Shown here: piece after piece, positions 1-38,350 of the stretch | Layout: each line of letters opens with the position of its first letter | How positions within the stretch are numbered: the stretch's first letter is position 1 | Origin: an uncultured Coriobacteriaceae bacterium | GTDB lineage: Bacteria > Actinomycetota > Coriobacteriia > Coriobacteriales > Eggerthellaceae | Length of the DNA: 38,350 nt | Direction: 5' to 3' | NCBI GenBank assembly: GCA_902788545.1 | Contig: CADAKR010000002.1 | Span: forward strand, 1 to 38,350 | Notes under the pieces: generated by a model | The model's input: the letters and a program-made list of their open reading frames with translations, nothing else | Database searches by the model: none | Told to the model about the DNA's origin: nothing | Translations under genes and position numbers: made by a program

Positions 1-129
1 CAGGCTGGAACGCGTGCAACGAAGGCGCCTTCGACGGGCGACCCCTTGGCGATGCCTTTCGCGCTTGCCGCAATGTTTGCAGCATTGGCAATTGCCCCGT
101 CCGTCATCGCCCTGAGGCGCAGGGGATAG
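1..129 (+). CDS. C-terminal end of a cell-surface protein (partial)
   Basis: An open frame runs from the first base to a TAG at 127-129, giving 43 codons with no start in the window. The peptide ends with a short polar stretch containing STGD, then about 22 hydrophobic residues (PLAMPFALAAMFAALAIAP and onward) and the basic tail RRRG. This is the layout of a C-terminal cell-wall sorting signal: sortase motif, membrane span, positive tail. The motif here reads APSTGD rather than a clean LPXTG, so sortase processing is inferred. The rest of the protein lies outside the window, so its role cannot be judged. It is one of only three plus-strand genes seen, and a large hairpin follows at 156-200. 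A simple C-terminal membrane anchor is the alternative reading. Confidence 0.6.
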   Translation, partial: QAGTRATKAPSTGDPLAMPFALAAMFAALAIAPSVIALRRRG

Positions 130-155
130 ACGCCCGGCCCGAAGAGGATTGATGG

Positions 156-200
156 GAAATGCAGCGGACGTGCCACCGGCACGTCCGCTTGACGCATTTC
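156..200 (+). terminator. Large hairpin downstream of the surface-protein gene
   Basis: AGCGGACGTGCC (163-174) pairs perfectly with GGCACGTCCGCT (178-189) across a 3-base loop. After a 4-base bulge (190-193) the stem continues with GAAATGC (156-162) against GCATTTC (194-200). It starts 26 bases after the stop codon of the plus-strand gene, which fits a terminator, but there is no clean T tract after it. It could instead be part of a structured RNA that also includes the tRNA-like pieces that follow. Confidence 0.45.
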
Positions 201-350
201 GACCTCATCGGTTCGAATCCCCCGCGGCAGCTCCGGACATGGTGCTTACGACGCGGTTCAGCGGTAGACGCGGGCCTCGCCTTCGGCTCGGCCACGAACA
301 GCCCACTGGGCTGTTCGGCCCTCTCGGGGTTCAAGTCCCCGGGCGACCCC
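201..350 (+). other. tRNA-like fragments and a second hairpin, no gene
   Basis: No convincing coding region. Positions 325-341 form a perfect T-arm: stem CGGGG, loop TTCAAGT, stem CCCCG. A D-arm-like segment with GGTTCAGCGGTAG lies at 255-267. Between them is a 10-bp perfect hairpin, CGAACAGCCC (295-304) against GGGCTGTTCG (308-317). A weaker T-arm-like GGTTCGAAT is at 210-218. No 5' segment pairs properly with the acceptor-like GGCGACC after the T-arm, no sensible anticodon loop can be drawn, and there is no CCA end. I read this as decayed or fragmentary tRNA sequence, not a working tRNA; an unknown structured RNA is possible. Confidence 0.35.
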
Positions 351-353
351 TGG

Positions 354-382
354 AAAAGCAACAGCCCCGTGGCTGGGGCTGT
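354..382 (-). terminator. Terminator after tRNA-Phe
   Basis: ACAGCCCC (361-368) and GGGGCTGT (375-382) form an 8-bp stem with a 6-base loop. On the minus strand the stem is followed by TTGCTTTTCC. It begins 9 bases beyond the CCA end of the tRNA, as expected for an intrinsic terminator. Confidence 0.7.
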
Positions 383-390
383 GGTGTTCA

Positions 391-466
391 TGGTGGTCAG
401 GGAGGGACTTGAACCCCCGGCACGGGGATTTTCAGTCCCCTGCTCTACCAACTGAGCTACCTGACC
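391..466 (-). tRNA. tRNA-Phe (anticodon GAA)
   Basis: Read on the minus strand, 466-460 is GGTCAGG and pairs perfectly with CCTGACC near the 3' end, followed by discriminator A and an encoded CCA, for a total of 76 nt. The D-arm contains AGCTCAGTTGGTAGAGC. The anticodon stem GGGGA/TCCCC closes a loop holding GAA. The T-arm is CGGGGGTTCAAGTCCCTC-like. All cloverleaf parts are in order, so this is a functional phenylalanine tRNA. It is a single gene with its own promoter and terminator. Confidence 0.96.
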
Positions 467-487
467 GGTTGTGTGGCGCGAAAAGAT

Positions 488-516
488 ATTCTAGCGGTAC
501 CGTTTCAGCGGGTCAA
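488..516 (-). promoter_or_regulatory. Sigma-70 promoter for tRNA-Phe
   Basis: On the minus strand, TTGACC (516-511) and TAGAAT (493-488) are separated by exactly 17 bases. The tRNA starts 22 bases after the -10 box, so the expected transcript starts about 15 bases before the mature 5' end. Confidence 0.8.
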
Positions 517-569
517 GGCGTATTCACGATTAATTCGAACTGTTTGCACACGCGATCGTCCGCATCGGA

Positions 570-1625
570 TTAGATGCTGTTCATCTGGGCGACCGTGGTT
601 GCGTACCATTCCTCCCAGTTGCCGGGGCAATACGACTGCGCTCCGCCCTCGCTTATGGTGTAGCCGTATCCTCTGGCCAGGCCTTTCACGTGAGCGTTGA
701 TGGCCTCTTCCCACGAGCCCCATTCGGAGGCCAACCCATACGGGTCCGAGTCGGCAGCGCCCCAGCCCCACGCATTGTAGGGACGTATGCAGATTCGGCC
801 CTTGCTGCTTTCGATGTTCGAGATGGCGGGCGAGAAACGCGGGTCGACGTGGTTGGCCCATGCGGCTTTCGCGAACGTCTTGCCCTGGCCCGCGAGCGGC
901 GCTCCCGTGAAATACGCGTCGATGCGGGGCGCCCACACTTCGATGAACTTCTCCTCGCCAGCACCCCAATCTGCACCGTCGGGCATGAGGTGCGCGTTCG
1001 CCACCAGGTCAGCCTTGCGCTGCGCTTCGTCGCGCGCGGCCGTTGCCTGCTCCAGGTTGGCGGAGAGTGCCTCAAGTCGCTTTTCGACGGACGAATGCTC
1101 GAACTCGATCATCTTCTTCTTCAGCCCGAGGGCCTTCACCTCGTTGCGGCTTGTTCGCAACGCGCCCAGGTCGACTTCGGCGATGCGCTCGACATACGCC
1201 ACCTGCTCTACGAGCTCGTTGAAATCGGGTGCCGCGAGCACCGCGTCGACGAGCCCCGCCCCGTGCCTTTGCGTCTTGTAGCGCTCGACGACCGCGCTGT
1301 CCGCGAGGGCTTGGGCGGAGGCGAGCTTCTCCTCGGCCGCGGAAAGCTGCTTTCCCGTCGATTCGCGGCGTGCATCGAGGTCGACGAGCCGGGCTTGGGC
1401 TTCGTCGCGTTTCCCGGTTAGTTCCTGGACGAGATTTTTGAGCTCCTCGAGCGACAGCGACGAGTAATCGGGCTTCTCGGCTGCGGCGCTTGCTGCGGCC
1501 GAGCTTTTGGAAGCGTCGTCGGCGAAGGCGGCGCTTGTCGACAACCCGCAGCTTGCGCACAGCAAGACGGCCGCAAAGGCGATGCCCGCCAATGCGCGGC
1601 ACACGCGGGGGTTATTCAACCGCAT
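570..1625 (-). CDS. Secreted coiled-coil protein with lysozyme-like C-terminal domain
   Basis: A 351-residue protein. An N-terminal signal peptide (hydrophobic GIAFAAVLLCASCG, likely cleavage after AFA) is followed by an Ala/Ser linker and a long coiled coil (about residues 55-215) like those of PcsB/CwlO/EnvC-type wall hydrolases. The C-terminal ~120 residues carry SNIESSKG, YNAWGWG and YCPGNWEEWY, which look like a small lysozyme/glucosaminidase fold, with Glu of NIES the likely acid; this is inference from the pattern. The frame can be opened at a TTG at 1646, but that would overlap the upstream gene, so ATG at 1625 is preferred; it lies 13 bases after the upstream stop. Expected role: peptidoglycan cleavage outside the membrane. 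Confidence 0.8.
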   Translation of the reverse strand: MRLNNPRVCRALAGIAFAAVLLCASCGLSTSAAFADDASKSSAAASAAAEKPDYSSLSLEELKNLVQELTGKRDEAQARLVDLDARRESTGKQLSAAEEKLASAQALADSAVVERYKTQRHGAGLVDAVLAAPDFNELVEQVAYVERIAEVDLGALRTSRNEVKALGLKKKMIEFEHSSVEKRLEALSANLEQATAARDEAQRKADLVANAHLMPDGADWGAGEEKFIEVWAPRIDAYFTGAPLAGQGKTFAKAAWANHVDPRFSPAISNIESSKGRICIRPYNAWGWGAADSDPYGLASEWGSWEEAINAHVKGLARGYGYTISEGGAQSYCPGNWEEWYATTVAQMNSI

Positions 1626-1638
1626 TATGTCTTCGGCT

Positions 1639-2952
1639 TTATCCAAACAGCAGCTCGCGCTCTTCGCCAGGCAGGGCGGCGCGAGCCTGATCGCGCAGAT
1701 TGTTCACGCCGATGAAGAACTGGCGCATCATGGCGACGACCAGGTAGCGGCCTTTCGGCGTCAGCGTCAGCTCTTCCTGCGTGTCGGTGGCGAATGCGCC
1801 GGCCAGCTTCATGAACGCCATTTCCGCGGGCAGGCCGTTTTCGACCGTCATCCCGAAATCGCGTTCCCACTGCAGCTTGTCGAGGCGCAAGCCGAACAGC
1901 TGCATGAGGAAACGGTAGCGCATGCGGTCGTGGATGTTGAAGTCGGTGCGTCCCATGATGGACATGCGGCCGGCTTCGATGGCCTCGCCGTATTCGCGCA
2001 GGCTGAACGTGTTGACGTACAGGCTGCTGCCAAGGTACGTGATGCCGCCGCTGCCGATGGCGGGATATTCCTCGTACTGCACGACGTACTCGTCGATCAT
2101 GTCGCCGCCCGACGTCTCGCCGGAATTGTAGTCGAACCGATTGTACGTCCAGGCGCTGCTGTGCGTGAACAGGGGCTTGTCGCCGCCGGCCAGCAGGTCG
2201 TCGATGATCTCGTAGAAGCGCTGTTCGCGGTCATAATCTACCGCACCCACCGTGCGCGCGAGCGAGCGCTCGACGCTGGGGCTTGCCATGAGCGGGTAGA
2301 ACGTCGTCTGAGTGCAGCCCGATTCGACGATGCGCTCGATATCGTGGATGAGCATGTCCTCGGTCTGCGCCGGGAAGTTGAAAATCATGTCGGCGTTCAT
2401 CGACACGAAGTACGGCGTGGCCAGCTGGATCCGCTTCACGATGTCGTCGGCGCAGCCGTACTTGTCGTAGCGGTCCATCTGCTTCAGCAGGCCGTCGTCG
2501 AAGCTCTGCACGCCGACCGACAGGCGCTGCACGCGCCCTTCCAGCTTCTCCAGGATTTCGGGGATCAGGTGGTTCGGGTTGGTCTCGCTGCTGACTTCCT
2601 TGATGCTGAACAGGTCGCGCGCCTGGTCGATGGTGGCGCACAGCTCGTCGATCATGATGGTGGGCGTGCCGCCGCCGACGTAGACGCTGTCGAAGTCGTA
2701 GCCGAGATCGGCCAGCATGCGCATTTCCTTGCGCAGCGATTCGAAGTACGGCACCGCGCGTTTCTCGCTAAACGGGAAGCGGTTGAACGAGCAGTACGGG
2801 CACAGCTTCTGGCAGAACGGCACGTGCATGTACAGCATGTACTTCTGCCCCGGCTTGGGGCCGGGCACATGCGTGTCGGTCGTGCGGTTGATCTTCAGGT
2901 AATTCTTCGACGTCTCGCGCACGGCGAGTGAAATCAGTCGTTCAGATAGCAT
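1639..2952 (-). CDS. HemN/HemW-type radical SAM protein
   Basis: A 437-residue radical SAM enzyme. The [4Fe-4S]/SAM motif is C47-x3-C51-x2-C54 within MHVPFCQKLCPYC, followed by GGGTPT and VQSFDDG, all typical of the coproporphyrinogen dehydrogenase (HemN) superfamily. The family includes the oxygen-independent coproporphyrinogen oxidase, the heme chaperone HemW and anaerobilin synthases (ChuW/HutW), which open heme under anaerobic conditions. The length is more like HemN/ChuW than the shorter HemW. No other heme gene is nearby, so the precise reaction is open. The ATG lies 3 bases after the purD stop, suggesting translational coupling. Confidence 0.85.
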   Translation of the reverse strand: MLSERLISLAVRETSKNYLKINRTTDTHVPGPKPGQKYMLYMHVPFCQKLCPYCSFNRFPFSEKRAVPYFESLRKEMRMLADLGYDFDSVYVGGGTPTIMIDELCATIDQARDLFSIKEVSSETNPNHLIPEILEKLEGRVQRLSVGVQSFDDGLLKQMDRYDKYGCADDIVKRIQLATPYFVSMNADMIFNFPAQTEDMLIHDIERIVESGCTQTTFYPLMASPSVERSLARTVGAVDYDREQRFYEIIDDLLAGGDKPLFTHSSAWTYNRFDYNSGETSGGDMIDEYVVQYEEYPAIGSGGITYLGSSLYVNTFSLREYGEAIEAGRMSIMGRTDFNIHDRMRYRFLMQLFGLRLDKLQWERDFGMTVENGLPAEMAFMKLAGAFATDTQEELTLTPKGRYLVVAMMRQFFIGVNNLRDQARAALPGEERELLFG

Positions 2953-2955
2953 CTG

Positions 2956-4176
2956 CTACTCCCAGGATTGGCGACCGTTGATGGCACGCAGGCCAATGTC
3001 AGTGCGGTTCTGCTTGCCCTCGAACTGGATGAGGTCGCACGCCTTGTAGGCCAGTTCGCGCGCGGCTTGGATGGCGGTGCCGGCGTGGTAGACCTTCACG
3101 TCCTCGAGCGCGTCGGCAGCATCGATGCCCGTGATGACCTTGCCCTTCTCGTAGGCGCGCGGGTAGCCCTGGCTGGCCAGCACCACGGTGACGGCCCACT
3201 TGTCGGCCCACTGCAGGCTGATGTCGTCGGGGCGCCCCTCGGCCACGGCCAGCATGACGTCGACGAGGTCCGATTCCAGGCGCGGCAGGACGACCTGCGT
3301 TTCCGGATCGCCGAAGCGCGCGTTGTATTCCAGCAGCTTGGGGCCTTGCGGCGTCAGCATGAAACCGCCGTACAACACGCCGCGGTAGTCGTGGTCGAAT
3401 TCTTCCGCCGTCGCGGCCGCGGCCTGCGCCATGACTTCTTCCATGCGCGCGAGCTCTTCGTCGGTCACGATGGGCACGGGGCTGTACGCGCCCATGCCGC
3501 CAGTGTTGGGGCCTTCGTCGCCGTCGTAGGCGCGCTTGTGGTCCTGGCTGGGGGCCATGCAGTACGCCTTGCCCGCGCTGACGAACGCCAGCATCGAGCA
3601 CTCGGGGCCGGTCAGGCACTCCTCGACGACCACGGTGTTGCCCGCATCGCCGAACGCGCCGGCAAAGCATTCGCGCACGGCGTCATGCGCCTCGTCGGCG
3701 GTTTGCGCCACGACGACGCCCTTGCCCGCCGCCAGACCGTCGGCCTTCACGACGATGGGCGCGCCCTTCTCGTCGATGTAGTCGTGCGCGGCCTGCTCGT
3801 TGTCGGTCGAGAGGTACTCGGCCGTGGGCAGGTTGTTGCGCATCATGAATTCCTTGCAGAAGGTCTTGCTGCCTTCCAGCTGGGCGCCCTGCGCGTCGGG
3901 GCCGAACACGGGGATGCCGGCTGCGCGCAGCACGTCGGCCACGCCCGCCACGAGCGGCGCCTCCGGACCGATGGCAACCAGGCCGATCTCGTGCGCTTGG
4001 ACGAACTCGAGGACCGCCTCGCCGTCCTCGGCGTTGAGGCCGGCGACGTTTTCGGCGAACCCGGCCGTGCCGCCGTTGCCTGGCGCCACGTACAGCTTCT
4101 CGCATTTCGGCGACTTGTTCAGGGCCCATGCGATTGCATGCTCGCGGCCTCCGCCGCCCAAAACCAGGATGTTCAT
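2956..4176 (-). CDS. purD: Phosphoribosylamine-glycine ligase
   Basis: A 406-residue ATP-grasp enzyme that joins glycine to 5-phosphoribosylamine with ATP, the second step of de novo purine synthesis, in the cytoplasm. It opens with MNILVLGGGGREHA, the family's nucleotide-binding start, and has the central VVKADGLAAGKGVVVA and later EYNARFGDPETQ motifs of GARS. Length is normal for PurD. The frame extends 18 bases further upstream, but ATG at 4176 has an AAAGGA ribosome site at the right distance. It follows purA on the same strand, separated by 73 bases containing a 46-bp palindromic element. Confidence 0.97.
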   Translation of the reverse strand: MNILVLGGGGREHAIAWALNKSPKCEKLYVAPGNGGTAGFAENVAGLNAEDGEAVLEFVQAHEIGLVAIGPEAPLVAGVADVLRAAGIPVFGPDAQGAQLEGSKTFCKEFMMRNNLPTAEYLSTDNEQAAHDYIDEKGAPIVVKADGLAAGKGVVVAQTADEAHDAVRECFAGAFGDAGNTVVVEECLTGPECSMLAFVSAGKAYCMAPSQDHKRAYDGDEGPNTGGMGAYSPVPIVTDEELARMEEVMAQAAAATAEEFDHDYRGVLYGGFMLTPQGPKLLEYNARFGDPETQVVLPRLESDLVDVMLAVAEGRPDDISLQWADKWAVTVVLASQGYPRAYEKGKVITGIDAADALEDVKVYHAGTAIQAARELAYKACDLIQFEGKQNRTDIGLRAINGRQSWE

Positions 4177-4195
4177 GCTGCGGTCCTTTCTCATT

Positions 4196-4241
4196 GGACG
4201 TTTGCCTCTGGGGCGGACGTCTGCCTCTGAGGCAAACGTCC
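4196..4241. repeat. 46-bp palindromic element, copy A
   Basis: GGACGTTTGCCTC (4196-4208) is an exact inverted match of GAGGCAAACGTCC (4229-4241), with a 20-base centre that itself contains GGACGTCTGCC. It fills the gap between purA and purD. A close relative with the same arm length and spacing is at 25036-25081. Confidence 0.85.
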
Positions 4242-4249
4242 AGGTTTTG

Positions 4250-5572
4250 CTAATCTTCTTCGCGATACCAATCGCGGACGATGGTCTGATCTCGGTCGGG
4301 GCCGACCGAGACGAAGCTGATGCGCGCGTTCGTGATCTCTTCCAGATGCTTCACGTATGCCTGCGCGTTGGCGGGCAGCTCGTCGAATGAGCGGCATTCC
4401 GAGATGTCCTCACCCTTCCAGCCGGGCAGTTCCTCGTAAATCGGCTTGGCGTGGAACAGCACGCTTTGCTGCATCGGGAAGTAGTCGTAGCGCTTGCCGT
4501 CGCATTCGTAGGCGATGCACACCTTGATGGTGTCGAACGCAGACAGCACATCGAGCTTCGTCAGCGCGATGTCGGTAAGCCCGTTTACTTCCACGGCATA
4601 GCGGCCGATGACGGCGTCGAACCAACCGCAACGGCGCTTGCGCCCGGTGGTCACGCCGTACTCGTGGCCTTCGGCGCACAGCTTCTCGCCGATCTCGGCT
4701 TCCTCGCCCACGCCGCCGTCTTCGGGGAAGCGCTGCTCGGTCGGGAAGGGGCCGGCGCCCACGCGCGTGACGTACGCCTTCTGGATGCCGAGCACGCGGT
4801 TGATGGCCTTGGGGCCCACGCCCGTGCCGGTGGCGGCGCCGCCCGCGCAACACGGCGACGACGTGACGAACGGGTAGGTGCCGTGGTCGATGTCGAGCAG
4901 CGTGCCTTGCGCGCCTTCGAACAGGATGGACTTGCCGTCGCGCAGCGCCTGGTTCAGCAGCTGCGTGGTCTCGGCCATGAACGGCTTCAGGATCTTCGCG
5001 TAGGGCAGGTACTCTTCGCAGATTTCCTCGACCGAATACGTGTGCAGGCCGTACACCTTTTCCAGGATGAGGTTCTTCTGCGCCAGCGCCGTCTTCAGCT
5101 TCAGGCGGAAGATGCGCTCGTCCATGAGGTCCTGGACGCGGATGCCCTTGCGGCCGGCTTTGTCCTGATAGCAGGGGCCGATGCCGCGCTTGGTGGTGCC
5201 GATTTGGTTTTCGCCGAGGCGCTTTTCGTCGGCGCCGTCGAGGTCTTTGTGGTACGGCATGATAACGTGGGCGTCGCAGCTGATTTTCAGGTTGTCGCAA
5301 CTGATGCCCTCGGCCTGCAGCATGGCCATTTCCTTGACCAGCACGCCCGGGTCGATGACGACGCCATTGCCGATGACCGGCGTCTTGTCGGGATACATGA
5401 CGCCCGACGGCATGAGGTGAAGCGCGAGCTTCGTGCCGCCGTGGATGACCGTGTGACCTGCGTTGTTGCCGCCTTGGTAACGGACGACGTAATCGTAATC
5501 GCGGGCGATGAGGTCAGTGACCTTGCCCTTGCCCTCGTCGCCCCATTGGGCGCCGACCAGCACCGTGTTCAT
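4250..5572 (-). CDS. purA: Adenylosuccinate synthetase
   Basis: A 440-residue enzyme that condenses IMP and aspartate using GTP to make adenylosuccinate, the first committed step to AMP. The N-terminus [17 protein letters not shown] carries the GDEGKGK phosphate loop with the catalytic Asp. [15 protein letters not shown] and [10 protein letters not shown] are further family motifs. ATG at 5572 is preceded by AGGAGG at good spacing; a longer frame start at 5599 has no such support. It is probably first in a purA-purD-radical SAM-hydrolase transcript, with a TATAAT box just upstream. Length matches the family. Confidence 0.98.
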
Positions 5573-5604
5573 TGATTGCCTCCTACTGTTTGCTTGCATG
5601 GTTG

Positions 5605-5610
5605 ATTATA
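5605..5610 (-). promoter_or_regulatory. Probable -10 box for purA
   Basis: TATAAT on the minus strand within TTATATAATC, about 33 bases before the purA start codon. No good -35 box is seen at 17 bases (the best match is weak), so an activator or an upstream TTA extension may compensate. Confidence 0.5.
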
Positions 5611-5632
5611 TAAGCAGCGAAGCGCGTTCACC

Positions 5633-5943
5633 CGTACATCAAGGCGATATCCCAGCAATGCCATGTTTTCACGCTGGAACGAGCCCCAGCGCTCGGGCCT
5701 TATGCGAAGGCGGCCGCGCATGGCCGGGCCGTTCTTGGGCGAGACGGGGCCTTCGCCGTACATTAAGCTCAATTTCTAGCATCCCCGTTATTTCATGTTA
5801 GAAATCAGCCTTGATGTACGAGTATTTGCGAAAGAATCCGTACAAGTACGGCGTTTTCTAGCAAAACGGGGCGTTTGGTCGTACATCAAGGCGAATTTCC
5901 AACACGAAAAACTAGCACTGCTGGAATATCGCCTTAATGTACG
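5633..5943. repeat. Cluster of CGTACAT...ATGTACG palindromic repeats
   Basis: Three related units lie upstream of purA. Unit 2 (5757-5820) and unit 3 (5880-5943) are each 64 bp and begin CGTACAT and end ATGTACG. Their imperfect arms (unit 3: CGTACATCAAGGCGAATTTC against the complement of GGAATATCGCCTTAATGTACG, less one base) fold back with about 16-20 loop bases. Unit 1 (from 5633) has the same left arm, CGTACATCAAGGCGATATCC, and an inner GCTGGAA but lacks the outer right arm. No coding region is supported here. The pattern fits a small mobile palindromic repeat of REP or MITE type. It is not a CRISPR: units are inverted repeats without uniform spacers. Confidence 0.75.
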
Positions 5944-6085
5944 GGTTGCGGGCGCGAAGGACCCGCGGATTGCGGGTCGTTCCTCTACACGCTTCTGCGC
6001 GGGGGACGGGATGAGGCAATCGCGCTTGGCAATGAGTGGGCGGACGCCAGTGCATCGCCCTCGCGCAGGCGATGGATGCGAAGCG
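5944..6085. other. Non-coding stretch between repeat cluster and heptamer repeat
   Basis: No credible gene. Two small hairpins are visible: GACCCGC (5960-5966) against GCGGGTC (5972-5978), and CATCGCC against GGCGATG around 6053-6074. Either could serve as a terminator for the minus-strand gene at 6167, though neither has a T tract. Confidence 0.4.
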
Positions 6086-6162
6086 CCTGTGGCCTGTGGC
6101 CTGTGGCTTGTGGCTTGTGACCTGCGGGTTGTGACCTGTGGGTTGCGGCCTGCGGGGGGTTG
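6086..6162. repeat. Heptamer tandem repeat
   Basis: Eleven consecutive 7-base units in exact register: CCTGTGG three times, then CTTGTGG, CTTGTGA, CCTGCGG, GTTGTGA, CCTGTGG, GTTGCGG, CCTGCGG and a diverged GGGGTTG. It ends four bases before the stop codon of the nuclease/coiled-coil gene at 6167. Confidence 0.85.
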
Positions 6163-6166
6163 CAGC

Positions 6167-8776
6167 TTAGTCTTCCAAGAGCTTCTGGGCGAGGAGGAGG
6201 GCGATGTAATTGTGCTTGGCGATGCGCAGGCGGGCGCGGATTTGGTGGTAGTCCAGCTTCACGCGGTCGAACGTGCGGTCTTCCTTGGCGGCATCGAGCG
6301 AGCGCTTCAGTTCTGCCAGGCGCTTGCCGGCGCCTTCGAGTTTCTCGTTCAGCTCGTCGCGCCCGTCTTCCTTCGCGCGCAAGGCCGCTTCCAGCGTGCG
6401 CAAGGGCGCATCGGGCTCGAGACCGGCAGCCTCTTCCACTGCACGACGCTGTTCCTCGAGATCGGCGACAGCCTGGCTGGCCGATGACTCGTGCATCTCC
6501 TGCGCCATCGCGCGTTGCCGCCGTTCGGCCATGCGCGCGCGGGCTTCCTGCGCGTCGTCGAGCAGCAGCAGCGCCTGGCGAATCGAACCGTCGGCGACCT
6601 CCAGGCCGTAACGCGCGAGCAGCGCCTGCAGCTCGGCGTCGAGCTGGTCCCGCTCGGCTATGCGCGCATCGAGCAGCTTCTTGTCCTGCAGCATCACCCA
6701 ATGGGCGTCCTTTTGGCGGTTTTCGAGCGCCTCGGCGTCCTTGTTGGGGCGGAACAGCACGACGATGGCGGCCGCTGCCAGGAAGAACGCCAGGATGACC
6801 AGGCCGATGCCGAACACCGTGAACGACAGGCTGTTGATTTGGCGGCCGTGGATGAACAGGGGGATGCCCGCCACCATGAACGCGACGGGCAGCAGGATGG
6901 ACACGATCGTTTGCGCCGTGCGCGTGCTCCGGCGCGCGGAGGCCGAATCGTTCTCGTCGATTTCCAGCAGCGCCTCGTATGCGGCGCTGGATGTGGCACT
7001 CCGCTCCTTCGCCTCGTCGACGGCGCGGACGAGCTTTTCGCGTTCGACGGCGTAGTCTTCCAGCTTGTCGCGCAGGTTGCGGTCGTCTTGAGTGGTCAGG
7101 CCCAGCAGCCGCGGGTCGATGTCGTCTTCCTTCCCTGCAAGCACCGTCAGCTCAGCCGCGACTTCGCGCAAACGGGAAAGCTCGGTGCGGCGTTTCGACA
7201 GGTCGGCGTCGATGGACGCCAGCTGGTCGTGCCACACCGTCAGATCCTCGATGTCGCCGGACAATGCCGCGGCGCGCTCGACCATGTCTTTCTTGCCGGC
7301 GGACAGCTCGCGCAGCTCGCGGTCGTCTTGCCGTCGCGCCGCCGCCTTCTCGGTCGCCCGGCGCACGTCGATGTACTTGGCTTCCAGCTGATCGCCCAGT
7401 TGGTACATGGAACAGTCGGTGGCGGTTTCGCGTTGCGTGCACAGGTCGATACGCTCGGCCACCTTGACACGAGCCGCCTCGATGTCGAGCCCGTCGCCCC
7501 GGCCGTCGACCAAGTCGAACGCGATGGCTTTCGCCGAGGCCCGGAAGTCGCCGATGCGCCTGGACAGCGCGTCGGGAACGGGCACGCCGCGTTGCACGAG
7601 CGTGCTCTGGACGTAATCGATGAGCTCGCTTTCGCGCCCCGCCTGCTCGTCCGCCTTCGAAAGGACGCGACTCACCCGCGGGGGCACCGTTTGCTCGCCA
7701 TCCGCCTGGCCGTAGGCGAAATGCGTGCCATCGACGATGGCGTCGCAGAAGAACCCGGGGCACGTGTCGTTGATGTGCTTGCGGATGTTGGCGGTCACGT
7801 CTGCTTGGCGCAGGTAGCCGTGCAGGGGGGTTTCGCCGACCAGGTTCACGCGCGCCACCATCTCGCTGCAGAAATCGTGGCCATTTTCGCGGAAGAGCTC
7901 GACTTTCACGGTGCGTTCGACGTCGGGAAGCGTCTGGCAGGAGCTGACGTCGATGTCGAGCGCGTGGAAGGCGACGCTGGCCGTGGGGATGAACTCGATG
8001 CGCGGCGAGACGCCCTCTTCGAGTTCCACCAGGTAGCAGCCGCGTTCGCCCGATTCCTTGATGTCGCGCCCTTGCACGCATCCGGGAAACACGATGCGCG
8101 GGTCGTCGACGATAGGCCTGACGAGATGCCGATGCAAATGGCCGCACGCCCAGTAGTCGATGTCCTTTTCCAGCAGCGTGGCTTCTTTGGTGGCCGCCTT
8201 GCTGGCGTCGATTTCGAGCCCGGTGTGGATGATGCCGATGGCGAACGGCGCCTCGGCTGCGTTCGGGTGCGCATCTGAAAGCGCACCGATCGCGTTGGCG
8301 CGGGTGATGCCGGCCGAGACCTCCTCGTCGACGGGCCACGCTTGCGCATAGTAGCTGCGCCCGCCGATGAGGCACAGTGGCTCGTCTTCGCGTTCGTACA
8401 GCTCGAAGGTCGGGACGCCCACGCCCAACATGTGCGCCGATTTCGGCAGGCGCCCCACGTTGCGCGCCCACGACGTGTACGGGTCGTGGTTGCCCGTGAT
8501 CAGGTACGTGGGTATTCCGGCGGCGTCGAGTTTCTCGAGGCCTTCGAAGAAATGCAGGTAGTCGCAATACGAGGGGTACGACGAATCGAACATGTCGCCC
8601 GCGATGATGACGAAGTCGACCTCGCGCGCAAGTGCCGCCTCAATGACGCGGTCGTACGCTTCGGGAATGGCGGTCTGCAAACGCGTCGCCCATTCGTCGG
8701 ACAGCGCGGCAAACCCCCGCATCGGCGCCCCCAAGTGCAGGTCAGCTGTGTGTATGAATCTAACTTTCCTGGTCAT
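6167..8776 (-). CDS. YhaO/SbcD-like nuclease fused to a membrane coiled coil
   Basis: An 869-residue protein. Residues 1 to about 300 form a calcineurin-like phosphoesterase of the Mre11/SbcD/YhaO group, with all metal motifs: HTADLHLG, IIAGDMFD, ITGNHD, IIHTG and CGHLHRH. These proteins cut DNA ends with two metal ions in repair. From about 400 on there is coiled coil, a two-helix membrane hairpin (about 645-700, with IVSILLPVAFMVAGIPLFI), and more coiled coil, as in the middle of YhaN, the ATPase partner of YhaO. No Walker A motif occurs, and the protein stops at LLLAQKLLED, before the C-terminal ATPase lobe a YhaN would have. Either the ATPase is encoded elsewhere or the gene has been cut back. 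The stop adjoins a heptamer tandem repeat. Confidence 0.82.
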   Translation of the reverse strand: MTRKVRFIHTADLHLGAPMRGFAALSDEWATRLQTAIPEAYDRVIEAALAREVDFVIIAGDMFDSSYPSYCDYLHFFEGLEKLDAAGIPTYLITGNHDPYTSWARNVGRLPKSAHMLGVGVPTFELYEREDEPLCLIGGRSYYAQAWPVDEEVSAGITRANAIGALSDAHPNAAEAPFAIGIIHTGLEIDASKAATKEATLLEKDIDYWACGHLHRHLVRPIVDDPRIVFPGCVQGRDIKESGERGCYLVELEEGVSPRIEFIPTASVAFHALDIDVSSCQTLPDVERTVKVELFRENGHDFCSEMVARVNLVGETPLHGYLRQADVTANIRKHINDTCPGFFCDAIVDGTHFAYGQADGEQTVPPRVSRVLSKADEQAGRESELIDYVQSTLVQRGVPVPDALSRRIGDFRASAKAIAFDLVDGRGDGLDIEAARVKVAERIDLCTQRETATDCSMYQLGDQLEAKYIDVRRATEKAAARRQDDRELRELSAGKKDMVERAAALSGDIEDLTVWHDQLASIDADLSKRRTELSRLREVAAELTVLAGKEDDIDPRLLGLTTQDDRNLRDKLEDYAVEREKLVRAVDEAKERSATSSAAYEALLEIDENDSASARRSTRTAQTIVSILLPVAFMVAGIPLFIHGRQINSLSFTVFGIGLVILAFFLAAAAIVVLFRPNKDAEALENRQKDAHWVMLQDKKLLDARIAERDQLDAELQALLARYGLEVADGSIRQALLLLDDAQEARARMAERRQRAMAQEMHESSASQAVADLEEQRRAVEEAAGLEPDAPLRTLEAALRAKEDGRDELNEKLEGAGKRLAELKRSLDAAKEDRTFDRVKLDYHQIRARLRIAKHNYIALLLAQKLLED

Positions 8777-8858
8777 GGTGCCAGTATAGCAAAGCCTCTA
8801 ACCCCAGCGCCCCGAAGTAGCTTTCCAGCAACAAGAGCAGAACGCCCACATGGACCAA

Positions 8859-8873
8859 ACGGGGATACTCCCC
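8859..8873 (-). terminator. Weak terminator-like hairpin after dnaB
   Basis: GGGGA and TCCCC pair around a 3-base loop (8861-8873), with GTTTGG after it on the minus strand. It lies just beyond the dnaB stop. The stem is short, so readthrough into the nuclease gene 113 bases downstream of dnaB is likely. Confidence 0.35.
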
Positions 8874-8889
8874 ACTTGATTCTTTTGGG

Positions 8890-10257
8890 TTAGCTTATGC
8901 GGGAGTCGTCGGCGTAGTCCATGAAGCGGGTGTATTCGGGGACGAAGGCCAGGGTGATGTCGCGCGTGGGGCCGTTGCGGTGCTTGGCGACGATGAGCTC
9001 GGCTGTGTTCAGCGGCGGACGTCCGTCTTGTTCGGCTTCGATTTCGTCCATGGAGCGGTCGATGAACATGACGATGTCGGCGTCCTGCTCGATGGAGCCC
9101 GATTCGCGGAGGTCGGAAAGCTGCGGCCGCTTTTTGCCCCGCATTTCGACCGCGCGCGATAGCTGCGAGAGGGCGATGACGGGCATGTCCATTTCCTTCG
9201 CGAGGATCTTCAAGCCGCGCGAGATCTCGCCGACCTCGACGGCACGGTTGCCATCGCGGCGGGCTGTTTGCGGCTGCATGAGCTGCAAGTAGTCGACGAT
9301 GATGAGGCCCTTGCCCGCCTCGACCGAGCGCAGTTCGCGACGGGCCTTCGCGCGGGCCTCCAAGATGGAGAGGCCGGGAGTGTCGTCGATGAACAGCTCG
9401 AGCTTGGCGAGGCGGTTCGACGCATCGGCGATTTGCCCCCAGTCGCCTTCGGAAATGAAGCCGCCGCGAATCTTGGAGAGGCTGACGCGCGCATCAGCGC
9501 ACAGGATGCGCTGCACGAGCTGGCCGGCACTCATCTCGAGCGAGAAGAACGCAACCGACGTGCCCGCTTTCGCGGCGTTCACGGCGAGGTTCAGCGCAAA
9601 TGACGTCTTGCCGACGCCGGGGCGGGCGGCGAGAATGACCAGGTCGCCGCCGCGCAGGCCGTGGAACAGGTCGTCGACGTCCTTGAAGCCTGTCGGGACG
9701 CCGGCCATGTGCGTCTTTTGCTCGGCCAGCTTGGTGATCTCCTCGAACGCCTCGTTGATGAGCGCATCCATCTTCACGAACGTGGACGACACGCGCTTCT
9801 CGGTGACGTCGAACAGCGTCTTCTCGGCGTCTTCGACCACTTCGTCTAGATCGTCGGGTGCGTTATACGCCAAGGCGCTGATCTGGGTGGACGCGTAGAT
9901 GAGGTCGCGCAGGATAGACGTGCGCTTCACGATGTCGGCATGGTTCGACCAGTTGGTGAGCGCGAAGGTGTTGTCGGCCAGCTCGATTATGTACGATCGG
10001 CCGCCCACGGCGTCGAGCTGGCCCGACGCGTTCAGGTTGTCGGCCAGCGAGATCTGGTCGACGGGGATGCGGCGCGTGTGCAAATCGGTGACCGCCTCGA
10101 ATATGATGCGGTGCGACTGGCGGTAGAAGTTCTCGGGGCGAAGCTTCACCATGATCTCTTCGAGGATGTCGGCGTTGAGCATGCAAGCGGCCAGGACCGA
10201 CTTCTCGGCCTCGATGTTACTGGGGATGGGCTTGTTGTTCGCGGCGTTATCTGGCAT
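8890..10257 (-). CDS. dnaB: Replicative DNA helicase
   Basis: A 455-residue hexameric helicase that unwinds DNA at the replication fork. The N-terminal helical domain begins PSNIEAEKSVLAACM. The RecA-like motor contains Walker A ARPGVGKTSFALN, Walker B with IIVDYLQLM, and the later SQLSRAVE and DLRESGSIEQDADIV motifs. No intein is present. Length is usual. It follows rpsF-ssb-rpsR-rplI, a common bacterial order, but a 207-base gap with a strong hairpin and DnaA-box-like sequences separates it from rplI, so it may have its own promoter. Confidence 0.98.
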   Translation of the reverse strand: MPDNAANNKPIPSNIEAEKSVLAACMLNADILEEIMVKLRPENFYRQSHRIIFEAVTDLHTRRIPVDQISLADNLNASGQLDAVGGRSYIIELADNTFALTNWSNHADIVKRTSILRDLIYASTQISALAYNAPDDLDEVVEDAEKTLFDVTEKRVSSTFVKMDALINEAFEEITKLAEQKTHMAGVPTGFKDVDDLFHGLRGGDLVILAARPGVGKTSFALNLAVNAAKAGTSVAFFSLEMSAGQLVQRILCADARVSLSKIRGGFISEGDWGQIADASNRLAKLELFIDDTPGLSILEARAKARRELRSVEAGKGLIIVDYLQLMQPQTARRDGNRAVEVGEISRGLKILAKEMDMPVIALSQLSRAVEMRGKKRPQLSDLRESGSIEQDADIVMFIDRSMDEIEAEQDGRPPLNTAELIVAKHRNGPTRDITLAFVPEYTRFMDYADDSRIS

Positions 10258-10367
10258 GGTTCTCCCCTTTTGCTAGTCTCGTTCATCATGCATGGTACCG
10301 CATACGTTCACGCCGTTCATCGACTATTTTCCGCCCATTTTCGGAAGAAATTTCCATGCACCATCAG

Positions 10368-10434
10368 ATGTGGAAAACCCCTCTTCCCGAACTTGGGCTT
10401 GAGGGGTTTTCCACATTTTCCACCGTTATCCACA
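10368..10434. promoter_or_regulatory. Perfect 16-bp inverted repeat with DnaA-box-like sites
   Basis: ATGTGGAAAACCCCTC (10368-10383) is an exact inverted match of GAGGGGTTTTCCACAT (10401-10416). A consensus DnaA box TTATCCACA is at 10426-10434 on the plus strand. One-mismatch versions TTTTCCACA lie at 10407-10415 (plus) and 10369-10377 (minus), with TTTTCCACC at 10416-10424. The hairpin may terminate the rplI transcript, and the boxes may let DnaA influence dnaB expression; both are inferences. Confidence 0.5.
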
Positions 10435-10464
10435 GTGGAGAGGTTTTTGTAGGAATCGTATACG

Positions 10465-11073
10465 CTATTCAGCGGCTTCCTCGGCCTCGGCGGCCTCTTC
10501 GACCGCTTCGGCGGCTTCTTCGACAGCCTCGGCAGCTTCCTCGGCGACCTCTTCGGCAGCCTCGGCAGCCTCGGCGGCTTCCTCGGCCTCGGCGGCAGCC
10601 TCTTCGGCAGCCGGGGCGACGGCGTTGCCGGCCTCGTCGACCACGTTCACCTTGATGGCGGCCTTGATGTCGCGATACAGCGAAACCTCGATGTTGTGCT
10701 CGCCGATCGTCTTGATGGCCTGGCGAATCTCGACGCGACGACGGTCGACCTCGATGCCCGCCTCGGCGAGCGCGTCGGCGATCATCTGGGCCGTGACCGA
10801 GCCGAACAGGATGCCCTCGTCGCCGACCTTGGCCTTGATGGTCAGTTCGGCAGCCTCGAGCTTGGCCTTCTGCTCCTCGGCGTTGGCAATGCGCACTTCC
10901 TCGCGCTTGGCGATGTTCTTGCGGCGCTGCTCGAGCTGCTTCAGGTTGCCCTTCGTCGCCAGGATGGCGATGCGGTTCGGCAGCAGGTAGTTGTTCGCGA
11001 AACCACGCGAGACCTCGACGACGTCGCCTTCGCCGCCCTTGCCCTGCAGTTCTTCAAGAAGAATGACCTTCAT
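10465..11073 (-). CDS. rplI: 50S ribosomal protein L9 with long Ala/Glu tail
   Basis: A 202-residue L9, which binds 23S rRNA near the L1 stalk and helps hold reading frame. The N-terminal domain MKVILLEELQGKGGEGDVVEV, with FANNYLLP, is the L9 signature. The connecting helix and C-terminal domain run to about residue 150. After that come about 50 residues of almost pure Ala and Glu (AAEEAAAEAEEAAEAAEAAE and similar), an extension beyond the usual ~150 residues. The tail is encoded by GCC/GAG-type repeats and could vary in length by slippage. The gene is 12 bases downstream of rpsR. Confidence 0.97.
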   Translation of the reverse strand: MKVILLEELQGKGGEGDVVEVSRGFANNYLLPNRIAILATKGNLKQLEQRRKNIAKREEVRIANAEEQKAKLEAAELTIKAKVGDEGILFGSVTAQMIADALAEAGIEVDRRRVEIRQAIKTIGEHNIEVSLYRDIKAAIKVNVVDEAGNAVAPAAEEAAAEAEEAAEAAEAAEEVAEEAAEAVEEAAEAVEEAAEAEEAAE

Positions 11074-11085
11074 TTGGCACCCTCC

Positions 11086-11352
11086 TTAATCGCGGTTGCG
11101 ACGACGGTCGCCGCGGCCGCTGACAGCCGGAACCGTGTACGGCATGAGGGACATGGTGCGGGCGCGCTTCACGGCGTTCGCGATGTCGCGCTGGTGCTGC
11201 ACGCAGGCGCCCGTCACGCGGCGCGGCTTGATCTTGCCGCGGTCGGTGACGTACTTGCGCAGCAGCTGCGTATCTTTGTAGTCGACGTAATCCACCTGAT
11301 CCTTGCAGAACTGGCAGTACTTACGACGAGGCTGCTTGCTGTAATCAGCCAT
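11086..11352 (-). CDS. rpsR: 30S ribosomal protein S18
   Basis: An 88-residue small-subunit protein that pairs with S6 on the platform. It has YCQFCKDQVDYVDYKD and ITGACVQHQR-like sequence (here VTGACVQHQRDIANAVKRAR), which is diagnostic. The CxxC pair and the later Cys mark the Cys-containing (zinc-type) S18 form. The gene sits between ssb and rplI with 17 and 12 bases of spacing, in the standard operon. Confidence 0.98.
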   Translation of the reverse strand: MADYSKQPRRKYCQFCKDQVDYVDYKDTQLLRKYVTDRGKIKPRRVTGACVQHQRDIANAVKRARTMSLMPYTVPAVSGRGDRRRNRD

Positions 11353-11369
11353 GGGTACGTACCTCTTTC

Positions 11370-11849
11370 TTAGAATGGAATGTCATCATCGTAAACGGAA
11401 GACGAGGCGTCGATGACCGGCGCCGCCTGCGCAGGAGCAGCCTGTGCGGGCGCAGCGTTCTGCTGGAAGCCGCCGGACTGCTGATAGCCGCCCTGGTAGT
11501 TGGAACCGCCCTGGCCGCCGTTGCGCTGGCTCATGAACTCGAGGTCGTCGACGACGACTTCGATCTTCGAGCGCTTCTGGCCGTCGCGTTCCCACTGGCT
11601 CCAGCGCAGCTTGCCCTCGATGGCCACTTTCATGCCCTTCGCAAGGATGTTGGACAGGCTTTCCGCGCGGTTGCCGAACAAGACGCAATCGATGTAGTTC
11701 GCGTAATCTTCCCATTCGCCAGTCTGCTGGTTGCGGCGACGGTCGTTGACCGCCACGCCGATGTTCAGGATGGCCATGCCCGACTGCGTGCGGCGCAGCT
11801 CGGGGTCGCGGGTCAGATTACCGCTGATAACGACACGATTGATGCTCAT
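11370..11849 (-). CDS. ssb: Single-stranded DNA-binding protein
   Basis: A 159-residue SSB. The OB fold (about residues 1-108) starts MSINRVVISGNLTRDPELR and contains NIGVAVNDR and YIDCVLFGNRAE. A Gly/Gln/Ala-rich flexible linker follows, and the acidic tip DDDIPF is the classical docking site for replication and repair partners. It protects single-stranded DNA during replication. Placement between rpsF and rpsR is the widely conserved arrangement. Confidence 0.98.
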   Translation of the reverse strand: MSINRVVISGNLTRDPELRRTQSGMAILNIGVAVNDRRRNQQTGEWEDYANYIDCVLFGNRAESLSNILAKGMKVAIEGKLRWSQWERDGQKRSKIEVVVDDLEFMSQRNGGQGGSNYQGGYQQSGGFQQNAAPAQAAPAQAAPVIDASSSVYDDDIPF

Positions 11850-11897
11850 TGTTCCACCTCTTCTTCCTTGCGCCCTCTCATGGGCGCGTCTCCCGAT

Positions 11898-12191
11898 TTA
11901 GTCGCGGTCGGTGCGGCGCACGATCATGTGGCGCTCGACGTTGTCGTTGATGCGCAGGATGCGATCAAGCTCGGCGATGTGGTCGGGACCGGCGTGGAAG
12001 TCGACGAGAATGTAGTCGCCTTCGGCAAGGCCGTTGATCTCGTACGCGAGTTTGCGCTTGCCCCAGGATTCGACGTTGTCGATTTTGCCCTCACCTGCGG
12101 TGATGACACCCTCGATACGGCTCTGCACGTTTGCGCGAGCCTCCTCCTCGAGAGTCGGGGCGACGAAATACAGCAATTCGTAAGCCTTCAT
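11898..12191 (-). CDS. rpsF: 30S ribosomal protein S6
   Basis: A 97-residue S6: MKAYELLYFVAPTLEEEARA, then KIDNVESWGKRKLAYEINGLAEGDYILVDF, which is the family core. It binds S18 and 16S rRNA. It is the first gene of the rpsF-ssb-rpsR-rplI operon, with AGGAGGTGA ahead of the ATG. A GC-rich hairpin in its leader may be an S6:S18 autoregulatory site. Confidence 0.98.
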   Translation of the reverse strand: MKAYELLYFVAPTLEEEARANVQSRIEGVITAGEGKIDNVESWGKRKLAYEINGLAEGDYILVDFHAGPDHIAELDRILRINDNVERHMIVRRTDRD

Positions 12192-12216
12192 CAGCTCACC
12201 TCCTTTGGACTAAACG

Positions 12217-12238
12217 GCCCCGGCCGGTGAACCGGGGC
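12217..12238 (-). promoter_or_regulatory. Hairpin in rpsF leader, possible S6:S18 site
   Basis: On the minus strand GCCCCGG and CCGGGGC pair around the loop TTCACCGG, 26 bases before the rpsF start. The S6:S18 pair is known in many bacteria to bind a leader RNA structure with an exposed CCG; the loop here offers CCG, but I cannot fit the full published motif by eye. A TAGAAT -10-like box is at 12262-12257 without a clear -35. Confidence 0.4.
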
Positions 12239-12390
12239 AGGTAAAATAGCCTGTCTATTCTAGCAAAGCACCCTGCAAAGCGCGACGCTTCACAAGAACT
12301 ACCCAGTTCATGGGTCAAGCTTATCAGGGAGATGTCGCCGAGAATGCCACGTGGCGGCAGCGGCAACTACCCCATGCGCCGACAAAAGCG

Positions 12391-12435
12391 CCGCGAAAAA
12401 GAAGCGGGTGCGCGACACGATTGCCGCGCACCCGC
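12391..12435 (-). terminator. Intrinsic terminator after the 165-residue unknown gene
   Basis: GCGGGTGCGCG (12404-12414) and CGCGCACCCGC (12425-12435) form an 11-bp stem. On the minus strand it is followed by TTCTTTTTC. This ends the transcript from 12970 and insulates the rpsF operon. Confidence 0.85.
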
Positions 12436-12472
12436 CATGTCTATTCGACAGAAAGCTGGCAGGGATGCCCCA

Positions 12473-12970
12473 TTACTCCGACGCTGATTCCCCTTCGCCG
12501 TCGTAATGCACGCCGGTGTATTCGTCTTCGCCCTCTTCCACGGCATGCAGCATGTAGTTGAGCGCCTTGCTGACGTAAATGGGCTCTTCGACGAACACGG
12601 GCTTCTCGTTCTCGTCGAGGTGGTACGGCAAGCCGATGGCATGGCCGTACTCGGCACCCGGCACACCGCCCTCGGCGATGAGGCAATCGCCCCTCTTGCC
12701 GCCTTCAAGGTCGATGTAGCCGTCGTAGCAGAAGCCGTACGCGTCGGCGCCCTTGGCGTTTTGCACCGTCTTGCGGGCGCTGTCGAAGCATTCGGACACA
12801 TCGTTGCCGGGATGTTCCTCGAAGAACAGCGTGTCCTTCACGGCCAGCGCCGAAAACGGCAGGACAAGCTCGCCTTTCTCCATGCGCTCGCGCGCGTCCT
12901 TCAAGCAGTACCGCAATACGCTTTCCAGCACATCCGGAATGATGATTCGCTCTTCTTTCGTGGCCACCAT
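12473..12970 (-). CDS. Conserved-looking protein of unknown function
   Basis: A 165-residue soluble protein without signal peptide or membrane helix. It is acidic (ends DGEGESASE) and has KDTLFFEEHPGND and YGFCYDGYIDLEGG segments. I do not recognise the family. It sits 45 bases downstream of clpB on the same strand and ends at a strong terminator, so it may be the last gene of the heat-shock transcript. Coding is supported by codon use, a start with good spacing after clpB and the terminator. No function is proposed. Confidence 0.75.
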   Translation of the reverse strand: MVATKEERIIIPDVLESVLRYCLKDARERMEKGELVLPFSALAVKDTLFFEEHPGNDVSECFDSARKTVQNAKGADAYGFCYDGYIDLEGGKRGDCLIAEGGVPGAEYGHAIGLPYHLDENEKPVFVEEPIYVSKALNYMLHAVEEGEDEYTGVHYDGEGESASE

Positions 12971-13015
12971 GGCTATCCCCTATCGTCGCAATCTAAGCCG
13001 CACCATTATACATAA

Positions 13016-15646
<2,631 letters not shown>

Positions 15647-15673
15647 ACGGGCCTCCTTTCTCGTGTCTTTGCT

Positions 15674-15738
15674 GGTGACTTGGGGAACTTCCCCGCTTCA
15701 CCGGAGTCGGCGATTAAGGAAAGCTTTCCCGAATCGCC
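15674..15738. repeat. Two adjacent hairpins between hspR and clpB
   Basis: Hairpin one: GGTGA (15674-15678) with TCACC (15698-15702), inner stem GGGGA with TCCCC. Hairpin two: GGCGATT (15709-15715) with AATCGCC (15732-15738), inner GGAAAG with CTTTCC. Neither is followed by a clear T tract on the minus strand. They could moderate transcript ends or RNA decay between the two genes. Confidence 0.6.
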
Positions 15739-15748
15739 ATTCGTCGTC

Positions 15749-16132
15749 TTATCGTTTGCGAATCGCCAGTGTGGTGGTGGACGCCATGAGCGACGCCACG
15801 CTGGCGTGTGTTTCCAGTTCGTGCACGCGATCGGCCAGACGGCGCACGCGGCGGTGCAAGTCGTCGAGCTCTTGGTCGCGTTCGGCCAGGCGCCCCTGCA
15901 AGTCGAGGATGCGAATGACGCCGGCCAGGTTGATGCCCTCGTCGGTCAACTCGTTGATGAGTTCGAGCCGCTCGATGTCGGCCTGCGAGTACATGCGCGT
16001 GTTGCCACGCGTGCGCTGGGGCGTGACCAGGCCTTTTTGCTCGTACGAGCGCAGGGTCTGCGGGTGCATGCCCGCCAGCTCAGCCGCCACGCCGATCATG
16101 TACAGCGGTCGGTTGCGATCTGTCTCTGCCAT
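15749..16132 (-). CDS. hspR: Heat-shock repressor HspR (MerR family)
   Basis: A 127-residue MerR-type regulator: YMIGVAAELAGMHPQTLRSYEQKGLVTPQRT is the winged helix-turn-helix with the HspR-like GMHPQTLR, and RMYSQADIERL completes the DNA-binding part. A C-terminal helix with RDQELDDLHRRVRRLADRV would dimerise. In Streptomyces and others HspR, with DnaK as co-repressor, represses the dnaK operon at HAIR inverted repeats. Position between dnaJ and clpB matches that known arrangement. It probably represses its own operon from the dnaK promoter. Confidence 0.92.
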   Translation of the reverse strand: MAETDRNRPLYMIGVAAELAGMHPQTLRSYEQKGLVTPQRTRGNTRMYSQADIERLELINELTDEGINLAGVIRILDLQGRLAERDQELDDLHRRVRRLADRVHELETHASVASLMASTTTLAIRKR

Positions 16133-16150
16133 GCCGTTTCCTATCTTTCC

Positions 16151-16217
16151 CGGACGTTTTGCTTCGAGCCGGACATCCGGCTTCGAGCTGGACGTCCGGC
16201 TCGAAGCTGAGTGTCCG
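16151..16217. repeat. Long palindromic element between dnaJ and hspR, copy C
   Basis: GCTTCGAGCCGGAC (16161-16174) matches GTCCGGCTCGAAGC (16194-16207) perfectly as an inverted repeat, around a 19-base centre. An outer CGGAC (16151-16155) pairs with GTCCG (16213-16217). The GGAC/GTCC ends and internal GGACGTCCGGC resemble the elements at 4196 and 25036, although the arms differ. Confidence 0.75.
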
Positions 16218-16225
16218 ACTTTCGT

Positions 16226-17149
16226 TTACTTGCTGGCTGCCTGGAAGTCTTCCAGGGCCTTGCGCTGGGCTTCGTTGAGGTTCGTGGGAACCGGGATGTC
16301 CAGCGTGATCTTCAGGTTGCCGTTGCCCGAGCCCTTCACGCGCGGGGCGCCCTTGCCCTTCACGGACAGGACGGCGCCGGGCTGCGTGCCGGCCGGGACC
16401 TTCACGCGCACCTTCGAGCCGTCGGGTGCGGAAACGACGATGCTCGTGCCGAGCGCCGCATCGGCCATGCTGACCTGCGCCGTCGTGAGGACATCTGCGC
16501 CCTTGCGGCTGAACTGCGGGTGGTCCATGATGCGCATCGTGATGACGAGGTCGCCTGCCGCTCCCCCGTTGGCGCCGGGCACGCCCTGGCCGCGGAAGCG
16601 CTGGCGGTCGCCGTCGTTGGCGCCTGCCGGCACGTTCACATCCAGCTCGGTCGTTTCATCGCGGCCGGGGATGCGCAGCTTCACGCGCTTCGTCGTGCCG
16701 TTGAAAGCCTCGTCGAACGTCAGCTGCAAATCGGCTGTGGTGTCTTGGCCCTTTCGCGGCTGCTTCGAGCCGCCGAAGCCGAAATCGCCCAGGCCGTCGA
16801 AGCTGAAGCCGCCGCCCATGACCCCTTCGCCGCGCAGCACCTGGTCGAGGATGTCCTGCCAGCTGCCAAAGTCGCTGAAGTTGACCGTCGTGCCGCCCGC
16901 GCCGCCGACGCCGCCCCAGTTGAACGGGATCTGGCTTTGGTCGGCCGTGCCATACTGGTCGTACAACTGGCGCTTCTTGTCGTCGGAGAGGACCTCGTAG
17001 GCCTCGTTGATGTCCTTGAACTTCTCTTCGTCGCCGCCCGCATCGGGATGGTTCTCGCGCGCCATCTTGCGGTAAGCCTTTTTGATTTCATCTGCTGTGG
17101 CGTTTTTCGACACGCCGAGCGTCTTGTAGTAATCCGGTTTGTTCGCCAT
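16226..17149 (-). CDS. dnaJ: DnaJ-family co-chaperone without zinc fingers
   Basis: A 307-residue Hsp40. The J domain (1-70) has the HPD tripeptide (ENHPDAGG) that triggers DnaK ATPase. A Gly/Phe-rich part with [16 protein letters not shown] follows, then the two beta-barrel client-binding domains. The four CxxCxGxG zinc repeats of type I DnaJ are absent, so this is the class B (CbpA/DnaJ2-like) form. It lies 54 bases downstream of grpE. A second, zinc-containing DnaJ may exist elsewhere in the genome. Confidence 0.95.
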
Positions 17150-17203
17150 GTCGCACCGCCTTTCCTTAAGACAAGGGCGAGCATCGAGCCCGCCCTTGAA
17201 CCG

Positions 17204-17950
17204 TTACTCTTCCTCGGACTCTTCTTTGGGGCGTTTCGGACCGCCCGCGGTCACGGTGACCATCGCGGCCCTCAGCACCTTCTTGCCCATCTTGTAGCCC
17301 TTTTGGAGCACGTCTTTCACCGTTTCCTCGAAGGCCTCGGTGTCGGGCACCACCTGAACCGCCTGCGCCTCGAGGGCGTCGTACGGTTCGCCCACCGGGT
17401 CGATGATCTGCAGGCCGCTCTTGGTGAGCGCGTCGACGAACTTGCTTTGCACGGCCTTCACGCCGTCGAGCAATCCGGTCTCGCCGTTTTCCTCGGCGTA
17501 GGCAACCGTGCGCTCGAAGTCGTCGAGCACGGGGAGCAGGGTCTCCATCACCTTTTCGGCGGCGCGCACCTTCTCGTCGGCGCGCTGCTCTTGCATGCGG
17601 CGGCGATACGTGTCCCACTCGGCATGCAGGCGCAGGTAGCGATCCTGCCATTCCTTGGCCTTGGCCTGGGCTTCCTCGAGCGTGTCGATGTCGGCCTCTT
17701 CAAGGACGGCTTCTGCTTCGGCGACGATGTCGGGGTCGTCAGCGGGAAGCTCGTCGGCAGCTTCAGCGTCGGCTTCGGCTGCGGCCTCGGGGTCGGCTTC
17801 GGCCTTTTCGGCTTCTGCCGCCTCTGCCGCCTCTTCGGCGACAGGCTCGGCCTTGACGGCCTCTTCAGCGTTGGCGGTCGTTTCGGCCGCTTCCTCGTTC
17901 GTGTCCTCGATGGGGATCTGGAAGCCCTTGTCTTCTTTGTCATTCGCCAT
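17204..17950 (-). CDS. grpE: Nucleotide exchange factor GrpE
   Basis: A 248-residue GrpE, which releases ADP from DnaK. The first ~100 residues are an acidic Ala/Glu-rich tail (EEAAEAAEAEKAEADPEAAA). The long dimer helix begins around LEEAQAKAKEWQDRYLRLHAEWDTYRRR. The C-terminal beta domain includes VQVVPDTEAFEETVKDVLQKGYKMGKKVLRAAMV, a typical GrpE signature. The N-terminal extension is longer than in E. coli. It follows dnaK after a strong hairpin. Confidence 0.96.
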   Translation of the reverse strand: MANDKEDKGFQIPIEDTNEEAAETTANAEEAVKAEPVAEEAAEAAEAEKAEADPEAAAEADAEAADELPADDPDIVAEAEAVLEEADIDTLEEAQAKAKEWQDRYLRLHAEWDTYRRRMQEQRADEKVRAAEKVMETLLPVLDDFERTVAYAEENGETGLLDGVKAVQSKFVDALTKSGLQIIDPVGEPYDALEAQAVQVVPDTEAFEETVKDVLQKGYKMGKKVLRAAMVTVTAGGPKRPKEESEEE

Positions 17951-17977
17951 GATTAGCTCCTTGTCACAGGTTGGCGG

Positions 17978-18011
17978 GAATGGGTTTTGGGGGCAGCCCC
18001 AAAACCCATTC
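17978..18011. repeat. Perfect 15-bp hairpin between dnaK and grpE
   Basis: GAATGGGTTTTGGGG (17978-17992) is an exact inverted match of CCCCAAAACCCATTC (17997-18011) with a 4-base loop. It sits 11 bases beyond the dnaK stop. Without a clean T tract, it may act as a partial terminator or as an RNA-stabilising end that gives more dnaK than grpE message. Confidence 0.8.
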
Positions 18012-18022
18012 GCAGGGCTTCT

Positions 18023-19990
<1,968 letters not shown>

Positions 19991-20079
19991 TCATCCCTTC
20001 GGGTTTGTTACCTCTATTTAGTGTTGCAGTGCTTGCTGAAATCTATCTGAATCTACACAAGCATTCTTCAACGATTGTC

Positions 20080-20108
20080 ACTATAAAATCTTAGTCAGTT
20101 CGTGTCAA
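20080..20108 (-). promoter_or_regulatory. Strong promoter of the dnaK operon, possible HspR site
   Basis: TTGACA (20108-20103) and TATAGT (20085-20080) are 17 bases apart on the minus strand, nearly ideal for sigma-70. AT-rich AAATAAAATAA just upstream resembles an UP element. The -35 is embedded in CTTGACA, then 7 bases, then ACTAAGA. The HspR operator (HAIR) is CTTGAGT-N7-ACTCAAG, so this is at best a degenerate version. The promoter call is firm; the operator is tentative. Confidence 0.85.
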
Positions 20109-20215
20109 GTTATTTTATTTCGACGTCATACTATCGTTACTTTGCCTGATGAGGGCAGCAATTGGCCGCTGCTGTTGTCTGCCGTCGACCGCCGTCAGTC
20201 GCTGCCGGCACGCAA

Positions 20216-20241
20216 AAAGGCCAGCGCGATGGCTGGCCTTT
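20216..20241 (-). terminator. Terminator after the ferredoxin gene
   Basis: AAAGGCCAGC (20216-20225) and GCTGGCCTTT (20232-20241) form a 10-bp stem with a 6-base loop. On the minus strand the stem's 3' side runs into TTTTTGCG. It lies 25 bases beyond the ferredoxin stop and separates that gene from the dnaK promoter. Confidence 0.85.
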
Positions 20242-20265
20242 GCTTCTTGCATATATATGCGCTCG

Positions 20266-20454
20266 TTAGTCTTCGGCGATCTCCGTGATGGCGCCCATGG
20301 GGCATTCCTCGAGGCACTCGCCGCATGCGATGCAGGCATCTTCGTTCACGACCTCGGCGACACCGCCGGGAACTTCCAGAACCTCTTGCGGGCAAGCGTC
20401 GACGCAAATACCGCAGCCGATGCACTCATCGGCGGAAATAACGGGATGGGCCAT
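20266..20454 (-). CDS. 2[4Fe-4S] ferredoxin
   Basis: A 62-residue bacterial-type ferredoxin. It carries two cluster motifs: CIGCGICVDACP and CIACGECLEECP, each CxxCxxCxxxCP. It is a low-potential electron carrier in anaerobic metabolism. The frame stays open to 20538, but MAHPVISADECIGCG at 20454 is the usual start for the family and has AAGGAG ahead of it. It stands alone with its own promoter-like boxes and terminator. Confidence 0.96.
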   Translation of the reverse strand: MAHPVISADECIGCGICVDACPQEVLEVPGGVAEVVNEDACIACGECLEECPMGAITEIAED

Positions 20455-20503
20455 GTTGGTCTCCTTCTCTCGGTTTCTCTTCCCCAGAATCTCTCTGCGG
20501 TGC

Positions 20504-20531
20504 AAGATACCATTACTTCGCGGGAATGCAA
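20504..20531 (-). promoter_or_regulatory. Likely ferredoxin promoter
   Basis: TTGCAT (20531-20526) and TATCTT (20509-20504) with a 16-base spacer on the minus strand, 50 bases before the ferredoxin ATG. Both boxes match the sigma-70 consensus at four or five of six positions. Confidence 0.55.
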
Positions 20532-20562
20532 CCCCCATTAAGCTTTTTTCGGCAACGGTTTC

Positions 20563-21585
20563 TTAGCAGATTCGGGGGAGCTGCTCGCCGACCAGCATGT
20601 CGAGGATGCGGCGGCCGCCAAAGGCGTTGCGGATGTAGACCTTCGGGCCCCGATCGGCACGGGCGGGAAGCGCCTGGCCGATGCGGGCGGCGTCGGTGCC
20701 GTACGGGCTCGCGTGCATGGCGGCCAGCGCGGCATCAGCTTGCTCGGCGGGAACGACGCACACCATCTTGCCCTCGTTTGCAACCTGCAGCGGGTCGTAT
20801 CCGAGCATGTCGCACGCACCGCGCACGGCATCGCGCACGGGCACGGCGTCCTCGTCGATCTCGAAATCGACCTGCGATTGCTCGGACAGCTCGTTGAGCG
20901 TCGAGGCCAAGCCGCCACGCGTGGGGTCGCGGAAGCAGCGCGCGTCGGGCGCCGCCGCCAGCACGTCGGCGATCAGGTGGTTCAGCGGCGCGGCATCGCT
21001 TTTCACGTCGGCGGTGAACGAAAGCGACTCGCGGCAGCTCATGATGGTGATGCCGTGGTCGCCGAGCGTGCCCGTGACGAGCACCGCATCACCAGGCTGG
21101 CAATGCGCGCCGCTGAGGTCGATGCCGGCGGGCACCGCGCCCACGCCGCTCGTGTTGATGAAGACGCCGTCGCCGTGTCCGCGGTTCACGACCTTCGTGT
21201 CGCCTGTGACAAGCCGCACGCCTGCTTCGCTTGCAGCTTCGGCCATGCTTGCGCAGATGCGGCGCAGATCGTCGATCGGATAGCCTTCTTCCAAGATGAA
21301 CCCGCAGCCCAGGTACAAGGGACGCGCACCGCTCGTGGCGATGTCGTTCACGGTGCCGCACACCGCGAGCCGCCCGATATCGCCACCTGGGAAGAAATGG
21401 GGCGACACCACGAAGCTGTCGGTCGAGAACGCGAGGCGCTCACCCGGCTCGAGGGCCGGCAGCACGGCAGCATCGTCGCCGCGGCGCAGCTCCTCGCCGG
21501 CATACGCCTCGAAGAACACCTCGTCGATGATGCGCTTCATCATCGTCCCGCCGCTTCCGTGGCCGAGTAGTACTTTATCTTCCAT
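20563..21585 (-). CDS. hypE: Hydrogenase maturation protein HypE
   Basis: A 340-residue member of the PurM/SelD-like fold. HypE accepts a carbamoyl group from HypF on its C-terminal cysteine and dehydrates it to a thiocyanate, the source of the CN ligands in [NiFe] hydrogenases. The protein begins with VLLGHGSGGTMMKRII, has DDAAVLP and GDTKVV motifs, and ends PRIC, with the required terminal Cys. Other hyp genes are not in the window. nikR lies just upstream on the same strand, a sensible nickel pairing. The gap to nikR is 67 bases. Confidence 0.96.
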   Translation of the reverse strand: MEDKVLLGHGSGGTMMKRIIDEVFFEAYAGEELRRGDDAAVLPALEPGERLAFSTDSFVVSPHFFPGGDIGRLAVCGTVNDIATSGARPLYLGCGFILEEGYPIDDLRRICASMAEAASEAGVRLVTGDTKVVNRGHGDGVFINTSGVGAVPAGIDLSGAHCQPGDAVLVTGTLGDHGITIMSCRESLSFTADVKSDAAPLNHLIADVLAAAPDARCFRDPTRGGLASTLNELSEQSQVDFEIDEDAVPVRDAVRGACDMLGYDPLQVANEGKMVCVVPAEQADAALAAMHASPYGTDAARIGQALPARADRGPKVYIRNAFGGRRILDMLVGEQLPRIC

Positions 21586-21652
21586 ATCCGTCCTTTTCTG
21601 AACGAAGAACGCAGCTATAGGTCCGGCCGCTGCCGTGGGTTTTCGGATGTGC

Positions 21653-22075
21653 TTACACCATCTGGCCGGTGGTCGTGATGACGAGGCCGCCGTTGCGCAC
21701 GCCCTTCGTGCCCAGGATCTGGTCGGCGATGTCGCGCACGTCGGTCGTCTCGCCGCGCAGGATGATGACTTCCAGGCACGTGTCCTCGTCGAGGTGCACG
21801 TGCGTCGTCGACACGATCATGCCGAATCTCGAATGCTGGATTGTGTGGAGCTTTTCCTGCACGTCGCTGGCATGGTGGTTGAACACGATGGTGAGCGTGC
21901 CCATGACCTCGGTGCCCGGCAGCTCGATCGCGTCGTTCACGAGGGCGTCGCGCACGAGGTCGCGCACCACCTCGCTGCGGTTCTTCGCCAGGCCGCGCCG
22001 AGCCACGAAGGCGTCGAAGCTCATGAGGAGGTCTTCGGGCATGGCGACCGAGAAGCGCACGAGTTCGCTTGACAT
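21653..22075 (-). CDS. nikR: Nickel-responsive regulator NikR
   Basis: A 140-residue ribbon-helix-helix repressor with a C-terminal ACT-like nickel domain. The N-terminal ELVRFSVAMPEDLLMSFD is the DNA-binding arm. The high-affinity nickel ligands are all present with exact spacing: H81, H92, H94 and C100 (H-x10-H-x-H-x5-C, within STTHVHLDEDTC). It should control nickel uptake or hydrogenase genes. It is followed by hypE and preceded by a small unknown gene 9 bases away, so the three probably form one transcript. Confidence 0.95.
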   Translation of the reverse strand: MSSELVRFSVAMPEDLLMSFDAFVARRGLAKNRSEVVRDLVRDALVNDAIELPGTEVMGTLTIVFNHHASDVQEKLHTIQHSRFGMIVSTTHVHLDEDTCLEVIILRGETTDVRDIADQILGTKGVRNGGLVITTTGQMV

Positions 22076-22084
22076 GGCGCCGCC

Positions 22085-22339
22085 CTACACGAGGCTGACG
22101 GTTACACCGCCAGCGGCCTCGGCGTCGGCTTCGAGCGCGTCCTTCGCGTCGGTGATGAGGGCGCGTGCCTCATCGAGCAGCTCCTGGACCGAATGCAGCT
22201 TGTCGTCGACGGTCGTGAAGCCGGCGTCGCCCGCCTGGTGGGCCAGCTTGTGGACCCAGCGGCGCTCGAGCGCGATGTGGTCGTCGATCTGAGCCATCAT
22301 CTGCTCGAACTGGCCCGTGTTAACTCCGTTGGTGCACAT
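22085..22339 (-). CDS. Small helical protein of unknown function, upstream of nikR
   Basis: An 84-residue protein beginning MCTNGVNTGQFEQMM. It looks all helical, with one His-containing helix (DDHIALERRWVHKLAH) and a second, acidic helix (VQELLDEARALITDAKDALE). There is no signal peptide. Start chosen at 22339 because AAGGAAA lies just upstream; the longer frame to 22414 runs into the divergent promoter region. It is probably the first gene of the nikR-hypE transcript, so a metal-linked role is a guess only. I do not recognise the family. Confidence 0.7.
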   Translation of the reverse strand: MCTNGVNTGQFEQMMAQIDDHIALERRWVHKLAHQAGDAGFTTVDDKLHSVQELLDEARALITDAKDALEADAEAAGGVTVSLV

Positions 22340-22422
22340 GGTTGGTTTCCTTCCCCCACGCTTTGCAATGCTTGCTATCATGTCCGTTATACGACGGGTT
22401 CCGCCAACGCGCAAGAGGAAGT

Positions 22423-22905
22423 GTGACGAAATTGCCGCGGAGTAACATATTTAGCGCGTCAGCGGACGAGCTGCGCGATTTGTTCGCGGACTATCTCGAT
22501 GGCGAAGGGCCTTGCGTCGTGATGGCCTTAAGCGAGCGGCCGCTGAGCCCCGAAGCGCGCAACGCCATCGAGAAATCGCTGGAAAGCTTCGGCTATGGCA
22601 GCGACGCCTGCCTGTACGCCACGTTGCTCCCCGCTGGCAAAGGCACTGGGGAAAGCGCCGTGCCGCTTGACGCCCAGGCCCTGTTCCTGCTGATGGAGGG
22701 TCTCGATCCGCTGTGTGTGATCTGCGCCGACACTGCCGCGATCACCCGCTTGGGCGAAGCCTGCCGCACAACCTTCGAGCCAGATGCGCCTATCCGCGCG
22801 TTCGGCCGCCCTGCCGTCGCCTTCCGCGACCTGACCAGCATGCTCGCCACCGATGCCGGCAAGCAGCGCGCTTGGCGCCTGCTGAAATCGCTGCCCAAAC
22901 GCTAG
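22423..22905 (+). CDS. Protein of unknown function, divergent from the nikR cluster
   Basis: A 160-residue protein with GTG start at 22423, preceded by AAGAGGAA; the longer frame from 22342 would overlap the divergent start region. Features: ADELRDLFADYLDGEGPCVVMALSE at the N-terminus, then ALFLLMEGLDPLCVICAD and a C-terminal GRPAVAFRDLTSMLATDAGKQRAW. The alternating hydrophobic strands suggest a Rossmann-like fold, and the pattern faintly recalls uracil-DNA glycosylase-like proteins, but no catalytic motif can be named. It is one of three plus-strand genes, converging with nth across a two-way terminator. Confidence 0.7.
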   Translation: MTKLPRSNIFSASADELRDLFADYLDGEGPCVVMALSERPLSPEARNAIEKSLESFGYGSDACLYATLLPAGKGTGESAVPLDAQALFLLMEGLDPLCVICADTAAITRLGEACRTTFEPDAPIRAFGRPAVAFRDLTSMLATDAGKQRAWRLLKSLPKR

Positions 22906-22912
22906 CACACCC

Positions 22913-22949
22913 AAACCGGACACTGCGCTCGAAGCAGAGCGTCCGGTTT
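22913..22949. terminator. Two-way terminator with GGAC/GTCC ends, copy D
   Basis: AAACCGGAC (22913-22921) pairs with GTCCGGTTT (22941-22949), the stem continuing past one mismatch with CT/AG. TTTTCCC follows on the plus strand. It sits between convergent stops at 22905 and 22972, so it can serve both genes. Its GGAC/GTCC ends and inner CGAAGC recall the palindromes at 16151-16217. Confidence 0.75.
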
Positions 22950-22971
22950 TCCCGCTTGGCGGCGAGGCTTG

Positions 22972-23622
22972 CTAGCGACAGCTGGGGCAGAGGTCGGCGA
23001 GGAAGCACGTTTCGCACGCGGGTTTTTTCGCGTTGCAGACTTCGCGGCCGAAGAGAATCCACTGGTGATTGACGGGCTCCCAAAGCTCGGGTGGAATGAG
23101 CTTCAGCAGGTCCTGCTCGGTTTTGCTCGGGTCCTTCGCGTTCGACAGCTTCAGCTTGTGGGCGATGCGGAACACGTGCGTGTCGACGGCGATGCCCTCG
23201 ACGATGCCGAATCCCGCGTTCATCACGATGTTGGCGGTCTTGCGACCCACGCCCGGCAGGCGCTGCAAGTCCTCGTACGTGCGGGGCACTTCCCCGCCGA
23301 ACTCGCCGAGCACCATCTGGGCGCATTTGATGCAGTTGGCGGCCTTCACGCGGAAGAAGCCGATGGAGCGCAGGATGTCGGCCACGTCGTCGACGTCGGC
23401 GGCGGCAAGATCGGCGATGGTCGGATACCGCTCCCACAGCACCGGCGTGACCTTGTTCACCGCAGCGTCAGTCGTCTGGGCCGACAGCAGCACGGCGATG
23501 GTCAGGCGGAAAGGGTCACCGCCGAAATCGAGCGCGGGCTGCGCATTCGGGTAATGCTCGCCCATGCGCTCGCATACCGCCAGCGCGCGTTCGCGTTTCG
23601 CTTTCATCGATTCTCGCGGCAT
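22972..23622 (-). CDS. nth: Endonuclease III
   Basis: A 216-residue base-excision repair glycosylase/AP lyase for oxidised pyrimidines. LLSAQTTDAAVNKVTP and the helix-hairpin-helix LPGVGRKTANIVMNAGFG precede the catalytic Lys/Asp pair (K in GVGRKTAN, D in VDTHVFR). The C-terminal [4Fe-4S] loop C-x6-C-x2-C-x5-C is complete (CNAKKPACETCFLADLC). The frame opens far upstream, but ATG at 23622 has GGGGAGG at the right distance and gives the family's normal length. Confidence 0.97.
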   Translation of the reverse strand: MPRESMKAKRERALAVCERMGEHYPNAQPALDFGGDPFRLTIAVLLSAQTTDAAVNKVTPVLWERYPTIADLAAADVDDVADILRSIGFFRVKAANCIKCAQMVLGEFGGEVPRTYEDLQRLPGVGRKTANIVMNAGFGIVEGIAVDTHVFRIAHKLKLSNAKDPSKTEQDLLKLIPPELWEPVNHQWILFGREVCNAKKPACETCFLADLCPSCR

Positions 23623-23720
23623 GGGCCTCCCCTTCCCCTTCCCGTTTTCGCGGATTCCAGTGTAGCTGTTTTGGCGGGCAAAACGGAGCTGCCGTTGTGC
23701 GCGAAGCGGTGCCGCGGCCG

Positions 23721-24908
23721 CTACATCTCGAAGGCGCCGACGACGAGGCCGACATCGCCGACGAACATGAAGTGCAGAAGCGCGCTGAACGCGTAGATGC
23801 CAAGCAGGGCGAAGAACAGGCCGTCGGAGACGCTGCGGGGCATGCGGCGCAGGCTGCGGTCCATGAGCGGGTAGAACACCCAGAGGATGAGCGTGGCTGC
23901 GATGGTGTACACCGTCGAGTTCTGCAGGCACACCTGGCCCATGAAGTTGAACGGCAGGGCGCGGTAATCCCACACCTCGTAGTTCTGGTTGCAGATCATG
24001 CCGCACGTGAAGTCGATGGTGGTGCACACGATGGCCGTCACCACGATGCTGAGAAGCACCGCCGGCAGAAGACGCCCGTTGAAGCGCTTCAACAGCGCCT
24101 CCTTCACGGGCGTGAGCAGCACGGCGATGAGCACGACCGCCACGCCTTCGGCGCAATAGGGGAACAGCCACTGGTGCCACAGCATGACCTCGGAGAAATC
24201 GACGTCGCCCATGAACACGCCCAGGTGGATGTTGTAGCAGAACAGCATCTCGGCCCAGTGGCCCATGAACGAGAACACGATGAAGTACATGAGGATGTCG
24301 CGCCAGAAGACCCAGGTGCGGACGCGCTGCTTGAGGGGCGCATCGAAGCTATGGCCTTCGCGCGCGATGGGGTTGCGGTCGGGATGCACGGAAAGCACGG
24401 CTTTGGCATTCGGCGAAAGGGCCAGATACGCGATCAGCATTGCCGCGCCGGCGTATTCGGCCACGAGGGCGGCGATGGTCAGGGGCACGCCCAGGCTGGC
24501 GGCGACGACGGGGAACGCGCCGAGCGCGAACATGTCGATGGCCGACAGGACCGCGATGGCAATGGCGGCGCCGATGCCGAAGGACCGCGCCGACGTGTAA
24601 CGCTTCTCGAACAGCCAGATAGTCACTGCCGCGAGGGCGGACGTGGCCATTCCGTGCACGAGGCTGAAGTCGTATGCGAAATCGGCCGGCGCCGTGATGA
24701 CGGCGTACGCGAGCGCGCTTGCCAACACGAGGACGTAGTACAGCTGGCACAGGCGCACGCCCACGCCGAGCGATTCCCGCGTGGCCGTGCTCGTTTTCGC
24801 AACTGCGGCAGGACGGCTGAGCAGCGTGGCTACGCCCGCACGCGCCGCATCCACACCTTCACGCACGTTGTCCCATACGGTCTTTTTGGCCGCTTCGAAT
24901 TCCGCCAT
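23721..24908 (-). CDS. Polytopic membrane protein with CmpB-type (PF06541-like) domain
   Basis: A 395-residue protein with a cytoplasmic N-terminal ~50 residues and about nine or ten membrane helices. The C-terminal half has YFIVFSFMGHWAEMLFC, then a conserved loop with YEVWDYRALPFNFMGQVCL. This matches the pattern of the putative type IV ABC-transporter (CmpB-like) family, whose function is not established. The first half (VRLCQLYYVLVLASALAYAV onward) is an extra membrane domain. ATG at 24908 has GAGAGG upstream; earlier ATGs at 24944 and 25013 lack one. No ATPase partner is adjacent. Confidence 0.75.
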   Translation of the reverse strand: MAEFEAAKKTVWDNVREGVDAARAGVATLLSRPAAVAKTSTATRESLGVGVRLCQLYYVLVLASALAYAVITAPADFAYDFSLVHGMATSALAAVTIWLFEKRYTSARSFGIGAAIAIAVLSAIDMFALGAFPVVAASLGVPLTIAALVAEYAGAAMLIAYLALSPNAKAVLSVHPDRNPIAREGHSFDAPLKQRVRTWVFWRDILMYFIVFSFMGHWAEMLFCYNIHLGVFMGDVDFSEVMLWHQWLFPYCAEGVAVVLIAVLLTPVKEALLKRFNGRLLPAVLLSIVVTAIVCTTIDFTCGMICNQNYEVWDYRALPFNFMGQVCLQNSTVYTIAATLILWVFYPLMDRSLRRMPRSVSDGLFFALLGIYAFSALLHFMFVGDVGLVVGAFEM

Positions 24909-25035
24909 GAGTGCACCTCTCGCCCCGGTCGCTTCACCATTCATACCGCGCACGCGAGGAGCCCGTATGAAGAAACGCCCGCCTTGACACAAGGGCGACA
25001 GGATGTTTGCCATTCTGAAAGAAACACACGCAATT

Positions 25036-25081
25036 GGACACTTGCCTCAAAGGTGGACGTCCGCCCCTGAGGCAAGTGTCC
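25036..25081. repeat. 46-bp palindromic element, copy B
   Basis: GGACACTTGCCTC (25036-25048) is an exact inverted match of GAGGCAAGTGTCC (25069-25081), around a 20-base centre with GGACGTCCGCC. Compared with copy A at 4196-4241, the arm triplet GTT/AAC has become ACT/AGT, so pairing is kept while sequence changes. Confidence 0.85.
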
Positions 25082-25093
25082 GGGTTTGGGCGG

Positions 25094-25837
25094 TTAGGAG
25101 ACGAGGCTGAGCGAGGTGATGGGCCAGACGGTGGCGACCGCCTTGCCTTCGATGGCGTCGTTGGAGACGAAGTCGGATTCCGTGGTCAGGCCGCTGGGCG
25201 TGGCGTCTTCGGCGTCGCCGAGGACGTAGTAGGAATCGTCGGGCACCTCGCGCGTCGTGATGGAGCTCGCATTCGAGCCGAACACGCCGTTCGCGCTATC
25301 GGTGGTAAGCGCCTCTTCGCTGACGGCAACCGTGCCATCGGGCGATACGCTGACCCAGTTTCCGGGTTCGGCGACGATGCGGCCGAATTTCACATCGCCC
25401 GAACCGTCATGGTAGGCGACCACGTGCCCCGTCTTGAGCTCGTGCGCCTTCACCGTGACGACGGCATGCCCTTGGGACATGACGGGCTCCATGGCGCCGT
25501 CGGACACCGCGCGCGCCGAAGCGCCGAAATGCAAGATGGCCGCAGCAGCGGCGCCCACAAGCACGAGCACCAGGAAGACGACGAGGAGGATCTTGCGCCT
25601 TCGCGCCTTTCGCGCACGGGTCAGCTCGTTGCGATAGTCGGCCGCCGTGTAGCGCGGGGGCATGTTGTTGTCGGCAGGCGAAGGGCCTGCTTCGGAGGAT
25701 GGGGTTGTTGCCGGGGCGTTGGAGGCAGCGGCCATGACGTTCTGGGGCGCCGGCATGTTCATGCTGCCCGACAAGGACGGCATGCCCACTGGACCGGAAA
25801 GGCCTGCACCAAGCGGGATAGCCTGGTCGTAAGCCAT
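25094..25837 (-). CDS. Signal peptidase I-like membrane protein lacking the catalytic dyad
   Basis: A 247-residue protein: a Met/Pro/Ala-rich cytoplasmic part (1-75), basic RARKARRRK, one membrane helix (about 82-101) and an outer domain resembling type I signal peptidase (S26). The order of boxes is right: DGAMEPVMSQGHAVV, then VKFGRIVAEPGN, then VPDDSYYVLGDAED. But the catalytic Ser of the SMxP box is Ala (AMEP), and the Lys expected before R-I-V is Gly. It should therefore be inactive, unless the nearby K150 substitutes. ATG at 25837 has GAGGGG upstream and lies 5 bases after the preceding stop, so it is co-transcribed with the coiled-coil gene. Confidence 0.75.
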   Translation of the reverse strand: MAYDQAIPLGAGLSGPVGMPSLSGSMNMPAPQNVMAAASNAPATTPSSEAGPSPADNNMPPRYTAADYRNELTRARKARRRKILLVVFLVLVLVGAAAAAILHFGASARAVSDGAMEPVMSQGHAVVTVKAHELKTGHVVAYHDGSGDVKFGRIVAEPGNWVSVSPDGTVAVSEEALTTDSANGVFGSNASSITTREVPDDSYYVLGDAEDATPSGLTTESDFVSNDAIEGKAVATVWPITSLSLVS

Positions 25838-25842
25838 CGTTA

Positions 25843-26643
25843 TCACCCCTCGGCTGGACGCGCATGACGGCCGCGCGTCGCCACGGCAACCGTCGGCGAT
25901 TGCTGTCTAATGGCCTGCTGGCGAGCCGCCCTTTGATGAGCCGCTTGCTGTTGAACGGCCCGCTGCTGCGTTTCCTGACGCTGTTGCTGAACGGGCTGCT
26001 GCCGTTGCTGGGATACCTGCTGAACAGCCCGCTGATCGGCGATCTTCGCGCCCGCAGCTTCCCGGGCTGCGCTGCTGGCGACCTGCCGCTGCTGCGAGGC
26101 TTGCGCATCGCTGCGCACGGCCGCCTGGCGATCGGCGTCTTCCCGCGCGGACTGCATGATGGCTTCGGCCTGATGGTTCGCACGCGAAATGATTGAACGG
26201 GACTGGCGTGTTGCATCGGCAAGCATGGTTTCCGATTGCTTGCGCGCCTCGGCGAGGATGGCCTCTGCCTGCGCATTCGCCCTGTTCACGGTTGCGCGCG
26301 CCTGGTTTTGCACGCTCCGCGAAGAGGAATCGGCCACGGCCTGCTGGCCCGCCTGCGGCTGTTGCCCGGCAGCGCCCGTACGGGCGGCGAGCTGATCGCG
26401 CATGCGCTTGATTTCGCGCAGGTAGTCGTCCGCGGAGCGTTGCACGGCCTCGAAATAGCCGTTCGATTGCAAGGCGAGCTCGGCGATCGAGCCGATCTTC
26501 GCTGCGCGGGACACGGCAGGTTTCGCCGCAAGAGCATTCCTGAGCTGGGCGTTTTCCGCCTTGATTGCATCGTTCTCTTCCGAGAGCTTCACCATGAGCT
26601 CGAGCAAATCAAGTCGGCTGAGATGCTTCAGACTTTTATCCAT
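25843..26643 (-). CDS. Coiled-coil protein with Gln-rich C-terminus
   Basis: A 266-residue protein. It starts MDKSLKHLSRLDLLELMVKLSEENDAIKAENAQL, a short coiled coil, then a segment with YFEAVQRSADDYLREIKRMRDQL and repeats of the form RANAQAEAILAEARKQSETML, as in DivIVA-like or tail-fibre-like scaffolds. From about residue 200 it is mostly Gln, Ala and Arg (QQRQQPVQQQRQETQQRAVQ). There is no signal peptide. A cytoplasmic scaffold role at the membrane is inferred; it is co-directional and nearly contiguous with the dead signal-peptidase-like gene. It lies divergent from arsR. Confidence 0.7.
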   Translation of the reverse strand: MDKSLKHLSRLDLLELMVKLSEENDAIKAENAQLRNALAAKPAVSRAAKIGSIAELALQSNGYFEAVQRSADDYLREIKRMRDQLAARTGAAGQQPQAGQQAVADSSSRSVQNQARATVNRANAQAEAILAEARKQSETMLADATRQSRSIISRANHQAEAIMQSAREDADRQAAVRSDAQASQQRQVASSAAREAAGAKIADQRAVQQVSQQRQQPVQQQRQETQQRAVQQQAAHQRAARQQAIRQQSPTVAVATRGRHARPAEG

Positions 26644-26741
26644 ATTGCTGCGTTTCTACTCTGGTACCATGGATAATACGTTGTATACAGTTTGGCTACA
26701 TTATCAGTCAAATCTCCCGACAACACAAGGGGCGGTATGTC
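26644..26741. promoter_or_regulatory. Divergent promoter region of arsR and the coiled-coil gene
   Basis: AT-rich for this genome. It contains GATAAT and ATTATC as an inverted pair about 26 bases apart and an inner GTATAC. A TATTAT -10-like box points left. An ArsR-type operator would be expected here, but no textbook 12-2-12 site can be drawn. Confidence 0.4.
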
Positions 26742-27080
26742 ATGACCAAGAATAACGACCATATAAGCGAAGCTATGTCAGCATTCGAGGCGGACATGCC
26801 CGACGAGGAGATCCTCTACGATCTGGCCGACCTGTTCAAGGTGTTTTCGGACACGACCCGCATCAAGATCCTGTATTCGCTCATGGGCGGTGAGCTGTGC
26901 GTGGCCGACATCGCCGAGACCATCGGCGCAACGCAAAGCGCCGTGTCGCATCAGCTGCGGATCCTGAAGGCATCGCGCCTCGTGAAGTTCCAGCGCGAAG
27001 GGAAGAATGTGCTGTACTCGCTCGCCGACGACCACGTGTTCACCATGCTTGCGGTCGGCATGACGCACATTTGCGAATAG
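26742..27080 (+). CDS. ArsR/SmtB-family metal-sensing repressor, alpha-5 zinc-site type
   Basis: A 112-residue winged-helix repressor. ELCVADIAETIGATQSAVSHQLRILKASRLV is the recognition region. The alpha-3 CxC metal site is not complete (CVAD). The C-terminal helix has D96-x-H98-x10-H109-x2-E112, exactly the alpha-5 zinc ligand spacing of SmtB/CzrA; E112 is the last residue. It should release DNA on binding Zn (or Co). No efflux pump is next to it; the divergent coiled-coil gene is its nearest potential target besides itself. AAGGGG precedes the ATG. Confidence 0.92.
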   Translation: MTKNNDHISEAMSAFEADMPDEEILYDLADLFKVFSDTTRIKILYSLMGGELCVADIAETIGATQSAVSHQLRILKASRLVKFQREGKNVLYSLADDHVFTMLAVGMTHICE

Positions 27081-27103
27081 CGGCTGATTTACCCGATACG
27101 ACA

Positions 27104-27133
27104 AGGAGGGCGTCCCGTCTGGGGCGCCCTCCT
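27104..27133. terminator. Two-way terminator between arsR and the DUF4013-like gene
   Basis: AGGAGGGCGTCCC (27104-27116) pairs with GGGGCGCCCTCCT (27121-27133) around GTCT, with a single G-T pair. It lies between convergent stops at 27080 and 27159. T tracts are poor on both sides, but the stem is very stable. Confidence 0.65.
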
Positions 27134-27158
27134 CTCATGAGCTGTTCTATTCCCGCGC

Positions 27159-28586
27159 TTATTCTTGCGGGGCCTCTTCCCCTTCAGCCGGTGATTCGGG
27201 CGTGGCCTCTTCGGGAACCACGACGAGCAGGTCGGGCGGCGTGAGGTCGGACGGATCGGCTCCGCTGGGGGTGACCTGTGCGGGAGGCGTGGTCACGCCC
27301 GTGTAGGTGAAGCCCGACAGCTGTCCCGGCTCGACGGGGGTCGCTTCGTCGGCGATGGATTCGGACTCGGCAGCTTCGGGAGCCTCGACGGCCGCTTCGG
27401 CAGCTGGCGCCTCGTCTGCCCCGGTAGGCTCGGCATACGAATCCTCCGCAATGGGAGCAGTCGCCTCGGCAGCCGGCGCATCGGCAACCGGCGCATCGGC
27501 CGCAGGCGCGGGCATGGGAACCGGCGCCACGACGGGAGCGGGCTGTGCCTGGCCTACCTGCTGGGTTTGCTGCAGGGGCTGGCCGTACCAATCGGTCTGC
27601 TGCTGTTGCGGCGCAGGCGCCGTGGGCGGAATCGTGCCCGCATCGGGCGCGTTGGTAACGGGAGCGGTGGGATACGCCTGGGCGGCAGTGGCCGCAGGAG
27701 GCGCTGTCTCGAAGGGCATCGGATCATCCTGACCGCACCAACGAGGCACGTCGAACTGCATCGTCCAGTAGCCCATTGCGCGCGCCACGAGCAGCAGCAC
27801 GAACACCTGAGCCACATACGTGATGAACACGAGAACGAGGATGCCCAAAAAGCCGACGACGCCCGCGCTCGCAACGAACTGGAGCGTCATGGCAGCGGCC
27901 TGTGCGTCGGTCATGTGCTGCATCATGCTCACGTTGTAGCCGCTGGCGGCCAGGCCGGCCACGCCCGCGAAGATAATCAGGAAGAACACGATGAAGTACA
28001 CGATGGAAAGCACGATGCCGATGATGAAGCTGACGAGCAGGTTCATGCCGAAAATGCGCATGATGCCGCCGGTGTCGTGACGGAACATCTTCCAGATCTT
28101 GCTGAGCTGGAAGCCTGCGGACAGGCGATCGTAGATGCTGATGCGCATCGACCCGATCCAGGCCAAGATGGCGAGCAGGAGCACGCCGACGAGGCCCACC
28201 AGGTACAGCAGCAAGCCGACGCCAGACATGATGGAGCTGCCGACGGCGTGCGCGTTGGAAGCAACGCCCCACAAGCCGGCACCTTGCATGCTGGAACCGA
28301 TGCCCATGATGATGGAGGGCACAAGAGCGAAGACGAACGTGAGCACTAACACGAACCAGCCACGGCGGTACAGCTTGCCGTCCTCGTTCCCGAAGATGCG
28401 GGCGGGCATGGGCTCATGCGTGCCCCAGGCTATTTCGCGCGCCCAACCATACAGATAGCCGAGCGTGACGATCTGCCCAAAGATAGGGATGAAGTTGATG
28501 AGCGCCAACAAGCACAGCTTTCCGAACCAGCCGTGCGAATTCTTGATGTCGCCCCAAGCCGACTTGAAGTACTGAATCTGCTGCAT
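27159..28586 (-). CDS. DUF4013-like membrane protein with long Pro/Ala tail
   Basis: A 475-residue protein. The N-terminal ~290 residues hold about six membrane helices. The opening YFKSAWGDIKNSHGWFGKLCLLALINFIPIFGQIVTLGYLYGWAR-type sequence and the repeated long hydrophobic helices match DUF4013 integral membrane proteins of unknown role. From about 300 on it is a cytoplasmic tail rich in Pro, Ala, Gln and Glu (APVVAPVPMPAPAADAPVAD), typical of unfolded linkers. It ends at a two-way terminator. Start ATG 28586 is well spaced after GAAAGGGG. Confidence 0.75.
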   Translation of the reverse strand: MQQIQYFKSAWGDIKNSHGWFGKLCLLALINFIPIFGQIVTLGYLYGWAREIAWGTHEPMPARIFGNEDGKLYRRGWFVLVLTFVFALVPSIIMGIGSSMQGAGLWGVASNAHAVGSSIMSGVGLLLYLVGLVGVLLLAILAWIGSMRISIYDRLSAGFQLSKIWKMFRHDTGGIMRIFGMNLLVSFIIGIVLSIVYFIVFFLIIFAGVAGLAASGYNVSMMQHMTDAQAAAMTLQFVASAGVVGFLGILVLVFITYVAQVFVLLLVARAMGYWTMQFDVPRWCGQDDPMPFETAPPAATAAQAYPTAPVTNAPDAGTIPPTAPAPQQQQTDWYGQPLQQTQQVGQAQPAPVVAPVPMPAPAADAPVADAPAAEATAPIAEDSYAEPTGADEAPAAEAAVEAPEAAESESIADEATPVEPGQLSGFTYTGVTTPPAQVTPSGADPSDLTPPDLLVVVPEEATPESPAEGEEAPQE

Positions 28587-28623
28587 TGCGACCCCTTTCT
28601 ACATACTCCACTCCACTATAAAG

Positions 28624-28651
28624 CAAAGGGGACGCCTAGGCGCCCCCTTTG
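28624..28651 (-). terminator. Terminator after rplL
   Basis: CAAAGGGG (28624-28631) pairs with CCCCTTTG (28644-28651); after one mismatch the inner CGCC/GGCG continues the stem. On the minus strand CTTTATAG follows. It is 22 bases past the rplL stop. Confidence 0.8.
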
Positions 28652-28672
28652 TGAAAACCTGTGGCCTTGTTG

Positions 28673-29056
28673 TTACTTCAGGGTAACAGCAGCACCGGCC
28701 TCCTCGAGCTTGGCCTTGATCTCCTCGGCCTTGTCCTTGGCAACGCCCTCCTGGATGGGGGTCGGAGCGCCCTCGACGGCCTCCTTGGCCTCCTTCAGGC
28801 CCAGGCCCGTGATCTCGCGAACGGCCTTGATGACGGCGATCTTGTTGTCGCCGAAGCCCTCGAGCACGACGTCGAACTCGGACTTCTCCTCGGCAGCGCC
28901 AGCATCGCCAGCACCCGGGGCGGCAGCGACAGCCACGGCAGCCGGAGCAGCGGCGGACACGCCGAACTCTTCCTCGATCATCTTGACGAGCTCGGAAGCC
29001 TCGAGCAGCGACATTTCCTTCAAAGCCTCAATAATCTCTTCCTTGGTAGCAGCCAT
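28673..29056 (-). CDS. rplL: 50S ribosomal protein L7/L12
   Basis: A 127-residue stalk protein that recruits translation factors. The N-terminal dimer domain ([33 protein letters not shown]) is followed by an Ala-rich hinge and the C-terminal domain with [39 protein letters not shown], which is diagnostic. It lies downstream of rplJ, with a terminator after it. Confidence 0.99.
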
Positions 29057-29150
29057 TGTGCTGTTCCTTTCTATTCGGTGCGGGCACCGTGCCCGCGTGG
29101 CCCTTCGGCCGTTTCGTTTACCTTATGCGGCTAGGCCGCGTACGCTGCGC

Positions 29151-29669
29151 TTACGCAGCCTTCTGGTCGGCGACCTGCTGGATCGCGCGAGCCAAACCGC
29201 TCGGGATGCCGTTGATGGAAACGGCCAGGCCACGAGCGACACCGGAGATAGCACCGGCGATCTGGGCGAGAAGGACCTCCTTGGAGGGCAGGGACGCGAT
29301 GGCCTTGATCTCCTCGGCGCTGACGAACGTGTTGTCCATCATGCCGCCCTTCACTTCCAGCTTCTCGTTCTCCTTGGCGAATTCGGTAACCGCCTTGGCA
29401 GCAGCCGCCACGTCGCCGCCGCAGAACACGAACGCAGACGGGCCAGCCAGGATTTCGTCCATGTTGACCATGTCGAGTTCTGCCAGCGCCTTCTGCATGA
29501 TGGTGTTCTTGTACACCTTCATGATGGCGCCAGATTCGCGGATGGTGCGACGAAGGCCCTCGACTTCCTTCACGGTCAGACCGCAGGCGTCGACAACCCA
29601 CACGGCGCTAACGCCTTCGAGGTCGGCCTTGATGTTCTCCATCATCTCTTGATTGCGAGCATTGGGCAT
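29151..29669 (-). CDS. rplJ: 50S ribosomal protein L10
   Basis: A 172-residue protein that anchors L7/L12 dimers to 23S rRNA. It has VSAVWVVDACGLTVKEVEGLRRTIRESGA and KVYKNTIMQKAL, the family core. The open frame begins at a GTG at 29795, but that part is the structured leader; ATG at 29669 follows AAAGGAGGTG and gives the right length. The rplKA pair that often precedes rplJ is absent here; envelope genes lie upstream instead. Confidence 0.98.
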   Translation of the reverse strand: MPNARNQEMMENIKADLEGVSAVWVVDACGLTVKEVEGLRRTIRESGAIMKVYKNTIMQKALAELDMVNMDEILAGPSAFVFCGGDVAAAAKAVTEFAKENEKLEVKGGMMDNTFVSAEEIKAIASLPSKEVLLAQIAGAISGVARGLAVSINGIPSGLARAIQQVADQKAA

Positions 29670-29880
29670 ATGCTTGGCACCTCCTTTCTTTTCCAAATCG
29701 GGTTCCGCTCCTTGGTGGAACCGTTCCTTGGAAAAGAAACGACCCCTGCGCCAAAAGACAGCAGGGGTCGCAACAGCCAAATCATTTGCAACCACCTCGG
29801 CGGGCCGCTTGCGCGTTTGAGCCTTTCGGCACCAGCTGTCTTCGGTAGCGGAACTGCTAACAGTTCACGCTGCGGTTAAG
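29670..29880 (-). promoter_or_regulatory. L10 leader with terminator-like attenuator
   Basis: The untranslated region before rplJ contains CGCAAGCGGCCCGCCGAGG (minus strand, within 29792-29813), which resembles the L10 leader core bound by L10-L12. Further down, CGACCCCTGC and GCAGGGGTCG (29740-29770) form a 10-bp stem followed by GTTTCTTTTC, a good intrinsic terminator. A third nested stem (TTTTCCAA/TTGGAAAA, GGTTCC/GGAACC) lies between it and the ribosome site. This layout suggests autogenous control by attenuation. Confidence 0.75.
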
Positions 29881-29982
29881 CAGCCCGACTATGATATCCG
29901 TTCTTGCCCCTTTTGAGGAAGAACTCGACGGTTTCTCCATCGGTTGCGCGCAGTCCGCAAAAGCGCCTGCGAAGGCGGACGG

Positions 29983-31338
29983 CTACAAGAACGCAGAAGG
30001 ATCGACGGCGGCGCCGTAGACTTCGACCTGGAAATGCAGGTGCGGACCGGTCGAGTTGCCAGTCGACCCAACAAGCCCGATGTTCTGGCCGCGCTCCACG
30101 TGTTCGCCGACCGCCACGAACGTTATGAGCGAGTGCATGTACTTGGTCACGACGCCGTTGCCATGGTCGATGACGATCCAGTTCCCCGCGCCCCCGTTGT
30201 CGCCACCGCCGTTCGTCACAGCGGTGACCACGCCGCTGTCGGCAGCATAGTAAGGCGTTCCCTCGGGAGCCGCCATGTCGATTCCCTTATGGACCGCGTG
30301 ATCGAAGTCGCGGTAGCCGAAGCCGCTCGAAATGATGGACCCGGGGCAGGGATAGGCGAACACCCCGTTGCCAGATTGCACGTTTTCGCCGCCCAATCCC
30401 TCGGCGATGGCCCTGTCCAGGGCCTCTTTCGCGCTGTTGGCCTCATTGCGCGCGTTTTCGGCTTCGCTCGTCTCGCCGAGGATGTCGTGCGCTTCGGCCT
30501 TCGTGTTCCAGGCCTGCACGGCAAGCGCTAGCTGCGTGGCGACGATTTGCTTGCATTTGATTTCGGCGAGGGCCGCCTTGCGTCCTGCCTCCACGACGCT
30601 CTTTTCCCGGTCATCCAGCTCTTTCTGGATTTTCAACTGGATCTTTCGCTTTTCACTGGCAAGCTCGAGGCCCCTATTGCCGATGATGGTCATGGCATTC
30701 CAGGAAGTCAGAAGCTCGCCGTAGCTTGTCGAGCCCAGCACCGCGTCAAGGTACGGGGGCATTCCGCCCTGCTTGTACATGAGCACGGCGAAATCGGAAA
30801 GCTCTGCTTGGATTTTCTTTAACTGCTCGATTTCCCCTTTAAGCCGCTCCTTCGCCTCGTCCCGCGCGACAATGGCGTCCTCGCGCTCGCGCTCTGCGGC
30901 TTCCTTATCTGCCTGGGCCGAACTGTAGCTCGAGTTCAACGAGTCGATTTGGGCAAATAGCGCATCGGCTTCGGCGTGTTTCTTCGCAGCTGCCTCTTCT
31001 TTTTCCTTGCGCTTTTTCTCCTCGGCACTGCTCGCCTCCTTGCTGCCCGCCTCGCTCTGAGGCGAAGAAGCCGATGCCGCCTCGCTGCTTGCAACGTCAT
31101 CGCTTGCGTCGCTGTCTGGGGCATCGCTCGGCGCGACCGCCTCGCTGCTCTCTTGCACGCTTCCCGGCGCTTCGGCGGACTGCTCGCTTTCGCCATCAGC
31201 GCCAAACGCGCTGGCCAGCGGAGCCGCAGCAAGCGTTATCGCCAGCGTCGCCGAAAGGGACAGCGCTGCAAACCGGACCGCAAGGGGGCGCGCCGTAGAC
31301 GCGAGGTCGCTCAGTCGGTATGTCAACCCAACGCGCAC
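29983..31338 (-). CDS. M23 (LytM-type) peptidase with coiled coil
   Basis: A 451-residue secreted wall hydrolase of EnvC/NlpD-like design. Signal peptide (FAALSLSATLAITLAAAPLASA), an acidic Ser/Ala/Glu linker to about 105, a coiled coil (about 107-340, KHAEADALFAQIDSLNSSYSSA onward), then an M23 domain (350-451). Zinc ligands are present: HKGIDMA (H and D) and GPHLHFQ. An active enzyme would cut peptide cross-bridges. GTG start; its ribosome site TAGGACGA overlaps the stop of the upstream gene 7 bases away, so the two are coupled. Confidence 0.93.
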   Translation of the reverse strand: MRVGLTYRLSDLASTARPLAVRFAALSLSATLAITLAAAPLASAFGADGESEQSAEAPGSVQESSEAVAPSDAPDSDASDDVASSEAASASSPQSEAGSKEASSAEEKKRKEKEEAAAKKHAEADALFAQIDSLNSSYSSAQADKEAAEREREDAIVARDEAKERLKGEIEQLKKIQAELSDFAVLMYKQGGMPPYLDAVLGSTSYGELLTSWNAMTIIGNRGLELASEKRKIQLKIQKELDDREKSVVEAGRKAALAEIKCKQIVATQLALAVQAWNTKAEAHDILGETSEAENARNEANSAKEALDRAIAEGLGGENVQSGNGVFAYPCPGSIISSGFGYRDFDHAVHKGIDMAAPEGTPYYAADSGVVTAVTNGGGDNGGAGNWIVIDHGNGVVTKYMHSLITFVAVGEHVERGQNIGLVGSTGNSTGPHLHFQVEVYGAAVDPSAFL

Positions 31339-31345
31339 AGTCGTC

Positions 31346-33475
31346 CTACGCCGCGTTGGCAGCAGTAGGCGAGGCGCTTGCGCTGGCCGCAGAAGCAGAA
31401 GCGTCGGAGGAAGCGGCTGACGCGCTGGCCGAAGAGCTTGCAGCCGATGCGCTCGACGCCGCTTCTGACGCCGCAGCCTGTTCCACCTTCTCCTTCACCT
31501 TTGCGGACGTGATCTCGCTGACGGTGTTCGTGGGCTCGTTTTCCACGAAGGTGAACGAGATCTCGTCGCCGACCGCGTAGCCGACGATCTGGATGGTTCC
31601 CGGCAGCACGAAATCGTAGATGGCGTCGTCGCCCTCGAGGGTCACGTAGTAGTGCGAATTGCCCTCGATGACCGCCTGGGCCATCGTGCGGATGGTGCCG
31701 TTCGCCTCGCCGAACGTGGACGAGCTGGCGAGATCAGCCGTCGAGATGGCGCCGTTGGTGGCCAGCAGCGTCTCGTAGTTCTTCTGGCACTCGGCCACCG
31801 TGTCGCCCACCGCCACGTTCTGATAGCGCTGGATGTCGATCATCGCGAACTTCTTCACGAGGCCCGCAGCATCCTTCAGCGCCATGAAGTAGGTCGGCTG
31901 GTTGGAAACGTTGATGAGCAGCGGGAACGTGGACGTGTAGCGCAGGTGCTGCACCTGGCCTTCCGCCGATTCCATGGCGGAAGTCTCGGTGGCGCCGGCA
32001 ACCGCGTAGTAGTGCGATTCGGCCGTGCGCTGGTCGATGAGCACGAAACCGACGATGGAATTGTCCGCCGTCGCAGACGTGACGCCGGTGTAGACCCACA
32101 CGTCGTCTTCCTTCGCGATGTAGTTGTAGCCGAGCTTGCCGCCCGATCCCGGCGTGGTCTGCACGACGCCGGACTGGCCGAGCCACGAGTTGAACCAGCC
32201 TTGCTGATAGCGGCCGGACCAGTTGTACTGCTTGAGGAGCAAATCGGCCGGGTACACGCGGTCGACCCATTGCGGCACTTCGCTGACCGCCATCTCGGAG
32301 CATTCGCCGGTCGTCGCGTTGCACATCACCACGTGGTCGATGGTCTCGCCGCCGAACAGGCCGATGGTGTACTTGCGCACGGGGCAGATCCACCATGGCT
32401 GGCCGTCCTCGTCGATTTCGAAGGACTTCTCGTCGAAGATGTAGAACGGGTACTTCAGCTGGACGTAACCGTCGATGTTGCGCGCGAGCGGTTCGCTGGA
32501 CGTGTACTTCATGCCGTTGCCTTCGCCCAAGCGCACGATTTCGGCGTCTTGCGTCGTCATGTTGACGAGCGAGTAGGCCGGAATGCCCTCGCCGCGGTTC
32601 GTGAACCACTTGAACAGGTCGGCGTAGCCCAGCGGGCTGACGCGCACGGGCGCGCCTTTGTAGTTGATCTGGCTGTACAGCGGGTCGATTTCAAACTGGC
32701 TGACGTAATCGGGAATCGAGCCCATCTCGCGGTTGCCGAGCAGGATGGCCGATTCGCGGTCGATGACGGGAATCTGCGAGTAGTTGACCTCTTGGATGTC
32801 CTCGGCGAACGTCATGGTGTCGGTTTGCAGCACCTCGGCGTACTTCTTCGCGTTGCCGGGGAACAGGTCGAGCGAGGCAACCCAGCCGATAAGGCCGAGC
32901 GCCAGGATGACGACCGGGATGAACGAGAGGAACTTGAACGACTTCGACTTCCCGGGATTCGGATCGAGCTTGCTGTCGCCCGTCTCGTAGCGGCGCGAAC
33001 GGCCGCGGAAGAACACGAAAGCGGGCAGCAAGATGCAAATGGTGACGAATATCCAGGTGTCGATGCTGTTGATGCTGATGGGCGGATGGAACCACCAATA
33101 CGCGATTGCGACAATGATCAGTGCCACGATGATGGCGATGACGATGGTGCGCTTGCTCCACGACGCCATGCGATCGCCAAGTTGGCTGGCGAACTCGATG
33201 TTGGGAGGCTCGTCTCCGCCACCGCCGCCTGCACCCCGACGGCGTCCGCCGCCGAATGCGGTGAACGGGAAGCCGGTACCTCCCCCGAACGGCATGTCGC
33301 CGCGGCTGCGCGAACTGCCACCCGAGCCGGCGCCTTCGCCTGCGCTGGCACCTTCGCCCGCGCCGGCAGCGTCGGACGCTTCGCCTTCGCCATCGCGGCC
33401 AGTGCCGCCGATGTTGTCAACGTCCATGCCCGACTGCTTCAGCGCGTCAATCAGGTTGTCAAATCCACTTGCCAT
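31346..33475 (-). CDS. Large membrane protein of unknown function with Ala/Ser tail
   Basis: A 709-residue protein. Residues 1-100 are Gly-rich and cytoplasmic. Three membrane helices follow (about 108-128, 140-157, 187-208). A large outer domain (about 210-650) has segments such as YSQIPVIDRESAILLGNREMG and VWVYTGVTSATADNSIVGFVLID, plus a few Cys. The last ~55 residues are nearly all Ala and Ser. I do not recognise a family. It is upstream of, and translationally coupled to, the M23 peptidase, which suggests an envelope role. Start ATG 33475. Confidence 0.75.
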   Translation of the reverse strand: MASGFDNLIDALKQSGMDVDNIGGTGRDGEGEASDAAGAGEGASAGEGAGSGGSSRSRGDMPFGGGTGFPFTAFGGGRRRGAGGGGGDEPPNIEFASQLGDRMASWSKRTIVIAIIVALIIVAIAYWWFHPPISINSIDTWIFVTICILLPAFVFFRGRSRRYETGDSKLDPNPGKSKSFKFLSFIPVVILALGLIGWVASLDLFPGNAKKYAEVLQTDTMTFAEDIQEVNYSQIPVIDRESAILLGNREMGSIPDYVSQFEIDPLYSQINYKGAPVRVSPLGYADLFKWFTNRGEGIPAYSLVNMTTQDAEIVRLGEGNGMKYTSSEPLARNIDGYVQLKYPFYIFDEKSFEIDEDGQPWWICPVRKYTIGLFGGETIDHVVMCNATTGECSEMAVSEVPQWVDRVYPADLLLKQYNWSGRYQQGWFNSWLGQSGVVQTTPGSGGKLGYNYIAKEDDVWVYTGVTSATADNSIVGFVLIDQRTAESHYYAVAGATETSAMESAEGQVQHLRYTSTFPLLINVSNQPTYFMALKDAAGLVKKFAMIDIQRYQNVAVGDTVAECQKNYETLLATNGAISTADLASSSTFGEANGTIRTMAQAVIEGNSHYYVTLEGDDAIYDFVLPGTIQIVGYAVGDEISFTFVENEPTNTVSEITSAKVKEKVEQAAASEAASSASAASSSASASAASSDASASAASASASPTAANAA

Positions 33476-33499
33476 GTTGTGCCTTTCGCTTAATCGTCA

Positions 33500-33606
33500 A
33501 TGTGACACTGGTGCCAGGCACCGTTGTCACATTGTGCCGTAACAGCCCTCTTTGCTGCAACTTTTATAGTAATGCGGCATCGGCGCCTGGCGCCGGCGTC
33601 ACATTT
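33500..33606. repeat. Two AATGTGACA/GGTGCC-type palindromes
   Basis: First copy: AATGTGACA, then GGTGCC, one base, GGCACC, then TGTCACATT, a nested inverted repeat at about 33500-33536. Second, partial copy: GGCGCC, one base, GGCGCC, then GTCACATT at 33581-33606. In the second the GTCACATT overlaps the last codons and stop of icd. About 45 AT-richer bases between them may hold the promoter of the membrane-protein gene (CTATAAAAG). Confidence 0.7.
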
Positions 33607-34798
33607 TCGCAGCGATGGCATCGATGAACGCCTCGGTGCTGAGAACCTTCGGATTTTCGAGCGTCGTGATGCGGGCAAGGTCGCCTGTCATCTCGCCGGC
33701 TTCGATCGTATCGATGGTTGCCGCCTCCAGGCGGTCGGCGAACGCCATGAGGCCGGGCAGTTCGTCCAGCTCGCCGCGCTTGCGCAACGCGCCTGTCCAC
33801 GCGAAGATGGTGGCCACCGAGTTCGTCGACGTCTCCTGGCCCTTCAGGTGCTTGTAGTAGTGGCGCTGCACCGTGCCGTGCGCCGCCTCGTATTCGTAGA
33901 CGCCCGTCGGCGACACGAGTACGCTCGTCATCATGGCCAAGCTGCCGAACGCGCTGCTGATCATGTCGCTCATCACGTCGCCGTCGTAATTCTTCACGGC
34001 CCAGATGAACCCGCCGCGCGCCTTCATCACGCGTGCCACGGCGTCGTCGATGAGCGTGTAGAAGTACTCGATGCCGGCCGTTTCGAACGCCTGCGCGTAT
34101 TCCGCTTCGTAGATTTCGGCGAAGATGTCCTTGAAGCGGTGGTCGTACTTCTTCGAGATGGTGTCCTTCGTCGAGAACCAGAGGTCCTGCTTGATGTCGA
34201 GCGCATAGTTGAAGCAGCTGCGCGCGAAGCTGGCGATGCTGGCGTCGAGGTTGTGCACGCCCTGCGCAATGCCAGGGCCGTCGAACTCGTGCACGAGCTC
34301 GCGGATCTCGGTGCCGTCGGCGCCCGTGTAGACGAGCTCGACCTTGCCGGCGCCGGGCACGACGATCTCGGTGTTCTTGTAGATGTCGCCGTACGCGTGA
34401 CGCGCGATGGTGATGGGTTCTTCCCAGTTGCGCACGACCGGCTGGATGCCCTTCACCAGGATGGGCGCGCGGAACACGGTGCCGTCGAGCATGGCGCGGA
34501 TGGTGCCGTTGGGGCTCTTCCACATCTGCTTGAGGTCGTATTCCTCGACGCGCGCGGCGTTCGGCGTGATGGTGGCGCATTTCACGGCCACGCCCAGGCG
34601 CTTGGTGGCTTCGGCCGAGTCGATGGTCACCTGGTCGTCGGTCTTGTCGCGTTCGGCCAGGCCCAGATCGTAGTACTCGGTTTTCAAGTCGACGTGCGGG
34701 CAGATGAGCTTGTCCTTGATGATCTGCCAGATGATGCGCGTCATCTCGTCGCCGTCCATCTCGACGAGCGGCGTTTTCATTTGGATCTTGTCGGTCAT
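33599..34798 (-). CDS. icd: NADP-dependent isocitrate dehydrogenase
   Basis: A 399-residue enzyme, isocitrate to 2-oxoglutarate plus CO2. It is the eukaryote-like homodimeric type: [26 protein letters not shown], then [16 protein letters not shown] and [33 protein letters not shown]. In this type the Arg-His after AHGTV contact the 2'-phosphate of NADP, so NADP use is likely. ATG 34798 follows GGAAGGACC. It lies downstream of acnA with only a palindrome between; the pair feeds glutamate synthesis. Confidence 0.96.
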
Positions 34799-34814
34799 AT
34801 GGTCCTTCCGTCAC

Positions 34815-34860
34815 GAATTGTGCGCTCGGGGCGGAACGGGCAGGCCCGAGCGCACAATTC
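34815..34860. repeat. Perfect 16-bp inverted repeat between acnA and icd
   Basis: GAATTGTGCGCTCGGG (34815-34830) is an exact inverted match of CCCGAGCGCACAATTC (34845-34860) with a 14-base loop. The right arm touches the acnA stop codon. No T tract follows on the minus strand. Confidence 0.85.
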
Positions 34861-37478
34861 TACAGCAAGCTTCTGAGAACGTATTGCAGTATACCGCCGT
34901 GAGCGTAGTAGTCGTCTTCGGTTGGGGTGTCGATGCGCACGATAACATCGAACGTGCATGTGCTTCCATCCGGTTTCGCGGCCGTCACCGTGGCGGTCTG
35001 GCCGGTGCGCTCGATCGTGTAGCGCTCGGTGCCGTCGAGTCCAAGGCTGGCGGCGTTTTCGCCTTCCTTGAACTGCAGCGGCAAAATGCCCATGCCGATG
35101 AGGTTGGACCGGTGGATGCGCTCGAAGCTTTCGGCCAGCGCCGCGCGCACGCCGAGCAGCATCGGGCCCTTGGCCGCCCAGTCGCGCGACGATCCGGACC
35201 CGTACATCTTGCCGGCCACGACGATGACGGGCGTGCCAATTGCCTCATAGTGCATGGCGGCATCGAACAGCCAGTCGACGTCTCCGGTTGTGAAATCGCG
35301 CGTCCATCCGCCCTTGCGGCCTTCCGCCAGCTGGTTGGCCAGTTTCACGTTGGCGAACGTGCCGCGCATCATGACCTCGTGGTTGCCGCGCCGGCTGCCA
35401 TACGTGTTGAAATCGGCCGGCTGCACGCCGCGTTCCTGCAGGTAACGACCCGCCGGGGTCTCGGCTGCGAAAGCGCCCGCCGGTGAGATGTGGTCGGTCG
35501 TGATGAAGTCACCGAGCAGCGCGAGCGCGCGGGCATCCTTGATGGGGGCCGGCGGCTCGGGGGTGCGCCCCATGCCGTCGAAATACGGCGCGCGGCGCAC
35601 GTAGGTGGACGAATCGTCCCACGCGAACAGGTCGCTCTTCTCGACCGACAGCGCCTGCCAGGCCGCATCGCCATCGAACAAGCCCTGCGATCCCTGGGCG
35701 TACAGGTCGGCGTCGACGTGCGCCATGAGCGCCTCGACCTCGTCGGCTTCAGGCCACAGATCGCGCAGGTGCACGTCGTTGCCGTTGACGTCCTGGCCAA
35801 GCGGGTCGGCCTCCATGTCGAAATCGACGGTGCCGGCCAGCGCGTAGGCGATGACCGCCGCGGGAGTCATGAGGAAGTTCTGCGCCACGTCGGGCGAGAT
35901 GCGGCCCTCGAAGTTGCGGTTGCCCGAAAGGACGCTGGCAAGCTCGATGTCGCCTGCGATGTCGTGCATCTCGGGCAGGATGGGGCCGGAATTGCCAATG
36001 CAGCTCATGCAGCCGAAGCCGCAGGTGGCGAAGTTGAGCGCTTGCAGGCTTTCCAGCAAGCCGGCGCGTTCGAGCAGCAGCTCGGTTGCATGGCTGCCGG
36101 GCGCGAACACGGTCTTCACCCACGGCTTGGGTTTCAGGCCAAGTGCGGCGGCCTTCTTCGCCATGAGGCCGCATGCCAGCATCATGCGCGGGTCGGTCGC
36201 CGTCGTGCAGCTGGTGACCGCCGCGATGGCGATGGCGCCATGCATCAGCTCGTGCGTTTCGCCGCCAAGGCTGACCTGGGCTTTCGCGTTCATGTCGAGC
36301 GCACGTTCGGCGCAGATGTCATGGAAGCGGCGTTTCCCGTCCGCGATGTCGAAGCGGTCGTGCGGACGCGACGGGCCCGCCATCGAACGCGCGACGCTGC
36401 CCAGGTCGAGCTCGATGACCTCGGAATACACGCGCGGCTCGTCGTCTTCGCCAAGCCAGAGGCCTTGCGCCTTCGCATACGCTTCGACAAGCGCCACCTG
36501 CTGATCGCTGCGGCCGGTCATGCGCAGGAAATCGAGCGTCTGCCCATCGACGGGGAACAGCGTGCACGTGCTGCCGTATTCGGGAGTCATGTTGGAAATG
36601 CAAGCGCGCTGCGTGGCGGAAAGGGCCGACACGCCCGGTCCGAAGCACTCGACGAAGCAGCCGACGACGCCCTTCGCGCGCAGCATCTGCGCGAAATGCA
36701 GAGCGACGTCCATAGCCGCCACGCCGCTGCGCAGCTCGCCGGTCAGCTTCACGCCGACCACGCGCGGCACGAGCGTGGTGATGGGCTGCCCGAGCGCCGC
36801 GGCTTCGGCTTCGATGCCGCCCACGCCCCACCCCAGCACGCCGATGCCGTTGGCCGTGGGCGTGTGCGAGTCCGTGCCGACCACCGTGTCGAAGTACGCG
36901 AGCGGCCTGTCGCCTTCGCGCGTCATTGTGACGCTTGCGAAATTCTCGATGTTGAGCTGGTGGCAGATGCCTTGCCCGGGTGGCACGATGCGCACGTTCT
37001 GGAACGAATCCTGCGCCCATTTCAGGAAGCTGTAGCGTTCGCGGTTGCGCGCGAATTCCAGCTGCATGTTGGCTTGCATGGCGCCGGCGCAACCGAACTC
37101 GTCGGCGATGACGGAATGGTCGATGACCAAATCGCACGGCACCTGCGGGTTGATCTTGGCCGGATCGCCGCCCAGCGCCACGCACGCATCGCGCATGACC
37201 GCGAAGTCGACGAACACCGGCACGCCCGTGAAGTCCTGGAACAGCACGCGCGCGGGGGCGAACTCGACTTCCTCGCCCGCCTCGCCCGCAAGCCCCGCCT
37301 TCACGATGCGGTCGGCGTATACGCGCGCCTCTTGTTCATCGCGCGCGTTGCGCAGCACGTTTTCCAGCAGCACCGTCAGCGAATATGGCAGCTTCTGCGC
37401 CCCTTCGCATGCGCTGACGGGATAATACTCGTAGGTCTTCCCTCCCACCTCGAGGAGGGAGGTCGTCTCGTTGCTCAC
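34860..37478 (-). CDS. acnA: Aconitate hydratase
   Basis: An 872-residue [4Fe-4S] aconitase that interconverts citrate and isocitrate. Cluster ligands lie in VTSCTTATD and GFGCMSCIGNSG. GTDSHTPTANGIGVLGWGVGG and KMYGSGSSRDWAAKGP are AcnA/IRP-type motifs. The GTG start at 37478 is chosen because AAAGGGG lies just ahead and the next residues (SNETTSLLEVGGKTYEYY) fit the family; the frame is open to 37529. A TATAAT box at 37512-37507 is upstream. Citrate synthase is not in the window. Confidence 0.97.
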   Translation of the reverse strand: MSNETTSLLEVGGKTYEYYPVSACEGAQKLPYSLTVLLENVLRNARDEQEARVYADRIVKAGLAGEAGEEVEFAPARVLFQDFTGVPVFVDFAVMRDACVALGGDPAKINPQVPCDLVIDHSVIADEFGCAGAMQANMQLEFARNRERYSFLKWAQDSFQNVRIVPPGQGICHQLNIENFASVTMTREGDRPLAYFDTVVGTDSHTPTANGIGVLGWGVGGIEAEAAALGQPITTLVPRVVGVKLTGELRSGVAAMDVALHFAQMLRAKGVVGCFVECFGPGVSALSATQRACISNMTPEYGSTCTLFPVDGQTLDFLRMTGRSDQQVALVEAYAKAQGLWLGEDDEPRVYSEVIELDLGSVARSMAGPSRPHDRFDIADGKRRFHDICAERALDMNAKAQVSLGGETHELMHGAIAIAAVTSCTTATDPRMMLACGLMAKKAAALGLKPKPWVKTVFAPGSHATELLLERAGLLESLQALNFATCGFGCMSCIGNSGPILPEMHDIAGDIELASVLSGNRNFEGRISPDVAQNFLMTPAAVIAYALAGTVDFDMEADPLGQDVNGNDVHLRDLWPEADEVEALMAHVDADLYAQGSQGLFDGDAAWQALSVEKSDLFAWDDSSTYVRRAPYFDGMGRTPEPPAPIKDARALALLGDFITTDHISPAGAFAAETPAGRYLQERGVQPADFNTYGSRRGNHEVMMRGTFANVKLANQLAEGRKGGWTRDFTTGDVDWLFDAAMHYEAIGTPVIVVAGKMYGSGSSRDWAAKGPMLLGVRAALAESFERIHRSNLIGMGILPLQFKEGENAASLGLDGTERYTIERTGQTATVTAAKPDGSTCTFDVIVRIDTPTEDDYYAHGGILQYVLRSLL

Positions 37479-37506
37479 GTGTTCCCCTTTCGAAGGCAAT
37501 GCTGCC

Positions 37507-37542
37507 ATTATATGGAAAGGGCCCGCCAAGACGCGCCCTTTC
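37507..37542 (-). terminator. Terminator of the HEAT-repeat gene and -10 box of acnA
   Basis: GAAAGGGC (37515-37522) pairs with GCCCTTTC (37535-37542), a stem with a 12-base loop just beyond the HEAT-protein stop. The base right after it on the minus strand begins CATATAATGG, which supplies TATAAT (37512-37507) for acnA. No matching -35 box is seen. Confidence 0.6.
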
Positions 37543-37571
37543 GATGCGTGTTAACGATATGTTCTTTAATG

Positions 37572-38174
37572 CTACTTCAGGTTGTCGGTGATCTGCTGGG
37601 CGCGGCGTCGAAGGGTGCCTTTGCCGTTCTCGGCGTCGAACTTCATGCGCTCGGCGAAGGAAGCCTTCACGTCGTCGGAGAGCTTGCCCGTCGAAAAGTC
37701 GATCAGGGCGATGAGCATGTCGTTGAATTCCAGGTCGCCGTGATAGCACTGGATGCCCTCGTCGATGAGGGGCCACACCTTGTCGGAGCGGTTCGCCGTC
37801 GTGGCGCCGATCTTGCACAGGAAGCGCATGGCAGCCAGGCGGACCGGGCCGCTTTCCTCGTCGAACAGCGAAGTTTCCGCTTCGGGGATGGCCTTGCCGC
37901 ACGAGCGGGCGTCGAGCGGGACGATGAGCGTCAGCGCTTCGAGCACCTCCCAGCGCGTCTGGGCCTCGGGGCGGTTCAGCGCATCGATGAGCTTGTCGAT
38001 GTGAGGAACCAGGAGGGAGGCGTCGGCTTTCGCGACGGCGTGCAGCACGGCGGCGGCGTGCTGGCGCTCGCGGCGCGAACCCACGGCCAGCTGCTCGACG
38101 GTTTCGGTTAGCTTCGCGTCGTCGGCGATTGCCTCGTCGGCGCGTGCTTTGATATCAGTGTTGCGGTCGCTCAC
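37572..38174 (-). CDS. HEAT-repeat protein of unknown function
   Basis: A 200-residue cytoplasmic protein made of paired helices: RRERQHAAAVLHAVAKADASLLVPHIDKLIDAL, then QTRWEVLEALTLIV, then GPVRLAAMRFLCKIGA. These spacings are typical of HEAT/Armadillo-like repeats used for protein-protein contacts. No catalytic motif is visible. It forms its own unit, with a promoter at 38222-38250 and a terminator before acnA. Partner unknown. Confidence 0.75.
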   Translation of the reverse strand: MSDRNTDIKARADEAIADDAKLTETVEQLAVGSRRERQHAAAVLHAVAKADASLLVPHIDKLIDALNRPEAQTRWEVLEALTLIVPLDARSCGKAIPEAETSLFDEESGPVRLAAMRFLCKIGATTANRSDKVWPLIDEGIQCYHGDLEFNDMLIALIDFSTGKLSDDVKASFAERMKFDAENGKGTLRRRAQQITDNLK

Positions 38175-38221
38175 AATTGGTCCTTTTCTGTCGCGATTAT
38201 GCCCTTCAACTGGGGACTTTA

Positions 38222-38250
38222 ATTATACGCGCCTCAGTGAGCAATTTCGA
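38222..38250 (-). promoter_or_regulatory. Promoter of the HEAT-repeat gene
   Basis: TCGAAA (38250-38245) and TATAAT (38227-38222) are 17 bases apart on the minus strand. The -10 is perfect, and the -35 matches four of six. The start codon is 48 bases downstream. Confidence 0.65.
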
Positions 38251-38326
38251 CCCCCTACAGTGGGACAAACGGCTCAAATGCACAAATCCTCCCACTCGGC
38301 CGAGGCGGGTTTTCGGGGACAGGAGA

Positions 38327-38350
38327 GAAAAACCCATTGCGCGATGGGTT
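38327..38350 (-). terminator. Terminator of a gene beyond the right edge
   Basis: AACCCAT and ATGGGTT (38331-38350) form a 7-bp stem with a 6-base loop. On the minus strand it is followed by TTTTTCTCTC. It would end a minus-strand transcript entering from outside the window. Confidence 0.7.

What the first reader, a model, noticed from the sequence alone, without database searches (positions are those of the whole stretch)
25094..25837. Signal peptidase I homologue that has lost both catalytic residues
The order and spacing of S26 boxes are retained (SMxP-like, RxxxxPG, VPxxxYYVLGD), but Ser is Ala in AMEP and the general-base Lys position is Gly. A retained fold without catalysis suggests a binding or regulatory role, perhaps with its coiled-coil neighbour.
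Basis: partly seen in the sequence, partly recalled or inferred. Interest (0 to 1): 0.6.

Follow-up and report, generated by a model that had tools for sequence, protein, structure and literature searches.

The report
Inactive signal peptidase with coiled-coil partner
In a group of uncultured gut bacteria, a protein-cutting enzyme of the kind that serves surface pili has lost all its cutting parts, and in some relatives its whole outer half, but has kept its inner tail beside a coiled-coil partner gene, so it probably now works as a membrane anchor rather than an enzyme.

Summary
Window 25094-25837 (minus strand) encodes a 247-aa single-span S26 homologue with Ala at the nucleophile position (A115) and Gly at the general-base position (G152). 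Box E (SxDSR) is gone too. All six full-length orthologues (window included), from one Eggerthellaceae genus, lack the dyad: Ser position A/D/R/T/L/R, Lys position G five times and R once. Intact lepB genes exist in sister species; the window's genome holds the 3' part of one. The ectodomain is under purifying selection, so this is not a pseudogene. The closest solved structure is Streptococcus pyogenes SipA (dyad replaced by Asp and Gly), so a dead S26 protein is a known kind.

What is new is the context. The gene forms a two-gene unit with a DivIVA-like coiled-coil gene. The same pair, with an active S26, sits in Coriobacteriia pilus islands, once as one fused ORF. The cytosolic motif E[LIR]x[RKQ] is retained in 17 of 18 active pilus-type proteins, 6/6 dead ones and 5/5 'stubs' that have lost the ectodomain but kept tail and membrane span. 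Best reading: a pilus-type signal peptidase converted into a membrane anchor for the coiled-coil protein. Binding is inferred, not shown.

The parts
25094..25837 (-). S26-fold pseudoenzyme gene, 247 aa, type I signal peptidase homologue without catalytic residues
25592..25837 (-). cytosolic tail (about residues 1-82), Pro/Ala/Ser-rich, ending in a basic helix
   Evidence: sequence and model
25616..25627 (-). conserved cytosolic motif E71-L-T-R74, the E[LIR]x[RKQ] motif
   Evidence: Glu 28/28, Arg 25/28 in active, dead and stub proteins
25523..25591 (-). membrane span (about residues 83-105)
   Evidence: hydrophobic stretch, helix 65-106 in the model
25097..25522 (-). S26-like ectodomain (about residues 106-247)
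   Evidence: PF10502 match 88-238; dN/dS 0.19-0.34 in nearest pairs
25493..25495 (-). nucleophile position of box B: Ala115
25382..25384 (-). general-base position of box D: Gly152
25187..25219 (-). degenerate box E, GDAEDATPSGL (residues 207-217), in place of GDNR..SxDSR
25843..26643 (-). DivIVA-like coiled-coil protein gene, 266 aa, directly upstream and nearly touching; presumed partner
26380..26499 (-). conserved core of the coiled-coil protein (residues 49-88, KIGSIAELALQSNGYFEAVQRSADDYLREIKRMRDQLAAR)

Best explanation
The gene encodes a signal-peptidase-fold pseudoenzyme related to the pilus-island type of S26 peptidase of Coriobacteriia, not to housekeeping LepB. In that type an active S26 protein is paired with a cytosolic coiled-coil protein, probably to hold pilin processing at one membrane site. 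In this genus a copy of the pair lies outside pilus islands and has lost catalysis, but kept the cytosolic E[LI]xR helix and the membrane span. I propose that it now anchors or recruits the DivIVA-like coiled-coil protein at the membrane through that motif. Where the ectodomain remains, it is a non-catalytic binding domain in the envelope. Shown: loss of dyad and box E in all orthologues, conserved pairing with the coiled-coil gene, one fusion ORF, motif conservation, purifying selection, clean ectodomain deletions in sister species. Inferred: physical binding, membrane recruitment, ectodomain ligand, and the scaffold role in the active ancestors.
For: Dyad and box E lost in 6/6 full-length orthologues. 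They form one clade (100/100) that falls with pilus-type S26 rather than LepB; profile-profile match to pilus-type S26 E 3e-36 over 206 columns including the tail. Coiled-coil gene directly upstream of all 6 full-length and 5 stub genes, and upstream of or fused to 16 of 18 active pilus-type S26 proteins seen (fusion L116). Islands checked by profile carry class C sortase and/or SpaH/EbpB-type pilins next to the pair (L101, L111, L114, L117). The coiled-coil genes of the two settings are homologous (hhalign E 4.6e-22). Motif Glu 28/28 and Arg 25/28; the one active pilus-type S26 without it (G010, L115) also has no coiled-coil neighbour. Stubs: syntenic gene in G014, G008, G009 against full-length G012 (same downstream gene) and in G013 against full-length G005/G010 (same downstream oxidoreductase-type gene). 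dN/dS of the ectodomain 0.19 (G005-G010) and 0.23-0.34 among G000, G004, G007.
Against: No interaction was measured or modelled. One active S26 (G223, L118) has the motif but no adjacent coiled-coil gene. Purifying selection on the ectodomain where it is kept says the ectodomain does something, which a pure anchor model does not explain. Three genomes of the genus show no coiled-coil hit, so the pair is not essential. Most genomes are fragmented MAGs; the window's own is 74% complete. The attachment point of the dead clade in the tree rests on long branches (warning).
Confidence: 0.55

Rival explanations
1. SipA-like assembly factor: the dead ectodomain binds pilin or sorting-signal peptides and helps a sortase (class B, encoded elsewhere in the genome) polymerise or anchor surface proteins; the coiled-coil partner only positions it.
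For: Best solved relative by sequence and fold is SipA, with the same kind of dyad loss (PMC4049620). Genomes G000 and G007 hold class B sortases, the class that works with SipA. A related Ser-only, Lys-to-Gly S26 in G023 lies beside a class B sortase and a pilin-like gene. The ectodomain is under selection.
Against: The dead gene is not in a pilin/sortase cluster at any of its six full-length loci. Five species have deleted the ectodomain but kept tail and span, among them some with several sortases.
Confidence: 0.2
2. Relic under decay: an active pilus-type S26 was carried along with the coiled-coil gene, lost catalysis and is being eroded; neither ectodomain nor tail has a function of its own.
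For: Residues at the Ser position vary freely, branches are long, and the ectodomain has been deleted in at least two lineages.
Against: Frames are open in all six full-length genes; ectodomain dN/dS 0.19-0.34 in the nearest pairs; the tail motif is kept in 11/11 dead and stub proteins.
Confidence: 0.12
3. Regulator of secretion: the dead fold binds signal peptides or LepB substrates without cutting and so buffers or delays pre-protein processing.
For: S26 fold in the right topology and constraint on the ectodomain.
Against: No evidence that the peptide cleft is preserved; the model is too weak to judge (pLDDT 63). Deletion of the ectodomain in sister species argues that this is not the core function.
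Confidence: 0.08
4. Active peptidase with a shifted catalytic residue (for example K150 or another Ser).
For: K150 lies two residues from the base position.
Against: K150 is not conserved, no Ser is conserved near box B, and box E is lost. In SipA the equivalent Lys is exposed and dispensable.
Confidence: 0.02

Closest known systems
SipA of Streptococcus pyogenes (PDB 4n31, 4k8w; PMC4049620)
   Same: Membrane-anchored S26 fold with both dyad residues lost (Asp48, Gly85) and an exposed Lys two residues before the Gly; best solved S26 relative by sequence and by fold.
   Different: SipA lies in a pilus gene cluster and is essential for pilus polymerisation. The window gene is outside any pilus locus, is paired with a coiled-coil gene, has other residues at the Ser position in most orthologues, and has relatives without ectodomain.
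Active pilus-island S26 peptidases of Coriobacteriia (for example L038, L101, L111, L114, L117); LepB2 of Actinomyces oris, reported as required for pilus assembly, may be a functional analogue (reference cited in PMC5817204; not compared by sequence)
   Same: Same cytosolic motif, same upstream coiled-coil gene, same ectodomain outline; nearest relatives in the tree.
   Different: They keep Ser, Lys and the DSR of box E, and those checked lie with pilin and sortase genes.
Housekeeping signal peptidase I (LepB)
   Same: Same fold and box order; the window protein passes the NCBI signal peptidase I cut-off.
   Different: LepB has the dyad and box E, and its tail lacks the E[LIR]x[RKQ] motif.
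DivIVA/Wag31 (for the partner)
   Same: Coiled coil; weak match to NF050102 (29 bits).
   Different: Far under the 260-bit cut-off; has its own conserved core, GSIAEAALQANGYFEAAQ.

Membership tests
Type I signal peptidase (S26A, LepB) | S26 profile match over the catalytic domain | tested here: met
   PF10502 E 6.5e-10, TIGR02227 above cut-off
Type I signal peptidase (S26A, LepB) | Ser nucleophile in box B | tested here: not met
   A115; A/D/R/T/L/R across the six
Type I signal peptidase (S26A, LepB) | Lys general base in box D | tested here: not met
   G152; G in five, R in one
Type I signal peptidase (S26A, LepB) | Box E SxDSR | tested here: not met
   TPSGL and similar in its place
SipA-type inactive S26 of pilus clusters | S26 fold without Ser-Lys dyad | tested here: met
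SipA-type inactive S26 of pilus clusters | Encoded in a pilin/sortase cluster | tested here: not met
   No pilin or sortase gene next to any of the six full-length genes in the stretches read
SipA-type inactive S26 of pilus clusters | Preserved peptide-binding cleft | tested here: inconclusive
   Models of modest confidence, pLDDT 63
SipA-type inactive S26 of pilus clusters | Required for sortase-driven polymerisation | not testable with these tools
   Needs a deletion strain
Coriobacteriia pilus-island S26 plus coiled-coil module | Homologous coiled-coil gene immediately upstream | tested here: met
Coriobacteriia pilus-island S26 plus coiled-coil module | Cytosolic E[LIR]x[RKQ] motif | tested here: met
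   E71-L-T-R74
Coriobacteriia pilus-island S26 plus coiled-coil module | Active Ser-Lys dyad and pilin/sortase neighbours | tested here: not met
DivIVA/Wag31 (partner protein) | Profile match above the curated cut-off | tested here: not met
   29.3 of 260 bits

The most novel reading that the evidence does not exclude
A pilus-type signal peptidase has been converted step by step (active pair, dead pair, ectodomain-less stub) into a catalysis-free membrane receptor for a DivIVA-like coiled-coil scaffold, with E[LI]xR as the docking motif; the active relatives would use the same scaffold to place pilin processing at one spot on the membrane.
Probability: 0.4. Interest if true: 0.65.

Novelty: new variant of a known kind. 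Interest (0 to 1): 0.5.

Why it matters
Dead S26 proteins are known chiefly from SipA, whose mode of action is unresolved. Here is a second lineage in which active relatives, dead forms and ectodomain-less forms can be compared, and in which one cytosolic motif outlives the enzyme. If the motif binds the coiled-coil protein, it would show that Gram-positive pilus signal peptidases can be tied to a cytoskeletal-type scaffold, a link for which I found no report in the papers searched. It also shows that the standard signal peptidase I profile accepts a protein without catalytic residues.

Tried and rejected
Ectodomain-only structure prediction was no better than full length (pLDDT 63.5), so the cleft and the geometry of K150 could not be judged and no superposition numbers are claimed beyond Foldseek. 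Assembly or frameshift artefact as cause of dyad loss: rejected, as six separate assemblies agree and the frames are open. Assembly error as cause of the stubs: unlikely for G014, where about 75 bases separate the stub from the next gene, and for G008, where the called frame of the next gene reaches the stub's stop; at G011 a repeat follows the break, so that stub is less sure. Origin from LepB: rejected by the tree and by profile comparison. Alternative base K150: rejected (not conserved). Literature searches for a signal-peptidase/coiled-coil pilus pair gave nothing on point. Rfam showed only the L10 leader of the ribosomal operon nearby. My motif scan by regular expression missed several rows because it mistook Ala-rich tails for membrane spans; the count is anchored by hand instead.

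Full report
1. Observation. The ORF at 25837-25094 (minus) encodes 247 aa: a long Pro/Ala/Ser-rich cytosolic tail, one membrane span (about 83-105) and an S26-like ectodomain. Pfam Peptidase_S26 E 6.5e-10 and TIGR02227 signal peptidase I 49.9 bits (cut-off 47) place it in the superfamily. In a joint alignment the nucleophile column is Ala115, the base column Gly152, and box E 'SxDSR' reads 'TPSGL'.

2. Orthologues. Five other species of the genus carry a full-length orthologue: G004, G005, G007, G010, G012. Named contigs of the same lengths are Eggerthellaceae/Coriobacteriaceae MAGs, two of them titled from deer. None has the dyad. With the window, the Ser position is A, D, R, T, L, R; the Lys position is G in five and R in G012. 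Loss is thus universal in the set, while the replacing residues vary. K150 is not conserved. dN/dS of the ectodomain is 0.19 for G005-G010 and 0.23-0.34 among G000, G004 and G007 (larger distances are saturated), so the frame is under selection.

3. Intact enzyme elsewhere. Canonical lepB with Ser and Lys is present in G001, G002, G008, G011 and G014 of the genus. In the window's own genome (74% complete) only the 3' part of a canonical lepB is held, cut by the end of contig C126; its catalytic part is outside the assembly.

4. Origin. A maximum-likelihood tree of 31 S26 proteins puts the six dead proteins in one clade (100/100) that falls with the pilus-type S26 proteins and apart from LepB (long-branch warning noted, and the exact attachment point is not firm). 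Profile comparison with pilus-type S26 gives E 3e-36 over 206 columns.

5. The gene pair. Directly upstream of the dead gene lies a coiled-coil gene (25843-26643) with a conserved core, GSIAEAALQANGYFEAAQ. The pairing holds at all six full-length loci. In pilus islands of Coriobacteriia an active S26 gene has a coiled-coil gene directly upstream; for five of those coiled-coil proteins homology to the window's was tested (hhalign E 4.6e-22). Four islands checked by profile carry class C sortase and/or SpaH/EbpB-type pilins. In G164 the two are one open frame of 1072 codons, a fusion that suggests joint function; the coiled-coil part recognised there is short, so the reading is tentative. G005, G010 and G012 carry both an active pilus-type S26 and the dead pair.

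6. The cytosolic motif. Anchored on a juxtamembrane Glu, 17 active, 6 dead and 5 stub proteins show E in 28/28 and R three residues later in 25/28 (K 2, Q 1). I placed the anchor by hand in each row, so the count shows conservation of a located motif and is not a blind scan; but the E and R columns are also invariant in the automatic alignments of eight active proteins (E62, R65) and of the six dead ones (E71, R74). The eighteenth active protein (G010, L115) lacks both motif and coiled-coil neighbour; G223 (L118) has the motif but no adjacent coiled-coil gene. The LepB tails scanned lack it.

7. Stubs. In G014, G008, G009, G011 and G013 the gene after the coiled-coil gene codes for only a tail with E[LI]xR and a membrane span, about 51-118 aa. 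G012 (full) and G014, G008, G009 (stub) share the next gene downstream, which I read as a flavodiiron-type protein; G005, G010 (full) and G013 (stub) share a molybdopterin-oxidoreductase-type gene (names by eye, not profile-tested). On a tree of the coiled-coil proteins the full/stub state needs at least two changes. G011 keeps a box-B-like 'TSSM' and breaks off at a repeat. G003 has the coiled-coil gene at a contig end, so its state is unknown.

8. Mechanism. The part that survives everywhere is the tail plus membrane span beside the coiled-coil gene; the dyad survives in none and the ectodomain in six of eleven. The simplest account is a membrane anchor or receptor for the coiled-coil protein (confidence 0.55). 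Binding is inferred. The constraint on the ectodomain where it is kept suggests a further binding role, for which SipA is the precedent.

9. Comparison. SipA of S. pyogenes lacks the dyad (Asp48, Gly85), keeps the fold and is essential for pilus polymerisation (PMC4049620). It is the best S26 match by sequence (E 0.08) and by fold (E 4.3e-5, TM 0.57 by target). G000 and G007 hold class B sortases, the class used with SipA, but not linked to this gene. A SipA-like role in trans is the main rival (0.2).

10. Verdict. Real and not an artefact; a new variant of a known kind (dead S26 protein), of interest for its coiled-coil partnership and the graded series of forms. Limits: MAG data, a structure model of modest confidence (pLDDT 63), no interaction evidence.

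Noticed in passing
L063 (G011:C255), L064 (G009:C19), L068 (G005:C144): One ORF joins a SipW-type S26 domain (SGSMEP, HRV) to a sortase domain: a signal peptidase-sortase fusion in three species of the genus.
   Followed up: no
L037 7562-8227 (G023): S26 protein with Ser kept but Lys changed to Gly, beside a class B sortase and a pilin-like gene: a separate SipA-like case.
   Followed up: partly
L116 (G164:C34): 1072-codon ORF with a coiled-coil motif at the N-terminus and an active S26 domain at the C-terminus.
   Followed up: partly
L102, L103, L105 (genus g60); L104, L106, L107 (genus g52): Coiled-coil genes of the same family with no S26 gene next to them.
   Followed up: no
L098 about 920-1070 (G011): The stub breaks off just after a box-B-like TSSM, followed by repeated copies of GGGGCGCGACTCATT.
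   Followed up: no
G000:C126:6119-6349 (L029): 3' part of a canonical lepB cut by the contig end in the window's own genome.
   Followed up: yes
window 29725-29863 (-): Ribosomal protein L10 leader (RF00557, 47.9 bits) before the L10 and L7/L12 genes.
   Followed up: no
window 25034-25867 (+): 277-codon open frame antisense to the pseudo-peptidase gene; looks like a G+C-rich shadow frame.
   Followed up: no
window 26742-27080 (+): ArsR-family regulator divergent from the coiled-coil/S26 pair; the same type of gene lies next to the pair in L031 and L032.
   Followed up: no
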